Below are positions 1 through 64,000 of a stretch of 64,000 nucleotides of DNA, one piece after another. Every line of letters begins with the position of its first letter. Position 1 is the first letter of the stretch. The DNA lies in assembly GCF_003202235.1 (NCBI RefSeq), contig NZ_MASU01000005.1, forward strand, positions 744,001 to 808,000, read 5' to 3'. A program made the position numbers and the translations under genes. Source of the stretch: Prauserella flavalba. Its GTDB lineage: Bacteria > Actinomycetota > Actinomycetes > Mycobacteriales > Pseudonocardiaceae. Under the pieces are notes generated by a model that saw only the letters and a list, made by a program, of their open reading frames with translations, searched no databases and was not told the DNA's origin.

Positions 1-48
1 GTGCAGGGTGAAGGACTTGCGCAGCCCTCGGATCGAGAGCACCGGCAT
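1..48 (-). CDS. phnL: PhnL, C-P lyase ABC-type ATPase (N-terminal fragment)
   Basis: Only the first 16 codons lie inside the window. They read MPVLSIRGLRKSFTLH, a typical start of an ABC ATPase nucleotide-binding domain, and the gene follows phnJK by 5 bases in the same direction. In known C-P lyase operons phnL follows phnK; PhnL is a non-transport ABC protein that associates with PhnK and the core complex during phosphonate breakdown. The assignment rests on this position and on the opening beta-strand sequence; the Walker motifs lie beyond the edge. Confidence 0.75.
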   Translation of the reverse strand, partial: MPVLSIRGLRKSFTLH

Positions 49-53
49 GGCGG

Positions 54-1871
54 TCACCTCCGTGCCGCGGCGACGAGCCGCTGGGTGTAGGGGTGGTGCG
101 GGTCGTGGAAGAGCTGGTCGGTGAGCCCGCGCTCGACGACGCGGCCGAGCTGCATCACCAGCGTGCGATCGGTGAGCGCCTCGATCACCGCGAAGTCGTG
201 GCTCACCACCACGGCGGCGATGTCGCGCTCGGCGAGCAGCCCGCGCAGCAGGTCGAGCACCCCGGCCGCGACCGAGGCGTCCAGTCCGGTCGTGGGCTCG
301 TCGAGCAGCAGCACCGGAGGTTCCGTGGCGAGTGCCTTGGCGATCTGCACGCGCTGGCGCATGCCGCCGGAGAAGGTCCGCACCGGATCGTCCATCCGGG
401 ACAGTGGCACCTCGACACGGTCGAGCAGCTCGGCCGCCCGCCTGCGGATGTCGTGGTAGCCGCGCCAACCCGCAGCCGTGAGCCGTTCGGCGATGTTGCC
501 GCCCGCGGTGACCCGCAGGTCGAGGCCCGCGGCGGAATTCTGGTGCACGACCGCCATCGAGTCGACGCGCAGCCGCCTGCGGGCGTCGCCGGGCAGCGTC
601 AGCAGGTCGGTGCGCCCCTCGTCGAGCGCGGCGAGCCGCACATGTCCCGCGGTGGCCTGCTCGTCGCCGATCACGCAGCCGAGCACGGTGGACTTGCCCG
701 AGCCGGACTCGCCGATCACGCCCAGCGCCTCGCCGGGCGCGACGTCGAAGGACACGTCCCACGCGGCGACGATCGCGCCGGTGGCGGGACTGATGGCGGT
801 GCCGTGGTCGGGTCCGGTGCCGGGCACCGCGTCCGCCGCGCCGGGGCCGAACACCTTGCCGAGCCCGTCGACGCGCAGCGCCCAGTCCTGCCCTTCCGGT
901 AGCGCCGGGCGGGGGCGCTCGGGACGTGCCGTGGTGGTGGCGGGAGCACGCAGGCGCGCGGCCGGGTCGGGCAGGAGGTGCAGGGGGGCACGCTCGTGGT
1001 GCGCCTGGATGTCGGCGTCGCCCTCGCGCACGCGCGCGCACCATTCGGTGTCGCTGCACGCGTACGCTCCCGTGGTGCCCGCCTCGACGAGGAAGACGTC
1101 GTCGCTGCCGCACAGCACGCACCGCGCACCCGGTGCGTACTCGACCTCGAACGGGACGTCGTCGAAGGTGAGCGGCCGGACGTCGGTGTGGGGCGGGATC
1201 GCGTAGATCCGCTTCTCGCGGCCCGCGCCGAAGAGGCTCAGGTGGTCGCTCTCGTGCAGGCGAGGCACGTCCCAGCGGGGGATCGGCGTCGTCGCCAGCA
1301 CGTAGCGGCCGCCGACGAGCACCGGGTAGCCCGTGGTCCTGGTGATCATGCCGTTGCGGACGAGGTCCTCGTAGAGGCTGACCCACATCGCCGAGTAGTC
1401 GCCCTCGGCGTGCATGCGGGCGCATTCGATCACCGACTTCTCCACGCCGCGCAGGGGTTCGGGCACGGGAACCTGCAGCACGAGCACCTGCCCGTCACGC
1501 AGCCGTTCCTCCGGAACGCGGTGGCGGGTCTGGACGATCGTGGCCTCCCGGGTGTCGGCGGTGTCGGCGCAGCCGGTGGTTCCGGCGATCATGCGGCGCA
1601 GGTTGGTGGCGTTCACCCCGGCGTCGTCGCCCTGGTCGATCACCTTCACGGTGTCGGCGGCGCCGATCACGCCGAGCGTCACCTGGAGACCGCCGGAGCC
1701 CCAGCCGCGGGCCACGGGCATTTCGCGCGAGCCGAACGGCACCTGGTAGCCGGGCACGCACACGGCGGTGAGCGTGGCGCGGCGGATCTCGCGCTTGGCG
1801 CCCTCGTCGAGGATGCCCGCGGGGAGCTCCGCCTCCCGCTCGGTGAGCAGTGTGTCCAGTGTGGACGTCAT
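54..1871 (-). CDS. phnJ-phnK: PhnJ-PhnK fusion: C-P lyase radical-SAM subunit joined to ABC ATPase
   Basis: One 605-residue frame with no stop between two proteins that are normally separate. Residues 1 to about 290 are PhnJ, the radical-SAM subunit that cleaves the carbon-phosphorus bond of ribose 1-phosphonate 5-phosphate; its cysteines are C251, C254, C272 and C278 (C-x2-C-x17-C-x5-C). A Pro/Ala/Arg-rich linker (about 290-325) leads into PhnK, with Walker A GESGSGKST near 385-393, signature FSGGMRQRVQIAKAL and Walker B VLLLDEPTTGLD. PhnK also carries an insertion of roughly 25 residues before its P-loop. ATG at 1871 is taken as start; the frame stays open further upstream through phnI/phnH, but that part is a shadow. 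It overlaps phnI by 4 bases. The fusion would tie one PhnK to every PhnJ. Confidence 0.93.
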   Translation of the reverse strand: MTSTLDTLLTEREAELPAGILDEGAKREIRRATLTAVCVPGYQVPFGSREMPVARGWGSGGLQVTLGVIGAADTVKVIDQGDDAGVNATNLRRMIAGTTGCADTADTREATIVQTRHRVPEERLRDGQVLVLQVPVPEPLRGVEKSVIECARMHAEGDYSAMWVSLYEDLVRNGMITRTTGYPVLVGGRYVLATTPIPRWDVPRLHESDHLSLFGAGREKRIYAIPPHTDVRPLTFDDVPFEVEYAPGARCVLCGSDDVFLVEAGTTGAYACSDTEWCARVREGDADIQAHHERAPLHLLPDPAARLRAPATTTARPERPRPALPEGQDWALRVDGLGKVFGPGAADAVPGTGPDHGTAISPATGAIVAAWDVSFDVAPGEALGVIGESGSGKSTVLGCVIGDEQATAGHVRLAALDEGRTDLLTLPGDARRRLRVDSMAVVHQNSAAGLDLRVTAGGNIAERLTAAGWRGYHDIRRRAAELLDRVEVPLSRMDDPVRTFSGGMRQRVQIAKALATEPPVLLLDEPTTGLDASVAAGVLDLLRGLLAERDIAAVVVSHDFAVIEALTDRTLVMQLGRVVERGLTDQLFHDPHHPYTQRLVAAARR

Positions 1872-2977
1872 CGGCACTCCTGTCCTGCCGGTTCGGCGAC
1901 GCGGGGGCCTTCGTCGGCCTCGCCCGCGGCGCGCATGGCCTGCTTGCGCTCGACCATCGAGCGAAACGTGACGTAGTGGGGGAGCTTGAGGTGCTCCAGG
2001 AAGCCGGCGGAGTCGAGGCCGTCGGTGGTGAGCAGCAGGAGTTGCTCCAGAGGGCCGGTGCGGCCGAAGCGCCGGTTGGCGACGTCGAGGTTGGCCATGG
2101 CGATGGCCTTGCGCTCGTTGTGGCCGAAGCACAGGCCATAGCCCACGTCGAAGCGGCTGCGGTCCTCGTCGGCGCCGTCGAGGTCCTCGATCGCCTCGGC
2201 CTCGGTGACGCGGAACTCGCCGACCCGCACCGGGTTGCCGGTGTGCGGGTGACGCACGCGCAGCGGGAGCCTGCCGTGGCGGACCTCGCCGAGCGTGACC
2301 TCGTGGATGTCGCCGTCGGGGCCGAGGATCGAGCGGTACCACAGCGCGACGAGGGCCCCGGTCTCCGCGCGGGCCATCGACGCGAGCGCGGCGGACCGCT
2401 CGGCGGGCGGCCGCGCGGGTTTGCGCGTGATGTCGAACGGCTCCGGGTCGTCGGCGCGCCGGTGGTCGACCACGAGGTCGAGCTTGCGGAGCAGGTCGAG
2501 GAACCGGCCCGGCCTGCGCTGGGTCTCGGTCCGGTCGGGCGGCGTCGCCGGTGTGCGGGACTGCCGTGGCGGGGGACCGGCGGGCTGTTCGAGCAGCCTG
2601 CCGGTGTAGTCGGTGGTGCGGCCGAGCAGCTGCGGGCCGTCGGGTTCCCGGAAGGCGGGCACGATGCGGCGCAGCACCACCATCTCGTCGGGGTCGACGG
2701 GCTCGCTCACGGCCAGCCTCGGCAGCGTGGACCGGTGTGCGCGCACCAGGTGTGCCGCCTCCAGCGGGTCGCCCTCGGCTTGCCGCAGCGCGGCCGCCGA
2801 CGTGTCCTCGTGGTACAGCCCGGCCTCGCCCAGCACGCGGTCGACGGCGAGCCGGAAGCGGGCGGTGATCTGCTCGGTCGGCGCCCACGGCGCGGGCGCG
2901 TGGTCGCGGGCGCGGCGGACGAGGTCCTCGGCGGCGAGGATCGCCTCGAGGCCGCCGCGTGCTCCGGAGTATCCCAT
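1868..2977 (-). CDS. phnI: PhnI, C-P lyase core subunit
   Basis: 369 residues, close to the usual PhnI length of about 355-370. PhnI joins PhnG, PhnH and PhnJ in the core complex; with PhnG, H and L it makes alpha-D-ribose 1-alkylphosphonate 5-triphosphate from ATP and the phosphonate. The N-terminus MGYSGARGGLEAILAAEDLV and the internal DVGYGLCFGHNERKAIAMA stretch are characteristic of the family. The start overlaps the phnH stop by one base (TGATG) and its own stop overlaps phnJK by 4 bases, so translation is probably coupled throughout. Confidence 0.95.
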   Translation of the reverse strand: MGYSGARGGLEAILAAEDLVRRARDHAPAPWAPTEQITARFRLAVDRVLGEAGLYHEDTSAAALRQAEGDPLEAAHLVRAHRSTLPRLAVSEPVDPDEMVVLRRIVPAFREPDGPQLLGRTTDYTGRLLEQPAGPPPRQSRTPATPPDRTETQRRPGRFLDLLRKLDLVVDHRRADDPEPFDITRKPARPPAERSAALASMARAETGALVALWYRSILGPDGDIHEVTLGEVRHGRLPLRVRHPHTGNPVRVGEFRVTEAEAIEDLDGADEDRSRFDVGYGLCFGHNERKAIAMANLDVANRRFGRTGPLEQLLLLTTDGLDSAGFLEHLKLPHYVTFRSMVERKQAMRAAGEADEGPRVAEPAGQECR

Positions 2978-3573
2978 CAGTCCTCCCTGCTGGTGACGAG
3001 TTCGAGGTGGGTGCTGCGGGGCAGGCCGAGCAGCCTGCCGTCGGGTGCGACGAGCAGCAGGTCGATCCCGGCGGGGAAGTCACCGGGTCCCCTGGCCGGG
3101 GCGAACCCCTCCGGCAGGCCGGCCGGCGCGATCACGACCTCGCCGGGCACGCCCGGCCCCGTGAGCCGCATCGCCTGCTCGCCACCGATCACGTCGGGCA
3201 CCGCGAGTGCCGCGAGCGCGGCGTCCTCGGGTGCGGCGGCGCTGCCCCGGTGCAGGGTGCGCAGCTCGGCGGCCGTGACGGGCCGCAGCGCCGCCACGAG
3301 GCGCGCGCGAGCGAGTGGGGCCGGCACCGCGTTGGTGGCCACGGCGGTGACATCGGCCCAGCGCGGATCGTCGGAGAGGACGTGCACGCCCGTGCCGAGA
3401 TCGGCCAGCGCGAGCACGGGCAGCAGTGCGGCCGGGACCTTTTCCAGGGGCTCCTGGGGCAGCCGCGTCACGCGGCCGGGGCACGCGATGGCGTCGAGCA
3501 TCGCGCGGAAGGTGCGCTGCGCCTGGTCGGGGCGCAGGGTCGCCGACCGGATCAGCTCGGCCGTCTGGTTCAT
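2977..3573 (-). CDS. phnH: PhnH, C-P lyase core subunit
   Basis: 198 residues beginning MNQTAELIRSATLRPDQAQR. PhnH is a core component of the C-P lyase complex and resembles PLP-dependent transferases in fold without binding PLP. The family features seen are the N-terminal QRTFRAMLDAIACPGR segment and the C-terminal PAGIDLLLVAPDGRLLGLPR segment. The ATG at 3573 was chosen because it starts the conserved domain and overlaps the phnG stop by 4 bases; the longer open frame upstream reads phnG out of frame. Confidence 0.95.
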   Translation of the reverse strand: MNQTAELIRSATLRPDQAQRTFRAMLDAIACPGRVTRLPQEPLEKVPAALLPVLALADLGTGVHVLSDDPRWADVTAVATNAVPAPLARARLVAALRPVTAAELRTLHRGSAAAPEDAALAALAVPDVIGGEQAMRLTGPGVPGEVVIAPAGLPEGFAPARGPGDFPAGIDLLLVAPDGRLLGLPRSTHLELVTSRED

Positions 3574-4001
3574 GTCAGCTCCTCGAACTCGACGACGGTC
3601 GGGGCGAGCTCCGCCCACTCGGCGGCTTCGCGCTCCTGCCGCCTGCGGGCCACGCGGGCGCACAGCTCGGCGACGTCGGCCGCGTGCGGCCGAGCCGCCT
3701 CGGCCTCGGCGTCGAGCACCGCGGCGGCGAGGGCGGCGGCCCGGTCGTCGCCGAGCCGCATGGCCCACCCGCGGTGGCCCGCGAGCTCGACCTCGGCTCG
3801 GCACGTGAGCACGTCGCCGAGCAGGAACCGTTCCGCCGCAACGGGTTCGCGCACCTGCGCCGTCACGAAGCCGACCTCGGGGCCGACGAGCACGCGCACG
3901 TCGGCGCCGTCGGCGAGGCACTGTTCGGCCAGCGCCCTCAGCTCGTCCGGTTCCGCCTCGGCCAGCAGGCCGCAGCGTTCCTCGCGGCTCACGTCTGTCA
4001 C
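3570..4001 (-). CDS. phnG: PhnG, C-P lyase core subunit
   Basis: 143 residues, the normal PhnG size. PhnG works with PhnH, PhnI and PhnL in the first committed step of phosphonate catabolism. The start is GTG at 4001, preceded by GGAGGAACAGCG on the coding strand, a strong ribosome site; this GTG also forms a GTGA overlap with the phnF stop. Recognisable PhnG segments include ERFLLGDVLTCRAEVEL and RGWAMRLGDDRAAALAAAVL. Order phnF-G-H-I-J-K-L matches canonical operons. Confidence 0.94.
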   Translation of the reverse strand: MTDVSREERCGLLAEAEPDELRALAEQCLADGADVRVLVGPEVGFVTAQVREPVAAERFLLGDVLTCRAEVELAGHRGWAMRLGDDRAAALAAAVLDAEAEAARPHAADVAELCARVARRRQEREAAEWAELAPTVVEFEELT

Positions 4002-4744
4002 CGCTGTTCCTCCTCGGGTTGATCGGGATGCAAGGTCTCCTGGAGCTCGACGACCATGCGGACGGCGTCGGCGCGCGTCCACGCGGTGCTGCAGGTCAGG
4101 CCGGCGCCGGTCTCGGCGTCGCAGCTGAGGCTCTCCACCTGCCACGTCGGTGCGCTCGCCTCGATGCGAAGGTTGCGCACCACCTCCGGCGGCGGCACGT
4201 CGAGGCTCGCGCGGCACCAGGCGCGCACGGGCTTCACCCGGCCCATCTGCCGCAGCACGAGATCGAGCGAGTCCGCGGCGTGCAGCGCCAACTCCAGCTC
4301 CGGCACCACGTCGACGGGGATCCACTCCTGGATCCAGGTCGCCAGCAGGTCGTCGATGTAGAACTCGCGTGCGACGCGGTGGGCGAGGGTGCCGGGTTTG
4401 CGGCGCAGCTGTGCCGCGAACCCCGCCGACAGCGGCAGCCGGTCGACGTCCTTGATGACCGAGCGCGGCACCGCGCCCGCCGCCTGCACCGTCGCGCTCC
4501 ACGAGGGTGGCCTGCTGTGCGAGATCACGTAGTCGATGCGCCGGTTGACGAACGTGCCCGCCCCCTGCACGCGGCGCACCAGCAGCCGCCGCTCCAGCTC
4601 CTGTAGTGCCGAACGGGCTGCCGCCCTGCCGACCCCGAACCGCTGCGCCAGCTCGGGTTCACTGGCCACCCGCGTGCCCGCGGGGCGGCCGGCCAGCTCG
4701 GCGGCGAGCCGTTCGGCGATCTCCAGGTATCTCGTCGAGCTCAT
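3998..4744 (-). CDS. phnF: PhnF, GntR/HutC-family repressor of the phn operon
   Basis: 248 residues from ATG 4744 (MSSTRYLEIAERLAAEL). An N-terminal winged helix-turn-helix (about 1-70, with SEPELAQRFGVGRAAARSAL) is followed by a UTRA ligand domain (about 85-240), the HutC/PhnF architecture. In mycobacteria PhnF represses phosphonate or phosphate uptake genes. Here it sits between the transporter genes and phnG and is co-directional with both. A 12-bp perfect palindrome lies 24 bases upstream of the start and suggests autoregulation of phnF and the whole phnG-L unit. A longer in-frame start at 4819 exists but would cover the promoter and the palindrome. Confidence 0.9.
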   Translation of the reverse strand: MSSTRYLEIAERLAAELAGRPAGTRVASEPELAQRFGVGRAAARSALQELERRLLVRRVQGAGTFVNRRIDYVISHSRPPSWSATVQAAGAVPRSVIKDVDRLPLSAGFAAQLRRKPGTLAHRVAREFYIDDLLATWIQEWIPVDVVPELELALHAADSLDLVLRQMGRVKPVRAWCRASLDVPPPEVVRNLRIEASAPTWQVESLSCDAETGAGLTCSTAWTRADAVRMVVELQETLHPDQPEEEQR

Positions 4745-4767
4745 GTCCACGAGCTTGCGCCGCGGGC

Positions 4768-4779
4768 TTGTCCGGACAA
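4768..4779. promoter_or_regulatory. Candidate PhnF operator (TTGTCCGGACAA)
   Basis: Perfect 12-bp palindrome in the 94-base gap between phnE and phnF, 24 bases upstream of the chosen phnF start. GntR/HutC proteins bind short palindromes near their own start. The site differs in sequence from the mycobacterial PhnF site, so the assignment is by position and symmetry. Confidence 0.55.
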
Positions 4780-4838
4780 CTTCGTCGCAGCCAACGCGAC
4801 CGGCCCCGCAGGTGAACATCCGGCACGGTTGTTCTGAA

Positions 4839-6452
4839 CTAGCTCGCCACCCTGCGCAGCCACACCGCGATCAGCTCTACCACCATCGCCAGCGCGAACA
4901 CGAGCAGCAGCACCGTGGTGACCACGCCGAACTCCAGCACCCTGGAGGCGTTCTGCAGGTAGAAACCGATGCCTCCGGCGCCGACGATGCCGAGGAGCGT
5001 CGCGGAGCGGATGTTGACGTCGAGCTGGTACAGGACGTGCCCGACGAACGCGGGCGCGGCCTGCGGCACCGTGGCCGAGGCGAACACCTGCCAGCGCGTC
5101 GCCCCGGTGGCGCGGACGGCGTTCTCCACGCGCTCGTCGACCTCCTCCAGCGAGTCGGCGACGAGCTTGCCGAGCAGGCCGACCGCGCCGACCGCCAGCG
5201 CGAGCGTGCCCGCGACCTCACCGAGGCCGGTGAGCACCACGAACACCACCGCGAGCACGAGCTCGGGGATGCCCCTGATGAGCACGATCAGCCCGCGGAA
5301 CGCCGCGCCCACCCTCGGCGACGGCGCCACGTTGCGCGCCGCGAGCGTCCCGATGGGCAGCGCGAGCACGGCACCGAGCAGCGTCGCCGCGAGTGCGATC
5401 TTCACCGTCACCCACAGCGCCGCGAGCAGGTCGGGCAGGATCCCGCCGGTCTCGGGCGGCCAGAACAGCCCGAGCGTGGTGCCCAGCGTGCCGAGCCCGT
5501 CGACGAAGCCTGCGGGGGAGAGCTCCGCACCCCACAGCGACGCCAGCACGACGAGTGCGGTGACCAGGCCGTAGACGGTGCGGCGGAGCCTGCTCGCCGT
5601 CCACGGTGGACTGACGCGGCCCGGTGCCGGCCGGACCCTGCTCGTCGGCGGCCTGGTGAGCCCGCGCCGGATCGCGCCCGACAGCAGCTCCGCCAGTACG
5701 CACAGCACGAGCACCACGAAGGCGAGCGCCATGCCGCGCTGGTAGTCCAGCTCCCGGAACGCCGAGGCGATCGCGAACCCGAGGCCGTCGACGCCGACGA
5801 AGCCGAGCAGTACGGACACCCGCAGGTTGATGTCGAACCGGTGCAGCGCGGTCGAGACGAACGCGGGAAGCACCTGCGGCAGCACCCCGCTCGCGAGCTC
5901 CTGCAGGCGGCCCGCGCCGCCCGCGCGCACGGCGGTGCGCGGTCCCTCGTCGATCTGCTCCACGGCGTCGGCGTAGAGCTTGCCGACCATGCCCACCGAG
6001 TGCAGGCCCATCGCCAGCACCCCGGCCATCGAGCCGAGCCCGAACACGCGAATGAACACGATGGCCAGCACCACGTCGGGCACAGCCCTCGCGAGCACGA
6101 TCGCCGCGCGTGCGCCGAGCCGGGCCACGCGGTTCGGCGTGGTGTTGCCCGCCGCGAGCACGGCCGCCGGGACGCTGAGCAGCACCGAGAGCAGCGTCGC
6201 CGACACCACGATCGCCAGCGTCGTCCCGCACAGCCGGAGCAGTTCGGCCACCGGTGGGAAGTCCAGCGGGAACATCCGCTGCGCGAAGTCGGCGGCGTTG
6301 CCGACGCTGTCGACGAGCGTGGCGACGTTGATGCCGAGGTCGGCCGCCGCCCACACCCCGGCGCCGAGGATGGCGAGCACCACGGCCGTGGCCGCCACCC
6401 CCGGCCCGGACGGAGCGGGCAGCGTCCGGCGTTCGGCCACCGCGCGGCTCAT
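4839..6452 (-). CDS. phnE: PhnE, phosphonate ABC transporter permease, two fused domains
   Basis: 537 residues, twice the usual PhnE length of about 260. Two homologous membrane permease domains (about 1-265 and 275-537) each carry an EAA-type cytoplasmic loop, AVRAGGAGRLQELASGVLPQ and AVRATGATRWQVFASATVPQ, followed by similar helices ending LGFVGVDGLGF and LGIVGAGGIGF. It is thus a tandem PhnE1-PhnE2 that supplies the whole channel in one chain. ATG 6452 overlaps the phnC stop by 4 bases. With PhnC and PhnD it forms the high-affinity phosphonate importer. Confidence 0.95.
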   Translation of the reverse strand: MSRAVAERRTLPAPSGPGVAATAVVLAILGAGVWAAADLGINVATLVDSVGNAADFAQRMFPLDFPPVAELLRLCGTTLAIVVSATLLSVLLSVPAAVLAAGNTTPNRVARLGARAAIVLARAVPDVVLAIVFIRVFGLGSMAGVLAMGLHSVGMVGKLYADAVEQIDEGPRTAVRAGGAGRLQELASGVLPQVLPAFVSTALHRFDINLRVSVLLGFVGVDGLGFAIASAFRELDYQRGMALAFVVLVLCVLAELLSGAIRRGLTRPPTSRVRPAPGRVSPPWTASRLRRTVYGLVTALVVLASLWGAELSPAGFVDGLGTLGTTLGLFWPPETGGILPDLLAALWVTVKIALAATLLGAVLALPIGTLAARNVAPSPRVGAAFRGLIVLIRGIPELVLAVVFVVLTGLGEVAGTLALAVGAVGLLGKLVADSLEEVDERVENAVRATGATRWQVFASATVPQAAPAFVGHVLYQLDVNIRSATLLGIVGAGGIGFYLQNASRVLEFGVVTTVLLLVFALAMVVELIAVWLRRVAS

Positions 6453-7216
6453 GCGACGGCGGCCGGCACGCTCGCGACGGCCGAGTACACCGCCATCGCC
6501 TCGTCCCGGCCGAGCCCAGCGGCCTGCCGGTCGAGCACGACGCGGCCCGAACGCAGTCCGATCACCCGGTCGCCCCAGCTCAGCGCGAGGTCGACCTGGT
6601 GGAGGCTGCACAGCACGGTGAGGTTCCGCTCGGCGCTGATCTCACGCAGCAACCGCATGACCTGGCCAGCCGACTCGGGATCGAGCGAGGCCACCGGCTC
6701 GTCGGCGAGCAGGATCTCCGGCCGCTGCAGCAGGGCTCGCGCGATGGCGACCCGCTGCTGCTGCCCGCCCGAGAGTGTGTCGGCGCGCTGGAACGCCTGC
6801 TCGGTGAGCCCCACGCGATCGAGGTGCCGTAGCGCCTCCTGCCGCACGCGCTTCGGGTAGGTGAACAGCCCGAGGCGCGGGCCGCGCAACCCGCCCAGTG
6901 CGCCGGTGCAGACGTTCTCCAGCACCGTGAGCCCGCCGACCAGGTGGAACTGCTGGAACACGAAACCGACGCGGCGCCGCAGTGCCCGCAGCCGCGTCCC
7001 GCTCGCCGTCGCGAGGTCGGTGCCCAGCACGCTGACCGATCCCGTGCTCGCGCGCTGGAGTCCGTCGACGTGGCGCAGCAGCGTCGACTTGCCCGAACCG
7101 GACAGGCCGAGCAGCACAGCGATCTGACCCTCGGGCACGCTGAGCGACACCTCGTCGAGCGCGACGGTGGCGCCGAACCGCTTGCTGACCCGGTGGAACG
7201 TCACGACGTCGTGCAC
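6449..7216 (-). CDS. phnC: PhnC, phosphonate ABC transporter ATPase
   Basis: 255 residues from GTG 7216 (VHDVVTFHRVSKRFG); a GAAGGA ribosome site lies six bases before it, inside the end of phnD. A second GTG at 7204 forms a GTGA overlap with the phnD stop and cannot be excluded. Walker A GLSGSGKST, Q-loop VFQQF, signature LSGGQQQRVAIARAL and Walker B ILLADEPVASLDP are all intact. It energises phosphonate import with PhnE and PhnD. Confidence 0.95.
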   Translation of the reverse strand: MHDVVTFHRVSKRFGATVALDEVSLSVPEGQIAVLLGLSGSGKSTLLRHVDGLQRASTGSVSVLGTDLATASGTRLRALRRRVGFVFQQFHLVGGLTVLENVCTGALGGLRGPRLGLFTYPKRVRQEALRHLDRVGLTEQAFQRADTLSGGQQQRVAIARALLQRPEILLADEPVASLDPESAGQVMRLLREISAERNLTVLCSLHQVDLALSWGDRVIGLRSGRVVLDRQAAGLGRDEAMAVYSAVASVPAAVA

Positions 7217-8133
7217 TGCTCGTCCTTCGTGATGTCGCAGACGCGGCGCACGCCGTCGAAGAAGCCGTCGTCGACCTTCGCGAAGCCCCACACGTCGTCA
7301 CCGACGACGCAGTCCTCGCCGCAGAAACCGTTGGAGCGCAGGTAGTCGACGTTCGCCTTCTCCTGGATCGCCCTGGCGATCTTGCCGCGCAGCGCCGGGT
7401 CGAGCTCGTCGCTCACCGCGATCGGCGGGCCCGCGATGACCTCGGACCTCCAGACCGTGCGGACGTCACCCTGCTTCAACTGTCCCTTCTGGATCAGCTG
7501 CGTGTCGACCATGCTGTCCATGGCGAACCCGACCTCACACTGTCCACTCGCGACGGCGAGTACAGACGCGTCGTGCCCGCCCGCCATGACCGGTGTGATG
7601 CCGGACTCGGGGTCGATGCCCTCGTTGATCAGCCCGGCCGTGGGGTAGAGGTAGCCGGAGGTGGAACCGGGGTCGACGAAGCACGTCTTCTTGCCCTGGA
7701 ACCCGGCGAGGTCGCGCACCGGCGAGGCGGCGTTCACGATGCCGTAGGACTGGTAGCCCGGCTCGCCACCCTTCTCCTCGACCTGGGAGGCGACGGCCGT
7801 GGTCTCGACGCCGCTGTTGCGGGCGAGCACGTAGGAGAACGCGCCGTACTGGGCGATGTCGATCTTGCCGGCCCGCTGGCCCTCGATGATCGCCGCGTAG
7901 TCGGTGGCCTGCTGGAACTCGATCTGCTTGCCGGTCTCCTGCTCCAGCATGTCGATCACCGGCTGGAACGCCTCCTGCAGGCTCGTCGACTCCTCGGAGG
8001 GGATGGAGGCGAAGACGAGGGTGTCGGCATCACCGGAGCCGCCGTCGTCGTTGGCCGCGCTCTGGCCGCAGCCGGCGAGAGCGAGCGTGGCGACCGCGAT
8101 CAGGCCGAGGCCGCGCCGGGGAGTCGGGGACAT
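7201..8133 (-). CDS. phnD: PhnD, phosphonate-binding lipoprotein
   Basis: 310 residues. A lipoprotein signal peptide (about 1-22, lipobox LAGC) anchors the mature protein outside the membrane. The body is a type 2 periplasmic binding protein of the phosphate/phosphite/phosphonate family, with QYGAFSYVLA, FVDPGSTSGYLYPTAGLI and VMAGGHDASVLAVASGQCEVGFA typical of the phosphonate-contacting loops. It is the first gene of the import operon; 135 bases separate it from phoD upstream. A GGAGGTGCC ribosome site is present before ATG 8133 when read on the coding strand as AGGCACCTCC-ATG, so the Shine-Dalgarno is weak. Confidence 0.94.
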   Translation of the reverse strand: MSPTPRRGLGLIAVATLALAGCGQSAANDDGGSGDADTLVFASIPSEESTSLQEAFQPVIDMLEQETGKQIEFQQATDYAAIIEGQRAGKIDIAQYGAFSYVLARNSGVETTAVASQVEEKGGEPGYQSYGIVNAASPVRDLAGFQGKKTCFVDPGSTSGYLYPTAGLINEGIDPESGITPVMAGGHDASVLAVASGQCEVGFAMDSMVDTQLIQKGQLKQGDVRTVWRSEVIAGPPIAVSDELDPALRGKIARAIQEKANVDYLRSNGFCGEDCVVGDDVWGFAKVDDGFFDGVRRVCDITKDEQCTTS

Positions 8134-8268
8134 GGAGGTGCCTTTCGTTCTGGGGTGGTGGCACCTGAGAGGTTGCGTGCGGGGGATGCCCGCCACGCGG
8201 CCTCCGGGTTACCGGGAACCGAACGCGGCGGGTCGCCTCTGTTCACCCGACCGGACGACCGCGACGGG

Positions 8269-9849
8269 TCACGCGCGGTGTGCGCCCGGCCTGCCCTCCT
8301 CGACCACGAACGACGCGAACGTGGACTCGGCCGCGTCGCGGCGGCCGACCGTGTCCACCATCTGGAGATCGGCCCGGAACTCACCGCGGTCGACCCGGCA
8401 CCGCACGTAGCCGCGCCGGTCGCCGTCGAAGAACCGGATGTGCGGGTTGTACTTGATCATCGGGCCGTAGTAGGGCCCGTACACCTCGCCGTCACCGTTG
8501 GAGGAGATGGACGTGCCGACGAACTCGGTCGCGACCACGGGGGAGTCCGGGCGGTCGAAATCGCCGTGGATGTCGTTGACGAAGCTGGAATGCCAATCAC
8601 CCGTGACCACGACGGGGTTGCGCACGTCGTGGCGCAGCCAGGCGTCGGTGAGCCGCTTGCGGGCCGCGGGGAAGCCGTCCCACGCGTCGTGCCACAGCCT
8701 GCTGCCCGACGGCCCGTCGTGGTCGAGGCGCGCCATCATCACGTTGCTGCCGAGCAGGTTCCACGTCGCCGACGACGCCGCGAACCCGTCGTAGAGCCAC
8801 CGTTCCTGCGGGAAGCCGAGCATCGTGACGTCGGGCGCGTACGCGGCCGGGCACGCGTCGGCCTCACCCCAGCCGCACGGCGGCACGCTGCGGTGCTGTC
8901 TGCCGTCGACCACGTCGAGCTGCGCCAGCCTGCCCCAGCGCAGCCTGCGGTGAATGCGGGGGCCGCCGAGCGCGTCGTGCCGCGACGGGGCGCGCACCGG
9001 CTGGTGCTCGTACCACGCCTGGTAGGCCGCGGCCCGCAACGCGCTGATGTCGCCCGCCTGCTCCTGCTCGGTGCCCGCGTAGTCGTTCTTGACCTCGTGG
9101 TCGTCCCACGTCACCAGCCACGGGAACCGCGCGTGCGCGAGCTGCAGGTCGGGGTCGCTCTTGTAGAGGGCGTACTGCATGCGCCATCGTTCGAGGTCGA
9201 GCGGCGCGGTGCGCAGCACGTCCGGCGTGGCCTGCCTGCGGTAGCCGCCGTCGGCGGGGATGCCGCCCTCGTAGACGTAGTCGCCGAGGTGCAGCACCAG
9301 GTCGAGGTCCTCCCGCGCCAGATGCCGGTATGACGGGTAGTAGCCGCTGGCCCAGTCCTGGCACGACGCGAACGCGAACGCCAGCGCACCCACCGGAGCT
9401 CCCGGGCGGGGCGCGGTCCTGGTGCGGCCGACGGGGGAGACTTCGCCGCGATAGCGGAACCGGTAGAACCACTCGCGGTCGGGTGCCAGGCCCTGGACCT
9501 CCACGTGCACGGAGTGCGCCAGCTCAGGCAGCGCCCACGCCGAGCCGACGGCGACGACGTGGCGGAAGCGCTCGTCGCGCGCGACCTGCCACTCGACGGG
9601 CACCCTGCGGGGTTCCATGCCGCCGCCGGGCACGAACGGTTCGGGCACCAGGCGGGTCCACAGCACCACGCCCGTGGCGGTCGGATCGCCGCTGGCGACA
9701 CCCAGCCGGAACGGATAGTTGCCGCCGCCGGGCCTGGTCGTGGCCGCGGAGCGGCCGACGGGCAGCCCGGCCAGCGCGGCGGCACCGGCGACGGCGGAGA
9801 CCCCGGCGAGGAACCGCCGGCGCCCGAGATCGGTCGAGGCTTCGCTCAT
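8269..9849 (-). CDS. phoD: PhoD-like Tat-exported alkaline phosphatase/phosphodiesterase
   Basis: 526 residues. The N-terminus has a twin-arginine signal (GRRRFLAGVSAVAGAAALAG). After a beta-rich N-terminal domain the PhoD metallophosphatase domain shows FASCQDWASG (Cys metal ligand), HLGDYVYEGG, WDDHEVKNDY and VTGDWHSSF, the metal-binding set of Ca/Fe PhoD enzymes. It releases phosphate from organic esters outside the cell. It is transcribed in the same direction as the phosphonate operon and directly upstream of it, so both are likely phosphate-starvation genes; no convincing PhoP direct repeat was found in the gap. Confidence 0.93.
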   Translation of the reverse strand: MSEASTDLGRRRFLAGVSAVAGAAALAGLPVGRSAATTRPGGGNYPFRLGVASGDPTATGVVLWTRLVPEPFVPGGGMEPRRVPVEWQVARDERFRHVVAVGSAWALPELAHSVHVEVQGLAPDREWFYRFRYRGEVSPVGRTRTAPRPGAPVGALAFAFASCQDWASGYYPSYRHLAREDLDLVLHLGDYVYEGGIPADGGYRRQATPDVLRTAPLDLERWRMQYALYKSDPDLQLAHARFPWLVTWDDHEVKNDYAGTEQEQAGDISALRAAAYQAWYEHQPVRAPSRHDALGGPRIHRRLRWGRLAQLDVVDGRQHRSVPPCGWGEADACPAAYAPDVTMLGFPQERWLYDGFAASSATWNLLGSNVMMARLDHDGPSGSRLWHDAWDGFPAARKRLTDAWLRHDVRNPVVVTGDWHSSFVNDIHGDFDRPDSPVVATEFVGTSISSNGDGEVYGPYYGPMIKYNPHIRFFDGDRRGYVRCRVDRGEFRADLQMVDTVGRRDAAESTFASFVVEEGRPGAHRA

Positions 9850-9945
9850 CCGCCCTGTCTAACCGGTTCGGGTGGCTCCGAGGCCACGCCGAGGTGAACC
9901 GCGGATGGGGGCCAGGCGTCGCGACCCCTGCCGACTCGCTGCCGC

Positions 9946-10012
9946 CCGCGATGCAGTGAAGGCCACCATGCCTGCGTTCAACGCAGTGAAGGTGGCCTTC
10001 ACTGCATCGCGG
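9946..10012. repeat. Hairpin element with 22-bp perfect inverted arms; copy 1 of a GCAGTGAAGG repeat
   Basis: Arms at 9946-9967 and 9991-10012 are perfect inverted copies, with a 23-base centre that itself contains the palindrome CTGCGTTCAACGCAG and an alternative hairpin (GCAGTGAAGG, 9983-9992; CCTTCACTGC, 9996-10005). It begins 28 bases beyond the cysC stop, so it can end cysC transcription. A related shorter hairpin occurs at 56510-56532, which marks this as a dispersed intergenic element and not a simple one-off terminator. Confidence 0.8.
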
Positions 10013-10039
10013 CGAGCGCGCCTGGTTCCGGTCGAACCG

Positions 10040-10645
10040 CTACCGGCCGGAGGACTCCCGCGCGCTCAGCACCGGCCGCTCGACGTACTCCAGCAGGCCG
10101 CGCTCGAGCAGCAGGTCCAGGATCCGCCCCGCCGCGGTCTCGGCGTCGAGCTCGCTCGTGTCCACCCGCAGATCGGGCGACTCGGGCTGCTCGTAGACGT
10201 CGTCCACGCCGGTCAGGCCGGTCACCTCGCCCGCGGCCGCCTTCGCGTACAGGCCCTTCGGGTCGCGGCGCGCGCATTCCCGCAGCGGCGTGCTGACGTA
10301 CACCTCCAGGAACGCCGACCCGCGCTCCTCGTGGCGCTGCCGCACCGCCTGCCGCGTCTCGGCGTACGGAGCGATCACCGGCACCAGCGTCAGCACGCGG
10401 TGGCGCGACAGCAGCTCGGCGATGAACCCGACGCGGCGCCCCTGCGCGTCCCGGTCGGGCCGGGAAAACCCGAGGTCACTGGAGATGGTCTTGCGGATCT
10501 CGTCGCCGTCGAGCACCTCGACCTCGGCACCGTCTCCCACCAGTGACACCACCGTGCGGGCGAGGGTCGACTTGCCCGCGCCGGACAGGCCGGTCAGCCA
10601 TACCGTCACGCCTCGGTTGAGCCGCAGGGCGGGGCCCGGTGACAT
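10040..10645 (-). CDS. cysC: Adenylylsulfate kinase
   Basis: 201 residues from ATG 10645, which has an AGGAGG site nine bases upstream. Walker A GLSGAGKST lies at residues 19-27; DGDEIRKTIS, LGFSRPDRDAQGRR, and the APS kinase motif FLEVYVSTPLRECARRDPKGLY follow. The enzyme phosphorylates APS to PAPS, the sulfuryl donor. It stands alone, without cysDN, and is divergent from a sulfotransferase-like gene 154 bases away, so it may serve sulfation rather than sulfate reduction. Confidence 0.94.
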   Translation of the reverse strand: MSPGPALRLNRGVTVWLTGLSGAGKSTLARTVVSLVGDGAEVEVLDGDEIRKTISSDLGFSRPDRDAQGRRVGFIAELLSRHRVLTLVPVIAPYAETRQAVRQRHEERGSAFLEVYVSTPLRECARRDPKGLYAKAAAGEVTGLTGVDDVYEQPESPDLRVDTSELDAETAAGRILDLLLERGLLEYVERPVLSARESSGR

Positions 10646-10799
10646 ACAAGGTCCTCCTCGGTATCGCCCGGCCACGGGGCCGGTCCTCGCTCATGGTCGC
10701 CCATCATGCCGCTCGGCACGTCGCTCGTATCGTGCTGAGAGAAATAATCAGGAAGGTGCCAGGAAACCATCCCGCCCGACCCACTAACATCCCGGGGCC

Positions 10800-11972
10800 A
10801 TGACCTCCCCCACCCAGCGCGTGTACCTGCACATCGGCTTGCCGAAGACGGGCACCACGTCCCTGCAGGAACTGCTGTGGCACCACCGTGAGGCGATCGC
10901 CGAGGACGGGGTCCTCTACCCGGGTCACGACCAGGCCGCCCACCACCGGGCCGCGATGGACGTGCACCACGGCCGCTACGGGCAGTGGAAGGAACCGGGC
11001 ACGGCCGGCTCGTGGGACTGGATCGTCGAGCAGGCGCGCGCCTGGCGGGGCACGTCGGTGATCTCGACCGAGCTGCTCGCGCCCGCGAGCCCCGACGAGG
11101 CCGCCCGCGCGCTGGCCGACCTCGACTTCGCCGAGGTGCACGTGCTGTGCACGGCCCGCGACCTCGCCCGGCAGATCCCGTCGGTGTGGCAGGAGAACGT
11201 CAAGACCCGGCAGCGGACGTCGTTCGCCGACTTCCTCGCCGCCCTGCGCGAGCCGGAGCTGAACGACACCTCCCGCCTGTTCTGGGACTACCAGGACCTG
11301 CCCAGGGTCCTGCGCACGTGGGGAGCGGGCCTGCCGCCCGAGCGGGTCCACGTGGTCACCGTCCCGCCGCGCGGGACCCCGAGCGGCGTGCTGTGGGAGC
11401 GGTTCGCGGCCGTGCTCGGGCTCGACCCGGCCAGGTTCCCCAGTGACGTGCCGCTGTACAACAACTTCTCCCTCGGCATGACCGAGACTGAGCTGCTGCG
11501 CCGGGTCAACCTCGCGCTCGGCGACGAGCTGCCGTGGCTGCGCTACGCGGACGTGGTCAAGGACGACTTCGCCGCGAAGGTCCTGTCCCAGCTGAGCGGC
11601 TCCACCCACATCCCGCTGCCCGCGAGGGACCACGGCTGGGTCGCCGAGGCCGCGCAGCGGTTCCACGACGAGTTGGCCGCCGCCGGATACACCGTGGTCG
11701 GCGACCTCGGAGACCTGCTGCCCTCGGCACCGGTGGGCACGGCGGCCGACGCCGACGCGGCGGCGCCGACGGACGCCGAGCTGCTCGCCGCCGCGGTCGA
11801 CGCCCTGGTGGCCCTGCTGCGGCGTGACCCGCCGGAGGCTCCCGCGACACAGCGGCCGCCGACAGGTGTCGGCCGGTTCCGGCAGACTCTGCTGCACCTG
11901 TCCGAGCAGTACCCGCAGGCGATGCACGCCCGGCGGCTCTACTGGCGCGCGAAGGCTCAGCTGCGCCGCTGA
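10800..11972 (+). CDS. Sulfotransferase-like P-loop protein
   Basis: 390 residues. The N-terminus VYLHIGLPKTGTTSLQ (residues 8-23) contains LPKTGTT, the 5'-phosphosulfate-binding loop of PAPS-dependent sulfotransferases. VISTELL and HVLCTARDLARQIPSVWQE match the central strand and the 3'-phosphate-binding Arg/Ser region. The C-terminal 100 residues are Ala-rich and end in a basic tail. Its divergent neighbour cysC would make the PAPS donor. The acceptor is unknown; a cell-surface polysaccharide or lipid is possible. No transmembrane segment is evident. Confidence 0.75.
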   Translation: MTSPTQRVYLHIGLPKTGTTSLQELLWHHREAIAEDGVLYPGHDQAAHHRAAMDVHHGRYGQWKEPGTAGSWDWIVEQARAWRGTSVISTELLAPASPDEAARALADLDFAEVHVLCTARDLARQIPSVWQENVKTRQRTSFADFLAALREPELNDTSRLFWDYQDLPRVLRTWGAGLPPERVHVVTVPPRGTPSGVLWERFAAVLGLDPARFPSDVPLYNNFSLGMTETELLRRVNLALGDELPWLRYADVVKDDFAAKVLSQLSGSTHIPLPARDHGWVAEAAQRFHDELAAAGYTVVGDLGDLLPSAPVGTAADADAAAPTDAELLAAAVDALVALLRRDPPEAPATQRPPTGVGRFRQTLLHLSEQYPQAMHARRLYWRAKAQLRR

Positions 11973-12027
11973 CACCTCGACCGGTTCGGGTGGTTGAGAC
12001 GCGGGACCGGTGGGGTAGCCGGGCGCC

Positions 12028-12954
12028 GTGAGATCACGACTGAGTGCACTGACGACGGCCGGATCCCTGCTGCTTTCCCTGTTCGGCCTGCCCGCGTTCA
12101 CCGCGCGCGTGGCGCCGCCCGAACCGCTGATCCCGCGCAACTTCCCCGATCCCGACGTCAGCGTGTTCGGCGGGACCTACTACGGCTACGCCACGGGCGG
12201 CGAGCGGGAACGCGTTCCCTACGCCGTCGCCGACGACGACGGAGGTAACTGGACCACCCGCGGCGACGCGCTGCCGCGGAAGCCGGCGTGGATGGCGCCC
12301 GGCGTTGGCGCCTGGGCGCCCGACGTGTCCCAGCGCCCGCAGGGCGACTACCTCATGTACTTCACGGGCGCCCGCGTCGGCGACAACACCATGTGCCTCG
12401 GTGCCGCCGTCGCGAGCACCCCCGAGGGACCGTTCACGCCGATCGGTGACCGCCCGCTGGTGTGCGAGCCGCGGCTCGGCGGCAACATCGACCCGGCGAG
12501 CTTCGTCGACGCCGACGGCAGCCGGTATCTGCTCTACAAGACCAACGCGCACCCGTCGACGATCTGGCTGCAGCCCGTGGCCGCCGACGGGCTCACCTTC
12601 ACCGGTCCCCGCGTGGAGCTGCTGCGCGTCGACCGGCCCGACGAGGGCCGCGTCGTGGAAGCACCGGTGCTGATCAAACGGGACACGCAGTACGTGCTGT
12701 TCTACTCCGCCAACCACTTCCAGAGCGCGGCCTACCAGACGCGCTTCGCCACCTCGCCGTCGCTGACCGGGCCCTACACCAAGGCCAGTGAACCGCTGCT
12801 GACCAGCCGGTCGACCGGGGTCGAGTCGCCGGGCGGGGCCGACGTGACCGGCGAGCACCTCTACTTCCACGCCTGGCGCGACGGCCGGCGGGAGGTCCGC
12901 GCGATGTACCGCACCGACCTGCTCTGGACAGCCGACACGCCCTACGTGCCCTAG
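12028..12954 (+). CDS. Secreted glycoside hydrolase family 43-type enzyme
   Basis: 308 residues with a signal peptide (about 1-27). The five-bladed propeller motifs of GH43 are visible: FPDPDVSVFGGTYYGYAT (catalytic base Asp near 41-43), WAPDVSQRPQGDYLMYFT, NIDPASFVDADGSRYLLYK (pKa-setting Asp) and VEAPVLIKRDTQYVLFYSA (proton-donor Glu). GH43 enzymes act on arabinan or xylan side chains. No sugar transporter or regulator is adjacent, so the substrate is open. GTG 12028 is the only start that leaves the signal peptide intact. Confidence 0.88.
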   Translation: MRSRLSALTTAGSLLLSLFGLPAFTARVAPPEPLIPRNFPDPDVSVFGGTYYGYATGGERERVPYAVADDDGGNWTTRGDALPRKPAWMAPGVGAWAPDVSQRPQGDYLMYFTGARVGDNTMCLGAAVASTPEGPFTPIGDRPLVCEPRLGGNIDPASFVDADGSRYLLYKTNAHPSTIWLQPVAADGLTFTGPRVELLRVDRPDEGRVVEAPVLIKRDTQYVLFYSANHFQSAAYQTRFATSPSLTGPYTKASEPLLTSRSTGVESPGGADVTGEHLYFHAWRDGRREVRAMYRTDLLWTADTPYVP

Positions 12955-12990
12955 CGAACGCCGTGCCGTCGGCCGGCGGTGGTCCTGATC

Positions 12991-13449
12991 TCAGTGCCAG
13001 GTCAGGAGCCGGTAATGCAACCCGGTCGACGACTCCTGCCACGCCCCGACGGAGTCCGGCGAGCGCCCCACGTCCGGCGCGTGCGTGTCGCCTTCGAAGT
13101 GCTCGCGGATCTCGGTGACCACGATGCGGTCGGCGACCGGCAGCGCCGTCCGGTACAGCTCCGCGCCGCCGATCACCCACATGTCCCCGGACACCGCGGC
13201 AAGCGCACGCGGCAGGTCGGGCAACGTCTCCACGCCCTCCTGCGGCGTGCGCGACAGCACGAGATTGCGCCTGCCCGGCAGCGGCCGGAACCGCGGCGGA
13301 AGCGATTCCCAGGTGCGGCGGCCCATGAGCACGGTGGCGCCCGCGGTGAGGGAGCGGAAGTGCTTGAGGTCCTCCGGCAGGTGCCACGGCAGCGTGCCAT
13401 CGCGGCCGATGACGCCGTTCGCCGACTGCGCCCAGACGAGCCCGATCAC
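12991..13449 (-). CDS. folA: Dihydrofolate reductase
   Basis: 152 residues. [31 protein letters not shown] carries the substrate-binding acidic residue (PEDL), followed by [12 protein letters not shown] for NADPH binding and [13 protein letters not shown]. It reduces dihydrofolate made by thymidylate synthase and overlaps thyA by 4 bases, the classical thyA-folA pair for dTMP synthesis. Confidence 0.97.
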
Positions 13450-14243
13450 ACCGCCACCGGTGCCTTGATGCCGGGGTGCGGGTCGTAGCCGTCGAGCGTG
13501 ATGTGCTCGTAGGTGTAGTCGAACAGGCTGTCCGACGGTTTGAGGCTCAGCGTCGGGAACGGCCGCGCCTGGCGTGCGAGCTGGGTGCGGACCTGGTCCT
13601 CGTGGTTGTCGTAGATGTGACAGTCACCTCCGGTCCACACGAAGTCACCGACGCCGAGGCCCACCTGCTCGGCGATCATGTGCGTCAGCAGCGCATAGCT
13701 CGCGATGTTGAACGGCACACCCAGGAACAGGTCGGCGCTGCGCTGGTACAGCTGGCAGGAGAGCTTGCCGTCGGCGACGTAGAACTGGAAGAACGCGTGG
13801 CACGGGGGCAGCGCCATCCGCGGGATGTCGGCGACGTTCCACGCGGACACGATGATCCGCCGGGAGTCGGGATTCTCGCGCAGCGTGCGCAGCACTTCGC
13901 TGATCTGGTCGATGTGCCCGCCGTCCGGCGTCGGCCACGACCGCCACTGCACCCCGTAGATCGGGCCGAGATCACCGTCCGGCGCGGCCCACTCGTCCCA
14001 GATCGTGACGCCGTTCTCCCTCAGCCAGGTGACGTTCGCGTCGCCGCGCAGGAACCACAGCAGCTCATAGGCGATCGAGCGGAAGTGGACCTTCTTCGTG
14101 GTGATCAGCGGGAAGCCGTGGGCCAGCCGATAGCGCAGCTGGTGACCGAAGATCGAGCGCGTGCCGGTGCCGGTGCGGTCCTCCTTGCGGGCGCCGGTGT
14201 CGAGCACGTGGCGGAGCAGGTCTTCGTACTGCGTGTCCAGCAT
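13446..14243 (-). CDS. thyA: Thymidylate synthase
   Basis: 265 residues, the normal length of ThyA. The catalytic cysteine sits in [14 protein letters not shown]; dUMP-contacting [18 protein letters not shown] and the C-terminal [14 protein letters not shown] are intact. It methylates dUMP using methylenetetrahydrofolate and yields dihydrofolate for the overlapping folA gene. Confidence 0.98.
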
Positions 14244-14305
14244 GCCTGCGAGCGTAGCCAGGCCCGAACACCGCCGAACTTCGGCCGGGCGGACGACGTC
14301 AGCAG

Positions 14306-14338
14306 CGGCGTGGCGGGCCGAATAGGCCCGCCACGCCG
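14306..14338 (-). terminator. Strong GC hairpin after the CNNM/CorC operon
   Basis: Perfect 14-bp stem (left 14306-14319, right 14325-14338) with a 5-base loop GAATA, 13 bases beyond the stop of the leftward CorC-like gene. No U-tract follows, which is normal in high-GC actinomycetes. Confidence 0.8.
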
Positions 14339-14351
14339 GACGCCGATCTCG

Positions 14352-15359
14352 CTAGGTGTAGAGCAGCTCGTCGAGCAGGTCCTGCATCGTGACCAGCCCG
14401 ACGACGGCGTCGCCGTCCTTGACGAGCGCGAGATGGTCGCGCCGGTCCCGCATCGTCGTCAGCGCCGTGTGCACCGGCGTGTCGGCGGGCAGGGCCTGCG
14501 CCGGCCGCATCAGGTCGGCCGCCGTCGTGCCCTCCGGCTCGGCGAGCGTGTCGCGGACGTGCACGACGCCGAGCGTGCGCGAGTCCTCGCCGAAGACGAC
14601 CAGACGCAGGTGCCCGCTCGTGCGCGACACCTCCTGGATCTCGGCGACGCTCGCGGCGAGCGGCACCGCGGCGACGTCCTCCCTCGGGGCCATGACGTCC
14701 CGCACCCGCCGTGACCGCAGGTCCAGAGCGGTGGCCAGCTGCTCGTGCCGCGACGCGTCCAGCGCGCCCGCCTCGGCCGAGTGGTCGACGAGCTGACGGA
14801 GGTCGTCGGGCGTACGGCCCGCACTGACCTCGTCCACGGCCTCCACACCCACGCGGTGCAGGCACCAGTTGGCGATGCCGTTGAGCGCGACCAGCAGGGG
14901 CCGGGTGAACCACATGAACACCCGCATCGGGATCGCCAGCATGGTCGCCGAGCGCTCCGGGTGCGCGATGGCCCACGACTTCGGCGCCATCTCGCCCACC
15001 ACGAGGTGCAGGAACGTGACCACCACGAGGGACAGCACGAACGCCAGCACGTCCGACGTCGCCGCGGGTACGCCCCAGCCCTCCATCACGGGCGTGAGCA
15101 TGTGGTGCACGGCTGGCTTCGCGACCGCACCGAGCGCGAGCGTGCACAGCGTGATGCCCAGCTGCGAACCGGCCAGCAGCAGGGAGAGCTCCCTGGCGCT
15201 GGCCAGTGCGGCCCGGGCGGAGGCGCTGGACTCGGCCGCGTCCTCCAGCCGGTAACGCCGGGCGGCGACGAGCGCGAACTCGACCGCGACGAAGAACGCG
15301 CTCAGCGCGATGATCGCGGCCGCGATCGCCATGGCGAGCCACGGACTCAGGTCGCTCAC
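14352..15359 (-). CDS. CNNM/CorC-type membrane protein with CBS pair (shorter paralogue)
   Basis: 335 residues from GTG 15359, overlapping the upstream paralogue by 4 bases. A DUF21/CNNM membrane domain (about 1-185, three or four helices, with FFVAVEFALVAARRYRLE and VGEMAPKSWAIAHPE) precedes two CBS domains (about 215-335). Unlike its neighbour it lacks the C-terminal CorC_HlyC domain and ends right after the second CBS. The family is linked to Mg2+ or Co2+ movement; calling it haemolysin is historical. The pair probably works together. Confidence 0.88.
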   Translation of the reverse strand: MSDLSPWLAMAIAAAIIALSAFFVAVEFALVAARRYRLEDAAESSASARAALASARELSLLLAGSQLGITLCTLALGAVAKPAVHHMLTPVMEGWGVPAATSDVLAFVLSLVVVTFLHLVVGEMAPKSWAIAHPERSATMLAIPMRVFMWFTRPLLVALNGIANWCLHRVGVEAVDEVSAGRTPDDLRQLVDHSAEAGALDASRHEQLATALDLRSRRVRDVMAPREDVAAVPLAASVAEIQEVSRTSGHLRLVVFGEDSRTLGVVHVRDTLAEPEGTTAADLMRPAQALPADTPVHTALTTMRDRRDHLALVKDGDAVVGLVTMQDLLDELLYT

Positions 15360-16726
15360 CGGTCCACCTCCTCGGTCGTCCGGCTGCGTTCCTCGACCCG
15401 GAGGCGCACGCTCGCGGGGACGTGCCGGTCCACGGCGCCGACGGTGACCGTCAGCAGCCGCTGGGGCTCCTCGTCGGTGGCGCCGGGGCGGCGGGGCAGC
15501 TCGACCGTGACGCTGTCGCCCTGGCCCGGCAGTGTGCCGAGCTCGGTGATCACCAGGCCGCCGATCGTCTCGTAGTCGCCCTGCGGGAGGTCGTGCCCGA
15601 GCAGGCGCTCGACCTCGTCGATGTGCACGCTGCCCGCGAGCAGCCAGCCGCCGTCGTCGAGCCGCGTCGCCGCCTCGCCCGCCGGGTCGTGCTCGTCGGC
15701 GATCTCGCCGACGAGCTCCTCGGCGACGTCCTCCACGGTGATCACCCCGGCCAGGCCGCCGTACTCGTCGACGACGCAGGCGAGCTGCTCACCGGCCTCG
15801 CGCAGCTGCGCGAGCACCTGCCGCAGCGGCAGCGACGAGGGCACCATCACCGCGTCCCGCGCGATGTCGGTGACCCGGCGCGCGCCGCGGTCGGCGGGGG
15901 AGAGGGCGAGGACGTCGCGCAGGCACACGATGCCGCGCACGTCGTCGACGCCGTCGCCGAGCACCGGGTAGCGGGAGTGCCCAGACGCCATCAGGGTCAT
16001 CACCTCGTCGACGGTCGCCGTGCCCGGCACCGTCGCGACGCGCGGACGCGGGATCATCGCGTGCTCGGCGGTGCGCTCGTGGAGATCGAGCACGCGGTCG
16101 AGCAGCGTGGACAGCTCGTCGGGCAGGTCGCCGCTGCGGCGCGACTCGTCGACGATGCGCTCGAGGTCACGCGGGGTCGCCGCGTGCTCGACGTCGTGCA
16201 CCGGTTCGATGCGCACCGCCTTGAGAAGCAGGTTCGAGGCGTGGTCGAACAGTTTGATCAGCCAGCCGAACGCCGCGAGGTAGACGTTGGTCGACCACGC
16301 GAGCCACCGGGAGACGGGTTCGGGCCGTGCGATCGCCAGGTTCTTCGGGAACAGCTCCCCGAAGACCATCTGCACCACGGTGGAGAACAGCAGGGCGAGC
16401 ACGGTACCGATCGCCACGCCCGCCGACTGGGAGAGGCCGGCACCGCCGAGCAGCTCGCCGACACCGGCGCCGATCAGCGGCTCGGCGACGTAACCGACGA
16501 GCAGACCGGTGACGGTGATGCCCAGCTGGGCACCGGAGAGCATGAACGACGTGCGCCTGGTGATCGTCAGTGCACGGGCGGCGCCGCTGTCGCCGTCGGC
16601 GGCGCGGGCCTTGAGTCGGGAACGGTCCACGGCCATGTAGGCGAACTCCTGGGCGACGAAATAGCCCGTCGCGGCGGTGAGCAGGAGAACCACGAGCATG
16701 CCGAGGAGAATGTCGACAATGATCAT
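15356..16726 (-). CDS. CNNM/CorC-type membrane protein with CBS and CorC_HlyC domains
   Basis: 456 residues. Membrane domain about 1-195 (GYFVAQEFAYMAVDRSRLKA, FGELFPKNLAIARPEP), CBS pair about 215-335 (RYPVLGDGVDDVRGIVCLRD, CVVDEYGGLAGVITVEDVAEELVGEI) and a C-terminal CorC_HlyC domain about 350-445. The CBS pair likely senses Mg-ATP. First gene of a two-gene leftward operon; the 21-bp repeat array starts about 170 bases upstream. Confidence 0.9.
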   Translation of the reverse strand: MIIVDILLGMLVVLLLTAATGYFVAQEFAYMAVDRSRLKARAADGDSGAARALTITRRTSFMLSGAQLGITVTGLLVGYVAEPLIGAGVGELLGGAGLSQSAGVAIGTVLALLFSTVVQMVFGELFPKNLAIARPEPVSRWLAWSTNVYLAAFGWLIKLFDHASNLLLKAVRIEPVHDVEHAATPRDLERIVDESRRSGDLPDELSTLLDRVLDLHERTAEHAMIPRPRVATVPGTATVDEVMTLMASGHSRYPVLGDGVDDVRGIVCLRDVLALSPADRGARRVTDIARDAVMVPSSLPLRQVLAQLREAGEQLACVVDEYGGLAGVITVEDVAEELVGEIADEHDPAGEAATRLDDGGWLLAGSVHIDEVERLLGHDLPQGDYETIGGLVITELGTLPGQGDSVTVELPRRPGATDEEPQRLLTVTVGAVDRHVPASVRLRVEERSRTTEEVDR

Positions 16727-16893
16727 CGCGTCGGCACCAGCTCACTGAGCTCGGCGGCGACGCGGACGGTACTTCGGGAGGGGTCCATTGTCCTCTCGTC
16801 AGGGTCAGCCGGAATTGTCCGCTATCCATAGCACGATCGGACCCCTTCCGAAAGTTCCAGCACCCCACCGAGTGTGGCGCAGATCAACTCCCC

Positions 16894-17036
16894 GCGAGTC
16901 GTGCACTCCGGACCGCGAGTCGTGCACTCCGGACTGCGAGTCGTGCACTCCGGACTGCGAGTCGTGCACTCCGGACTGCGAGTCGTGCACTCCGGACTGC
17001 GAGTCGTGCACTCCAGACCGCGAGTCGTGCACTCCC
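16894..17036 (+). repeat. 21-bp tandem array, seven units (locus 1, plus orientation)
   Basis: The core GCGAGTCGTGCACTCC starts at 16894, 16915, 16936, 16957, 16978, 16999 and 17020, exactly 21 bases apart. This fills most of the 392-base gap between the CNNM gene start (16726) and the desaturase stop (17119). Nothing else coding is supported there; open frames across it translate the repeat into a repeating heptapeptide and are not genes. Confidence 0.95.
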
Positions 17037-17054
17037 GTGCCGCGGCGGGCGACC

Positions 17055-17112
17055 TGAACGCACAACTCGCGGTCCTGAACGCACGACTCGCGAGCGGGAA
17101 CGCACGACTCGC
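17055..17112 (-). repeat. 21-bp tandem units, three copies in opposite orientation (locus 1)
   Basis: Units begin at 17055, 17076 and 17097 (21-base period) and read GCGAGTCGTGCGTTCC on the minus strand. They start six bases after the desaturase stop codon and face the seven-unit array at 16894-17036, so the desaturase transcript could fold the two halves into a long imperfect stem. The same core appears at 34958-35057 and 44398-44520. Confidence 0.92.
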
Positions 17113-17118
17113 GGCGCG

Positions 17119-18153
17119 TCAGCGCAGTGGGGCACCAGCGTGGTGGAGGTGCCGTAGCGCCTCGCGGTAGGAGGTGACGAGGCCCGTCTCGTGGTAGGGC
17201 ACGCCGATCTCGGCGCAGTAGTCGCGCACGATCGGCTGCGCGCGGCGCAGGTGCGGCGACGGCATGCTCGGGAACAGGTGGTGCTCGATCTGGTAGTTGA
17301 GCCCGCCGAGCGCGACGTCGGTGAACCAGCCGCCGCGCACGTTGCGCGAGGTGAGCACCTGACGGCGGAGGAAGTCGGGCCGCTCGTCGCCGCTGAACAT
17401 CGGCATGCCCTTGTGGTTCGGCGCGAAGATCGATCCCATGTAGACACCCCAGAGTCCCTGGTGGACGGCGATGAACACGAGGGCCTTGCCCGGGGAGAGC
17501 ACGAGGAACACGGCGGCGAGGTAGGCCACGACGTGGGTGGTGAGCAGCAGGGCCTCCAGACTGCGCCGCTTGAGCCCGGGGGAACACACGGCCCGGAAGC
17601 CCGACACGTGCAGGTTGAGACCCTCCAGTGTCAGCAGTGGGAAGAACAGGGCCGCCTGCCTGCGCCCGATGAACCGCGCCAACCCCGAGCTGTGCCGCGC
17701 CTGCCGCTGCGACCACACCAGGATGTCGGGCGCGACGTCGGGGTCGAGCTCCTCGTGGTTCGGGTTGGCGTGGTGGCGCGTGTGCTTGTCCATCCACCAG
17801 CCGTAGCTGAGGCCGATGCCGAGGTTGCCCACCAGCAGCCCGAGCGCCTCCGTCGGCCGGCGGCGCCGGAACACCTGGCGGTGGGCGAGGTCGTGCGCCA
17901 GCAGCGCGATCTGTCCGAAGAGGACGGCCAGGAACGCCGCCACCGCGAGCTGCCACCACGAGTCGCCCAGCAGGAAGAACGCCAGCCATGCGGCCGCGAA
18001 CAGCACACCCACGACGGCGAACCTGGCGACGTAGTAGCCCGGACGGCGCCGGAACAACCCGGCCTCGGAGATCCGCTGGGACAGGCGGGAGTAATCGCTG
18101 CCGCGAACGGGCGGCGCGAGGTCGTCGATAGTCACCTGCCCGAGTCTGGTCAT
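17119..18153 (-). CDS. Membrane fatty acid desaturase
   Basis: 344 residues from ATG 18153. Three histidine boxes of the acyl-lipid/acyl-CoA desaturase superfamily are present: HDLAH, HTRHH and QIEHH, the last with Gln as in front-end and mycobacterial DesA3-like desaturases. Hydrophobic stretches flank them (about 50-90 and 200-235). The enzyme inserts a double bond into a fatty acyl chain at a di-iron site. A partner reductase is not adjacent. The 3' end runs straight into the 21-bp repeat. Confidence 0.93.
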   Translation of the reverse strand: MTRLGQVTIDDLAPPVRGSDYSRLSQRISEAGLFRRRPGYYVARFAVVGVLFAAAWLAFFLLGDSWWQLAVAAFLAVLFGQIALLAHDLAHRQVFRRRRPTEALGLLVGNLGIGLSYGWWMDKHTRHHANPNHEELDPDVAPDILVWSQRQARHSSGLARFIGRRQAALFFPLLTLEGLNLHVSGFRAVCSPGLKRRSLEALLLTTHVVAYLAAVFLVLSPGKALVFIAVHQGLWGVYMGSIFAPNHKGMPMFSGDERPDFLRRQVLTSRNVRGGWFTDVALGGLNYQIEHHLFPSMPSPHLRRAQPIVRDYCAEIGVPYHETGLVTSYREALRHLHHAGAPLR

Positions 18154-18206
18154 GGCGGGCCCGCGCGATAAGCCCGCGGACACCCGCATGCGTACGGGGG
18201 CCTGCC

Positions 18207-18794
18207 CTACCTCCGGCCGGGTGCCGGGAGCCCGTCGACCACGCGGTCCACCACCCGGCGCAGGAACGCGTCGGTCACCGCCTCGCCCGTGACGAGCACG
18301 CGGAAGTAGGGCGGGCCGAGCACGGCTTCGATCACCTCGCGCGGGTCGGTCCGGCCGATCTCCCCGCGGGCGACGGCCCGTTCGACCACCGCCCCGTCGA
18401 CGCCGAGCCGGCCGGTCCAGAACGCGGCGACGGCCTCCGCGACCACCGGGTCGTGTGGTGCGAGCGCCACCGCGGCTCGCACCAGGGCCCCCACCTCGGG
18501 GGTGCGCAGGTTCGCGATGGCTGCGCGAACCAGATCGAGCAGGTCGGCGCGCAGCGAGCCGTTGTCGGGAATGGGTACCCGGGTCTCGGCCCGCTCACGG
18601 ATGGCGTCGAGCAGCAGTGCCTCACGGGTGCCCCAGCGGCGGTACACCGTGGTCTTGTGCACGCCCGCCCTGCGCGCGATGCCGTCGAGACTCAGTGCGT
18701 GGTAGCCCGCGTCGGCGAGTTCGGCGAGCGCGGCACCCAGCACGGCGGCCTTGACCTTCGCGCTGCGCCCGCCCGGGCGTGGTGCTCCCGACAT
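18207..18794 (-). CDS. TetR-family regulator
   Basis: 195 residues from ATG 18794. N-terminal helix-turn-helix: ALSLDGIARRAGVHKTTVYRRWG, then a variable ligand-binding domain. Divergent from the Tat-exported SDR gene, 95 bases away. The gap has two inverted repeats of the same form, GCRAC-N5-GTTGC, which suggests it represses both itself and the SDR. A start at 18863 would cover the first operator. Confidence 0.88.
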   Translation of the reverse strand: MSGAPRPGGRSAKVKAAVLGAALAELADAGYHALSLDGIARRAGVHKTTVYRRWGTREALLLDAIRERAETRVPIPDNGSLRADLLDLVRAAIANLRTPEVGALVRAAVALAPHDPVVAEAVAAFWTGRLGVDGAVVERAVARGEIGRTDPREVIEAVLGPPYFRVLVTGEAVTDAFLRRVVDRVVDGLPAPGRR

Positions 18795-18810
18795 GAGCGC
18801 GAAGCTTAAC

Positions 18811-18825
18811 GCAACACTTCGTTGC
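18811..18825. promoter_or_regulatory. Candidate TetR operator 1 (GCAAC-N5-GTTGC)
   Basis: GCAACACTTCGTTGC, 5-bp perfect arms with a 5-base spacer, 16 bases upstream of the tetR start. Same design as operator 2, centred 46-47 bases away. Confidence 0.6.
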
Positions 18826-18853
18826 ACGAGTGCCCGATCTTCCGGTAGAGCTA

Positions 18854-18874
18854 AAAGCGACATCGAGTTGCTTT
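18854..18874. promoter_or_regulatory. Candidate TetR operator 2 (GCGAC-N5-GTTGC core)
   Basis: AAAGCGAC-ATCGA-GTTGCTTT: arms match 7 of 8 bases with a 5-base spacer. It ends 15 bases before the SDR start, where binding would block transcription or translation. Confidence 0.6.
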
Positions 18875-18889
18875 AGTCAGGAGTTCCCC

Positions 18890-19807
18890 ATGACGCACGA
18901 ACACAGCAGACGCGCGGTCCTCGGCGGAGTGGCCGGCGCGGGAGCGGTCGCGGGCCTCACGGCACTGGCACCGTCGGCGGTGGCCGACGAGCAGCCGTTC
19001 CAGGGCAGGCAGGCCCGGCCGTTCGAGGGCAAGATCGTGCAGATCACCGGCGCCACCTCGGGAATCGGAGAGGCCACCGCGAAGGCCTTCGCCGCGGCGG
19101 GCGCGAAGGTCGCTTTCTGCGGCAGGCGCAGGAACCTCGGCCGCGAGGTCGAGCGCGCGATCCGCGAGTCCGGCGGCGAGGCGACCTACACACACGCCGA
19201 CGTCCGCGATCCCCGGTCCGTCCAGCGGTTCGTCGACGGCGCCGTCCGGCGCTACGGCGGCCTCGACATCGCCTTCAACAACGCGGGCATCCAGTACTCG
19301 GCGCGGCTGCACGAGACCACGCTCGAGCAGTGGGACGACCTCATGGACACCAACGCGCGCGGGGTCTTCCTGGCGATGAAGTATCAGATCCCGCACCTGA
19401 TCGACGCGGGCGGCGGGCAGGTCATCGTCAACTCGTCGGTGGGCGCCGTCGTGGGACGGCCCGAGCTCTCGCTGTACCAGGCGAGCAAGCAGGCGGTTCA
19501 GGCGCTCGTGCAGTCGGCGGCGCTCGAATACGGCGGGCACGGCATCCGCGTCAACGCGATCCTGCCCGGCATCACCGACACGCCGATGATCCGCCCGCCG
19601 GAGCTCGACGACGCGACGTGGGAGCAGGCGAAGGTCGCGCTCGGCCAGCTCAACGTCGACGGGCTGAAAACCGTCGCCACTCCCGACCAGATCGCACAGG
19701 CCGTGCTGGCGATGGCGGCGCCCGGGTTCGGCTACCTCACCGGCGTCTCGCTCCCCGTCGACGGAGGCGTCGCGGCGGGCCGCCGGATGCTCCTGCCGGA
19801 GCGGTGA
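18890..19807 (+). CDS. Tat-signal-bearing short-chain dehydrogenase
   Basis: 305 residues from ATG 18890, preceded by a CAGGAG ribosome site. The first 35 residues look like a twin-arginine signal (SRRAVLGGVAGAGAVAGL...ALAPSAVADE), unusual for an SDR because most are cytosolic. The Rossmann motif TGATSGIGEATAK, NNAG, catalytic Ser (NSSVG) and YQASK follow. It would fold with its NAD(P) cofactor before Tat export. Substrate unknown; controlled by the divergent TetR gene. Confidence 0.88.
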   Translation: MTHEHSRRAVLGGVAGAGAVAGLTALAPSAVADEQPFQGRQARPFEGKIVQITGATSGIGEATAKAFAAAGAKVAFCGRRRNLGREVERAIRESGGEATYTHADVRDPRSVQRFVDGAVRRYGGLDIAFNNAGIQYSARLHETTLEQWDDLMDTNARGVFLAMKYQIPHLIDAGGGQVIVNSSVGAVVGRPELSLYQASKQAVQALVQSAALEYGGHGIRVNAILPGITDTPMIRPPELDDATWEQAKVALGQLNVDGLKTVATPDQIAQAVLAMAAPGFGYLTGVSLPVDGGVAAGRRMLLPER

Positions 19808-19808
19808 A

Positions 19809-22085
19809 CTAGAGCGGCGGACGCAGGATCCGCACGGGCGGTGGGGTGGCGTCGTAGCGCTCCACCTGCACCCTGGCGTGCTGGCCGGAGCAGCCCTGGG
19901 CCAGCCGCGACGTGGGCACGTCCTCGGTGAGCACGTTCGGGTTTCCGTGCACGCACAGCGATCCACCTGGCTGTGCGGGATCGTCGAGCGGATCGAACCA
20001 CGCGCCCGTGGCGAGTACCGCGACGCCGCGCCGCACTCCGTCGTTCAGCCGCGCACCGGCCAGGCACGCGCCCCGGCCGTTGAAGACCCGCACGACGTCG
20101 CCGTCCGCGATACCGCGCTCGGCGGCGTCCCCCGGGTGCAGCTCGATCGGCTCCCGGCCCCGCACCTTGGCCGCCTGGCTCGTCGCGCCGACGTCGCCCT
20201 GCCCGTGCAGCCGCGTACGGGGCTGGTTGGCGATCAGCCACAGTGGATGTTCCACATCGGACTCCGGCTCCAGCCACACGGGATGGCCGGGGCAGTCGGG
20301 ATAACCGAAACCGGCCACTGTGGACGAGAACAGTTCGATCCGTCCGCTCGGCGTGTGCAACGGCCGCCGCACGGGATCGGCGCGGAAGGCGGCGAAGGGC
20401 GTCGGCTGCTCGGCCGCGGTGGGGAGCCGCCACTCGCCGTCGGCCCAGAACCGGCCGAACGGCGGCGCGTCGTGCCCGCGCTCGGCGAGCCGCCCGCGCC
20501 ACCCCTCGTAGAGGTGGACGATCCACTCGCGGGCGGTCCTGCCCTCGGTGAACCGCTCGCCCACGCCGAGCCGTTGGGCGATCCCGGCGAGGATCGTGTA
20601 GTCGTCGCGTGCCTCGCCGACCGGGTCGAGCACACGGTGCATCGCGATCAGGTGGGTGTCGCGGCGACCGGAGCCCAGATCCTCGCGCTCGAGCGGCGTG
20701 GTGGCCGGCAGGACGATGTCGGCGTGCCGGGCCGTAGCCGTCCAATGTGGCTCGTGCACGACGATGGTGTCCGGCCTGGCGAACGCGCGGCGGAGACGGT
20801 TGAGGTCCTGGTGGTGGTGGAACGGGTTGCCGCCCGCCCAGTAGACGAGCCGGATGTCCGGATAGTGGTGGGTGGCGCCGTTGTAGTCGTAGCGCTCGCC
20901 GGGGCGCAGCAGCAGGTCCGCGATGCGGGCGACCGGGATGAAGGTCCGCACCGGATTGTGTCCCTGCGGCAGCGTCGGCAAGGGCAGCAGCGGGCCGTCG
21001 TCGCCGACGTCGCCGATCGAGCCGTAGCCGTGGCCGAATCCGCCACCGGGCAGGCCGATCTGGCCGAGCATGGCCGCGAGCAGCAGCCCCGCCCACACCG
21101 GCTGCTCACCGTGCCGCGTGCGCTGCAGCGACCACGAGACCGTGACGAGCGTGCGGCCCTCGGCCATCCTCCTGGCGAGCGCGCGGATCTCCGCCGCGGA
21201 GATGCCGCACCGCACCGCGGCCCACTCGGCGTCCTTCACGGTGCCGTCGGCGCCGAGGAGGTAGCCGGCGACCGTGTCGAACCCCGTGCAGTAGCGGTCG
21301 AGGAAGGTGGCGTCGTGCCGGTTCTCGGTGAGCAGCGTGTGCGCCAGGCCGAGCATGAGCGCGACGTCGGACGCGGGGACGATCGGGTACCAGCGGGCCC
21401 GTGGCGTCTTCGGCACGTCGTCGGCGAGCGGGCTGACCACGGCCAGCTCCACCCCGGACTCGCCGATCGTGCCCAGCGCCGTCGCCGTCGGGTGCTCGGT
21501 GTTGCCGCCCGGCGTCACCGAGACGTTCTTGAGCGGCAGGCCACCGAAGGCCACCACCAGGTCCGTGTTCGCCGCGATCGTGCCCCACGTATCGGCGCGG
21601 TACAGCAGCGTGCCCGCGTCGCCGACGAGGTGCGGCAGCAGCACCGCCGACGTGCCGTGGCTGTAGGTGTCGCGCGAGGCCGTGTAGCCGCCGAGGACGT
21701 TGAGCAGCCGGTGCAGCTGGCTCTGTGTGTGGTGGAAGCGGCCCGCGCTGCCCCAGCCGTAGGAACCACCGAAGATCGCCCCGTTGCCGTGTTCGCGGCG
21801 GACGCGGTCCAGCTCGGCGGCGACCAGCTCGGTCGCCGTCTCCCACGACACCTCCACGAACTCGTCGGCGCCCCGGTGCTCGCTCGGCCCCGGCCCGCGC
21901 TCCAGCCAGCCGCGGCGGATCGCAGGCCTGCGCACGCGGGTGGGGTGCCGGACGCTGCCCGCGACGTTGCCCAGCAGCGGGGACGGCTGCCGGTCCAGCG
22001 GATGCGGGGCGATCTCCAGCTCGCCGGACGCGGTGGTCCGCGCGCGGAACGCACCCCAGTGCGAGGTGGTGGGGGACCAGCTCAT
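19809..22085 (-). CDS. Molybdopterin S/N-oxide reductase (BisC/TorA/DMSO reductase type)
   Basis: 758 residues. There is no N-terminal 4Fe-4S cysteine set and no clear Tat signal, which fits cytosolic biotin sulfoxide reductase-like enzymes. GGSYGWGSAGRFHHTQSQLHR contains the Ser that ligates molybdenum in this family, followed by bis-MGD-binding segments (LVVAFGGLPLKN, WAGGNPFHHHQDLNRL, LIANQPRTRLHGQGD). It reduces biotin or methionine sulfoxide, or TMAO-like N-oxides. Its stop lies one base from the convergent SDR stop. A minimum of regulation is visible. Confidence 0.9.
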   Translation of the reverse strand: MSWSPTTSHWGAFRARTTASGELEIAPHPLDRQPSPLLGNVAGSVRHPTRVRRPAIRRGWLERGPGPSEHRGADEFVEVSWETATELVAAELDRVRREHGNGAIFGGSYGWGSAGRFHHTQSQLHRLLNVLGGYTASRDTYSHGTSAVLLPHLVGDAGTLLYRADTWGTIAANTDLVVAFGGLPLKNVSVTPGGNTEHPTATALGTIGESGVELAVVSPLADDVPKTPRARWYPIVPASDVALMLGLAHTLLTENRHDATFLDRYCTGFDTVAGYLLGADGTVKDAEWAAVRCGISAAEIRALARRMAEGRTLVTVSWSLQRTRHGEQPVWAGLLLAAMLGQIGLPGGGFGHGYGSIGDVGDDGPLLPLPTLPQGHNPVRTFIPVARIADLLLRPGERYDYNGATHHYPDIRLVYWAGGNPFHHHQDLNRLRRAFARPDTIVVHEPHWTATARHADIVLPATTPLEREDLGSGRRDTHLIAMHRVLDPVGEARDDYTILAGIAQRLGVGERFTEGRTAREWIVHLYEGWRGRLAERGHDAPPFGRFWADGEWRLPTAAEQPTPFAAFRADPVRRPLHTPSGRIELFSSTVAGFGYPDCPGHPVWLEPESDVEHPLWLIANQPRTRLHGQGDVGATSQAAKVRGREPIELHPGDAAERGIADGDVVRVFNGRGACLAGARLNDGVRRGVAVLATGAWFDPLDDPAQPGGSLCVHGNPNVLTEDVPTSRLAQGCSGQHARVQVERYDATPPPVRILRPPL

Positions 22086-22130
22086 GCCGGAGTCAGCGCG
22101 ACCGTGCTGCGTGCCATGCGGTCACGATAG

Positions 22131-22171
22131 GCCGGTGGGCTGCCCGGCACCGCGCCGGGCAGCCCACCGGC
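22131..22171 (-). terminator. 18-bp perfect hairpin after the GDPD gene
   Basis: Arms 22131-22148 and 22154-22171 are perfect inverted copies with loop ACCGC. It starts four bases beyond the GDPD stop, in the transcript of that leftward gene, and separates it from the molybdopterin reductase. Confidence 0.85.
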
Positions 22172-22175
22172 GCGC

Positions 22176-23570
22176 TCAGCGGCCGACGCGGTCGAACTGC
22201 AGGTAGTCCAGGTTGAAGTTCTGGTAGGCGTTCTCGTTCATCCGCACCACGAACTCATGGTCGCCCTTGCCGAGGTGGCGCCGCTCCAGCGGCTGCACCT
22301 CGAACGCCTCGTGGTGGGTGGTGTTGCCGATCGAGAACGGCCCGCTCTCGGTGTGGCCCCAGTCGAGCGTGATCGTGCCGGCGGGGGAGTAGGGCGAGGA
22401 GACGCGCGCGGAGACGTCGTACACGCCGGCCTTCTCGACGGTGACGGTGTACTTCAGCCACTCGCCCGCCCTGATCCAGTTGACGGCGATGGCGCCCTCC
22501 AGATCGCAGATGTCGACGCCCTCGTCGAGACGCGCCACGGTGCAGCGGTTCGGGTCGAGGTCGTGGTAGCCCACGCCCTCCCCGCCAGGGGCGAAGTCCT
22601 CGGCCTGGACGCGGATCGACCGGTTGCCGGGCAGCTTGCCGTACCGGTCGAGGTCGCCGCCGTCGCGCCAGTAGCCGAGCGCCTCGACGTTGTCGGTCTG
22701 GATCATGCTCGCGCCGTAGCGCTGCACGACCGTACGCCAGCCGAGCCGCTCGTCGCGCAGCGACGCCTCGTCGGTGTGGTCGATCGCGAGGTTCTTCCAC
22801 ATCGTGTTGATCCAGATCCTGCTGTCCTCGCGGATCTTCGCGAGTGTGGCGGGCTGGACCTGCGGGTCGGCGGCGTCGTCGAACACGACCTCGTACGCCA
22901 CGGGCTGCCTGCCGGGGAACGTGCCGACGACGCCCGCCGTGGCGTCGTTGATGATGTGCATGTACAGAATGGCCGGATCCTTCGCCATGAACGCCGCCGC
23001 CTCGGCGACCGTCGGGCTGCCCTTGAACAGGCCGTGGTCGACCGTCCCGGTCCGGCGCAGCACCTCGTACATCTGCTCACGCACGGGCCAGCCCTTGTCG
23101 AGGTTCACCATCGCCCTGTCCTTGACGGCGAGCATGGCCTCCTCGAACGTCGGCACCGTGTGCGACGTGAGCGGAGCCTGCGCGCCGCCGAGGCCCTTCT
23201 TGAGGCGGAGCGACTTGACCTGCGCGAGCGTGAGCTCAGACACCTTGCCGGTGCCGTTGGTCGTGCGATTCACCGTCTCGTCGTGCATGAGGACGAGGTG
23301 ACCGTCGCGCGTGGGCCGCACGTCGATCTCCACGATCTCGGCGCCGTCGGCGATGGCGTGCCGGATGGCCGCGAGCGAGTTCTCGGGTGCGTCCCGCCAC
23401 TGCCCGCGATGGGCGGCGATCAGCAGGGGAGCGCCGGGGTCGTGGCGCAGCAGCCGGTCGTGGATGCGGTCGAGGCTGGTGGGGCCGGCGGCCGACGCGG
23501 GCCCGGCGACCAGCGAGGCGAACACGGCGACAATCGCCGCGAGGAGGACGAGTCGGATTCTTCGGACCAT
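22176..23570 (-). CDS. Secreted glycerophosphodiester phosphodiesterase with C-terminal CBM6-like domain
   Basis: 464 residues. A signal peptide (about 1-27) precedes a GDPD TIM barrel (about 45-310) with both catalytic histidines in IAAHRGQWRDAPENS and LMHDETVNRTTNGTG, and EIDVRPTRDG supplying metal ligands. Residues about 320-464 form a jelly-roll of the CBM6 type (RVQAEDFAPGGEGVGYHDLD ... AGEWLKYTVTVEKAGVYDVSARV). The fusion suggests the phosphodiesterase is targeted to a carbohydrate such as a teichoic acid or cell-wall glycan. Confidence 0.9.
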   Translation of the reverse strand: MVRRIRLVLLAAIVAVFASLVAGPASAAGPTSLDRIHDRLLRHDPGAPLLIAAHRGQWRDAPENSLAAIRHAIADGAEIVEIDVRPTRDGHLVLMHDETVNRTTNGTGKVSELTLAQVKSLRLKKGLGGAQAPLTSHTVPTFEEAMLAVKDRAMVNLDKGWPVREQMYEVLRRTGTVDHGLFKGSPTVAEAAAFMAKDPAILYMHIINDATAGVVGTFPGRQPVAYEVVFDDAADPQVQPATLAKIREDSRIWINTMWKNLAIDHTDEASLRDERLGWRTVVQRYGASMIQTDNVEALGYWRDGGDLDRYGKLPGNRSIRVQAEDFAPGGEGVGYHDLDPNRCTVARLDEGVDICDLEGAIAVNWIRAGEWLKYTVTVEKAGVYDVSARVSSPYSPAGTITLDWGHTESGPFSIGNTTHHEAFEVQPLERRHLGKGDHEFVVRMNENAYQNFNLDYLQFDRVGR

Positions 23571-23697
23571 GAGCGGTGAGTCTCGCCCGGCCGGTTATCC
23601 GGGCCGTGAACGCTCGCGGGGTGTTTTGCTGAACGCGGGATAGATCTTGATACTCCTTGGACGGCGAGTAGGCACGCGGACGGAGAGTGAGCACGCG

Positions 23698-24453
23698 ATG
23701 AGCAAGGTGGCCCTGGACAACGACGGCGGGCAGTGGACCCTGACCCTGACCGACCCGGATCGGCGCAACTGCCTCGACGAGGCGATGATCCGGGAACTCG
23801 GGGACGCCGTGTCGGCCGTCGCCGCCGAACCCGGCGCGAGGACGCTCGTCGTCGCGGGAGAGGGCACCGCGTTCTGCGCGGGTGCCGACCTGCCCGCCCT
23901 GTTCGGGGAGGCCGCGGGCCGCTCGGTCGGGGACCTGCGTGGCCATTTGCACAACGTCTACGACAGCTTCCTGCGGCTGCGGGCGCTGAAGATCCCGACC
24001 ATCGCGGCCGTGCAGGGCGCGGCCGTCGGCGCCGGGCTCAACCTCGCGATGGCGTGCGACGTCCGCATCGCCGGTCCGCGGGCGTCGTTCGCGGCCACGT
24101 TCTCGAAGATCGGCCTGCACCCCGGTGGCGGCTGCACGTGGTTCCTCGTGGACGCGCTCGGCCCGCAGAAGGCGCTCGCGCTGCTGCTCGACGGCGGCGC
24201 GCTCGACGGCGAGGAGGCCGTCCGGCAGGGGCTCGCGCTGGCGCTGGCCGACGACCCGCTCGCCGCCGCCCACGAGAAGGCCGCCCGGTGGGCGGCCCTG
24301 GACCCGGCGCTCGCCCGCGACATCAAGTCCGCGGTCGGCGTGGCGCGTTCCGACGACTTCGGCGCGACCCTGGAGTTCGAGTCGTGGGCGCAGGCGTCGT
24401 CGGCCACCGGGCCCGCGATCCAGGAGGTCGTCGCGCGGTTCCGCAAATCGTGA
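23698..24453 (+). CDS. Enoyl-CoA hydratase/isomerase family protein
   Basis: 251 residues from ATG 23698. Crotonase-fold oxyanion-hole segments FCAGADLPALFG and VQGAAVGAGLNLAMACD are intact. At the region that often holds the second catalytic Glu it reads KIGLHPGGGCTWFL, with Gly in place of Glu, so classical hydration is uncertain and isomerase or another crotonase activity is possible. The next gene starts inside its stop codon (GTGA), an unusual pairing with a kinase-like protein. Confidence 0.88.
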   Translation: MSKVALDNDGGQWTLTLTDPDRRNCLDEAMIRELGDAVSAVAAEPGARTLVVAGEGTAFCAGADLPALFGEAAGRSVGDLRGHLHNVYDSFLRLRALKIPTIAAVQGAAVGAGLNLAMACDVRIAGPRASFAATFSKIGLHPGGGCTWFLVDALGPQKALALLLDGGALDGEEAVRQGLALALADDPLAAAHEKAARWAALDPALARDIKSAVGVARSDDFGATLEFESWAQASSATGPAIQEVVARFRKS

Positions 24454-25472
24454 CCTCGCGGGCGGCCGGGCACAAGGCCGTCAAGACCGCGCTGTCCCGG
24501 CTCGACGACCGGCGGCTTGCCGAGCTCGTCGGCCAGGCGCGCCCGCTCGGCTCCGGCATCGGCGGGACGTCGGCGCTGCTGGACGTGGAGGGCGTTCGCG
24601 TGTTCGTCAAGCGGGTGCCGCTGACCGATCTCGAACGCCTCCCCGGGCGGCTCGGCTCCACGGCCAACGTCTTCGGGCTTCCGGTGTGCTACCAGTACGG
24701 CATCGGCTCGGCGGGGTTCGGCGCGTGGCGCGAGCTGGCCGCTCACGTCCTGACCACGGACTGGGTCCTGGGCGGGCACAGTCCGAGCTTCCCGCTGCTG
24801 CACCAGTGGCGCGTGCTGCCGAGAACCGCGACGACGGAGCCCGGGCCCGGCGAGCCCGCGGAGTTGGAACGTGCGGTCGCGTTCTGGGACGGCTCACCGG
24901 CCGTGCGGGCCCGGCTCGAGGCCGTCGCGAACGCCTCGGCCGACGTGGTCCTCTTCCTCGAGTACGTCCCGTGGAGCCTGCACGACTGGCTGGCCGCGCA
25001 GGTCGCACTCGGCGACGAAGCCGTCGAGGCGGCGTGCGCGCTGGTCGGCCGCGAGCTCGGCGCGGCGGTGTCGGCGATGGGCGCTGGGGGCCTGCACCAC
25101 TTCGACGTCCATTTCCGCAACGTGCTCACCGATGGGGAGCACCTGTACGTCGGGGACTTCGGGCTCGCGGTGTCCCCACGCTTCGCCCTGTCGCGCGAGG
25201 AGCTGGGCTTCCTGGCGGCCAACGCCACCCACGACCGGCACTACGCGGCGGCGCAGTGGGTCAACTGGCTCGTGACCGCGCTGTGCCGTCCTCCGGAGCG
25301 CAACGAGTTCATCCGGTACTGCGCCGAGGGCGGCGACCCCGGGTACCTCGTGCCGTCGGCTGCGGCGGCGATCCGGCGGCACGCCCGGGAGACGGTGGTC
25401 GTGAACGACTTCTACCGCAGGCTGTACCTGGAGAGCCGGGGCACGCCGTACCCGGCGGAGCTGCTCAGCTGA
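24450..25472 (+). CDS. Protein-kinase-like phosphotransferase
   Basis: 340 residues from GTG 24450, overlapping the crotonase stop by 4 bases. The kinase fold is shown by RVFVKRVPL (ATP-binding Lys), HHFDVHFRNVL (catalytic Asp219, Asn) and VGDFGLAVS (metal-binding Asp236, a DFG motif). The Gly-rich loop is degenerate (GSGIGGTSALL). There is no membrane segment or sensor domain, so it resembles small-molecule or atypical bacterial kinases more than Ser/Thr receptor kinases. Substrate unknown. Its 3' end overlaps the convergent tetR stop by 8 bases. Confidence 0.8.
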   Translation: MTSRAAGHKAVKTALSRLDDRRLAELVGQARPLGSGIGGTSALLDVEGVRVFVKRVPLTDLERLPGRLGSTANVFGLPVCYQYGIGSAGFGAWRELAAHVLTTDWVLGGHSPSFPLLHQWRVLPRTATTEPGPGEPAELERAVAFWDGSPAVRARLEAVANASADVVLFLEYVPWSLHDWLAAQVALGDEAVEAACALVGRELGAAVSAMGAGGLHHFDVHFRNVLTDGEHLYVGDFGLAVSPRFALSREELGFLAANATHDRHYAAAQWVNWLVTALCRPPERNEFIRYCAEGGDPGYLVPSAAAAIRRHARETVVVNDFYRRLYLESRGTPYPAELLS

Positions 25473-26061
25473 ACAGGCGGTCGAGCCGGTAGTCCACCAG
25501 CTCGACCGCCTCGGCGGCGGTGTAGGTGCCGATGAGGATGCCGGGCGCCAGTCCGCTGACCATCGCGAGCAGCGAGTCGAGCTCACGCCGGACATCGAGT
25601 CCCTTGTGGACCGTGCCCCGGTCCTGTGCCGTGGTCAGCACCGGGACGAGCCTGCTCGCGAGCTCGTGCGGGATGCGGTTGTTGAGCGCCGCGATCTCCG
25701 GGTCGGTGATGCTTAGCGTCAGGTAGGCGCCGTGCACCGTGCTCAGCCTCCGGCTGTGCTCGTCGACCGGCAGTACGCCGACCAGGCAGGCCCGCAGGAT
25801 CGCCTTCGGGTCCCTGCTCGGCAGCACCTCAGCCAGCTCGGCCTGGATCCGGGCCGAGGCCACCTCGGTCAGCCGGGCCAGCCCGTAGCGGACCATCTCG
25901 TCCTTGGTGGTGAAGTAGTACTGCACGAGGTTCATGGAGATCCCGGCCTCGGCGGCGACCCTGCGCAGCGTCACCGCGCGCAGTCCCTCGACGGCGGCGA
26001 CGCGCCAGAGCGCCTCGGCGATCTCGCGACGCCGTTGCTCGTGATCAACCCGCTTCGGCAC
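25465..26061 (-). CDS. TetR-family regulator of the adjacent hydrolase
   Basis: 198 residues from GTG 26061, which has a GGGAGA site at good spacing; ATG 26079 is an alternative start adding six residues. HTH: VTLRRVAAEAGISMNLVQYYFTTKDEM. The C-terminal domain is of the BetI-like TetR_C type. Divergent from the alpha/beta hydrolase gene with a 26-bp inverted repeat in between. Confidence 0.9.
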   Translation of the reverse strand: MPKRVDHEQRRREIAEALWRVAAVEGLRAVTLRRVAAEAGISMNLVQYYFTTKDEMVRYGLARLTEVASARIQAELAEVLPSRDPKAILRACLVGVLPVDEHSRRLSTVHGAYLTLSITDPEIAALNNRIPHELASRLVPVLTTAQDRGTVHKGLDVRRELDSLLAMVSGLAPGILIGTYTAAEAVELVDYRLDRLFS

Positions 26062-26106
26062 GGCGTCACTCTCCCACATCGCTGCTTGTCGTCCGGCACA
26101 ACTGTC

Positions 26107-26132
26107 TTTTATAGTGCAAGTGCACGATAAAA
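26107..26132. promoter_or_regulatory. 26-bp TetR operator between tetR and hydrolase
   Basis: Arms TTTTATAGTGCA and TGCACGATAAAA match at 11 of 12 positions around a 2-base centre. It lies 45 bases upstream of tetR and 15 bases upstream of the hydrolase ATG, so one bound TetR dimer pair could shut both genes. The AT-rich sequence stands out from its GC-rich surroundings. Confidence 0.8.
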
Positions 26133-26147
26133 ATCTGGGGAGGCAGG

Positions 26148-27005
26148 ATGATCAGCGGATTTCTCGACGAGAGAAGCCGGCAGCGCTACCACGACGTCTA
26201 CGACTCGCTGCTCGACTGGCCGGTGCCCAGCGAGGACCTGACCGTCGAGACCCGGTTCGGGCCGACCTACGTCCGCCGCAGCGGCGCGGAGACCGGAATG
26301 CCGGTCGTCCTGCTGCACGGCGTGCTCGCCACCTCGCTGTCGTGGCAGGACTGCGCCGCCGAACTCGGGGCACGGAACCCGGTGTACGCCGTCGACTCGA
26401 TCGGCGAACCGGGCCGCAGCGTGCAGACCGAGCCCATGCCCGACGCGCGGTCGAACGCGGACTGGCTCGCCGACGTGCTGGCCGGGCTGGGCCACGACCG
26501 GTACCACGTCGCCGGTGTCTCGCGCGGCGGCTGGCTCGCGCTCAACCTCGCGCTGCGCGACCCCGGCCGCGTCGCGGGCGTGACCGCGTTCGACCCCGGC
26601 GGCCTCGACGAGCTGGGGTGGCGGCTGCGCCGCTGGATGGTCGCAGGGCTGGCCGTCATGCTCGCGCCCGCGTTCATCCGCCGCAGGTTCGGGCCGGGTT
26701 CGGCCTACAGCGCGTTCACCGATCCGATGCACCGGCGGCTGGTACTGGCCCAGCTCAAGCACCGGACCGCGGTGTCCGCGCTCGACCGGTTCACCGACGA
26801 CCAATGGCGCTCCCTGGCCGTTCCCACCACGCTGGTGCTCGCCGAGCACAGTCCCGCGCACGACAGCGAGGAGGTCCGGCAACGGCTGCGCGACCTCGCA
26901 CCACACGTCGAGGTGGAGATCGTGCCGGGCACCGCACACGGCATGGACCTGTTCACCCCCGAGCGGCTCAGCGACCGGATTCTGCGGGGGACACCCGAGA
27001 GCTGA
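26148..27005 (+). CDS. Alpha/beta-fold hydrolase
   Basis: 285 residues. LLHGVLATS gives the oxyanion loop, GVSRGG the nucleophile elbow (Ser125), and GTAHGMDLF the catalytic His; the acid is probably the Asp of AEHSPAHD or DPGG. An ATG with GGGGAGG just upstream. Regulated by the divergent TetR through the 26-bp operator. No signal peptide. Likely an esterase, lactonase or similar; substrate unknown. Confidence 0.88.
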   Translation: MISGFLDERSRQRYHDVYDSLLDWPVPSEDLTVETRFGPTYVRRSGAETGMPVVLLHGVLATSLSWQDCAAELGARNPVYAVDSIGEPGRSVQTEPMPDARSNADWLADVLAGLGHDRYHVAGVSRGGWLALNLALRDPGRVAGVTAFDPGGLDELGWRLRRWMVAGLAVMLAPAFIRRRFGPGSAYSAFTDPMHRRLVLAQLKHRTAVSALDRFTDDQWRSLAVPTTLVLAEHSPAHDSEEVRQRLRDLAPHVEVEIVPGTAHGMDLFTPERLSDRILRGTPES

Positions 27006-27110
27006 GGTTCTTGAAGAAATCCGGGAGGCGGTGTCGGATCGGGGTGACGGCGTTCGTGGCAGGGGTGAGAGGTCGCCCGCCAGGGGCGTCCGCGGACAAG
27101 GAACCCGATC

Positions 27111-27710
27111 ATGAGACTCACCGCAACCATCCAGGTCTCCGTCGACGGCGTGATGCAGGGAAACGGCGGACCCGACCACGCCGGCGGATTCGAGCGAGGC
27201 GGCTGGGCAAGGCCGCTGTTCGACAGCGACGCCATGACCTTCGTCGACCAGGTCTACCAGCGCGCCGACGCGTTCGTGTTCGGCAGGCGTACCTACGAGC
27301 TCTTCGCGCGCTACTGGGGCGTGAGGAAGGACCTCGAGAACCCGATCGTCGGTGCGCTGAACACCAAGCCCAAGTACGTCGCCTCGAACACGCTCACCGA
27401 TCCGGAGTGGGCGGACACGACCGTCCTCTCCGGTGACCTCGCGGCGGCCATCGGCGAGCTGAAGGCGAAACCGGGCGGTGAGCTGCAGGTACACGGCAGC
27501 GGCGCGCTGCTCCGGTGGCTGTTCGAGCACGGCCTCGTCGACGAGCTGAACCTGCTCCTCGTCCCGGTGGTCGTCGGCCAGGGCGTGCGACTGTTCCCTG
27601 CGAACGGCCCCGACCTGGCGCTCCACCTGGTCGAATCGCGATCCTTCCCGAAAGGCATCACGCTCCAGGTCTACCGGCCTGCCGGGCGCCCGCAGTACGC
27701 GACCGATTGA
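27111..27710 (+). CDS. RibD C-terminal-domain / dihydrofolate reductase-like protein
   Basis: 199 residues. A single RibD_C fold: MRLTATIQVSVDGVMQGNGG, AFVFGRRTYELFARYW and the C-terminal LVDELNLLLVPVVVGQGVRLFP strand. Such YyaP/YwjB-type proteins are common in actinomycetes and often sit by ECF sigma factors; the enzymatic role is not established. The next 70 bases hold an 18-codon open frame and the start of an ECF42-type sigma factor. Confidence 0.85.
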   Translation: MRLTATIQVSVDGVMQGNGGPDHAGGFERGGWARPLFDSDAMTFVDQVYQRADAFVFGRRTYELFARYWGVRKDLENPIVGALNTKPKYVASNTLTDPEWADTTVLSGDLAAAIGELKAKPGGELQVHGSGALLRWLFEHGLVDELNLLLVPVVVGQGVRLFPANGPDLALHLVESRSFPKGITLQVYRPAGRPQYATD

Positions 27711-27723
27711 GGAGATGATCCGA

Positions 27724-27780
27724 GTGCGGTATCTGCCGAGAGTCTGTCGCCAGCAGGCCGAGGTGCGGCCGTTCCCGTGA
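27724..27780 (+). pseudogene. 18-codon frame, possible remnant of a DGPF/YCII gene
   Basis: GTG at 27724 has GGAG nine bases upstream. It reads VRYLPRVCRQQAEVRPFP and ends in a TGA that forms a GTGA overlap with the sigma factor start. The first residues look like the N-terminus of YCII/DGPF proteins (M-R/K-Y-M/L) and the end looks like their usual C-terminus (EVRPF-P). ECF42 sigma genes normally follow such a gene directly. An internal deletion of YCII that kept both ends is my inference; it could also be only a coupling leader. Confidence 0.45.
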
Positions 27781-29006
27781 ACGGGCTCGACGTTCACGCG
27801 GCTGTCACGCGGGCCCACCGCGAGGAATGGGCCCGGGTCGTCGCCGCCCTGACCAGGCGCTTCGGTGACCTCGACGTCGCCGAGGAGGCGGCGGCCGAGG
27901 CGTTCGCGACCGCGGTCGAGCGGTGGCCCGCCGACGGCGTGCCCGCCAACCCCGGCGCCTGGCTGACCACCACCGCCAACCGCAAGGCGATCGACCGCAT
28001 CCGGCGCGAGAACAAACGCGACGACAAGCAGAAGGAGGCTCAGATCTTGTGGGACGACCCGTCTGTGCCTCCCGCCGCCATCGAGGACGAGCGGCTCCGG
28101 CTGCTCTTCACCTGCTGCCACCCGGCGCTCGCACTCGAGACCCGCGTGGCGCTGACGCTACGCATGGTCGGCGGTCTCACCGTGCCCGAGATCGCCCGTG
28201 CCTTCCTGGTGCAGGAGGCCACGATGGGGCAGCGGATCACCCGGGCGAAGGCCAAGATCAAGGCGGCACGCATCCCTTACCGGGTACCGGCCGCGGAGGA
28301 TCTCCCCGCCCGTGTCTCCGGCGTGCTCGCGGTCCTGTTCCTCGTCTTCAACGAGGGCTACCTGGCGACCAGCCCCGACACCGATCCGGTGCGTCAGGAC
28401 CTGACCGCCGAGGCGATCCGGCTCACCCGCCTGGTCCGTGGCCTCCTTCCGGAGGACGGTGAGGTGGCGGGACTGCTGGCCCTGATGCTCCTCACCGAGG
28501 CCCGCCGCACCGCACGGGTTTCGGCGAACGGCGAACTGGTGCCTCTCGACGAACAGAACCGAGGGGCCTGGGACACCGGCCTGATCGCCGAGGGGCATCG
28601 GCTGGTGCGCGAGCGCCTGGCCGGCGGGGTCGCTCCGGGCCGCTACCAGATCCTCGCCGCGATCAACGCCGTGCACACCTCCGCCCGAGACATCCGCGAC
28701 ACCGACTGGTCCCAGGTCGTCGCCCTCTACGACCAGCTCGTCAGCCTCGACCCCTCGCCGATCATCGCCCTCAACCGGGCCATCGCGGTCGCCGAGATCG
28801 ACGGCCCCGAGGTGGCGTTGGCGGCCATCGACCGCCTCGACGACAAGCTGGCCGGCTATCACGCCTACCACGCCACCCGCGCCGACCTGCTGCGCAGGCT
28901 GGGCCGCGGCCGCGAGTCGCGCGCGGCGTACGACAAGGCCATCGAGCTGGCGGGCAACACCGCCGAGGCCGCGTACCTGACCCGCCGCCGCGACCAGCTG
29001 GGGTAG
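27777..29006 (+). CDS. ECF42-type RNA polymerase sigma factor with C-terminal extension
   Basis: 409 residues, about twice a minimal ECF sigma factor. Sigma-2 covers about 10-80 (EEAAAEAFATAVERWP, NPGAWLTTTANRKAIDRIRRE), sigma-4 about 110-165 (LTLRMVGGLTVPEIARAFLVQEATMGQRITRAK), and a long TPR-like helical tail fills 180-409 (LFLVFNEGYLATS, DWSQVVALYDQLV, NRAIAVAEIDGPEVALAAID). This is the ECF42 layout, in which the tail replaces an anti-sigma factor. The expected full DGPF/YCII partner gene is missing here. Confidence 0.93.
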   Translation: MNGLDVHAAVTRAHREEWARVVAALTRRFGDLDVAEEAAAEAFATAVERWPADGVPANPGAWLTTTANRKAIDRIRRENKRDDKQKEAQILWDDPSVPPAAIEDERLRLLFTCCHPALALETRVALTLRMVGGLTVPEIARAFLVQEATMGQRITRAKAKIKAARIPYRVPAAEDLPARVSGVLAVLFLVFNEGYLATSPDTDPVRQDLTAEAIRLTRLVRGLLPEDGEVAGLLALMLLTEARRTARVSANGELVPLDEQNRGAWDTGLIAEGHRLVRERLAGGVAPGRYQILAAINAVHTSARDIRDTDWSQVVALYDQLVSLDPSPIIALNRAIAVAEIDGPEVALAAIDRLDDKLAGYHAYHATRADLLRRLGRGRESRAAYDKAIELAGNTAEAAYLTRRRDQLG

Positions 29007-29047
29007 CGCCCCGCCAGGAAACCGACGCGGATTGTCGGTGGGGCATG

Positions 29048-29061
29048 CGAACATATGTTCG
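29048..29061. promoter_or_regulatory. LexA (SOS) box overlapping the dinB start
   Basis: CGAACATATGTTCG is a perfect palindrome of the actinobacterial LexA type (CGAAC-N4-GTTCG). The ATG at 29055 lies inside it, so LexA would cover both promoter exit and start codon. Confidence 0.85.
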
Positions 29062-30251
29062 TGTCGAACGAGGGTCCGATCCTGCACGCCGACCTCGACG
29101 CGTTCTACGCGTCGGTGGAGCAGCGCGATGATCCACGCCTGCGCGGCAGGCCCGTCATCGTCGGTGGCGGGGTCGTGCTCGCGGCCAGCTACGAGGCCAA
29201 GGCCCACGGTGTGCGCACGGCGATGGGCGGCGCGCTCGCACGACGGCTGTGCCCGCAGGCGATCGTGGTCCCGCCGCGCATGGCTGCCTACTCCGCGGCG
29301 AGCAAGGCCGTCTTCGCCGTCTTCGGGCAGACCACGCCCGTGGTCGAGGGCCTGTCGATCGACGAGGCGTTCCTCGACGTCGGCGGCCTCCGGCGGATCG
29401 CGGGCACGCCGACCGAGATCGCGCGGCGGCTACGGCAGGACGTGGCGGAGCAGGTCGGGCTGCCCATCACGGTGGGCGTGGCCAGGACGAAGTTCCTCGC
29501 CAAGGTCGCCAGCGGGGTGGCGAAGCCGGACGGGCTGCTGGTCGTGCCCCACGACGGGGAGCTGGAGTTCCTGCATCCCCTCCCGGTCGAGCGCCTGTGG
29601 GGCGTCGGGCGCGTCACCGCCGAGAAGCTGCGCAAGCGGGGCATCACCACGGTCGGCCAGGTCGCCGCGCTCGACGAGCACTCGCTGGTCTCGATGCTGG
29701 GCCGGGCCTCCGGCCGGCACCTGCACGCGCTGTCCCACAACCGCGACCCCCGTCCCGTGCAGGTGGGCCGCAGACGCCGTTCGATCGGCGCCCAGCGGGC
29801 GCTCGGCCGGAGGAGGCGGTCACCGGCGGAGCTGGACGCGCTGCTCGCCGGGCTCGTCGACAAGCTCGCCAGGCGGCTGCGCGCCGCCAAGCGCGTCTGC
29901 CGCACCGTCGTACTCCGTCTGCGCTACGCCGACTTCACGCGCGTCACGCGGTCGCACACCATCGCCGAGGCCACCGCCCACACCGAGACGATCCTCGCCA
30001 CGGCGAGGATCCTGCTGGCGGCGGCGATGCCGACGATCGAGCGCGAAGGACTCACGCTCATCGGCGTCGCGCTCACCAACCTCGACGACGACGGAGCCAT
30101 CCAGCTCGCTCTGCCCTTCGACGAGCGGTCGGGCGGCGCCCTGGACTCCACATTGGACACCGTGCGCGACCGGTTCGGCGCGGCCTCGGTCACCAGGGCC
30201 ACGCTGCTCGGCCGCGATCCCGGCCTGTCCGTGCCGCTACTGCCCGACTAA
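29055..30251 (+). CDS. dinB: DNA polymerase IV, Y-family
   Basis: 398 residues from ATG 29055; GTG 29061 is an alternative start two codons later. LHADLDAFYASVEQRDDPRL and LSIDEAFLDV hold the catalytic acidic residues; the steric-gate Phe/Tyr region (AFYASVE), helix-hairpin-helix LWGVGRVTAEKLRKRGI and the little-finger domain follow. IQLALPFDE near residue 355 matches a beta-clamp binding peptide, so it should have access to the replisome. It performs error-prone lesion bypass and is placed under SOS control by the LexA box. Confidence 0.96.
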   Translation: MFVSNEGPILHADLDAFYASVEQRDDPRLRGRPVIVGGGVVLAASYEAKAHGVRTAMGGALARRLCPQAIVVPPRMAAYSAASKAVFAVFGQTTPVVEGLSIDEAFLDVGGLRRIAGTPTEIARRLRQDVAEQVGLPITVGVARTKFLAKVASGVAKPDGLLVVPHDGELEFLHPLPVERLWGVGRVTAEKLRKRGITTVGQVAALDEHSLVSMLGRASGRHLHALSHNRDPRPVQVGRRRRSIGAQRALGRRRRSPAELDALLAGLVDKLARRLRAAKRVCRTVVLRLRYADFTRVTRSHTIAEATAHTETILATARILLAAAMPTIEREGLTLIGVALTNLDDDGAIQLALPFDERSGGALDSTLDTVRDRFGAASVTRATLLGRDPGLSVPLLPD

Positions 30252-31127
30252 CTCGTGCACCACCGCGACGAGATCGGCCACCACGCCCGGCGGCTCGGCC
30301 CGGTCGGCACGCCACACGGCGACGGTGGTGATGCGCAGTTTCACGCCCTCCACGGGCAGCACCACCACGGGCTCCCCGGCGAACGCGCGGCTGGTGATGC
30401 CGGCCTCGACGCCGATGAGCGTGAACGCCTGCCCGGTGGCGACCACGTGGGCGAGCCCGCCGAAGTTGTGCCCCTCCACCACCATCCGCTTGCGCACGCC
30501 GAAACCGCTGAGCAGCTCGTCGGTCCGGCGGTAGATCTCCGGCGCCGCGTCGTAGCCGATCGAGGCGAACGGCAGGTGCGCCAGCTCCTCCAGCCGCACC
30601 GACTCCCGGCCGTCGAAGCCGGTGCCCGCGCCGGTCACCACCGCGACGGGGTGCGTCTCCAGCTGTGCCGTGCGCAGCCCGCGGCCCGCGACGGGCCCGT
30701 GCACGAGCGCCAGCTCGATCTCTCCGTGCCGCACCGCGTGCACGAGCGGCTCGGTGCTCGCCGGGCGCAGCCTGACCTCCAGGCCGGGAAACCGGTCGGC
30801 CACCGCACCGAGGAACCTCGTGCGCAGCCCCGTGGTGACGTCCGAGGCGATGCCGACCACCGCTGTCCTCGGCTCACCGTGCGCCCGCACCAGCTCCGGC
30901 ACGGCGTCGAAGCGCTGGATCACGTCGCGGGCGGCGGGCAGCAGCGCCTCGCCCGCGCCCGTGAGCTCGACCCGGTGATGGCCGCGCACGAACAGCGCCG
31001 CACCGAGTTCCCGTTCGAGGTCCTTCACCCGCCTGCTCAACGGGGAGACGGCCATGTGCAGGCGCTGTGCCGCCCGCGTGAAGTTGAGCTCCTCGGCGAC
31101 CGCGACGAAATAGCGCAGGTGCAGCAT
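30237..31127 (-). CDS. LysR-family transcriptional regulator
   Basis: 296 residues from ATG 31127 (a GTG six bases earlier is possible). HTH: LNFTRAAQRLHMAVSPLSRRVKDLERELGAALF; the rest is a LysR substrate domain. Its 3' end overlaps dinB by 15 bases. It is divergent from the AtuA-like gene 101 bases away and so is the best candidate regulator of the AtuA/CoA-transferase pair. Confidence 0.92.
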   Translation of the reverse strand: MLHLRYFVAVAEELNFTRAAQRLHMAVSPLSRRVKDLERELGAALFVRGHHRVELTGAGEALLPAARDVIQRFDAVPELVRAHGEPRTAVVGIASDVTTGLRTRFLGAVADRFPGLEVRLRPASTEPLVHAVRHGEIELALVHGPVAGRGLRTAQLETHPVAVVTGAGTGFDGRESVRLEELAHLPFASIGYDAAPEIYRRTDELLSGFGVRKRMVVEGHNFGGLAHVVATGQAFTLIGVEAGITSRAFAGEPVVVLPVEGVKLRITTVAVWRADRAEPPGVVADLVAVVHELVGQ

Positions 31128-31228
31128 CTCCACCCGGCTACCGTATTCGCCCGTCCCGCGACGTGACCGCCGCGGTCACGTGCACGTTCGCACGACGGTG
31201 ATGGCCGCGGCGCCCCCGCACGCCTACC

Positions 31229-33025
31229 GTGACAACGGTGACCGAGCGCCCGATCCGCATCGCCAACTTCTCCGGCTACCTCGGCGACCGCTACACCGCC
31301 TTCGCGGAGGCGATGGCCGGCGACGCGGTGGATGTGCTGATGGGGGACTACCTCGCGGAGATCACCCTGGCCGCGCTCGCCGCGCGCAACCAGCAGGACT
31401 CCACCAAGGGCTACGTCGAGTACTTCCTCGGTCAGCTCGGCCCGCACCTGGGGGCCATCGCCGAGCGCGGCGTCAAGGTCGTCACCAACGCGGGCGGGTT
31501 CAACCCCGCCGGGCTCGCCGACGCGGTCCGCGGGCTGGCCGCCGAGGCCGGAGTGAACCTGCGCGTCGCGCACGTCGAGGGGGACAACGTGCTCTTGGCG
31601 CTGCCCGGCTACCAGCACGCCGGGCACCGGCTGGAGAACCTCGACACCGGGCAGCCGCTGTCGTCGTGGCACGCCGAGCCGGTCGCCGCCAACGCCTATC
31701 TCGGCGGGTGGGGTATCGCGGCGGCGCTGGCCGAGGGCGCCGACATCGTCGTGTGCGGGCGGGTCACGGACGCCTCACTCACGGTGGGGCCGGCCGCCTG
31801 GTGGCACGGGTGGAGCCGGGACGACTGGGACGCCCTCGCCGGCGCCGTCACCGCTGGCCACGTCATCGAATGCGGCGCACACGCGACGGGCGGGAACTTC
31901 TCCGGCTACACCACGATCCCCGGCCTGCTCGCGCCCGGCTTCCCGATCGCCGAGATCGCGGCCGACGGCAGCAGCGTGATCACCAAGCATTCTCGCGACG
32001 GCGGCGCGGTCACCGTCGACACCGTCACCGCGCAGCTGGTCTACGAGATCCAGGGGCCGCGCTACCTCAACCCCGACGTCACCGTGCACCTCGACACCGT
32101 CGAGCTGATGAGGGTCGGCCCTGACCGCGTGCGGGTCTCCGGCGCCACCGGCACGCCACCGCCGCCGACCACGAAGGTCGCCGTCTTCGGAATGCTCGGG
32201 TACCAGCTCGTCAACACGGTGTTCGTCACCGCACCCGACGTCGACGCCAAGATCGACCTGCTGCGAGCCCAGATCGGCAGGGGCCTGCCCGACGGCGTGG
32301 AGCTGGACTTCACGCGCATCGGCACCGTCGCGGCCGACCCCGACATCCAGTGGGACGCCACCGTGGCACTGCGGATCATGGCGACCGCGCGCGACCGCGC
32401 GTCGCTGGAGAAGCTCGGGCTCCCGGGGCGGCTGCTGGGCCTGTACCTGCAGAGCATCCCCGGCTTCTACCACGACGGCGCCGCCGGACTGCCCGGTTCG
32501 CCGCGTCGCCGGATCGACTACTGGCCCGCGCTGCTGCCGATGTCCGCGGTGGAGCACCGGGTCGTCCTCGATGCCCGTGTGCTGACCGTGGAGCCGTCGC
32601 CGTCGGCGCAGCCGCCGCCGCAGCCGGTGCACCCGGAGCCCGCCGAGTACGTCGTCGAGGGCCCGGTGCGGCGCGCGCCGCTCGGCACGATCGCCCACGC
32701 CCGCAGCGGCGACAAGGGCGGCAACGCCAACGTCGGCGTGTGGGTGGCCGACGAGCGTGCCTGGCCGTGGCTGCGCGCGACGTTGTCGACCGCCGAGCTG
32801 CGCAGGCTCCTGCCCGAGGCGAAGGACCTCGACATCGTGCGGCACGAGTTTCCCCACCTGCGGGCCGTGCACTTCGTGCTGCGCGGTCTGCTCGGCACCG
32901 GTGGCTCGGCCAACCTGCGCGTCGACCAGGCCGGCAAGGCCGTGGGGGAGTACCTGCGGGCCAAGCACGTTCTCGTTCCCGAGCACCTGCTCCAGCGCCG
33001 GGAGGGCACGCATGTCGCTGACTGA
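31229..33025 (+). CDS. AtuA-like acyclic terpene utilisation family protein (DUF1446)
   Basis: 598 residues from GTG 31229. N-terminal DUF1446/AtuA domain (about 10-450: RIANFSGYLGDRYTAFAEA, VTNAGGFNPAGLADAV, VVCGRVTDASLTVGP, GGNFSGYT) and a C-terminal AtuA_C domain (about 485-598: IAHARSGDKGGNANVGVW). AtuA belongs to citronellol/geraniol degradation in Pseudomonas, but its chemistry is unclear. It overlaps the broken CoA-transferase gene by 14 bases, a pairing common in actinobacteria. Confidence 0.9.
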   Translation: MTTVTERPIRIANFSGYLGDRYTAFAEAMAGDAVDVLMGDYLAEITLAALAARNQQDSTKGYVEYFLGQLGPHLGAIAERGVKVVTNAGGFNPAGLADAVRGLAAEAGVNLRVAHVEGDNVLLALPGYQHAGHRLENLDTGQPLSSWHAEPVAANAYLGGWGIAAALAEGADIVVCGRVTDASLTVGPAAWWHGWSRDDWDALAGAVTAGHVIECGAHATGGNFSGYTTIPGLLAPGFPIAEIAADGSSVITKHSRDGGAVTVDTVTAQLVYEIQGPRYLNPDVTVHLDTVELMRVGPDRVRVSGATGTPPPPTTKVAVFGMLGYQLVNTVFVTAPDVDAKIDLLRAQIGRGLPDGVELDFTRIGTVAADPDIQWDATVALRIMATARDRASLEKLGLPGRLLGLYLQSIPGFYHDGAAGLPGSPRRRIDYWPALLPMSAVEHRVVLDARVLTVEPSPSAQPPPQPVHPEPAEYVVEGPVRRAPLGTIAHARSGDKGGNANVGVWVADERAWPWLRATLSTAELRRLLPEAKDLDIVRHEFPHLRAVHFVLRGLLGTGGSANLRVDQAGKAVGEYLRAKHVLVPEHLLQRREGTHVAD

Positions 33026-34489
33026 ACGGGTGGCCAAGGCCGTCGCGAACCCGGCGACCGGCGACGCGTTCGACCCGCACGCCGAGCTCGCCGACGTGCT
33101 GTCCGGGGTCGGACTGTCCACGGCCGACTCCGGCGGCGAGATCTCCTTTCGCGGCGCGGATCCGGTCGTGCCGAGCACGCTGCGCCTCGGCGCGGCCTCG
33201 GCCGTCGCGCTCGCCGCGAAGTCCGTGGCGATCGCGAAACTCTGGCGGTTGCGTGGCGGGCACGGCCAGGACATCGGCGTGGACCTGCGGGTGGCACCAC
33301 ACCGCCTGTGCCCGTTCTACGACCGGAAATGGGAACTGCTCAACGGCTATCCGGCCGGAACGCAGGCCAACCCCACGCAGGCGCTCGGCTTCCGGTTCTA
33401 CCGCACGGCCGACGGCCGGTGGATGATGCCGCTCAACCCGTACCCGAAGATCAAGGTCGCCGCCCAGCGGCTGCTCGGTACGCCGGACGACAAGACCGCC
33501 GTCGCGGAGGCCATCGCCCGGTGGAACGCGCGCGACCTCGAGGACGCCGCCACCGAGGCGGGCGTGGTGCTGCCGATGCTGCGCACCACCGAGGAGCTGC
33601 TCGCCGAGCGCCACTACCGCGAAGTCCTCGCCGAGCAGCCGCTCATCGAGATCACCAGGATCGGCGACAGCGAGCCCGAACCCCTGGCGGCCGCGGACGA
33701 CCCGCTGGCCGGGGTGCGCGCACTCGGCATGGGACACGTCATCGCGGGCGCCGGCGCGGGCAGGGCACTCGCGCTGCACGGCGCCGACGTGCTCAACCTG
33801 TGGCGACCCAACGAACTGGAGCACGACGCCACCTACGTCACCGCCAATGTGGGCGTGCGGTCGGCGACGATCGACCCGTACCGCGAGGAGGGCGCCGCCC
33901 GGATCCGGGCGCTGCTCGCGGGCGCGTCTTGTACGCCAACCGCAGGCCCGGCTACCTCGACGGCATCGGTCTCTCCCCGGAGCAGGCCGCCGCCGCGCGG
34001 CCCGGAATCGTTCACGCCACGGTGTCGCTCGCGGGCGAGCGCGGACCGTGGGCGAACCGTGTCGGCTTCGACCAGACCGCGGGCGGCCTCACCGGCATGC
34101 TCCTGCTGGAGGGCGACGGCGAACGGCCCTCGCTGCCGCCGATCATGGTCGTCAACGACTACGTCGTCTCCTGGCTGCTGACCGCCGGCATTGTCGAAGC
34201 CCTCGCCCGCAGGACCACGGAGGGCGGCAGCTACCGCGTGCACGTCTCGCTCACCCGCGCCGCGCTGTGGATCCTCGGCATGGGTGTCTTCGACCGCGAC
34301 TACGCCCACGAGACCGCGGGCCACGGCGAGGAACACGCCTACCTCGACCCGGAGACGTTCACCGCCGACACCCCTCTCGGGCACTACCAGGGCGTGACCG
34401 AACAGGTGCGGATGTCGGCGACGCCGGGCCGCTACCGCACCGTGCTGGTGCCGCGCGGGTCCTCTCGTCCCGAATGGCTCAGTTCTTAG
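33012..34489 (+). pseudogene. CaiB/BaiF family III CoA-transferase, frameshifted
   Basis: The reading frame runs from ATG 33012 to about 33926 and then resumes in a different frame to 34489. Before the break it ends ...RALLAGA; after it the protein continues as LYANRRPGYLDGIGLSPEQ, which is the expected family sequence (ADVLYANRRPG). Restoring four bases (GACG) between 33926 and 33927 would join the halves. Without that, translation stops at 34181 with about 75 unrelated C-terminal residues. The downstream half includes GFDQTAGG, the region of the catalytic Asp, so the truncated form should be inactive. A sequencing error is possible. Confidence 0.85.
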
Positions 34490-34869
34490 CTGAACTCCCT
34501 TCCGCTGCGTGCGCGGTAACGGATGTGGTGCTGCGGCACGAAGGCCGTGACCACAGTCCGCCACTCCAGGTCCGCCGTGAGCAGTTGGTAGCTCACGATC
34601 CCCAGCGGTGCCCCGTCCACGGCGGGCATCCAGCCGCGCAGCAGCCCTTTGACCTCGTAGCGGTACTGCAGCCCGTCGGGGGCGTCGTCGTGAAACGCGA
34701 ACGGATCGCGCCGCAACGCCGCCCGCAGGTCCACCCACACCCACTGGGCGGGCTCCACCGGCCGGTATCCGGGAGGCGGGACATCGGACGGCGTCCACAC
34801 CGGGCGGGTGGGTGTCGAGCTGACGTCACGCCGCCACCACCGGCACGGCGGCTGAGCTGGTTGGTTCAC
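34486..34869 (-). CDS. Uncharacterised 127-residue protein under a LexA box
   Basis: Starts at GTG 34869 with AGGGAG five bases before it; GTG 34875 is an alternative. The sequence is rich in Trp, Arg and Pro near the start (CRWWRRDVSS, PPPGYRPVEPAQWVWVDLRAAL), then RYEVKGLLRGWMPAVDGAPLG and EWRTVVTAFVPQHHIRYRAR. No signal peptide, membrane segment or known domain could be recognised. A perfect SOS box and a TTGACA -35 lie upstream, so it should be induced by DNA damage. It is convergent with the broken CoA-transferase, the stops overlapping by 4 bases. Confidence 0.75.
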   Translation of the reverse strand: MNQPAQPPCRWWRRDVSSTPTRPVWTPSDVPPPGYRPVEPAQWVWVDLRAALRRDPFAFHDDAPDGLQYRYEVKGLLRGWMPAVDGAPLGIVSYQLLTADLEWRTVVTAFVPQHHIRYRARSGREFS

Positions 34870-34895
34870 GCGCACTCCCTGACTGACCACTCGAT

Positions 34896-34923
34896 TCGAA
34901 CAAGAGTTCGACTGTGTTGTCAA
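34896..34923 (-). promoter_or_regulatory. SOS promoter: LexA box plus -35 of the 34.5-kb unknown gene
   Basis: TCGAACAAGAGTTCGA (34896-34911) is a perfect 16-bp palindrome-type LexA site (TCGAAC-N4-GTTCGA). On the minus strand TTGACA (34923-34918) stands six bases before it as a -35 box, and the box overlaps the expected -10, so LexA would occlude polymerase. The start codon is 26 bases further on. Confidence 0.88.
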
Positions 34924-34957
34924 GGGGCTGTCACGCCGGTCACGGGACGGGGTGGCG

Positions 34958-35057
34958 GGAACGCAGAACTCGTTGTCAGGAACGCACAACTCGCGGTCCT
35001 GAGCGCAAAACTCGGCGTCTGGAGCGGGCGACTCGCGGGCGTGAGCGCACGACTCGC
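34958..35057 (-). repeat. 21-bp tandem array, five units (locus 2)
   Basis: Units begin at 34958, 34979, 35000, 35021 and 35042, exactly 21 bases apart, with minus-strand core GCGAGTCGTGCGTTCC in degenerate form. The array starts five bases after the stop of the leftward thioesterase gene and ends before the SOS promoter. Same family as loci at 16894-17112 and 44398-44520. Confidence 0.93.
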
Positions 35058-35062
35058 GAGGG

Positions 35063-35491
35063 TCACGAGTGGGGCATCGGCTCCAGCGTGTGCAGGAGCT
35101 TGGCGATGCGCTCGGGGACCGGGGTCTTGCGGTGCTCCAGGTCGCGGCACGCGAACGTCATGGTGCCGGTGGTCACCAGTTCGTCGCCTCGGTGGAAGGT
35201 GAAACCGAGCGTGTACGAGGAGCCGCCGACCCGTTCGCGCCGCACCTCGCACGTCAGCTCGTCGAAGACCGTCACCTGGCGCAGGTAGGTCGCCTCCGAG
35301 TGCACGCCCACGACGTACACGCCGAGCTCCTCGGACAGCTGTCCCGCCCGGATCCCGTTGTCGTAGAGCCACGAACTGTAGGTGCGCTCCATCCACGGGT
35401 AGTAGATCGCGAAGTAGGCGATTCCCACTGTGTCGCAGTCTCCGTACGACAGCCGGAAACTCTGCGTCGTGCCGCTCAACGGATCCCTCAC
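35063..35491 (-). CDS. Hot-dog fold acyl-CoA thioesterase
   Basis: 142 residues from GTG 35491, forming a GTGA overlap with the preceding gene. FRLSYGDCDTVGIAYFAIYYPWMERTYSSWL is the 4-hydroxybenzoyl-CoA thioesterase/YbgC signature, with the catalytic Asp in GDCDTVG. It likely releases free acid or rescues CoA in the pathway. Last gene of the leftward P450-ligase operon; the 21-bp repeat follows its stop. Confidence 0.9.
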   Translation of the reverse strand: MRDPLSGTTQSFRLSYGDCDTVGIAYFAIYYPWMERTYSSWLYDNGIRAGQLSEELGVYVVGVHSEATYLRQVTVFDELTCEVRRERVGGSSYTLGFTFHRGDELVTTGTMTFACRDLEHRKTPVPERIAKLLHTLEPMPHS

Positions 35492-35895
35492 TCTCCCAAC
35501 AGGACGGTCGCGGTGCCGCTCAGCACCGGGTCGCCTCCGGACACTCGCAGCCACACGTCGCAGTCCGCCACCCGGCCGGAACCGTCCCCGCGCACCGCGG
35601 TGACGGTTCCGCCCGCCACCAGCCGGTCACCGGCGAAGACGTTGCCGAGGAACCGCAGCCGCAGTGCCCGCACCCGGTCCGCGCCTCCCGCCCAGCGGGT
35701 CAGCATCGTCACGACGTAGGACTGGTTGAGCGGACCCTGGTTCACCACGCGGTCGCCGAGGCCGAGCGCGCGCACGGCCGCCGGGTCGAAGTGGATCGGG
35801 TTGGCGTCGCGCATGAGCGCCGACATCGTCTTCATCTTCTCCGCGCTCACCGGCCCGACCTCGTAGGCGGGCAGCTCGTCGCCGGGCGCGGTCAC
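35488..35895 (-). CDS. MaoC-like hydratase, C-terminal-type half
   Basis: 135 residues from GTG 35895 with GTGA overlaps at both ends. MRDANPIHFDPAAVRALGLG contains the Asp/His pair of the hydratase-2 motif (D-x4-H), so this half carries the catalytic residues. It follows a separate FAS1-like half; in actinobacteria such pairs form a heterodimeric double-hot-dog enoyl-CoA hydratase for bulky substrates such as steroid side chains. Confidence 0.88.
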   Translation of the reverse strand: MTAPGDELPAYEVGPVSAEKMKTMSALMRDANPIHFDPAAVRALGLGDRVVNQGPLNQSYVVTMLTRWAGGADRVRALRLRFLGNVFAGDRLVAGGTVTAVRGDGSGRVADCDVWLRVSGGDPVLSGTATVLLGE

Positions 35896-36338
35896 AGCGA
35901 CCTCCTCGGGAAGATGATCGAGTTGGTACAGCTCGCCGCGAGCGAGCCGTGCTCGTCGTGCAGGTCGAGCCGGTAACCTACGAGGTCGAACACACCCGTG
36001 CGCGCGCCGCGCTTGCGCACGGCCGACACGATCTCGCCGCTCACCGTGTAGGTCGCGCCCACCCGCAACGGCTCGACGATCTCGGTCGCGGTCTCCCCGG
36101 CCATCGGCCCGTCGGCCTCGGTCGCGCCGAAGTGCGCCCACAGCTGTTCCCACGACCAGCCCATCGCCGCCGTCGCCGCGAGGAACGCGAACACCGGGCT
36201 CGCCGCGCCGTCCGAGGCCGGGGCGAGCGCGCAGTCGTTGACCAGCCGCACCCACCACGGCTCGAACGTGAACGTGCCGCCGGGAAACGGCGTGCCGACG
36301 AGCTTCCCGAGCTCGTCCTCGTCCGGTACCGCCGTCAC
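35892..36338 (-). CDS. MaoC-like hydratase, N-terminal (FAS1-like) half
   Basis: 148 residues from GTG 36338. It matches the MaoC_dehydrat_N type: KLVGTPFPGGTFTFEPWWVRLVNDCA, VEPLRVGATYTVSGEIVSAVRKRG and GVFDLVGYRLDLHDEHGSLAA. It lacks the D-x4-H motif found in the next gene, so it probably acts as the non-catalytic partner in a heteromeric hydratase. Coupled to both neighbours by GTGA overlaps. Confidence 0.85.
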   Translation of the reverse strand: MTAVPDEDELGKLVGTPFPGGTFTFEPWWVRLVNDCALAPASDGAASPVFAFLAATAAMGWSWEQLWAHFGATEADGPMAGETATEIVEPLRVGATYTVSGEIVSAVRKRGARTGVFDLVGYRLDLHDEHGSLAASCTNSIIFPRRSL

Positions 36339-37894
36339 ACCGACCGCTCCCGGTCCGCCCAGTACGGCGCCCGCAGCTCCCGCTTCATGATCTTGCCGGT
36401 GGGTGCCTTCGGCAGGCTGTCGACGAAGTCCACCGACTTCGGCTTCTGGTACGAGGCGAGGTTCTGCTTCGCCGTCCCGATGATGTCGGCCTCCGTGGCC
36501 GATTGCCCCGGTTTGAGCACCACCACCGCCTTCACGCTCTCACCCCACTCCTCGTCCGGTACGCCGATCACCGCGCACTCGAGCACCGCGGGATGCGCCG
36601 CGATGGCCTCCTCCACCTGCACGCTGTAGATGTTCTCGCCGCCCGAGATGATCATGTCCTTGGCGCGGTCAACGATGTAGACGTAGCTGTGCTCGTCCCA
36701 CGTCGCGATGTCCCCGGTCCACATCCAGCCGTCGCGGATGGTCCGCGCGGTCAGCTCGGGCTGGTTCCAGTAGCCGATCATGTTCGCCTCGGACTTCACC
36801 ACGATCTCGCCCGCCGTCCTGCCGTCACGCGGCACGTCGGCGCCGGTCTCGTCCACCACGCGCAGGCGCCCGACGAAACCCTCCCGGCCACACGAGCGCA
36901 GCCGGTGCGCGTGGCGGCCCGCGACCGCCTCGGTGTGGTCCTCCTGCGACAGGAACGTCATGCCGGGCCCCTCGGTCTGCCCGTAGCCCTGGATGAGCGT
37001 GCAGGGGAACGACTCCAGCGCCGCGCGCACGATCGAGGACGGCATCGGGCCGCCGCCGTACTGGATGTTGCGCAGGCTCGACAGGTCGTAGCCCGAGAAG
37101 CCCGGCACGGCCATCATCCAGTTCAGCATCGTGGTGATCCCGAGGAACGCCGACACGCGCTCGGCCTCGATCACCCGCAGCGCCTGCTCGGCCTCGAAGT
37201 TGACCAGCACCAGTGGGCAGCCGTGGCGCAGGTAGTTCATCGAGAGCACGACGGGAATGTGGTACATCTGCCCGGTCAGCATGTACACGTCGGACGGCAC
37301 GATGCGCTCGGCGACAGTCTGGTTGAGCCCGCCCATCGCGGCGCTGTGGTGCGTGTGCAGCGCGCCCTTGCTCCGGCCCGTGGTGCCCCCGGTGTAGAGG
37401 ATGAAGAACGGGTCGTCGCCGCCGACCTTCGCCGAGGTCACGGGCTCGTCCGCGCTCGAGCGCGCCAGCAGGTCCTCGTAGCTGCCGTCGCCGCCCTCGC
37501 CGAACTCGAGCCAGGTCGGCACGTCGCAGTCCCGCTGCAGCTCCTTCGCCACGTCACGCCACTCCGCGGAGGTGATCACCACGCGCGGTGCCGCGTCGCC
37601 AATGAGCCTGGCCAGCTCGGCGGAGCCCAGCCGCCAGTTCAGTGGCTGCAGGATCAGGCCTGCCCGCCCGGCGGCGAAGTACAGCTCCTGGAACTCCACG
37701 CTGTTGCGGGTGAGCACGGCGACCCGGTCGCCGACCTCCAGCCCGAAGGAGCGCAGCCCGTTGGCGAGCCTGCGGACCCGCTCGTCCAGCTCGCGCCAGG
37801 CCATCCTCCGGTTGTTCGGGACGTCGTAGAGCGCCTGCGCGTCCGGGGTGAGCGCGGCCCACTTCGCGGGGATGAGCCCCTGGTTGATGGTCAT
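36335..37894 (-). CDS. Acyl-CoA synthetase (AMP-forming)
   Basis: 519 residues. Class I adenylate-forming enzyme: P-loop ILYTGGTTGRSKGALHTH, IQGYGQTEGPGMTF, the GDIATWDEHSYVYIVDRAKDMIISGGENIY hinge and PKAPTGKIMKRELR with the catalytic Lys. It activates a carboxylic acid to its CoA thioester. The operon (P450, mycofactocin-type SDR, hydratase halves) suggests an oxidised cyclic or terpenoid acid rather than a plain fatty acid. Confidence 0.93.
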   Translation of the reverse strand: MTINQGLIPAKWAALTPDAQALYDVPNNRRMAWRELDERVRRLANGLRSFGLEVGDRVAVLTRNSVEFQELYFAAGRAGLILQPLNWRLGSAELARLIGDAAPRVVITSAEWRDVAKELQRDCDVPTWLEFGEGGDGSYEDLLARSSADEPVTSAKVGGDDPFFILYTGGTTGRSKGALHTHHSAAMGGLNQTVAERIVPSDVYMLTGQMYHIPVVLSMNYLRHGCPLVLVNFEAEQALRVIEAERVSAFLGITTMLNWMMAVPGFSGYDLSSLRNIQYGGGPMPSSIVRAALESFPCTLIQGYGQTEGPGMTFLSQEDHTEAVAGRHAHRLRSCGREGFVGRLRVVDETGADVPRDGRTAGEIVVKSEANMIGYWNQPELTARTIRDGWMWTGDIATWDEHSYVYIVDRAKDMIISGGENIYSVQVEEAIAAHPAVLECAVIGVPDEEWGESVKAVVVLKPGQSATEADIIGTAKQNLASYQKPKSVDFVDSLPKAPTGKIMKRELRAPYWADRERSV

Positions 37895-37904
37895 CGCGGG
37901 CGCC

Positions 37905-38318
37905 TCAGTAGGGGAGATCCAGCGCGATGTGACGCTTGCGCAGCCGCCAGCCCGCGTCGGTCCGCACCAGCTCGTCGCGGTACTTGCCCGTCGAGAGCGC
38001 CGTGAGCACGCCGTCCTTCGCCGAGAAGATCGTGAGGTAGGACAGGCACGACGCCGTGTCGCCGTCGGCGTCGATGATGACGTTGGTGGTGACGTGACGG
38101 CGCTGGTCGTCCTGCGAGTGCGCGGAGTCGCGCATCAGCTGCATGATCGCGTCCCTGCCCTCGAAGGGGCCGACGAGGTCGCCGTCCGCGATGCGGAGCG
38201 TGAGCACCGCGTCGGGGGTGAAGCTGTCCTCCACCAGCCGCAGGTCACCGTCGTCGTAGCCGATGGCGTAGCGGTGGAGCGTGTTCTCGATGTCGTCGCG
38301 TACCGAGGAAGACGTCAT
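37905..38318 (-). CDS. SnoaL-like (NTF2-fold) protein
   Basis: 137 residues from ATG 38318. Cone-shaped NTF2-like fold, SnoaL_4 type: LHRYAIGYDDGDLRLVEDSFTPDAVLTL, FEGRDAIMQLM, RHVTTNVIIDADGDTASCLSYLTIF and a C-terminal AGWRLRKRHIALD. Relatives serve as cyclases, isomerases, or dehydratases in steroid and aromatic degradation, so it may isomerise a P450/SDR product. Specific reaction not inferable. Confidence 0.85.
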   Translation of the reverse strand: MTSSSVRDDIENTLHRYAIGYDDGDLRLVEDSFTPDAVLTLRIADGDLVGPFEGRDAIMQLMRDSAHSQDDQRRHVTTNVIIDADGDTASCLSYLTIFSAKDGVLTALSTGKYRDELVRTDAGWRLRKRHIALDLPY

Positions 38319-38338
38319 TGTCCCTCCAGTCACTGGAT

Positions 38339-39178
38339 CTATTTGATGTTGGCGCCCGCGTCGACGGGCAACGTCGCCCCCGTGATGTAGCGGGCCTCGT
38401 CGCTGGCGAGGAAGAGCACCGCGTTGCTGACGTCGAGCGGCTCGACCCAGGGCACCGGAAGCGCGTTGAGCGACATGAAGCCCGGCACCGCCTTCTCCTG
38501 GTTCGGCTCGGGATCGTCGGGCACGAACATGCCGTAGGTGCCCGGGTTCTGGATCATCGTGGTGTCCACATTGGTCGGATGCACGGTGTTGACCCTGATG
38601 TGGTGCGGCGCGAGCTCGTTGGCCATCGTGCGCATGAGGCCGACGATGCCGTGCTTGGCGGCGACGTAGTGCCCGACGTGCTGGATCCCCTTGAGACCGC
38701 CGATGGAGCTGGTGAAGACGATCGAACCGCCGTGCCCGCCCTCGATCAGCGCGGGAATCGCCACCTTGGCCGTGTGGAACACGCCGGTCAGGTTCACGTC
38801 GATCATGTCCCGCCACTGCTCGGCCGAGAGCTCCCACGACCTGCCGAACGTCGCGATGCCGGCGTTGGCCACCACGGCGTCGATCCGGCCCAGCTCCTCG
38901 ACGCCGGAGTCGAACGCCTTCTGCAACGAGCCGAGGTCGCGGACGTCGGCCTGGTGCGCGACGATGCGCCTGCCCAGCGACTCGACGTCCGACACCGTGC
39001 GAGCGAGGTCGGCGGGCGTGGCCAGCGAGTAGAACGGCGTCACCGTGTCGATGTCGGCGCAGATGTCGACGGCGATGATGTCCGCGCCCTCCTCGGCCAG
39101 CCGCACGGCGTGCGCGCGCCCCTGGCCTCGGGCGGCACCGGTGATGAAAGCGACCTTGCCCGCCATCCGTCCGGTCAT
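38339..39178 (-). CDS. Mycofactocin-coupled short-chain dehydrogenase
   Basis: 279 residues. [36 protein letters not shown], with the insert [22 protein letters not shown], is the hallmark of the mycofactocin-dependent SDR subfamily, which holds a non-exchangeable NAD(H) and passes electrons to mycofactocin. Active site: SSIGG and YVAAK. Relatives include carveol dehydrogenase. The mycofactocin biosynthesis genes (mftABCDEF) are not in the window. Probably oxidises the alcohol made by the adjacent P450. Confidence 0.92.
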
Positions 39179-39191
39179 GTCAGCGTCTCCT

Positions 39192-40436
39192 TCACACGGT
39201 CTCGGTCACGGGCAGTAGCCGCTTGCCTGGAGTGAACCGGGCGGGGATGCTGACGTAGCCCATGTTCACGCCCTGACGCGGGTAGCGTTTCAGCGCGGCG
39301 AAGTCGACGGTGTAGTCGGGCATGCGCTCGAGCACGGAGGAGATGAGCGTCTTGGACATCAGCCGGCCGAGATGCGAGCCCGCGCAGCGGTGCACGCCGA
39401 CCCCGAACGCCGTGTGCCGGTTGGGCCACCGGTCGATGTCGATCTCGTCCGGGTTGTCGAACTTCGTCTCGTCACGGTTCGCCGACGACCACGCCAGCAG
39501 CACGCGGTCACCGGCCTTCATCGGGCACCCGTGGAAGTCGACGTCGGTGGTCACCGTGCGGGCGAGGGCCTGGGTGGGGGAGAAGAACCGGAGGAACTCC
39601 TCCACGGCGCGGTCGAGCAGGCTCGGGTCGTCGATCAGCCGCTGCCGCACGTCGGTGTGCTCCGCGAGCCACACGAGCGCCTGGCTGACCAGCGACGCGG
39701 TGGTGCCGACCCCGCCGGCCACGAGCAGGTCGATGATGCCGAACACCTCGTCGTCGGTCAGCGGCCGGTCATCGACCTCCTGGGTGACCAGGTAGCTGAT
39801 GATGTCGTCCTGTGGCTCGGCGCGGCGCTGCCTGATGACGTCCCACATCTGGTCGGCCAGGTACGGCAGGTCCACCTTGGTGGCCTGCTCGAAGGCGGGG
39901 CTGCCCTGCGGCTCGGCGAGGACGGCGTGATGGGCCCGCGAGTAGCGCTGCCACTCCTCGATCGGCAGTCCCAGCCAGTCGATGGTGACGATCGAGGGCA
40001 CGCCGATCACCGAGGTCAGGTCGCATTCGCCCTGCTCGATCACGCTGTCGATGAACTCCGTGGTGTGCCGTTCGACCATGTCGCGCATCTTCTCGATGGC
40101 CGCGGGCGCGGTGATGCGGTTGACGATCTTGCGGTACTTGCGAAAGTCGGGCGGGTCGAGCTCGATCGGAATGTGCAGGTGCATCGGGGTCTTGGGGATG
40201 ACCACCGAAAGTCCCTCACCGCCGGAGTCGGTGCGCCGGGAGGTGAAGATGTCGTCGTCGCGAGCCGCCTCGAACACGCTGTCGTAGTCCGAGAGCACCC
40301 AGTAGCCGCCGCTGGCGTCGGTCCAGCCGCGCTTCGGGCCCTGCCGGAGCTCGCGGTACGCCCCGACGGGATCCGCCGAGTGCTCGGGGGAGTTGTGATC
40401 GAACCGGATCACCGGACAGCGTTTCTCATCGGACAT
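39192..40436 (-). CDS. Cytochrome P450
   Basis: 414 residues. I-helix [10 protein letters not shown], ExxR in EEFLRFF, and haem loop [10 protein letters not shown] with the axial Cys351. The I-helix has GVGTT where AGxET/AGTDT is usual, with Thr retained. First gene of the leftward operon, divergent from the ferredoxin gene that would be its electron donor. Family features resemble CYP enzymes acting on terpenes, steroids or small hydrophobics; substrate unknown. Confidence 0.95.
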
Positions 40437-40479
40437 GCGTCTCCGTGCCCCTTCGTCGCATCAACTTCGCCGTTGACCT

Positions 40480-40500
40480 GATAATGGTTATACTAGATCT
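40480..40500. promoter_or_regulatory. AT-rich candidate GntR operator, P450/ferredoxin gap
   Basis: Read on the minus strand, ATCTAGTATAACCATTAT matches the 57.4-kb site ATCTATGATTACCATAAC at 13 of 18 positions. It lies midway between the divergent P450 and ferredoxin genes, near the regulator at 40742-41482. Confidence 0.5.
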
Positions 40501-40546
40501 GGTCGATGTCAATAAGCACGGCAAACGAGGCTTCAAGGAGGAAGCG

Positions 40547-40738
40547 ATGCGCGTTCGGGTCGATGCCGAGCAGTGCCAGGGCCACGGCCTGTGCCAGATG
40601 ACCGCACCGCAGGTGTTCGCGCTGCGGGAGGAGGACGGTCATGCCTACGTGCTGACCGACGAGGTGGGCTCGGAGCTCTCGGGGCCCGCCAGGGACGGCG
40701 CCGACTCCTGCCCCGAGCGGGCCATCACCGTCGAGTGA
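40547..40738 (+). CDS. Ferredoxin for the P450 system
   Basis: 63 residues from ATG 40547, with AAGGAGG upstream. MRVRVDAEQCQGHGLCQMTAP and SCPERAITVE give the three- to four-cysteine pattern of small [3Fe-4S] ferredoxins (C-x5-C ... C-P). These shuttle electrons from a ferredoxin reductase to P450s. Divergent from the P450 gene by 110 bases. A longer start at 40445 would cover the promoter. Confidence 0.92.
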   Translation: MRVRVDAEQCQGHGLCQMTAPQVFALREEDGHAYVLTDEVGSELSGPARDGADSCPERAITVE

Positions 40739-40741
40739 GCG

Positions 40742-41482
40742 TCACTGGTACGGCGACGTCCACGGGATGACCTGCGTGAGCACGTCGGGGTACTTGCGCC
40801 GCGCGTAGCGCGTGTAGGCGTCGATGTGCTCACGCATCCGCAGCTCGGACTCCGCGGGGTCGCGCTTGCTCAGTGCGGCGAGGATTTCCTCGTGCGCGGT
40901 GATGATCGCGGCCCTCCGGGGAGCCGGGTAGTCGATGCCGATCACGGTGCCGTCCATGATCCCGAGCAGTGAGTCGACGATGTAGCCGAACAGCGGGTTG
41001 CCCGACGACCACGCGATGACGTCGTGGAAGCGCTTGTTGGCCTCCAGGAACACCGTCTGATCGTCGAGGTGGGTGCGCATCTGCCCGATCGTGTCGTCGA
41101 GTTCGCCGAGCGCGTCGTCGGTGATGCGCTCCGCGGCGAGGCAACTGATCATCGGCTCCAGCGCGTTGCGCACCTCGACGATGGTCTGGAACGGCGCCTT
41201 CTTCAGCTGCATCAGCAACACCACGGTGCTGGCGAGGTGACTGGCGTCCGGGTCGAGCAGCACCGGGCCGCCGCGCGGGCCCGGCTTGAGCGCGATCACG
41301 CCCTGGAACTCCAGCAGGCGCAACGCCTCCCGCAACGTTCCCCTGCCCACGTTGTACTTCTCCAGCATCGTGCGCTCGGGCGGCAGGAGGTCGCCCGGCG
41401 CCAGCGTGTCACGTCCGATGTCCCGGACGATGCGCTGGGCGACGAGCATCGCGGCCTTCGGGCGGCGGCTGTCCGCGGTCAT
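40742..41482 (-). CDS. FadR-type GntR regulator (FCD domain)
   Basis: 246 residues from ATG 41482, which has GAGGAG eight bases upstream. Winged helix (LEKYNVGRGTLREALRLLEFQGVIALKPGPRGGP) and FCD domain with metal-ligand histidines (RFHDVIAW, AHEEIL, REHIDAY). FCD regulators sense organic acids. Only 3 bases separate its stop from the ferredoxin stop. It is divergent from an enoyl-CoA hydratase gene over an AT-rich palindrome. Confidence 0.92.
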   Translation of the reverse strand: MTADSRRPKAAMLVAQRIVRDIGRDTLAPGDLLPPERTMLEKYNVGRGTLREALRLLEFQGVIALKPGPRGGPVLLDPDASHLASTVVLLMQLKKAPFQTIVEVRNALEPMISCLAAERITDDALGELDDTIGQMRTHLDDQTVFLEANKRFHDVIAWSSGNPLFGYIVDSLLGIMDGTVIGIDYPAPRRAAIITAHEEILAALSKRDPAESELRMREHIDAYTRYARRKYPDVLTQVIPWTSPYQ

Positions 41483-41518
41483 CGGCTTCACTCCTCGCGG
41501 GGAGAGGTGCTATACAAG

Positions 41519-41534
41519 GCTTATCATTATAAGC
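41519..41534. promoter_or_regulatory. Palindrome GCTTAT-CATT-ATAAGC between gntR and hydratase
   Basis: Perfect 6-bp arms, 4-base centre, AT-rich within a GC-rich context, 37 bases upstream of gntR and 18 upstream of the enoyl-CoA hydratase ATG. A likely operator of the neighbouring GntR protein. Confidence 0.65.
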
Positions 41535-41552
41535 AATAGTGGAGGAGTGGAC

Positions 41553-42317
41553 ATGCCCGACGTCGTGGTCGACCGGATCGGGGACACGCTGTGGATCCGG
41601 CTCAACCGTCCCGAACGCCGCAACGCCTTCGATCCCGCGATGTCGGCGGCGGTGGTGGAGGCGTTCGAGGACGCCGCGTCGGCCAGAGCCGTGGTGCTCA
41701 CCGGCTCGGGCGGCAGCTTCTGCGCCGGCGGGTCGCTCCAGCAGCTGAGCACACCCACGACCGGCCAGATGCGCGGGCTGTACCAGTCGTCTCTGCGGTT
41801 GTTCGACGCCGTACGCTCGTGCCCCCGGCCCGTGATCGCGGCCGTCAACGGTGCCGCCGCGGGCGGGGGCAACGAGCTCGTCGTGGCCTGCGACCTCGCC
41901 ATCGCGGCCCGCTCGGCCACCTTCGGCCAGACCGGACCGCGGGTCGGCAGCGCGCCCGTGACCGGGGCGACCAACGTCATGGGCGTGCAGATCGGCGAGA
42001 AGCGCGCCAAAGAGCTCGCGATGCTCTGCCGCCGCTACACCGCCGAGCAGGCCAGGGAGATGGGCCTGGTCAACGAGGTGGTCGACGACGACGCGCTCGA
42101 GGACACCGTCACGGCGTGGTGCGACGAGCTGGCCCGGCTGAGCCCCCGGTACCTGGAGATCACCAAGATCAGCTCCAACATCTGGTGGAACGCCGCGCGC
42201 GACTCCTTCACCAACGGCCTCGGCATGCTCGTCCAGGCCGTCGGCAGCGCCGACATGGTGGAGGGCGCCACCGCGTTCCTGGAGAAGCGCAAGCCGAGTT
42301 TCCCCGGCCCGGAGTGA
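41553..42317 (+). CDS. Enoyl-CoA hydratase/isomerase family protein
   Basis: 254 residues from ATG 41553, with GGAGGAG ahead. FCAGGSLQQLS and VNGAAAGGGNELVVACDLAIAA form the oxyanion hole. The second catalytic Glu region reads GQTGPRVGSAPVTGATN, resembling naphthoyl-CoA synthase/ring-cleaving crotonases rather than a plain hydratase, and the C-terminus has the long SSNIWWNAARDSFTNGLG segment. It may therefore act on a ring or branched substrate. Stop abuts the convergent aminotransferase stop. Confidence 0.88.
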   Translation: MPDVVVDRIGDTLWIRLNRPERRNAFDPAMSAAVVEAFEDAASARAVVLTGSGGSFCAGGSLQQLSTPTTGQMRGLYQSSLRLFDAVRSCPRPVIAAVNGAAAGGGNELVVACDLAIAARSATFGQTGPRVGSAPVTGATNVMGVQIGEKRAKELAMLCRRYTAEQAREMGLVNEVVDDDALEDTVTAWCDELARLSPRYLEITKISSNIWWNAARDSFTNGLGMLVQAVGSADMVEGATAFLEKRKPSFPGPE

Positions 42318-43502
42318 TCACTCGGCGTTCAGCACGGGTGCCAGCCTGCGCACGCCCTCGGCGATCTCGTCCGCGGTGTGCGTGGTGAACGACAGGCGCA
42401 TCGTCGCCCGGTCCGGCGGGCCTGCGTAGAACGGCGCACCGGGCACGAACGCGACGTCGCGCTCCAGTGCCGCCGGAAGCAGGCGCTCCGTGTCGACGTT
42501 GCCGGGCAGGCGCAGCCACACGAACATGCCGCCGTCGGGGTCGCTGACCTCCGCACCGGCGGGCACGGCGTCGGCCAGCGCCTCGATCAGCGCGTCCCGC
42601 CGGGCGCGGTAGGCGGCGCAGAGGTACCGCACATGGGCGTCGAGGTCGGCCGTGGCGAGGTACGCCGCGGCCGCCGCCTGGTCGATCGTCGACGTGTGCA
42701 GGTCGGCGGCCTGCTTGGCCACCACGAGCGTCGAGCGGACGGACTCGGGCGCCCGCAGCCAGCCGAGCCGCAGCCCGGGCGCGCCGATCTTCGAGAAGCT
42801 GCCGAGGTAGAGCACGTGCTCGGCGCCCGAGGCCGCCAGCGGGGGCACCGCGTCGCCCCGGTACCGCAGCTCGCCGTACGGGTCGTCCTCGACCACCCAC
42901 ACCCGGTGCGCGGCGGTGAGCTCGGCGATGGCCCGCCTGCGCTCGGCGCCGAGCGTGCGGCCGGTGGGGTTGGCGAAGGTCGGCACCAGGTACAACAGGG
43001 CGGGCCGCTCCCGTTCCAGCACGTCGGCCAGTGCCGCCGGGTCGATGCCCTCGGCGTCGCTCGGCACGGCGACCACCCGCGCGCCCGCCGCCTGGAACGC
43101 CTGCAGCGCGGCGAGGTAGGTAGGCTCCTCGACCGCCACGACGGCGCCGGGGTCGAGCAGGGCCGCGGCCACGAGGCTGAGCGCCTGCTGCGAGCCGGTG
43201 GTGACCAGCAGCTCGGCCTCGTCCGTGGGCAGGCCACGCCGCGTCATCCGCTCGGCGACGGCCGCCCGCAGCGCGGCGTCGCCCTCCGTGGGCGCGTACT
43301 GGAGGCTGCGCCTGCCCGCGTCCCCGGCCAGTGCGCCGTCGAACGCGGTGCGCCAGCCGGCGAGGTCGAACAGCTCGGGCGCGGGCAGGCCACCGGCGAA
43401 GGAGATCACCTCGGGCCGCTGGGTCAGCGCGAGCAGGTCGCGAACGGGCGAGCGGGTGACGCCACGGGAGCGCCGGGACATGACGAGAGAAGGGGCTGAC
43501 AC
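42318..43502 (-). CDS. PLP-dependent aminotransferase, fold type I
   Basis: 394 residues from GTG 43502, preceded by GAGGAG. FAGGLPAPELFD, YAPTEGDAALR, PTFANPTGRTL, EDDPYGELRYRG and the PLP-lysine region YLGSFSKIGAPGLRLGW are those of 2-aminoadipate/LysN-like and MocR-related aminotransferases. No DNA-binding domain is present. It may convert an amino acid for the pathway, or be unrelated to the surrounding CoA genes. Confidence 0.92.
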   Translation of the reverse strand: MSAPSLVMSRRSRGVTRSPVRDLLALTQRPEVISFAGGLPAPELFDLAGWRTAFDGALAGDAGRRSLQYAPTEGDAALRAAVAERMTRRGLPTDEAELLVTTGSQQALSLVAAALLDPGAVVAVEEPTYLAALQAFQAAGARVVAVPSDAEGIDPAALADVLERERPALLYLVPTFANPTGRTLGAERRRAIAELTAAHRVWVVEDDPYGELRYRGDAVPPLAASGAEHVLYLGSFSKIGAPGLRLGWLRAPESVRSTLVVAKQAADLHTSTIDQAAAAAYLATADLDAHVRYLCAAYRARRDALIEALADAVPAGAEVSDPDGGMFVWLRLPGNVDTERLLPAALERDVAFVPGAPFYAGPPDRATMRLSFTTHTADEIAEGVRRLAPVLNAE

Positions 43503-43614
43503 GCGAAGCTCCTCGGATCGGTTCTGACAAAACCGCGCCGGGGCGTACGCTCTTGCCGCCACCCAGGCGCGCAGCAGGCTGCACTGGTCGAGGAGCCGTG
43601 ATCAGTCTATCGCG

Positions 43615-44382
43615 TCAGCGGCCCTGCCAGACCGGGGCCCGCTTCTCCTTGAACGCGAGCGCGCCCTCCTTGGCGTCGGCCGACGAGCGCACGGGCTCGA
43701 CGAACTCCTGCTGCCGGGTGAACGCCTCGCCGGAGGGCCAGTCGCGGGCGGCCCTGATGATCTCCTTGGTCGCCCGCACCGCCAGCGGACCGTTGCGGGC
43801 GATGCCGCGGGCCAAGTCGAGCGCGGTGTCACGGGCGGCGCCCGGTTCGGTCAGCCTGCTGACCAGGTGCACCTCGTGAGCGAGCCGCGCCGGCACGAAC
43901 TCGCCGGTCAGCGCCCACTCCACGGCGAGGTGGTACGGAACGCGCTCGGGCAGCCGCAGCAGGCCGCCGCCCGCCGCGACCAGTCCGCGCTTGACCTCGG
44001 GCAGGCCGAACACGGCGTTGTCGGCGGCGACGATCAGGTCGCACGCGAGCACGATCTCGAACCCGCCCGCGATGGCGTGTCCCTCCACGGCCGCGATCAC
44101 CGGTTTCGCGGGCGGCTGCTCGACGATGCCCGCGAAGCCCCGGCCGGGCACCGACGGGCGCTCGCCGGCGAGGAACGCCTTGAGGTCCATCCCGGCGCAG
44201 AACGTCGACCCCGCGCCCGTGATCACGCTCGCGACCAGGTCGTCACGCCGGTCCAGCTCGTCCATCGCGGCGGCGATCGCCTCGGCGGTGGCGGTGTTGA
44301 TCGCGTTGCGGGCCTCGGGCCGGTTGAGGGTGACGACCTGGACGCCGTCGATCTGCTCGGTCAGGACAACGGGGTCGGACAC
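43615..44382 (-). CDS. Enoyl-CoA hydratase
   Basis: 255 residues from GTG 44382, six bases after AAGGAG. FCAGMDLKAFLAGE and VEGHAIAGGFEIVLACDLIVAA build the oxyanion hole; FGLPEVKRGLVAAGGGLLRLP carries Glu at the first catalytic position, as in crotonase-type hydratases. The frame is open upstream through the 21-bp repeat, but the ribosome site fixes the start after it. Part of the leftward thiolase-SDR-hydratase group. Confidence 0.92.
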   Translation of the reverse strand: MSDPVVLTEQIDGVQVVTLNRPEARNAINTATAEAIAAAMDELDRRDDLVASVITGAGSTFCAGMDLKAFLAGERPSVPGRGFAGIVEQPPAKPVIAAVEGHAIAGGFEIVLACDLIVAADNAVFGLPEVKRGLVAAGGGLLRLPERVPYHLAVEWALTGEFVPARLAHEVHLVSRLTEPGAARDTALDLARGIARNGPLAVRATKEIIRAARDWPSGEAFTRQQEFVEPVRSSADAKEGALAFKEKRAPVWQGR

Positions 44383-44397
44383 GGTGCTCTCCTTACG

Positions 44398-44520
44398 GGA
44401 ACGCAAGACTCGTGGTCGGGAACGCAAGACTCGTGGTCGGGAACGCAAGACTCGTGGTCGGGAACGCAAGACTCGCGGTCCTGAGCGGGCGACTCGCGGG
44501 CTGGAGCGTACGACTCGCGG
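44398..44520 (-). repeat. 21-bp tandem array, six units (locus 3)
   Basis: Units begin at 44398, 44419, 44440, 44461, 44482 and 44503, all 21 bases apart. Minus-strand core is GCGAGTCGTGCGTTCC-like. The array starts directly after the TAA stop of the SDR gene and ends 15 bases before the hydratase start, so it fills the whole intergenic space of this leftward operon. Confidence 0.95.
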
Positions 44521-45279
44521 TTACTTCGGGGGCATGCGGATCGCGCCGTCGAGGCGGATCGTCTCGCCGTTGAGCATCGGGTTGTCGACGATGTGGTGGG
44601 CCAGCGCGGCGAACTCGTCCGGGTCGCCGAGCCGTTGCGGGTGCGGGGTCTGCCTGGCGAGGCCGTCGCGGATCTCGTCGGAGAACCGGGACAGGATCGG
44701 GGTGTCGAAGGTACCGGGTGCGATGGAGCACACGCGCACGAGCTTGCGCGCCAGGTCCCGGGCGGCGACCAGCGTCATGCCGACCACGCCGGACTTGGCC
44801 GACGCGTAGGGGATCTGTCCGATCTGTCCTTCCCACGCGGCCACCGACGCGGTCAGCACGCACACGCCGCGTTCGCCGTCGACCGGCTCGTTGGTCACCA
44901 TCCGCGCCGCGGTCAGCCGCAGCACGTTGAACGAACCGATCAGGTTGGTCCGCACGATCGACTCGTAGGTCTCCAGGGAACCGGGGGAGCCGTCGCGCTC
45001 CACGACGCGAACGGTGCCGCCACGGCCCGCGCAGTGCACGAGGGCGCGGATCGGCGCCTGCGCGAGGTCGAGCGCCTCCGACACGGCGCCGGCGTCGGCG
45101 ACGTCAGCGGGGCCGAAGCGCACCAGCTCGCCCAGCTCCTTGGCGATCCGCTCGCCGTCGGACGTGGGCAGGTCGACGATCACGGTGGGCACGCCACGTT
45201 CCACGAAGCGGCGCACGGTCGCGAGGCCGAGGCCCGAGGCGCCACCGGTGACGACGGCGGCCGAGTTGTCCAGCTTCAT
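44521..45279 (-). CDS. 3-hydroxyacyl-CoA dehydrogenase type-2-like SDR
   Basis: 252 residues. TGGASGLGLATVRRF, HCAGRGG, LTASVAAWEGQIGQIPYASAK with catalytic Ser/Tyr/Lys, and IAPGTFDTPILSRF match the HSD10/FadB2-like family that oxidises 3-hydroxyacyl-CoA, including 2-methyl-branched forms. Just downstream of the thiolase, as expected for the last two beta-oxidation steps. The 21-bp repeats follow the stop without a gap. Confidence 0.92.
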   Translation of the reverse strand: MKLDNSAAVVTGGASGLGLATVRRFVERGVPTVIVDLPTSDGERIAKELGELVRFGPADVADAGAVSEALDLAQAPIRALVHCAGRGGTVRVVERDGSPGSLETYESIVRTNLIGSFNVLRLTAARMVTNEPVDGERGVCVLTASVAAWEGQIGQIPYASAKSGVVGMTLVAARDLARKLVRVCSIAPGTFDTPILSRFSDEIRDGLARQTPHPQRLGDPDEFAALAHHIVDNPMLNGETIRLDGAIRMPPK

Positions 45280-45288
45280 CTCTCTCCT

Positions 45289-46473
45289 TTACGCGCTCAG
45301 GTTCTCGACGATCGCGGCGTTGGCCATGCCGCCCGCCTCGCACATGGTCTGCAGGCCGTAGCGCCCGCCGGTGCGCTCCAGGTGGTTGATCATGGTGGTC
45401 ATCAGGCGGCAGCCGGACGCGCCGAGCGGGTGCCCGAGCGCGATCGCGCCACCCGCCGGGTTGAGCCGCTCGTCGGGCACCCCGAACTCCCGCTGCCAGG
45501 CCAGCGGCACCGGGGCGAACGCCTCGTTGACCTCGACGGCGTCGATCCGGTCGAGCCCGATCCCCGACCTGGCGAGCACCTTGTGCGTAGCCGGGATCGG
45601 CCCGGTGAGCATCAGCGTCGGGTCGTCGCCGACCACGGCGCTCGCGACGATCGCGGCCCTCGGCCGCAGGCCCAGCGCCGCCGCCTTCTCCTCCGACATC
45701 ACCAGCAGCGCGCTCGCACCGTCGGTGATCTGCGAGGAGTTGCCCGCGGTGATCAGCCACTCCAGCTCGGGGAACCGGCCAAGGTACGGTTCGCGGGCGA
45801 ACGCGGGCGCCAGCCCGGCGAGCTTCTCGGGCGTGGTGCCCTCGCGGATGCTCTCGTCGCTGGTCACCGTGGTGCCGTCCGGCGTGGTGATGGGCACGAT
45901 CTCGCCGGCGAAGCCGCCGCTCGCGCGCACGGCGGCGGCGCGCGCGTGCGAGCGGGCGGAGTACTCGTCCAGCTCGGCGCGGGTCAGCTTCCACTTCGCG
46001 GCGACCAGTTCAGCCGAGACGCCCTGCGGCACCAGGTCCGGGAAGCGGGCGCGCACCGAGGGCCCGAACGGGTCGGCGTCCATGCGCGCCGACCCCATCG
46101 GCACGCGGCTCATGGACTCGACGCCCGCGGCGATCGCGATGTCGTAGGCCCCGGCCACCACGCCCTGCACGGCGAAGTCCACGGCCTGCTGTCCGGAGCC
46201 GCACTTGCGCTCGATGGTCGTGGACGGGACGTGGGCCGGGAAGCCGGCGGCGAGCACGGCCTGGCGACCCGGCGTCGCCGACTGCTCACCGGCCTGACCG
46301 ACGCAGCCGACGAGCACGTCGTCGATGGTCGCCGGGTCGAGGTCGTTGCGGGCGACCAGGCCCGTCAGCACCTGAGCCAGGAGGTCGACCGGGTGGACCC
46401 CGGCGAGCGCGCCCGACTGCTTGCCGCGTCCCATGGGGGAGCGGACGGCGTCCACGATGACGGCCCGGCCCAT
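45289..46473 (-). CDS. Acetyl-CoA acyltransferase (thiolase)
   Basis: 394 residues. All active-site segments are intact: ERKCGSGQQ (Cys91), VNEAFA, GHPLGASG (His) and CEAGGMANA (second Cys). It cleaves 3-ketoacyl-CoA to acetyl- or propionyl-CoA plus a shortened acyl-CoA. Leftward, followed after 9 bases by the SDR gene. Its promoter has a CTATGATGATGAT site 16 bases upstream of the start. Confidence 0.95.
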   Translation of the reverse strand: MGRAVIVDAVRSPMGRGKQSGALAGVHPVDLLAQVLTGLVARNDLDPATIDDVLVGCVGQAGEQSATPGRQAVLAAGFPAHVPSTTIERKCGSGQQAVDFAVQGVVAGAYDIAIAAGVESMSRVPMGSARMDADPFGPSVRARFPDLVPQGVSAELVAAKWKLTRAELDEYSARSHARAAAVRASGGFAGEIVPITTPDGTTVTSDESIREGTTPEKLAGLAPAFAREPYLGRFPELEWLITAGNSSQITDGASALLVMSEEKAAALGLRPRAAIVASAVVGDDPTLMLTGPIPATHKVLARSGIGLDRIDAVEVNEAFAPVPLAWQREFGVPDERLNPAGGAIALGHPLGASGCRLMTTMINHLERTGGRYGLQTMCEAGGMANAAIVENLSA

Positions 46474-46485
46474 TGCGCCTCCTCA

Positions 46486-46505
46486 AATCTATGATGATGA
46501 TAACC
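46486..46505. promoter_or_regulatory. Shared AT-rich operator, thiolase promoter
   Basis: AATCTATGATGATGATAACC in the divergent thiolase/acyl-CoA dehydrogenase gap. Its core CTATGATGATGAT recurs exactly 77 bases away at 46566 and, with variations, at 57364 and 61060. Confidence 0.65.
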
Positions 46506-46564
46506 AGGATACATCTTGCCCAGGATGGCCGGAATGAAGCAAGCTTGACCCCATTCGCGGCAAG

Positions 46565-46581
46565 ACTATGATGATGATTAC
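46565..46581. promoter_or_regulatory. Shared AT-rich operator, acyl-CoA dehydrogenase promoter
   Basis: ACTATGATGATGATTAC, sharing 13 consecutive bases with the site at 46489, 31 bases upstream of the GTG start. Confidence 0.65.
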
Positions 46582-46611
46582 TACGAAAACGTAGGCAGGA
46601 ACGGAGCCCTC

Positions 46612-47775
46612 GTGACACAGGTGATCGACGCTGACGAACAGCGCGCACTCAAGGAGGTCGCCGCCAAGGTCGCCCTGGAACGGTACGCGCCGCACGCGGA
46701 GGAGTGGGACCGTTCGCGCACGGCCTTCCCCCACGACGAACGCCGCTATCTGGGTGAACTCGGCTTTCTCGGCATCGCGCTGCCGGAGCGCTACGGAGGC
46801 GGCGGCGCGCCGCTGCAGCACGCGCTGACCGTGATCGAGGAGCTGGCGAAGGAATGCCGGCCCGCCGCGTTCCAGGTGTTCGAGTCCAACACCGGTCCCG
46901 CGCAGGTGGTGGCCCGGCTCGGCACCGAGGAGCAGCGCGAGCGCTTCCTGCCGCCGATCATCCGGGGCGACGCGACGCTCGCGGTCGCGATCTCGGAGCC
47001 CGACGCCGGCTCGGCCGCCACCGACCTGAAGACCAAGGCCGTGCGCGAGGGCGACAAGGTCAGGATCACCGGCGGCAAGCGCTGGATCTCCAACGGCAGC
47101 GAAGCCGACTACTACCTCGTCTACGCGCGGATGAACGACGAGCCCGGCTCGAAGGCGATCGGTGCGGTGCTCGTCGAGGCCGACAGGCCCGGCATGAGCT
47201 TCGGGCAGCGCGAGAAGCTGATGGGCTTCCGGGGCATCCCCTCGGCCGACGTGCTCTTCGACGACGTCGTGGTCCCCGCCGAGAACGTCGTGCTCGGGCC
47301 CGGCCGGTTCCGTGAGCTGTTCGGCGCCTTCTCGATCGAACGCCTCGGCAACGCCACGATGAGTCTCGCGATCGGCCAGGCCGCACTCGACCGCACCGTC
47401 CGCTACGTGCAGGAACGCACCCAGTTCGGCAAGCCGCTGGTGGAGTTCCAGAGCGTGCAGATGAGCCTCGCCGACATGGTGCTGCAGGTGGAGGCCGCAC
47501 GGCTGCTGATCCGGCGCGCCGCGGCCGACTTCGGTGACGGCCTGCCCAACTCCCTGGAGGTCTCGCTCGCCAAGTGCACCGCCAACGAGATGGCCAAGAA
47601 GGTCACCGACCTGGCGATCCAGCTGCACGGCGGCAACGGCTACACCGAGGAGTTCGGCCTCGAACGCCTGCACCGCGACTCGCACGGGTGGGCGCTCGCC
47701 GGGGGCACCCCGGCCATGCAGCGCATCCGCATCGTCTCCGAACTGCTCGGCCGCTCGTTCGACCAACGCCGCTGA
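46612..47775 (+). CDS. Acyl-CoA dehydrogenase (FadE-like), IVD-type active site
   Basis: 387 residues from GTG 46612. FAD/substrate segments AVAISEPDAGSAATDLKTKA and RTQFGKPLVEFQSVQMSLADM are clear. The usual C-terminal Glu (YEGT) is absent: the sequence reads ALAGGTPAMQR. Instead Glu243 in SIERLGNAT sits where isovaleryl- and long-chain acyl-CoA dehydrogenases keep their catalytic base. It should introduce the 2,3-double bond, perhaps on a branched substrate. First gene of a rightward run to 56.5 kb. Confidence 0.93.
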   Translation: MTQVIDADEQRALKEVAAKVALERYAPHAEEWDRSRTAFPHDERRYLGELGFLGIALPERYGGGGAPLQHALTVIEELAKECRPAAFQVFESNTGPAQVVARLGTEEQRERFLPPIIRGDATLAVAISEPDAGSAATDLKTKAVREGDKVRITGGKRWISNGSEADYYLVYARMNDEPGSKAIGAVLVEADRPGMSFGQREKLMGFRGIPSADVLFDDVVVPAENVVLGPGRFRELFGAFSIERLGNATMSLAIGQAALDRTVRYVQERTQFGKPLVEFQSVQMSLADMVLQVEAARLLIRRAAADFGDGLPNSLEVSLAKCTANEMAKKVTDLAIQLHGGNGYTEEFGLERLHRDSHGWALAGGTPAMQRIRIVSELLGRSFDQRR

Positions 47776-47799
47776 CCGGCTCACCTGGAAGGGAAACAC

Positions 47800-48573
47800 A
47801 TGACACGCCGCTTCGAAGACCGCATCGTCGCTGTCGTCGGCGGTGGATCGGGCATGGGCCGGTCCATCTCCCTGCGCCTGGCGTCGGAGGGAGCCCACGT
47901 CTACGTGGCCGACCTCGCCGCCGACGCCGCCGAAGGCGTGGCGAAGGAGATCGTGGCCGCCGGTGGCAGCGCCAGCCCGCAGCAGGTCGACGCCACCGAC
48001 AACGCGAGCCTCACGGCGCTGTACGACCGCATCCGCACCGAGCACGGGGTGCTGCACGCGCTGCACGCCCAGGTCGGGATGCCCGGCCCCGCCGGCCTCG
48101 AGGTGAGCGACGAGGAGTGGGCCAAGAACATCGACGTGAACGTCAAGAGCGCCTACTACACCTGCACGCTCGGCTTCGACCTGCTCAAGGCCGCGGGCGG
48201 CAAGGGCTCCATCACGCTGACCTCGTCGACGTCGGCGCTGGTCGGCTCGCCCTTCAGTCCCATCTACTCGCTCACCAAGGGCTCGCTCGTGCCGTTCACC
48301 CGGTCGCTCGCGCTGGTCGGCGCACCCGACGGCGTGCGGGCGAACGTGGTGTGTCCCGGCACCGTGCACACGCCCATGCTCGCGCAGTTCTTCGGTCGCG
48401 AGCCGGGCGCGGACGTCTCGGAGCTGACCAAGAACTTCGTCTCCGGGATCCCACTGGGCCGCGGAGCCCAGCCCGAGGAGATCGCCTCGGTCATCGCGTT
48501 CCTGGCCAGCGACGACGCCAGCTACGTCACCGGGGTCACCATCCCGGTCGACGGCGGCCTGACGGCGAAGTAG
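47800..48573 (+). CDS. Short-chain dehydrogenase/reductase
   Basis: 257 residues. VVGGGSGMGRSISLRLASEG binds the cofactor; catalytic set SSTSALVGSPFSPIYSLTK has Ser, Tyr and Lys. At the normally strict NNAG motif it reads HAQVGMPG, an unusual change that may alter structure around the adenine pocket. Located between an acyl-CoA dehydrogenase and a flavin monooxygenase; substrate unknown. Confidence 0.9.
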   Translation: MTRRFEDRIVAVVGGGSGMGRSISLRLASEGAHVYVADLAADAAEGVAKEIVAAGGSASPQQVDATDNASLTALYDRIRTEHGVLHALHAQVGMPGPAGLEVSDEEWAKNIDVNVKSAYYTCTLGFDLLKAAGGKGSITLTSSTSALVGSPFSPIYSLTKGSLVPFTRSLALVGAPDGVRANVVCPGTVHTPMLAQFFGREPGADVSELTKNFVSGIPLGRGAQPEEIASVIAFLASDDASYVTGVTIPVDGGLTAK

Positions 48574-48581
48574 GTGCACTG

Positions 48582-49631
48582 ATGGTCCAGGTCGGTCTCC
48601 TGCTCAGCGACGTGCCGAAAGACGTACCCCCGGCACAGCAGTTCGACGACGTGCTGCGGATCGTGGACGCGGCACAGCGCAACGGCTTCACCTACATCGC
48701 GATCGGGCAGCACTTCCTCTACGGGGAACTGCGCTGGCTGCAGCCCGTGCCGCTGCTCGCGCGCCTGGCCGCCGAGGTGGACGCGCACGTCAAGCTCGTC
48801 ACCCAGATCATGATCGCCCCGCTCTACCACCCGGTGATCCTGGCCGAGGAGCTCGCGACCCTCGACGTGGTCACCCAGGGCAGGCTCGTCTTCGGCGCAG
48901 GGATCGGCTACCGGCCCGAGGAGTTCGGCTACCTCGGCATCCCGTTCAGGGAGCGGGCGTCCCGGATGGACGAGGCGCTCGAGGTGATCACGCGCCTGTG
49001 GACGGAGGACGAGGTGACGCACCGGGGCAGGCACTGGCAGCTCGACGGCGTCGCCCCGCACATCCGGCCCGTGCAGCGGCCGCACCCGCCGATCTGGATC
49101 GGCGCGCAGAAGAAACCCGGCGTGGAGCGCGCGGGACGGCTCGGTGACGCCTACGCGTGCCCGCCGGAGGCGTCCCGTGACGAGGCCGCCGAGCGCTACC
49201 GCATCGTCCGCGACGGCTTCGCCGCACGCGGCAAGGAGTTCGGCCCGCAACCGCTGCGGCGCAACGTCCTCGTCGCCGACAGCCGCGAGCAGGCCATCGC
49301 CGAGTACGCCCGCGTCGCCAAGGGCAAGTACCTCAGCTACGCCAGCAAGGGCTTCGACCTGATGGGCAAGCAGGAGCTGGAGGATTCGTTCGCCGAGACT
49401 GTCGCGGGGCATGCCGTGCTCGGCTCACCGGAGGAGGTGGTGAAGCAGCTGACCGAGCTCGTCACCACGCTGCCGGTCGACCCGCTGCTCGTCCGTCCGC
49501 AGTGGCCCAGCATGGACGGCGCCGAGACCGTGGCGACCATCGAGCGCCTCGGCCGCGACGTGGTGCCCGCGATCAGGGCGATCACGCCGCGCAGCGACAT
49601 TCCCGCACTCGCCGGGGAGCGGGCGTCATGA
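48582..49631 (+). CDS. LLM-class flavin-dependent monooxygenase
   Basis: 349 residues from ATG 48582, eight bases after the SDR stop. Luciferase-like TIM barrel: FTYIAIGQHFLYGELRWLQPVPLLARLAA, LAEELATLDVVTQGRLVFGAGIGYRPEEF, RPHPPIWIGAQKKPGVERAGRLGDAY. Uses reduced flavin (FMNH2 or F420H2). It could carry out a Baeyer-Villiger-like or hydroxylation step. Overlaps the ligase start by 4 bases (ATGA). Confidence 0.92.
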   Translation: MVQVGLLLSDVPKDVPPAQQFDDVLRIVDAAQRNGFTYIAIGQHFLYGELRWLQPVPLLARLAAEVDAHVKLVTQIMIAPLYHPVILAEELATLDVVTQGRLVFGAGIGYRPEEFGYLGIPFRERASRMDEALEVITRLWTEDEVTHRGRHWQLDGVAPHIRPVQRPHPPIWIGAQKKPGVERAGRLGDAYACPPEASRDEAAERYRIVRDGFAARGKEFGPQPLRRNVLVADSREQAIAEYARVAKGKYLSYASKGFDLMGKQELEDSFAETVAGHAVLGSPEEVVKQLTELVTTLPVDPLLVRPQWPSMDGAETVATIERLGRDVVPAIRAITPRSDIPALAGERAS

Positions 49632-51280
49632 CCCGGGTGTACCGCGATCTCGTGCCCACGTTCGGCGATCCGCTGGACTGGACGCTGAACACCGTGCTCC
49701 GCCACCACGCGTCGGTGCGGCCGGACTCGACATTCCTGATGACCCCCGAAGAGGGCCTGGAGTGGACCTACGCGGAGATGCTCGGCTCGGCCGAGCGGAT
49801 CGCGGGCGCCCTGGGCAAGGCGGGCGCCGAGCAGGGCGATCGGGTGATCATCATGGCGCTCAACTCCTCGCGCCTGGTGCGCAGCTGGTTCGGCACCGCC
49901 GTCGGCGGGCAGGTGGAGGTGCCCATCAACACCAACTACGAGGGCGAGTTCCTTCGCCATCAGGTGGTGACCGTCGGCGCCAGGTGGGCCGTCATCGACG
50001 ACACGTTCGCCGAGCGGTTCGTCGCGATCGCCGAGCACGCGCGGGGGATCGAGAAGTTCTGGGTGATCGACACCGGCACCGGTACCGAGGCCGTGGAGCT
50101 GCTGCGGCGCCACGGCTGGAGCGCCGAGCCGTGGGACGCGCTCGAAGAGGGACCCGTGCTGGAGCGGCCCGCACCGAGGCCCGAGGAGCTGGGGGCGATC
50201 TTCTTCACCTCCGGCACGACGGGCCCGTCCAAGGGCGTGGCCATGCCCCACTCGCAGCTGTACTTCTTCGCCCAGATCGTGGTGTCGCTGACGCGACTGA
50301 CGCACGAGGACACCTACCTCACCACCACGCCGCTGTTCCACGGCAACGCCCAGTTCATGGCGGTCTACCCGGCGCTCGTGGCCGGGGCGAGGGCGGTGGT
50401 ACGGCCGAAGTTCAGCGCGAGCCGGTGGATCGACCACGTCCGCGACTCCGGCGTGACGGTGACCAACTTCGTCGGCGTGATGATGGACTTCGCGTGGAAG
50501 CAGCCACCGCGCGACAACGACCTCGACAACCGGCTGCGCTGCGTCTACGCGGCGCCGACGGCCAGCTCGATCGTCGAGCAGTTCAAGAAACGCTACGGCA
50601 TCGAGGCGTTCGTCGACGCGTTCGGGCTCACCGAGACGTGCGCACCGATCATGTCGCCCTACGGCGTCGACCGGCCCGCGGGCGCTGCCGGGCTGCAGGC
50701 CGCGGACTGGTTCGACCTCCGCCTCGTCGACCCGGAGACCGACCGCGAGGTGCCGGTCGGCGAGATCGGCGAGCTGGTGGTGCGGCCCAAGCAGCCGTGG
50801 ACGTGCAGCATGGGCTACTACGGGATGCCGGAGAAGACCGTCGAGGCGTGGCGCAACCTGTGGTTCCACACCGGTGACGCGCTGCGCAAGGACGCCGACG
50901 GCTGGTTCTACTTCGTGGACCGCTACAAGGACGCGCTGCGCCGACGCGGCGAGAACATCAGCTCCTACGAGGTGGAGCAGGCGGTGCTCGGGCACCCGGC
51001 CGTCACCGAATGCGCCGTCATCGGTGTTCCGGCCGGGGTGGAGGCGGGCGAGGACGAGGTGCTCGCGGTGGTCGTCACCTCGCAGCCCTGCGACCCGGCC
51101 GAGATCCTGGAGTGGTGCCGGGGCCGCATCCCCGAGTTCGCCATCCCCAGGTTCGTGCGGTTCGTCGACGCGCTCCCCAAGACTCCGTCGGAGAAGGTAC
51201 GCAAGGCCGCGCTGCGCGAGACGGGCATCACCGCCGACACGTTCGACCGGCAGGAGAAGGTGCATGGACTTCAGCGCTGA
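49628..51280 (+). CDS. AMP-forming acyl-CoA ligase (CaiC-like)
   Basis: 550 residues from ATG 49628. IFFTSGTTGPSKGVAMPHSQ is the P-loop; DAFGLTETCAPIMSPYG, FHTGDALRKDADGWFYFVDRYKDALRRRGENIS and TPSEKVRKAALRE (catalytic Lys) follow. Resembles crotonobetaine/carnitine-CoA ligases. The next gene starts 17 bases before its stop in another frame. It is the second ligase of the island and probably serves a different acid from the one at 36.3 kb. Confidence 0.93.
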   Translation: MTRVYRDLVPTFGDPLDWTLNTVLRHHASVRPDSTFLMTPEEGLEWTYAEMLGSAERIAGALGKAGAEQGDRVIIMALNSSRLVRSWFGTAVGGQVEVPINTNYEGEFLRHQVVTVGARWAVIDDTFAERFVAIAEHARGIEKFWVIDTGTGTEAVELLRRHGWSAEPWDALEEGPVLERPAPRPEELGAIFFTSGTTGPSKGVAMPHSQLYFFAQIVVSLTRLTHEDTYLTTTPLFHGNAQFMAVYPALVAGARAVVRPKFSASRWIDHVRDSGVTVTNFVGVMMDFAWKQPPRDNDLDNRLRCVYAAPTASSIVEQFKKRYGIEAFVDAFGLTETCAPIMSPYGVDRPAGAAGLQAADWFDLRLVDPETDREVPVGEIGELVVRPKQPWTCSMGYYGMPEKTVEAWRNLWFHTGDALRKDADGWFYFVDRYKDALRRRGENISSYEVEQAVLGHPAVTECAVIGVPAGVEAGEDEVLAVVVTSQPCDPAEILEWCRGRIPEFAIPRFVRFVDALPKTPSEKVRKAALRETGITADTFDRQEKVHGLQR

Positions 51281-52430
51281 CACCACCCACGACGACATCC
51301 GCGCCGCCGTGCGCGCGCTGTGCTCGGACTTCCCCGACGACTACTGGGCCGAGCACGACCAGACCCAGGAGTTCCCGTGGGACTTCTACAACGCCGTGGT
51401 GAAGGGCGGCTGGCTCGGGCTGACCGTGCCCACCGAGTACGGCGGCGGAGGGCACGGCGTCACCGAGGCCGCGATCGTCGAGCAGGAGATCGCCGCGTCG
51501 GGCGCGGGCATGAACGGCTGCAGCGCCGTCCACATCGGAATCTTCGGGTTCGAGCCGATCATCCGGCACGGCAGCGAGGAGCTGAAGCGGCGGTTCCTGC
51601 CGAGGCTCGTCGAGGGCGACCTGCACACGTCGTTCGCGGTGACCGAGCCCGACGCGGGCACCGACACCACCAACATCTCCACGTTCGCCAAGAAAGTGGA
51701 CGGTGGCTGGTCGATCTCCGGCAAGAAGGTGTGGATCACCAAGGCGCAGGAGGCCGAGCGCATGCTCATCCTGTGCCGCACGGCACCGCGCTCGGACAGT
51801 CCCAAGCGGACCGCGGGGATGACGTTGTTCTTCGCGCCGCTGGACCGCGAGCGCGTGACCGTGCGCAAGATCCCGAAGATGGGCCGCAACGCCATCGACA
51901 CCAACGAGCTGTTCATCGACGAGCTGTTCGTGCCCGACTCGGACGTGGTCGGCGAGGTCGGCGGCGGGTTCAAGGCGATCCTCGCCGGGCTCAACGCCGA
52001 GCGCGTGATCTCGGCCAACGCGGCGATCGGCATCGGCAGGGCGGCGCTGCGCAGGGCCACGTCCTACGCGAGCGAGCGCACCGTGTTCGGCAGGCCCATC
52101 GGGCAGAACCAGGCGATCTCGCATCCCTTGGCCAGGGCGCTCGTGCAGCTCGACGCCGCCGACCTCATGTGCAAGCAGGCGGCGTGGCTGCTCGACCACG
52201 GTCACTCGGCGGGCAAGGAGTCCAACGAGGCGAAGTTCCTCGCCGCCGAGGCCGGGTTCTTCGCCGCCGACGCGGCGCTGAGTGCGCACGGCGGGTACGG
52301 GTACTCGAAGGAGTACCACATCGAGCGCTACTTCCGGGAGGCGCGGCTGATGCGCATCGCGCCGATCAGCCAGGAGATGGTGCTGAACTACGTGGCCGAG
52401 CACGTGCTCGGCCTGCCGAGGAGCTACTGA
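51264..52430 (+). CDS. Acyl-CoA dehydrogenase, IVD-type active site
   Basis: 388 residues from ATG 51264. SFAVTEPDAGTDTTNISTFA and GKKVWITKAQEAERMLILCR give FAD contacts; RTVFGRPIGQNQAISHPLARA is the C-terminal domain. As in the 46.6-kb enzyme, the C-terminal Glu motif is missing (IAPISQEMVLNY) and Glu246 in LNAERVIS takes the isovaleryl-CoA dehydrogenase position. Overlaps the ligase by 17 bases and the lyase by one base. Confidence 0.93.
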   Translation: MDFSADTTHDDIRAAVRALCSDFPDDYWAEHDQTQEFPWDFYNAVVKGGWLGLTVPTEYGGGGHGVTEAAIVEQEIAASGAGMNGCSAVHIGIFGFEPIIRHGSEELKRRFLPRLVEGDLHTSFAVTEPDAGTDTTNISTFAKKVDGGWSISGKKVWITKAQEAERMLILCRTAPRSDSPKRTAGMTLFFAPLDRERVTVRKIPKMGRNAIDTNELFIDELFVPDSDVVGEVGGGFKAILAGLNAERVISANAAIGIGRAALRRATSYASERTVFGRPIGQNQAISHPLARALVQLDAADLMCKQAAWLLDHGHSAGKESNEAKFLAAEAGFFAADAALSAHGGYGYSKEYHIERYFREARLMRIAPISQEMVLNYVAEHVLGLPRSY

Positions 52431-53326
52431 TGCGCCCGTACCGTTCCGTGCTGTTCCTGCCGGGTCACCGCCCGTCGTGGGTGGGCAAGGCACTCGCGGC
52501 CGGGGCGGACGCGCTGGTGCTCGACCTCGAGGACTCGGTGCCGGCGGGGGAGAAGGAGGCGGCGAGGGCCACGGTCGCGGAGTCGATCCGGAGCATCCGC
52601 GAGACGCACGCGGACGTGGGCGTGTTCGTGCGCGTCAACCCGCTCGACACGAAGCTGACCGGCGGCGACCTCGAAGCCGTGGTCGGGCCCGGCCTCACCG
52701 GCGTCTTCGCGCCCAAGCTCGAGCGGGCCACCGACGTGCTGCGTTACGACGCGCTGCTCGACCACTTCGAGACCCGCAACGGCGTGTCGGGGCTCGAGTA
52801 CATCGTCCCGGTGGAGACGGTCGGCGCCATCCACAACTGCCGCGAGGTCGCCTCCGCCTCGGCGCGCGTCGGTGCGATGATCGGCCCCACCGCCGAGCAC
52901 GCCGACATCGCCCGCGCTGTGGGCTACGAGTGGACCCCGGAGGGCACCGAGACCCTCTACCACCGAAGCCGGATCCTCCTCGCGTGCCGCGAGGCGGGCA
53001 TCCACGCGCTCACCGGGCTGTGGGAGGACCTGGCCAACCTGGACGGGCTGCGCGAGTTCGCCCGCAGGGGCAGGCAGCTCGGCTTCCGCGGCATGATCGC
53101 CATCCACCCGAGCCACGTGCCGGTGATCAACGACGTGTTCTCGCCGTCGGCTGCCGATATCGAGTTCTACTCCGGGCTCGTCGAGGCCTACGAGAAGGCC
53201 GCGGCCGAGGGCACCGGCGCGCTGCGCTACCGCGGCGTGCACATCGACAAGGCGCACTACGACAAGGCGGTGGACTGGCTGGCGCGCGCCGAGGCCATCG
53301 CCGCGAACGAGAAGAGCGGTGACTGA
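52430..53326 (+). CDS. HpcH/HpaI-family CoA-ester lyase (citrate lyase beta/CitE-like)
   Basis: 298 residues. RSVLFLPGHRPSWVGKALAAGADALVLDLEDSVPAGEK is the CitE signature with the metal-binding acidic residues; FAPKLERATDV, IVPVETVGAIHNC and GMIAIHPSHVPVINDVFSP complete the barrel. Such enzymes cleave malyl-, citramalyl- or 3-hydroxy-3-methylglutaryl-type CoA esters. Followed at once by a mesaconyl-CoA hydratase-like MaoC protein, which fits a branched dicarboxylyl or leucine-like route. Confidence 0.92.
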   Translation: MRPYRSVLFLPGHRPSWVGKALAAGADALVLDLEDSVPAGEKEAARATVAESIRSIRETHADVGVFVRVNPLDTKLTGGDLEAVVGPGLTGVFAPKLERATDVLRYDALLDHFETRNGVSGLEYIVPVETVGAIHNCREVASASARVGAMIGPTAEHADIARAVGYEWTPEGTETLYHRSRILLACREAGIHALTGLWEDLANLDGLREFARRGRQLGFRGMIAIHPSHVPVINDVFSPSAADIEFYSGLVEAYEKAAAEGTGALRYRGVHIDKAHYDKAVDWLARAEAIAANEKSGD

Positions 53327-53327
53327 C

Positions 53328-53789
53328 ATGCGCGGCCTCTACTTCGAGGAGTTCGAGATCGGGGCGGAGTACAAACACGCGTTCCGCCGCACGATCACCG
53401 AGATGGACAACGTCATGTTCACCTCGCTGACCATGAACGTCGCACCGCTGCACCTCGACGAGGAGTACGCGAAGACGACGGTGCACGGCGCGCGGGTGCT
53501 CAACAGCCTGTTCACCGTGGCGCTCATCGGCGCGTTCCACGTGCCCGAGCTGACCATGGGAACCACACTCGGCAACCTCGGCTACGACAAGATCACGTTC
53601 CCGCACCCGGTGTTCCACGGGGACACCCTGCGCGCCGAGACGACCATTGTGGACAAACGAGAGTCGAAGAGCCGCGACGACTCCGGGGTCGTGTGGTTCG
53701 AGCACCGGGGATACAACCAGAACGACGTGCTGGTCTGCGAGATGCGCCGGGTCGGTCTGATGCTCAAGAAGCCGAAGGAAGGTGTCTGA
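53328..53789 (+). CDS. MaoC-like hydratase (mesaconyl-CoA hydratase type)
   Basis: 153 residues from ATG 53328; GTG 53319, inside the lyase gene, would add three residues. MRGLYFEEFEIGAEYKHAFRRTITEMDNVMFTSLTMNVAPLHLDEEYA is a single hot-dog hydratase N-terminus with the N-x3-H catalytic site. TLGNLGYDKITFPHPVFHGDTL follows. Pairing with the CitE-like lyase matches mesaconyl-/citramalyl-CoA handling. Its stop overlaps the aldehyde dehydrogenase ATG by one base. Confidence 0.9.
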   Translation: MRGLYFEEFEIGAEYKHAFRRTITEMDNVMFTSLTMNVAPLHLDEEYAKTTVHGARVLNSLFTVALIGAFHVPELTMGTTLGNLGYDKITFPHPVFHGDTLRAETTIVDKRESKSRDDSGVVWFEHRGYNQNDVLVCEMRRVGLMLKKPKEGV

Positions 53790-55240
53790 TGGAACGGGAC
53801 TTCGTGCCGGACGTGCGCACGCTGACCATCGGGAACAAGCCGGTGGAGCCCGCCGGTGAGCGGTGGGACGTCGTCAATCCGGCGACCGAGGAGGTCATCG
53901 CCACCGTCGGGGGCGCGTCGGCGGACCAGGTGGACCAGGCGGTCCGCGCGGCGCGGGACGCGTTCGACGGCTGGGCGGCCCTCTCCGGAGAGGAACGCTC
54001 CGCCGCGATCCACCGGCTCGCCGACGTGCTGGAGTCGCGGACCGAGCAGCTGCTCGCCTCGATCGTCAACGAGGTGGGCACGCCGGTCTCGCTCGCCGAG
54101 TTCATGCAGGTCAAGATGGGGCTCGGCCATCTGCGCTGGCAGGCCGACGCGGCGAAGAAGGACCGCACGCAGCACCTGGGTGCCTACGACGTGCCGGTGC
54201 CGACGATGAGCGACGTGACCCACTATCCGGTGGGCGTCGTCGCCGCGATCACCGGCTACAACTACCCGCTCAACCTCGCGATCTTCAAGTTCGGCGCCGC
54301 GCTCGCCGCGGGCTGCACCGTGGTGCTGCTGCCGTCGCCGCGCACGCCGCTGACCACGCTGTTCTTCGGCGACCTCTCCCGCGAGGCCGGCCTGCCCGAC
54401 GGCGTGTTCAACGTGATCATCGGCGGCGCCGACGTCGGGCAGCGGCTCTCCTCGCACCCCGGCGTGGACAAGGTGTCGTTCACCGGCTCCGATGCGGTCG
54501 GCGCCAAGATCATGGAGCAGGCCGCGGCGAACCTCTCCGGTGTGACGCTGGAGCTCGGCGGCAAGTCGGCCAACATCGTGCTGCCCGGCTGCGACGTCGA
54601 GGACTTCGCCGTCGAGATGCACCTGCGCTGGTCGCGCAACGGCGGGCAGGGCTGCGCGGCGCTGGCCCGGCTGCTGGTGCACGAGAGCCTGTACGACCGG
54701 TTCCTCGAGGCCGGTGCGGCGGCGTTCGACCAGATGAAGGTCGGCGACCCGTGGGATCCGGCGACCAACATCGGCCCGATGATCCGGCCCGACCACCGCG
54801 AGCGCGTGCAGGGCTTCATCGACGGCTCGCTCTCCGACGGCGGCGAGGTGCTCCTGTCGGTGGACGACCCGCTTCCCGACAAGGGCTACTTCATCAACCC
54901 GGTACTGCTGGGCGGGCTGCCGCACACGGCGAGGGCCGTGCAGCAGGAGATTTTCGGCCCCGTCGCCGTGATCCTGCCCTTCCGCGACACCGACGAGGCG
55001 ATCCGGCTCGCCAACGACACCGCGTTCGGCCTCGCGGCGAACGTGTGGGCACCCGACCTCGCCGAGGGCCGCCGCGTCGCCGAACGCCTGCGCGCCGGCA
55101 CCGTCTGGATCAACGGCGGCGGTGCCATGCGCCCCGACGCCCCCTTCGGCGGGTCGGGCCGCTCCGGCATCGGCAGGGAGATCGGCGAGTGGGGCATCCA
55201 CGAGTACCTGGAACCGCGGCACATCCAGTGGCGGGTCTGA
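53789..55240 (+). CDS. Aldehyde dehydrogenase (NAD(P)+)
   Basis: 483 residues. TLELGGKSANIVLPGCD holds the general base Glu255, and SRNGGQGCAALARLL the nucleophile Cys289; cofactor segments AAITGYNYPLNLAIFKFGAALAAGC and SFTGSDAVGAKI are intact. It oxidises an aldehyde to the acid that a ligase or CoA-transferase can then activate. TGATG junction with the hydratase gene. Confidence 0.95.
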   Translation: MERDFVPDVRTLTIGNKPVEPAGERWDVVNPATEEVIATVGGASADQVDQAVRAARDAFDGWAALSGEERSAAIHRLADVLESRTEQLLASIVNEVGTPVSLAEFMQVKMGLGHLRWQADAAKKDRTQHLGAYDVPVPTMSDVTHYPVGVVAAITGYNYPLNLAIFKFGAALAAGCTVVLLPSPRTPLTTLFFGDLSREAGLPDGVFNVIIGGADVGQRLSSHPGVDKVSFTGSDAVGAKIMEQAAANLSGVTLELGGKSANIVLPGCDVEDFAVEMHLRWSRNGGQGCAALARLLVHESLYDRFLEAGAAAFDQMKVGDPWDPATNIGPMIRPDHRERVQGFIDGSLSDGGEVLLSVDDPLPDKGYFINPVLLGGLPHTARAVQQEIFGPVAVILPFRDTDEAIRLANDTAFGLAANVWAPDLAEGRRVAERLRAGTVWINGGGAMRPDAPFGGSGRSGIGREIGEWGIHEYLEPRHIQWRV

Positions 55241-55270
55241 CCGGTTCCAACAGCACGAAGGTAGGGGAGC

Positions 55271-56488
55271 ATGGCAGGGACCAGATCCACAGGCGCCGGG
55301 CCGCTCGCGGGCGTGCGGGTGCTCGAACTCGGCGCCGGGTACGCGGCGCCGACCACGGGCCGGATGTTGCGCGACTTCGGCGCCGACGTGATCAAGGCCG
55401 AGGATCCGGGCAACGGGGACTACGCGCGACAGTGGGTGCCGCAAAAGGACGGGCTCTCGCTCGGCTTCTGCAGGCTCAACGCGGGCAAGCGGTCGGTGGG
55501 CATCGACCTGCGCTCGGAGAAGGGCCGCGACCTCGTGCGGCGACTGGCCTCCACCGTGGACGTCGTCGTCGAGTCGTTCCGGCCGGGCAGGCTGGAGGGC
55601 TGGGGGCTCGGCTACGACGTGCTCAGCGCGGACAACCCCGGCCTGGTGCTCACGCGGGTCTCCGGTTTCGGCCAGACCGGCCCGTACCGTTCACGGCCCG
55701 GGTTCGGCACCGTGGCCGAGACCTCCAGCGGGTTCGCCCAGATCAACGGCTGGCCCGAGCTGCCACCCACGGCGCCGCCGTTCGGCTTCGCCGACTCGAT
55801 CGCGGGCATCTCCGCGGCAATGGGCACGGCCATGTCGCTGTTCCGGCGCGAACGCACCGGCCAGGGCGACGTGGTGGACGTGGCACTCTACGAGCCGCTG
55901 ATGTTCATCATCGGCGACATGATGCTCAAGTACACCTCGCTCGGCGAGGTGCAAGGCCGCATCGGCAACGACACCGGCGCCGCCTCGCCGCGCGGCATCT
56001 ACCAGGCCGCCGACGGCAAGTACCTGTCGATCGCCGCGTCCAACCAGGCCATCGCCGCGCGCCTGTTCGCGGCGATGGGGCAGCCCGAACTCGTCGAGGA
56101 CCCCCGCTTCGCCACCAACTCGGCGCGGCTGGCCAACAACGAGCTGGTGCAGAAGCACGTCGCCGACTGGGTGCGGTCACTGCCGAGGGCGGAGGCGCTG
56201 CGGATCCTGGAGGAGCACGACGTGGTCAACGCGCCCGTCAACGACGCCTCCGACATCGTCGCCGACCCGCACTTCCTGGAGCGCACGCTGGTGGGCATCA
56301 CCGGTGAGCACGGTCTGGGCTCGGTGCTGATGCCGGGTCCGGTGCTGCACCTGGCCAGCTACGACGGCCCCGGCTACGACGGGGTGCCGACGGTGGGGCA
56401 GCACACGCGGGAGGTGCTCGGCGGGAGGCTCGGCCTCGGTGCGGGCGAGCTGGCCGTGCTCGGCGCCGAGGGGGTCGTCACCAGCTGA
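55271..56488 (+). CDS. CaiB/BaiF family III CoA-transferase
   Basis: 405 residues. VRVLELGAGYAAPTTGRMLRDFGADVIKAEDPGNGD and VVVESFRPGRLEGWGLGYD are family signatures. After SGFGQTGPYRSRPG, where many members show the catalytic Asp (RPGYD), it reads RPGFGTVAETSSG, with Gly at that place and Glu four residues on. This variant recurs in a subfamily, as I remember it, so activity is plausible but the nucleophile is uncertain. Would transfer CoA between acids in the pathway. Unlike the 33-kb homologue it is intact. Confidence 0.9.
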   Translation: MAGTRSTGAGPLAGVRVLELGAGYAAPTTGRMLRDFGADVIKAEDPGNGDYARQWVPQKDGLSLGFCRLNAGKRSVGIDLRSEKGRDLVRRLASTVDVVVESFRPGRLEGWGLGYDVLSADNPGLVLTRVSGFGQTGPYRSRPGFGTVAETSSGFAQINGWPELPPTAPPFGFADSIAGISAAMGTAMSLFRRERTGQGDVVDVALYEPLMFIIGDMMLKYTSLGEVQGRIGNDTGAASPRGIYQAADGKYLSIAASNQAIAARLFAAMGQPELVEDPRFATNSARLANNELVQKHVADWVRSLPRAEALRILEEHDVVNAPVNDASDIVADPHFLERTLVGITGEHGLGSVLMPGPVLHLASYDGPGYDGVPTVGQHTREVLGGRLGLGAGELAVLGAEGVVTS

Positions 56489-56509
56489 CCCAGGTTGCGT
56501 CCGCGTACT

Positions 56510-56532
56510 GCGGTGAAGGCCACCTTGACTGC
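56510..56532. repeat. GCRGTGAAGG hairpin, copy 2 of the dispersed element
   Basis: GCGGTGAAGG, loop CCA, CCTTGACTGC; arms match 8 of 10. The core GTGAAGGCCACC is the same as in the element at 9946-10012. It lies between convergent genes just before a stronger GC hairpin. Confidence 0.7.
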
Positions 56533-56534
56533 GT

Positions 56535-56566
56535 GCGCGCCGGGGCCGTGCGGGGCCCCGGCGCGC
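56535..56566. terminator. Bidirectional GC hairpin between convergent genes
   Basis: Arms GCGCGCCGGGGCC (56535-56547) and 56554-56566 are perfect inverted copies, loop GTGCGG. Sits between the stops of the rightward CoA-transferase and leftward SDR. Confidence 0.85.
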
Positions 56567-56571
56567 CACGG

Positions 56572-57336
56572 TCAGGGCTGGCCGCCGTCGACGGTGAGCA
56601 CGGCGCCGGTGGTGTAGCTGGAGGCGTCGCTCGCCAGGTAGACCGCCATGCCGACGATCTCGTCGGGCTGCCCGCCTCGGCGCAGCGCGAAGCCGCGGGC
56701 CCGCTCGGCGAACGTCTCGGGGTCCCACGACGCGCTGACGTCGGTGTGGAAGGTGCCTGCCATGATCGCGTTGCAGCGCACCGAGGGGCCGAAGGCGTGG
56801 GCGAAGCCGACAGTGACGGCGTTGAGCCCGGCCTTGGCCGCGGCGTAGGGCACCACGGCGGGCCGGGGATGAACGGCGGCGGCGCTGCTGATGTTGATGA
56901 TCGAGCCGCCTTCCCCCTGGGCCATGCGCGTGCCCACCAGCGCCGAGAGCCGGAACGGGCCCTTGAGGTTGACGCCGAGTACCTTGTCGAACAGCTCCTC
57001 GCTCACGGTGTCGAGGCCGTCGTAGAGGGGCGACATGCCCGCGTTGTTGACGAGCACGTCCACGTGGCCGAACCGGTCGTAAGCGGCGTCGACCAGCGCT
57101 TCCAGCCCGCCCCAGCGGCCGACGTGCGCGCTCACCGGCAGGGCCTCGCGCCCGGTCTCGCGTTCCACCTCGGCCGCCGTCCGCTCGCACGAGTCGAGGT
57201 TGCGGCTCGCGATCACCACGTCGGCTCCGGCGCGCGCGAGGCCGAACACCATCGCCCTGCCGAGGCCCCTGCTGCCGCCGGTCACCAGCGCGACCCTGCC
57301 GGTGAGGTCGAACGCCGTTGTCGGATCGAACGTCAC
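56572..57336 (-). CDS. Short-chain dehydrogenase/reductase
   Basis: 254 residues from GTG 57336, with GAGGAG upstream. TGGSRGLGRAMVFGLARAGADVVIASRN suggests NADP(H) preference by the basic residues after the second strand; NNAG, ISSAAAVHPRPAVVPYAAAK (Ser, Tyr, Lys) and IMAGTFHTDVS are present. Gluconate 5-dehydrogenase/FabG-like. Divergent from an acyl-CoA dehydrogenase over a shared operator. Confidence 0.92.
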   Translation of the reverse strand: MTFDPTTAFDLTGRVALVTGGSRGLGRAMVFGLARAGADVVIASRNLDSCERTAAEVERETGREALPVSAHVGRWGGLEALVDAAYDRFGHVDVLVNNAGMSPLYDGLDTVSEELFDKVLGVNLKGPFRLSALVGTRMAQGEGGSIINISSAAAVHPRPAVVPYAAAKAGLNAVTVGFAHAFGPSVRCNAIMAGTFHTDVSASWDPETFAERARGFALRRGGQPDEIVGMAVYLASDASSYTTGAVLTVDGGQP

Positions 57337-57363
57337 GAAGTCTCCTCCTCGAGCCTATTCCTT

Positions 57364-57381
57364 GTTATGGTAATCATAGAT
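57364..57381. promoter_or_regulatory. Shared AT-rich operator between SDR and acyl-CoA dehydrogenase
   Basis: Minus strand ATCTATGATTACCATAAC; aligns with 46486-46505 (ATCTATGATGATGATAAC) at 15 of 18 positions. 28 bases upstream of the SDR and 36 of the dehydrogenase. Confidence 0.65.
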
Positions 57382-57416
57382 AGCCGTGAAGTGAACCCGA
57401 GGACGAAGGAGTACCG

Positions 57417-58571
57417 GTGGGCGAGACGCACGAGCAACCCCTGTTCGAGCTCCCGGAGGCGTACCGCGCGCTGCGGGACGAGGCGAGGGAGTTCGCCGCA
57501 TCGGTACGCGACATCGCCGAGCGGGCCGACGAGGCCGACGACATCGACCCCGAGATGCGCAAGCGGCTGGCGGAGACCGGGCTGGCCTCGATCATGGTCC
57601 CGGCCGAGTTCGGTGGTCGCTATCCGGAGGTCGACTCCCTGGCGGTGACCGTGGTGCGCGAGGCGTTCGCCGCGGAGAGCGCGCACCTCGACTCGCTGCT
57701 CGGCATGCAGGGCATCGGCAGCTACGCCATCGGCAAGGGCGGCAGCGCGGAGCTGCGCGAGGAGTGGCTGCCGAGGGTGGCCCGCCTGGAGGCGATCGCC
57801 GCGCTGGCGCTGACCGAGCCCGGTGTGGGCTCCGACCTCAAAGCACTGTCCACATCGGTCGTCGAGCGGAACGGCGAACTGGTGGTCGACGGCCACAAGT
57901 CCTTCATCACCAACGCCGGCGACGCGGACTTCTACTGCGTGCTCGCCCGCGAAGGTGAGGGCTACTCGCTCGTGCTGGTACCCGCCGCCGCGTCCGGCGT
58001 CTCGGTGGAGAAGACGCACCAGATCATCGCGCCGCATGTGCTCGGAGACGTGCTGCTCGACGGCGTGCGGGTGCCCGCGGGCAACCGGCTGGGGGAGCCG
58101 GGCAAGGGCTTCTCGCTGGTGCTGGCCACGCTCGCGACGTTCCGGGTCTCCGTCGCCGGCGCCGCGGTGGGGCTCGCGCAGGCGGCGCTGGAGGAGGCCG
58201 TCCGGCACGCCGCGGGCCGCGAGCAGTTCGGGGTGAGCCTCGCCCGGCTCGGTTCCGTTCCCGGCAACCTCGCCCTGTCCTGGACCGACATCGAGGGTGC
58301 GCGGACGCTCACCTACCGTGCCGCGGCCGCGGCTGCCCGTGACCCACTCGGCAACCTGCACCTGTCCTCGATGGCGAAGGTCGCCGCGACCGAGGTCGCC
58401 GCGCGGGTGGTGGACCGGTGTGTGCAGACGATGGGCCGGTTCGGGCTCGTGCGCGGCAGCAAAATCGAACGGCTGTACCGTGAGGCGCGCCCCATGCGCA
58501 TCTACGAGGGATCCACGGAGGTCATCCTCGACTCGCTCGCCAAACAACTGGTGAAACGCTTGACGAAATAG
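57417..58571 (+). CDS. Acyl-CoA dehydrogenase, classical active site
   Basis: 384 residues from GTG 57417. AALALTEPGVGSDLKALSTSV, DGHKSFITNAGDADFYCVLA, and the C-terminal RPMRIYEGSTEVILDSLAKQL with catalytic Glu364. This sets it apart from the two IVD-type enzymes upstream. Forms FAD-dependent enoyl-CoA and passes electrons to ETF. The following gene on the same strand is a FadR-type regulator. Confidence 0.93.
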   Translation: MGETHEQPLFELPEAYRALRDEAREFAASVRDIAERADEADDIDPEMRKRLAETGLASIMVPAEFGGRYPEVDSLAVTVVREAFAAESAHLDSLLGMQGIGSYAIGKGGSAELREEWLPRVARLEAIAALALTEPGVGSDLKALSTSVVERNGELVVDGHKSFITNAGDADFYCVLAREGEGYSLVLVPAAASGVSVEKTHQIIAPHVLGDVLLDGVRVPAGNRLGEPGKGFSLVLATLATFRVSVAGAAVGLAQAALEEAVRHAAGREQFGVSLARLGSVPGNLALSWTDIEGARTLTYRAAAAAARDPLGNLHLSSMAKVAATEVAARVVDRCVQTMGRFGLVRGSKIERLYREARPMRIYEGSTEVILDSLAKQLVKRLTK

Positions 58572-58637
58572 TTCGCGACACTCGCCGGGGCGCCTGCGCG
58601 GCCCGCTCCCGGTCGCGCCGGTATGCTGCGATTCATT

Positions 58638-59384
58638 ATGACTGACAATGCGGCGTCCGGCGCGGCATGGGAACGCCGGAGCGAGAAGGTTTCGGCCATC
58701 ATCGCCAGGGAGATCGTGCGCGACATCGCCAAGCGCGATCTCAAGCCCGGCGACATGCTGGAGTCGGAAAGCGTCATGCTCCAGCGCTACCAGGTGGCGC
58801 GCGCCTCGCTTCGGGAGGCGCTGCGAGTCCTGGAGACCCACGGGCTCGTCCGGATGAAGCCCGGCCCCGGCGGCGGGCCCGTCGTGTCGGAAGTGGACAG
58901 TCGCGAGTTCGGGCGGATGGCCACGCTGTTCTTCCAGGTGCTCGGCATCCAGTTCAGTGAGCTGGTGGAGGCCCGGCTGATCATCGAGCCGCTCATCGCC
59001 CGGCTGGCCGCGCAGCGGCACGATCCCGACGACAACGACGAGCTGCGTGCGATCGTCAAGCAGGGCTTCGAGGCGAGCACCGATGCCGAGTGGCTGGTCG
59101 CGAGCAACGCCTTCCACGCCAAGGTGCTGTCGATGTCCGGCAACGGGCTGCTCGACATCTTCGCCCGCGCGATGAAGGACATCTTCACCGAGCGTGCCTC
59201 CGGAGTGTACGTCGCGCGCAAGCGCGGGCACGTCCGCCGGGTGCACGCCGAGATCGCCGACGCGATCATCGCCGGCGACGCGGAGGTGGCCGAGCGGCTC
59301 ATGCACGAGCACATGAGCGAGTACGCCAAGACCGTGGCCCGGCGCGAACCGCAGCTCATGAACGAGGTCGTCGACTGGCGCTGA
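58638..59384 (+). CDS. FadR-type GntR regulator (FCD domain), second copy
   Basis: 248 residues from ATG 58638. Winged helix (SVMLQRYQVARASLREALRVLETHGLVRMKPGPGGGP) closely parallels the 41-kb regulator; the FCD domain shows NAFHAKVL, VHAEIADAI and HEHMSEYA ligand histidines. No ribosome site is seen, but TATGCT 10 bases upstream of the ATG could be a -10 box for a leaderless transcript. ATG 58623 is an in-frame alternative. The two regulators may recognise the same operators. Confidence 0.9.
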   Translation: MTDNAASGAAWERRSEKVSAIIAREIVRDIAKRDLKPGDMLESESVMLQRYQVARASLREALRVLETHGLVRMKPGPGGGPVVSEVDSREFGRMATLFFQVLGIQFSELVEARLIIEPLIARLAAQRHDPDDNDELRAIVKQGFEASTDAEWLVASNAFHAKVLSMSGNGLLDIFARAMKDIFTERASGVYVARKRGHVRRVHAEIADAIIAGDAEVAERLMHEHMSEYAKTVARREPQLMNEVVDWR

Positions 59385-59402
59385 CCGGCGCCCATCGACG
59401 GG

Positions 59403-60197
59403 TCAGCCCACGTCCAGCCCGAAGACCCTCGCGAGGTTGCCGCCGAGGACGGCCTCCTCGGCCTCGTCGCCGAGGCCGAGCCGCCGGATCGCGGCGATCT
59501 CGGCGGCGGGGTCGGTCATCGGCCAGTCCGAGCCGAACACCACCCGCTCGGTGCCATGCCGGGTGATGAACCGCCGCACCGTGTCCGGGTCGACGTTCGC
59601 GACGGACGGCGGCCACGACGTCTCCAGCACGATCGGCAGGCCACGCAGCTCCTCCTCGGCCTCGGCGAGCATGTGGTAGCCGCCGAAGTGGCAGGCGACG
59701 AGCCGCAGGTCGGGGAACGTCGTGACGATCTCGCGCAGCATCTTCGGGTTGCTCAGCGCGTTCACCTCGCCGCCGCCGCCCGCGCCGACGTGGGTGATCA
59801 CGGGGATGTCGCTGCCGAACGCCTCGAAGAGCTCCCACAGCCGGGGGTGCCTGAGCCCGTAGCCCTGGAACAGCGGATGCACCTTCACGCCGTGGATGCC
59901 GTGCCTGCGCAGGCTCGCGAGGTTCTCCTCCACGGAGAGGTCCACGTGGACGGTGCCGAACGGTGTGAAGCTCTCGCGGTCGAGCGAGGCGATGAACTCG
60001 TTGGTCGCGTCGACGTGGCGGGCCTGACCGGCGACGCCGAGCGCGACGCTGTGCCCCACCTCGCCGCCCGCCATCTGGGCGGCGAGCGTGCCCGCCTTGC
60101 CGTCGCCGACGGCGGTCAGGCCCGGCAGCCGGTTGGCCGTCAGCGCCTTCTCGGCGATGCGGTCGGGCCAGATGTGGGTGTGCGCGTCGATGATCAC
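59403..60197 (-). CDS. Amidohydrolase-2 family metal hydrolase
   Basis: 264 residues. MIIDAHTHIWP (HxH), GVKVHPLFQGYG, ITHVGAGGGGE, ACHFGGYHMLAEAEE and VFGSDWPMTDP (Asp) form the TIM-barrel metal site of the ACMSD/gamma-resorcylate decarboxylase-like family. It may hydrolyse or decarboxylate a ring-cleavage product or lactone. Convergent with the GntR gene, 18 bases apart; leftward behind an SDR. Confidence 0.9.
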   Translation of the reverse strand: MIIDAHTHIWPDRIAEKALTANRLPGLTAVGDGKAGTLAAQMAGGEVGHSVALGVAGQARHVDATNEFIASLDRESFTPFGTVHVDLSVEENLASLRRHGIHGVKVHPLFQGYGLRHPRLWELFEAFGSDIPVITHVGAGGGGEVNALSNPKMLREIVTTFPDLRLVACHFGGYHMLAEAEEELRGLPIVLETSWPPSVANVDPDTVRRFITRHGTERVVFGSDWPMTDPAAEIAAIRRLGLGDEAEEAVLGGNLARVFGLDVG

Positions 60198-60219
60198 GGG
60201 TCCCGCCTCTCTCGGTCGT

Positions 60220-60960
60220 TCATTGCGCCAGGTAGCCGCCGTCGGCGACGATCGCCTGGCCGGTGATCAGCTCGCACGCGGGGGAGCACAGCCAGACGTT
60301 GGCCTCGGCGATCTCCTCCGCGGTGCCGAGCCTGCCCAGCGGGCTCAGCCTGGCCGCCATCGCCGCCTCGCTCTCGCCGCGGGCGGCCCTGGCCTCCCGC
60401 GCCATGGGGGTGTCGATCGCGCCGGGGCACACGGCGTTGACGCGGATGCCCTCGCTCGCGTGTTCCAGCGCGGCCGTGCGGGTCAGGCCGAGCACGCCGT
60501 GCTTGGCGGCGGTGTAGGCCGGGGAGCCCGCTTTGGCGCGCAGCGACCGGACCGAGCCGACGTTGACGATCGCGCCGCCTCCGCCCTGCCGCCGCAGCTG
60601 TGCGAGCTCGTACTTGAGGCACAGCAGCACGCCGGTGAGGTTGATGGCGAGCAGCCGGTGCCACTCGGCGAGGTCCGCGTCGACGATGCCGGCGCGGTCG
60701 GGTGTCAGCGCGGCGTTGTTCACCGCGCAGTCGAGCCTGCCGAAGCGCTCGACCGCGGTCGTCACCATGCGCTCGGCGTCCTCCGGTCTGCTCACGTCGG
60801 CCTCGACGAAGCAGCCGCCGGCCTCGGCCGCGGCGCCGCGGCCGGCCTCGATGTCCACGTCGGCGACCACGACGTGCGCGCCGGAGCGGGCGAACGCGAG
60901 CACGGTCGCCCTGCCCATGCCACTGCCGCCGCCGGTCACCAGGGCGACTCTGCCATCCAT
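60220..60960 (-). CDS. Short-chain dehydrogenase/reductase
   Basis: 246 residues from ATG 60960 (MDGRVALVTGGGSGMGRAT). VVADVDIEAGRG places an Asp for NAD(H) preference. NNAALTPDR replaces the usual NNAG; VGSVRSLRAKAGSPAYTAAK gives Ser, Tyr, Lys. C-terminus ITGQAIVADGGYLAQ is typical. A frame open to 60984 lacks a good start. Operon with the amidohydrolase. Confidence 0.92.
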   Translation of the reverse strand: MDGRVALVTGGGSGMGRATVLAFARSGAHVVVADVDIEAGRGAAAEAGGCFVEADVSRPEDAERMVTTAVERFGRLDCAVNNAALTPDRAGIVDADLAEWHRLLAINLTGVLLCLKYELAQLRRQGGGGAIVNVGSVRSLRAKAGSPAYTAAKHGVLGLTRTAALEHASEGIRVNAVCPGAIDTPMAREARAARGESEAAMAARLSPLGRLGTAEEIAEANVWLCSPACELITGQAIVADGGYLAQ

Positions 60961-61059
60961 ATTGATGTTAATCGTTATCCCCAATCAGGTGCGTGTCAAG
61001 CAGCTGCGCCGAAGGGCTGGACAACGACGCCGTCGCGGCTTACCGTGTGAAAACTCATA

Positions 61060-61080
61060 CGAATCATAATCATAGATTCG
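61060..61080. promoter_or_regulatory. Shared AT-rich operator before the importer operon
   Basis: CGAATC and GATTCG arms flank ATAATCATA. On the minus strand it reads AATCTATGATTATGATTC, matching the thiolase site AATCTATGATGATGATAA at 15 of 18 positions. It ends 18 bases before the binding-protein GTG. Confidence 0.65.
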
Positions 61081-61098
61081 GTCCCCACGGAGGCGTCA

Positions 61099-62274
61099 GT
61101 GAAGATGCGTACGGGAAATCGGGTCCGGTGTGCCCTGGTCGTCGGCACGGCGGCCGTGCTGGCAACGGCGTGTGCGACCTCGTCGGGAACGGGCGGCAGT
61201 GGGGGAGAGGGACTGCCCGGCACCGTCAAGATCATGTCGATCAAGGAGATGACGGGGCCGGTCGCGTTCGCGGGCACGCACAGCACGCGCGGCATCGACC
61301 TCGCCGTCGAGCAGATCAACCAGCGGAAGTTCCTCGGCGACACGAAGCTCGAGATCGACCTGCACGACAGCGCCGCGAGCGTCCAGGAGGCCGCGAGCTT
61401 CGCGACGCAGGCGGTGTCGGACCAGTCGTACTCCGCGATCCTCGGCCCCGCGGCCAGCTCGCAGGCCGCCGCCGTCTCACCGATCGCCGACAAGGCGAAG
61501 ATCCCGGTGATCTACACGCAGGCCGGCAGCGACGGCGTGCTCGTCGGCGACTACACGTACCGCGTCACCGCTCCGGCGAGCTCGTACTTCCACCACGCCG
61601 GCGAGTACCTGAAGAGCAAGGGCGCCAAGACCGCCGCCGTGCTCTACAACAGCGGCAATCCCACGCTCGCCGAACTGGGCCAGGAGACCGTGCCGCAGCT
61701 GGCGAAGAAGTACGGCTTCACCGTGAGCAGCTCCGACGGCGTCCAGCTCACCGCGCAGGACTTCACCAACGCCGGGGCCAAGATCGCCCGCGCCAAGCCC
61801 GACGCCGTGTTCGTGCTGTTGCAGGGCCCGCAGAACCCGGCCGCGATCACCCAGCTCAAGCAGAACGGCTACTCCGGCGAGATCGTCGGCATGACCTCGA
61901 TGGGCGCCGGCAACCTCAAGCCGGCCGGGCAGCAGGCCAAGGGCACGGTGTGGCCGAGCGACTTCAGCCCGCACGCCGAGGTGCCCAGCGTCCAGGAGTT
62001 CGTCAAGGCCTACCAGGCGAAGTACAACGGCGAGCTGCCCAACAACTACGCCGCCGAGGCCTACGACGCCGCGTGGTTCCTCGCCAGGGGCATCAAGGAG
62101 GCCGGCAGCGCCGACCGCACCGCGATCCAGCAGGGGCTGGCGACGGTGGCGAAGCAGGGCTTCGAGGGCGCCGAGGGCAAGCTCCGCTTCGAGGGCAACG
62201 ACCTGCGCGTGGAGGGCGTGCTCGCGGGCTGGGACGGCAGCGGCGAGATCCTCGTGTCCCGTGAGGCGTCGTGA
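61099..62274 (+). CDS. LivJ-type substrate-binding lipoprotein
   Basis: 391 residues from GTG 61099, with GGAGG five bases upstream. Lipoprotein signal with lipobox LATAC near residues 22-26. Type 1 periplasmic binding fold: IMSIKEMTGPVAFAGTHSTRGIDLAVEQIN, ILGPAASSQAAAVSPIADKAKIPVIYT, AAVLYNSGNPTLAELGQE, NYAAEAYDAAWFLARGI. Belongs to branched-chain amino acid/aromatic acid/urea receptor group; catabolic context suggests an organic acid ligand. Confidence 0.92.
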   Translation: MKMRTGNRVRCALVVGTAAVLATACATSSGTGGSGGEGLPGTVKIMSIKEMTGPVAFAGTHSTRGIDLAVEQINQRKFLGDTKLEIDLHDSAASVQEAASFATQAVSDQSYSAILGPAASSQAAAVSPIADKAKIPVIYTQAGSDGVLVGDYTYRVTAPASSYFHHAGEYLKSKGAKTAAVLYNSGNPTLAELGQETVPQLAKKYGFTVSSSDGVQLTAQDFTNAGAKIARAKPDAVFVLLQGPQNPAAITQLKQNGYSGEIVGMTSMGAGNLKPAGQQAKGTVWPSDFSPHAEVPSVQEFVKAYQAKYNGELPNNYAAEAYDAAWFLARGIKEAGSADRTAIQQGLATVAKQGFEGAEGKLRFEGNDLRVEGVLAGWDGSGEILVSREAS

Positions 62275-62277
62275 GTC

Positions 62278-63168
62278 ATGGCGCAGAACCTGCTCAACGC
62301 GCTGACGCTGGGCTCGCTGTACCTGCTCTTCGCGCTCGGCATGAGCCTGGCGTGGGGCACGATCGGCATCCTGAACTTCGCCCACGGCTCGATCTTCATG
62401 TTCGCGGCGTTCACCGGGCATCTGCTCGTGGGGCAGGTCGCGCTGCCGTTGCCGCTGGTGCTGCTAATCGGCACGGCGGTGGGCGCGGCGCTGTCGGTGC
62501 TGGCGCAGGTGCTCGCGTTCGAGCCCATCCAGCGCCGGGCCCGTGACCACCGGCGGGCGGAGCTGCAGATCCTGGTCGGCGGCATCGGCATCGCGACGAT
62601 CCCGCTGGCGATCGCCCAGCACGCCACCAAGAGCGTGCCCTTCGGGTTCACCGGCAGCACGTTCCAGGTCGAGGTGTACCGGCTCGGCCCGGTGCAGCTC
62701 ACCAACGTGCAGCTGGTGATCCTCGGTGCCGCGGCGGTGCTGACGGGCGTGCTCGCCTGGTGGCTGCGCTCCGCCCGCACCGGCCTCGCGCTGCGCTCGA
62801 TCGGCGTCGACGCCGAGGTCGCCACGATGATGGGCGTCAACCGCCGCGGGCTGGCGGTCGCGACGATGGCGGTGGCCGGTGCGCTCGCCGGCATCGCGGG
62901 CGTGCTGCTCACCTACTACCTCGGTTCGATCGCCGCCGAGAGCGGCGACGGGTTCCTCATCAAGGCGTTCGCCGCGATCGTGCTCGGCGGCATCGGCTCG
63001 ATCGGCGGCGCGGTGGCCGGGGCGATGATCCTCGCGCTCGCCGAGACCGTCGTGCTCACGCAGACCTCGGGCATGTGGGTCGACGCCGTGTCGTTCGGGC
63101 TGATCTTCGCCGTGCTCGTGCTGCGGCCGCGCGGGCTCTTCGGGCGCAAGGAGGTGCGTCGCACATGA
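62278..63168 (+). CDS. LivH-type ABC permease
   Basis: 296 residues, about eight hydrophobic segments. MAQNLLNALTLGSLYLLFALGMSLAWGTIGILNFAHGSIFM is the LivH N-terminus; ALRSIGVDAEVATMMGVN is the coupling loop and LGGIGSIGGAVAGAMIL the C-terminal signature. Starts 3 bases after the binding-protein stop and overlaps the LivM gene by 4 bases. Confidence 0.94.
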   Translation: MAQNLLNALTLGSLYLLFALGMSLAWGTIGILNFAHGSIFMFAAFTGHLLVGQVALPLPLVLLIGTAVGAALSVLAQVLAFEPIQRRARDHRRAELQILVGGIGIATIPLAIAQHATKSVPFGFTGSTFQVEVYRLGPVQLTNVQLVILGAAAVLTGVLAWWLRSARTGLALRSIGVDAEVATMMGVNRRGLAVATMAVAGALAGIAGVLLTYYLGSIAAESGDGFLIKAFAAIVLGGIGSIGGAVAGAMILALAETVVLTQTSGMWVDAVSFGLIFAVLVLRPRGLFGRKEVRRT

Positions 63169-64000
63169 TCGCCTGGTACGAGGCGAACGTGGTGCTGATC
63201 CAGTCCATGTTCATCAGCCTGCTGCTGGCGCTGAGCATCCAGGTGCCGTTCCGGGCCGGGGTGTTCTCGCTGGCCGGCATCGGCAGCTACGGCATCGGCG
63301 CCTACACCGCCGCGATCGTGACGCTGCAGCTCGGCTGGCCGCCGTTCGCCGCGATCGGCGCCGGCATGCTGCTGGCGGCCGTGATCGCCTACCTGCTGGC
63401 GCTCGTGCTCGCGCGGCTGTCCGGGCTCTACCTCGGCATGGCCACGATCGCCTACAGCCTCATCCTCTCCGTCGCCGTGATCAACGGCGGCGAGCTGACC
63501 GGTGGGGCGCAGGGCCTGTTCGGCGCGGTCAGCGACCTGCAGACGGGGCACGTGGTGGCGGTCGCCGTGGCGGCGGTGGTGCTGCTGGCGCTGTCCGAGC
63601 GGGGCAGGCCCGGCCGGTGGATCGACGCCGTGCGCGAGGATCCCGAGCTGGCCGTGTCCGTCGGCGTTCCCGTCACCGCGATCCGGCAGCTGTCGTTCGT
63701 GGTCGGCGGGCTGCTCGGGGCGTGCGCCGGTGCCATGAACACGTTGCTGCGCACCACGGTCACGCCCGAGGAGGTCGGGTTCCACCTCGTGGTGCTGGCG
63801 CTGACGATGATCATCGTGGGCGGCTCACGGTCGTGGGCGGGAGCGCTGATCGGCGCCGTCGTCTTCACGTGGCTGCCCACCGTGCTCGCGTTCGTCGGCG
63901 AGTGGCAGACCCTCGTCTACGGCGTCGTGGTCGCCGTGGCGGCGATCTTCGTGCCGACCGGGATCCTCGGGCTGGCACAGGACTTCGTGCGGCGGCTGCG
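63165..64000 (+). CDS. LivM-type ABC permease (3' end beyond window)
   Basis: 278 codons are visible from ATG 63165, overlapping livH-type gene by 4 bases. Hydrophobic helices, GVFSLAGIGSYGIGAYTAAIV, AVREDPELAVSVGVPVTAIRQLSFVVGG (coupling loop) and IVGGSRSWAGALIGAVVFTWLPTVL are LivM features. The stop and probably fused or separate LivG/LivF ATPases lie to the right of the window. Confidence 0.92.
   Translation, partial: MIAWYEANVVLIQSMFISLLLALSIQVPFRAGVFSLAGIGSYGIGAYTAAIVTLQLGWPPFAAIGAGMLLAAVIAYLLALVLARLSGLYLGMATIAYSLILSVAVINGGELTGGAQGLFGAVSDLQTGHVVAVAVAAVVLLALSERGRPGRWIDAVREDPELAVSVGVPVTAIRQLSFVVGGLLGACAGAMNTLLRTTVTPEEVGFHLVVLALTMIIVGGSRSWAGALIGAVVFTWLPTVLAFVGEWQTLVYGVVVAVAAIFVPTGILGLAQDFVRRL

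Follow-up and report, generated by a model that had tools for sequence, protein, structure and literature searches.

The stretch of DNA considered here, which we call the window, is 64 kb of the genome of Prauserella flavalba. It carries 21 copies of a short repeat unit at three loci (7 + 3, 5, and 6 units), and inside every array all neighboring units are spaced at 21 bp. The arrays and the genes beside them lie as follows.

15356..16726, minus strand: CNNM/CBS/CorC_HlyC transporter-like gene, on the other side of the desaturase-locus array
16894..17035, plus strand: seven-unit array (GCGAGTCGTGCACTCC plus a 5-bp spacer per 21-bp unit), the arm distal to the desaturase stop
17036..17054, no strand: apex of 19 bp, separating the two facing arms of the desaturase locus
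17055..17112, minus strand: three-unit array, the arm next to the desaturase stop, at a gap of 6 bp
17119..18153, minus strand: fatty acid desaturase gene (Pfam FA_desaturase)
34958..35057, minus strand: five-unit array, single arm, 5 bp past the thioesterase stop
35063..35428, minus strand: 4HBT thioesterase gene (Pfam)
44398..44518, minus strand: six-unit array, single arm, with the short-chain dehydrogenase (SDR) stop 2 bp away and the start of the next gene 15 bp away
44521..45279, minus strand: SDR gene (Pfam adh_short)

The sequence-only reading of the window had named the leftward genes as those of a desaturase, a thioesterase and an SDR, each with an array beginning right after its stop codon; Pfam concurs with all three names, and the gaps between stop and array are 6, 5, and 2 bp. 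It had also proposed a 16-base core shared by the units. As an exact string this core occurs in just one window unit, and the part that stands is GAGTY...CRYTC plus a G at position 18; at up to three mismatches the core is matched 19 times in the window against 3.45 by chance, a number that none of 100 shuffles reaches. Genome-wide the unit takes the form (GC)GAGTYNNNCRYTCnnG, with C2 G3 A4 G5 T6 Y7 NNN C11 R12 Y13 T14 C15 conserved and G18 mostly so, and this pattern holds when the conserved positions of each half-unit are checked on neighboring units picked through the other half only. The unit resembles an imperfect dyad, GAGT-YNNNC-RYTC, with a trinucleotide at its center.

Period and placement of the arrays

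Over the whole P. flavalba genome, 423 adjacent unit pairs stand at 21 bp and the reversed pattern gives none; nor does that control find any array in the P. flavalba sequence fetched for closer analysis. Close intervals between perfect units in this genome measure 21 bp in 302 cases, 20 bp in 1 and 22 bp in 2, and the corresponding numbers in the other genomes are 606, 0, and 5, so that the pooled sets hold 908 intervals at 21 bp and 8 at either 20 or 22 bp. The exact period of two helical turns that had been read from the window is thus borne out genome-wide and across genera, with the spacing kept at the other loci. A typical array has 3–7 units, and its spacers are almost without insertions or deletions; because the letters of the spacers diverge by about one-third between P. 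flavalba and P. endophytica, such changes of length would be expected, and the period is therefore probably under constraint. Two turns of B-DNA are the simplest reason for a period of 21 bp. Another would be the need to hold two RNA arms in register, yet loci with one arm keep the 21 bp as well. Two unrelated-looking 21-bp tandem arrays, in Sporosarcina aquimarina (L248:6450-7032) and in a Planctomycetaceae MAG (L240:2386-2527), also fit a relaxed form of the pattern, possibly by chance or as coding repeats.

Placement was analyzed at 59 loci, nearly all of them intergenic, drawn from 1.99 Mb of the 8.09-Mb P. flavalba genome, with gene calls that are our own, made from codon usage, and not curated annotation. 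The arrays lie between convergent genes at 24 loci and in tandem gaps at 31, and they are largely absent from divergent promoter regions (4 of 59). On the stop side the distance to the gene is 1–13 bp in 54 of 67 cases, while start-side distances are broad (6 to 562 bp), and none in the other genomes falls between −5 and 15 bp. Within tandem gaps the stop is no more than 13 bp from the array at 25 of the 31 loci; uniform placement predicts 6.9, and the maximum in 100,000 simulations was 16. The closeness to stop codons read from three loci thus holds throughout the genome. It is less marked in A. thermalba (16 of 26 distances on the stop side), in a second Amycolatopsis genome, G145 (4 of 13), and in genome G014 (2 of 12). 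The long, nearly contiguous blocks of P. flavalba sequence (1.33 Mb, partly assembled around stretches bearing arrays) contain 20 loci among 1,265 gene junctions, or about 1.6% of junctions, which extrapolates to roughly 120 per genome; at such a frequency the arrays are not general terminators.

Two facing arms are present at 35 of the 59 loci, always in the order plus then minus, and the remaining 24 have one arm. The arrays are polar along their length: at two-arm loci of P. flavalba, T occupies position 7 in 3% of the two outermost units and in 59% of the innermost, and this holds for either arm. Where a single-armed array separates convergent genes, it mostly has exactly four units (79 bp), and in most such cases it occupies nearly the entire gap between both stops (e.g., C2:78789-78867, C5:174802-174880, C7:300387-300465, and C13:260071-260149). 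At G000:C13:94543-95655 an antisense array of ten units lies behind a small gene and a facing 2 + 7 array lies on the gene's other side, which places the gene within a pair of inverted arrays.

Pairing between facing arms

The sequence-only reading had noted that the desaturase array inverts midway, which would let its RNA form a long stem, and had left the choice between phased protein-binding sites and a 3′-UTR element. The stem does form in silico, far better than in shuffled sequence (z = −7.9), which is inevitable for similar arrays in inverted orientation. For the window's two single-armed loci the predicted fold is weak (z = −1.4 and −1.9). We considered whether the transcribed array, through GAGU/RYUC stems in each unit or a stem between arms, might form or protect the 3′ end of the mRNA in the manner of a factor-bound terminator or a REP-type stabilizer. 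Beyond the fold of the desaturase locus, such an RNA element would account for the behavior of tandem loci, where the arms pair better in the sense transcript than in the opposite strand (0.851 versus 0.541 at positions 12-13) and the sense strand has the lower minimum free energy in 13 of 18 cases, and for the unit variants of Prauserella, which preserve sense GAGU-RYUC pairing including G-U wobble.

These indications are opposed by the result obtained when plus and minus arms are shuffled among the loci into random pairs. With the apex units left out, spacers agree less between the arms of one locus than between randomly paired arms in P. flavalba (0.474 versus 0.546, with none of 5,000 permutations as low), in P. 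endophytica (0.462 versus 0.516, P 0.001), and in the nine loci of A. thermalba (0.406 versus 0.478, P 0.03). Several such tests were run uncorrected, and the P. flavalba signal is far beyond that multiplicity, whereas that of A. thermalba is not. Same-locus arms are less alike at every free unit position tested (12-13, 16, 17, and 19-21), and at the tandem loci of P. flavalba they pair below random combinations at free positions on both strands. Perfect palindromes or hairpins between arms thus seem to be avoided, a new finding, and one that would be expected if perfect palindromes were unstable as DNA. Long palindromes are indeed unstable in bacteria.

The second difficulty for an RNA element is polarity, which is mostly flipped in Amycolatopsis, another new finding: 10 of 12 two-arm loci there have the opposite orientation (the count pools stretches of G129, itself A. 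thermalba, with other A. thermalba stretches, and the two sets may overlap), whereas the three Prauserella genomes give 0 of 60. The wobble argument fails in the flipped arrays, and a function requiring GAGU...RYUC in the transcript cannot be common to the two genera. To this must be added the 24 of 59 loci that are single-armed and the flanks after the arrays, in which no run of T was seen by eye, a feature that actinobacterial terminators may lack in any case. Searched against Rfam, the whole window gave no match at the gathering threshold, and we set aside a known RNA family. The long arm-arm hairpin as a selected feature, first suggested by the wobble asymmetry, was weakened by the permutation tests, and we regard an RNA element as distinctly unlikely. 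Avoidance between arms, the many one-arm loci and their weak folds in the window together favor phased sites for a putative protein over a 3′-UTR stem.

The central trinucleotide and its change between species

Arrays of this kind are scattered over one actinobacterial family. At least one unit pair occurs in 26 of 200 family genomes and 12 of 46 genera, some of these genera having only one to a few pairs, and outside the family the sample of the order yielded just two single matches. The carriers belong to Prauserella (P. flavalba, P. endophytica, P. cavernicola, and P. muralis), Amycolatopsis (A. thermalba and several others), Actinokineospora (one genome), and Pseudonocardia (one genome). 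Beside the 423 pairs of P. flavalba, P. endophytica has 364 and A. thermalba 341; three genomes of the A. thermalba genus (G026, G092, and G112) have none. Exact core matches at about positions 1500-1515 of L069, L072, L073, and L074 fall in what the sequence indicates is rmlA-type (glucose-1-phosphate thymidylyltransferase) coding sequence; these single matches in other genera read as the codons GTHDSL of an RmlA-type gene, and an origin from rmlA was rejected, the likeness being taken as coincidence.

The spelling of the central trinucleotide goes by species, like a dialect: GTG in P. flavalba, CCC in P. endophytica and CCA in A. thermalba, again a new finding. Counted as neighboring pairs with the same center over whole genomes, GTG accounts for 326 of 423 pairs in P. 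flavalba and 9 of 364 in P. endophytica, with 4 in P. cavernicola and 0 in nine other genomes. CCC pairs number 1 in P. flavalba, 150 in P. endophytica, and 79 in P. cavernicola, while two genomes from a different genus have 65 and 129; CCA makes up 187 of the 341 pairs of A. thermalba, with 24 and 9 in two more genomes of its genus and 0 in Prauserella. Many of the P. flavalba stretches analyzed in detail were picked by the exact GTG core, but the 20 loci of the contiguous blocks still have 82% GT-type centers. Centers are as similar between units of different P. flavalba loci (identity 0.628) as between units of one locus (0.636), while spacers are locus specific (0.095 within, 0.027 across), which indicates that the center belongs to the genome and not to the array. 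Where both types of center coexist in P. flavalba, the older-looking ones are nearer the apex.

Comparison with P. endophytica, a close relative whose array flanks are 93.4% identical to those of P. flavalba, shows how the dialects differ. For all 23 P. endophytica arrays that could be mapped to the analyzed P. flavalba sequence (about 21 of them distinct), P. flavalba likewise carries an array in that position, which is not an unbiased rate, many of the P. flavalba stretches having been chosen for their arrays. With units matched by spacer, the center differs in 47 of 63, some aligned units not being strict orthologs, as unit numbers differ between the species. At one shared locus four units align one-to-one with identical spacers, and their centers read CCCCC, CCCCC, TCTGC, TCTGC versus CGTAC, CGTAC, TGTGC, TGTGC. 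The thioesterase array (34958..35057) is found in the same place in P. endophytica, its spacer order nearly identical and its centers partly changed. Centers have therefore changed in situ, at array positions common to sister species, which again is new.

Gain and loss are visible over longer distances. The desaturase stop is an empty site in P. cavernicola, where the stop is directly followed by conserved downstream sequence, and it carries 1 + 2 units in P. endophytica and 3 + 7 in the window; no target duplication is visible by eye between empty and occupied sites. The more distant G014 shared no array with P. flavalba in the few regions compared. Presence or absence of the elements thus changes at the level of the genus, sister species seem to keep them, and the number of units varies.

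Growth of ordinary, functionless tandem repeats by slippage would explain that unit number varies between species at the same place and that spacers are locally homogenized. It fits poorly with divergence between P. flavalba and P. endophytica that is 1–4% at most core positions, about 30% at free positions, about a third at spacers, and 53–61% at the centers (flanks 6.6%), with the near absence of spacer indels, with dialects that run through whole genomes, and with the strong anchoring to stops; we consider it highly improbable. A CRISPR array is also ill fitting, the spacers in the window being 5–6 bp and of low diversity, not unique and of repeat length, so that the original judgment against CRISPR holds. 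Other origins were examined and rejected. The REP/RAYT system is disfavored because the RAYT gene (Y1_Tnp, PF01797) is absent from all 12 array-bearing genomes tested, the sole positive, G007, having no arrays. Templating by a reverse transcriptase is disfavored because reverse transcriptase genes do not track the arrays, none being present in array-rich A. thermalba or in other tested array-bearing Amycolatopsis-type genomes, and because the spacers are not templated. Viral contigs contain no three-unit array, which speaks against a phage origin, and the genes enclosed by facing arrays resemble normal cellular genes, with no transposase recognized among them by eye, which speaks against a transposon with arrays as its ends.

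Molecular drive deserves more weight. The units might spread themselves, as uptake-type signals, or be homogenized by short-tract conversion, and gather behind stops as the least harmful place. The DNA uptake sequences (DUS) of Neisseriaceae are short words described in many copies, with genome-wide species dialects and with inverted pairs at terminators (PMC3630211, PMC2397512), and an in-situ change of dialect with kept spacers and locus-independent centers is the trace that a genome-wide drive would be expected to leave. Yet a DUS occurs as one short word or as an inverted pair and not as a phased 21-bp array, anchoring at 1–13 bp in long tandem gaps is tighter than tolerance requires, and the candidate agents of spread (RAYT in the tested genomes, reverse transcriptases in A. 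thermalba, viral contigs) were not found with the arrays. We think drive unlikely, but it remains a serious rival, since the rewriting of hundreds of centers within about 7% divergence is hard to achieve by site-by-site selection.

A possible role, and known systems compared

The explanation we tentatively prefer is that the arrays are 3′-end elements composed of sites for a putative factor acting in trans, in all likelihood a protein that binds DNA, and that a filled array would form a boundary at the gene end. The protein would occupy one face of the helix in two-turn steps of 21 bp, reading the sites in trans on double-stranded DNA in a dialect set for each species, and a filled array 1–13 bp past a stop could serve as a transcription roadblock, a terminator or an insulator; an array between convergent genes would be a boundary for both. 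That DNA rather than RNA is read is suggested by the avoidance of matching between same-locus arms and by the flipped polarity in Amycolatopsis. The unit, its 21-bp period, the placement on the stop side, the dialect, the in-situ change of centers and the avoidance of pairing between arms are computed results; we infer the factor, its action on DNA and its boundary role, and the boundary function could lie in stopping polymerase, in insulation or in another process. Several points weigh against this explanation: a changed factor tracked at hundreds of sites by selection alone is as hard to account for here as above, stop proximity weakens in Amycolatopsis and G014, and the arrays occupy just about 1.6% of gene junctions.

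A more doubtful possibility is a genome-wide code of self-identity, in which a reader or writer acting in trans sets the centers for each species. One change in that protein would lead to most centers being rewritten in situ, with spacers untouched and facing arms kept from becoming perfect palindromes. The center is rewritten at hundreds of copies between relatives as if it were read in the cell as a species-specific code. Should a factor acting in trans set the dialect, Amycolatopsis/Prauserella-type actinomycetes would have a sequence-specific reader that is apparently undescribed. These actinomycetes are producers of medical antibiotics. The arrays would also be a second independent case, beside DUS, of a dispersed signal whose spelling changes at hundreds of sites among members of one genus, a case in which selection, molecular drive and conversion could be told apart by comparison. 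For annotation the lesson is one of caution, as the arrays resemble CRISPR arrays and terminators and fit neither.

In the literature, of which our coverage was partial, we found no described family that matches these arrays, but several systems share some of their features. The Sal boxes of eukaryotic rDNA, bound by TTF-I, form arrays that terminate transcription as polar roadblocks. REP/BIME elements, which are associated with RAYT transposases, are dispersed and extragenic, lie at 3′ ends and often form inverted pairs or arrays. Our arrays are likewise extragenic and at 3′ ends, with facing arms at 35 of 59 loci, but their unit does not have the REP form of a palindrome plus guide tetranucleotide, and Y1_Tnp is missing from the 12 genomes tested. 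In Beggiatoaceae and others, intergenic direct repeats of the 7-bp unit TAACTGA stand just upstream of starts and are presumed to be sites for a trans-acting regulator (PMC4679880); they too come as many short arrays whose position with respect to genes is constant, whereas the present unit is 21 bp long, lies just downstream of stops and has species dialects. With DUS the arrays have in common many copies, a genome-wide species dialect and frequent inverted pairs, and they differ in being tandem at exactly 21 bp, in lying 1–13 bp after stops, in combining constant outer bases with a variable center, and in their hosts, which are high-GC actinobacteria, for which an uptake signal is not known. 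Like the Sal boxes, they are arrays of putative protein sites, located past gene ends, at which RNA polymerase could be halted; unlike them, they are bacterial, their binding protein is only putative, and the polarity of the unit relative to the gene differs between genera.
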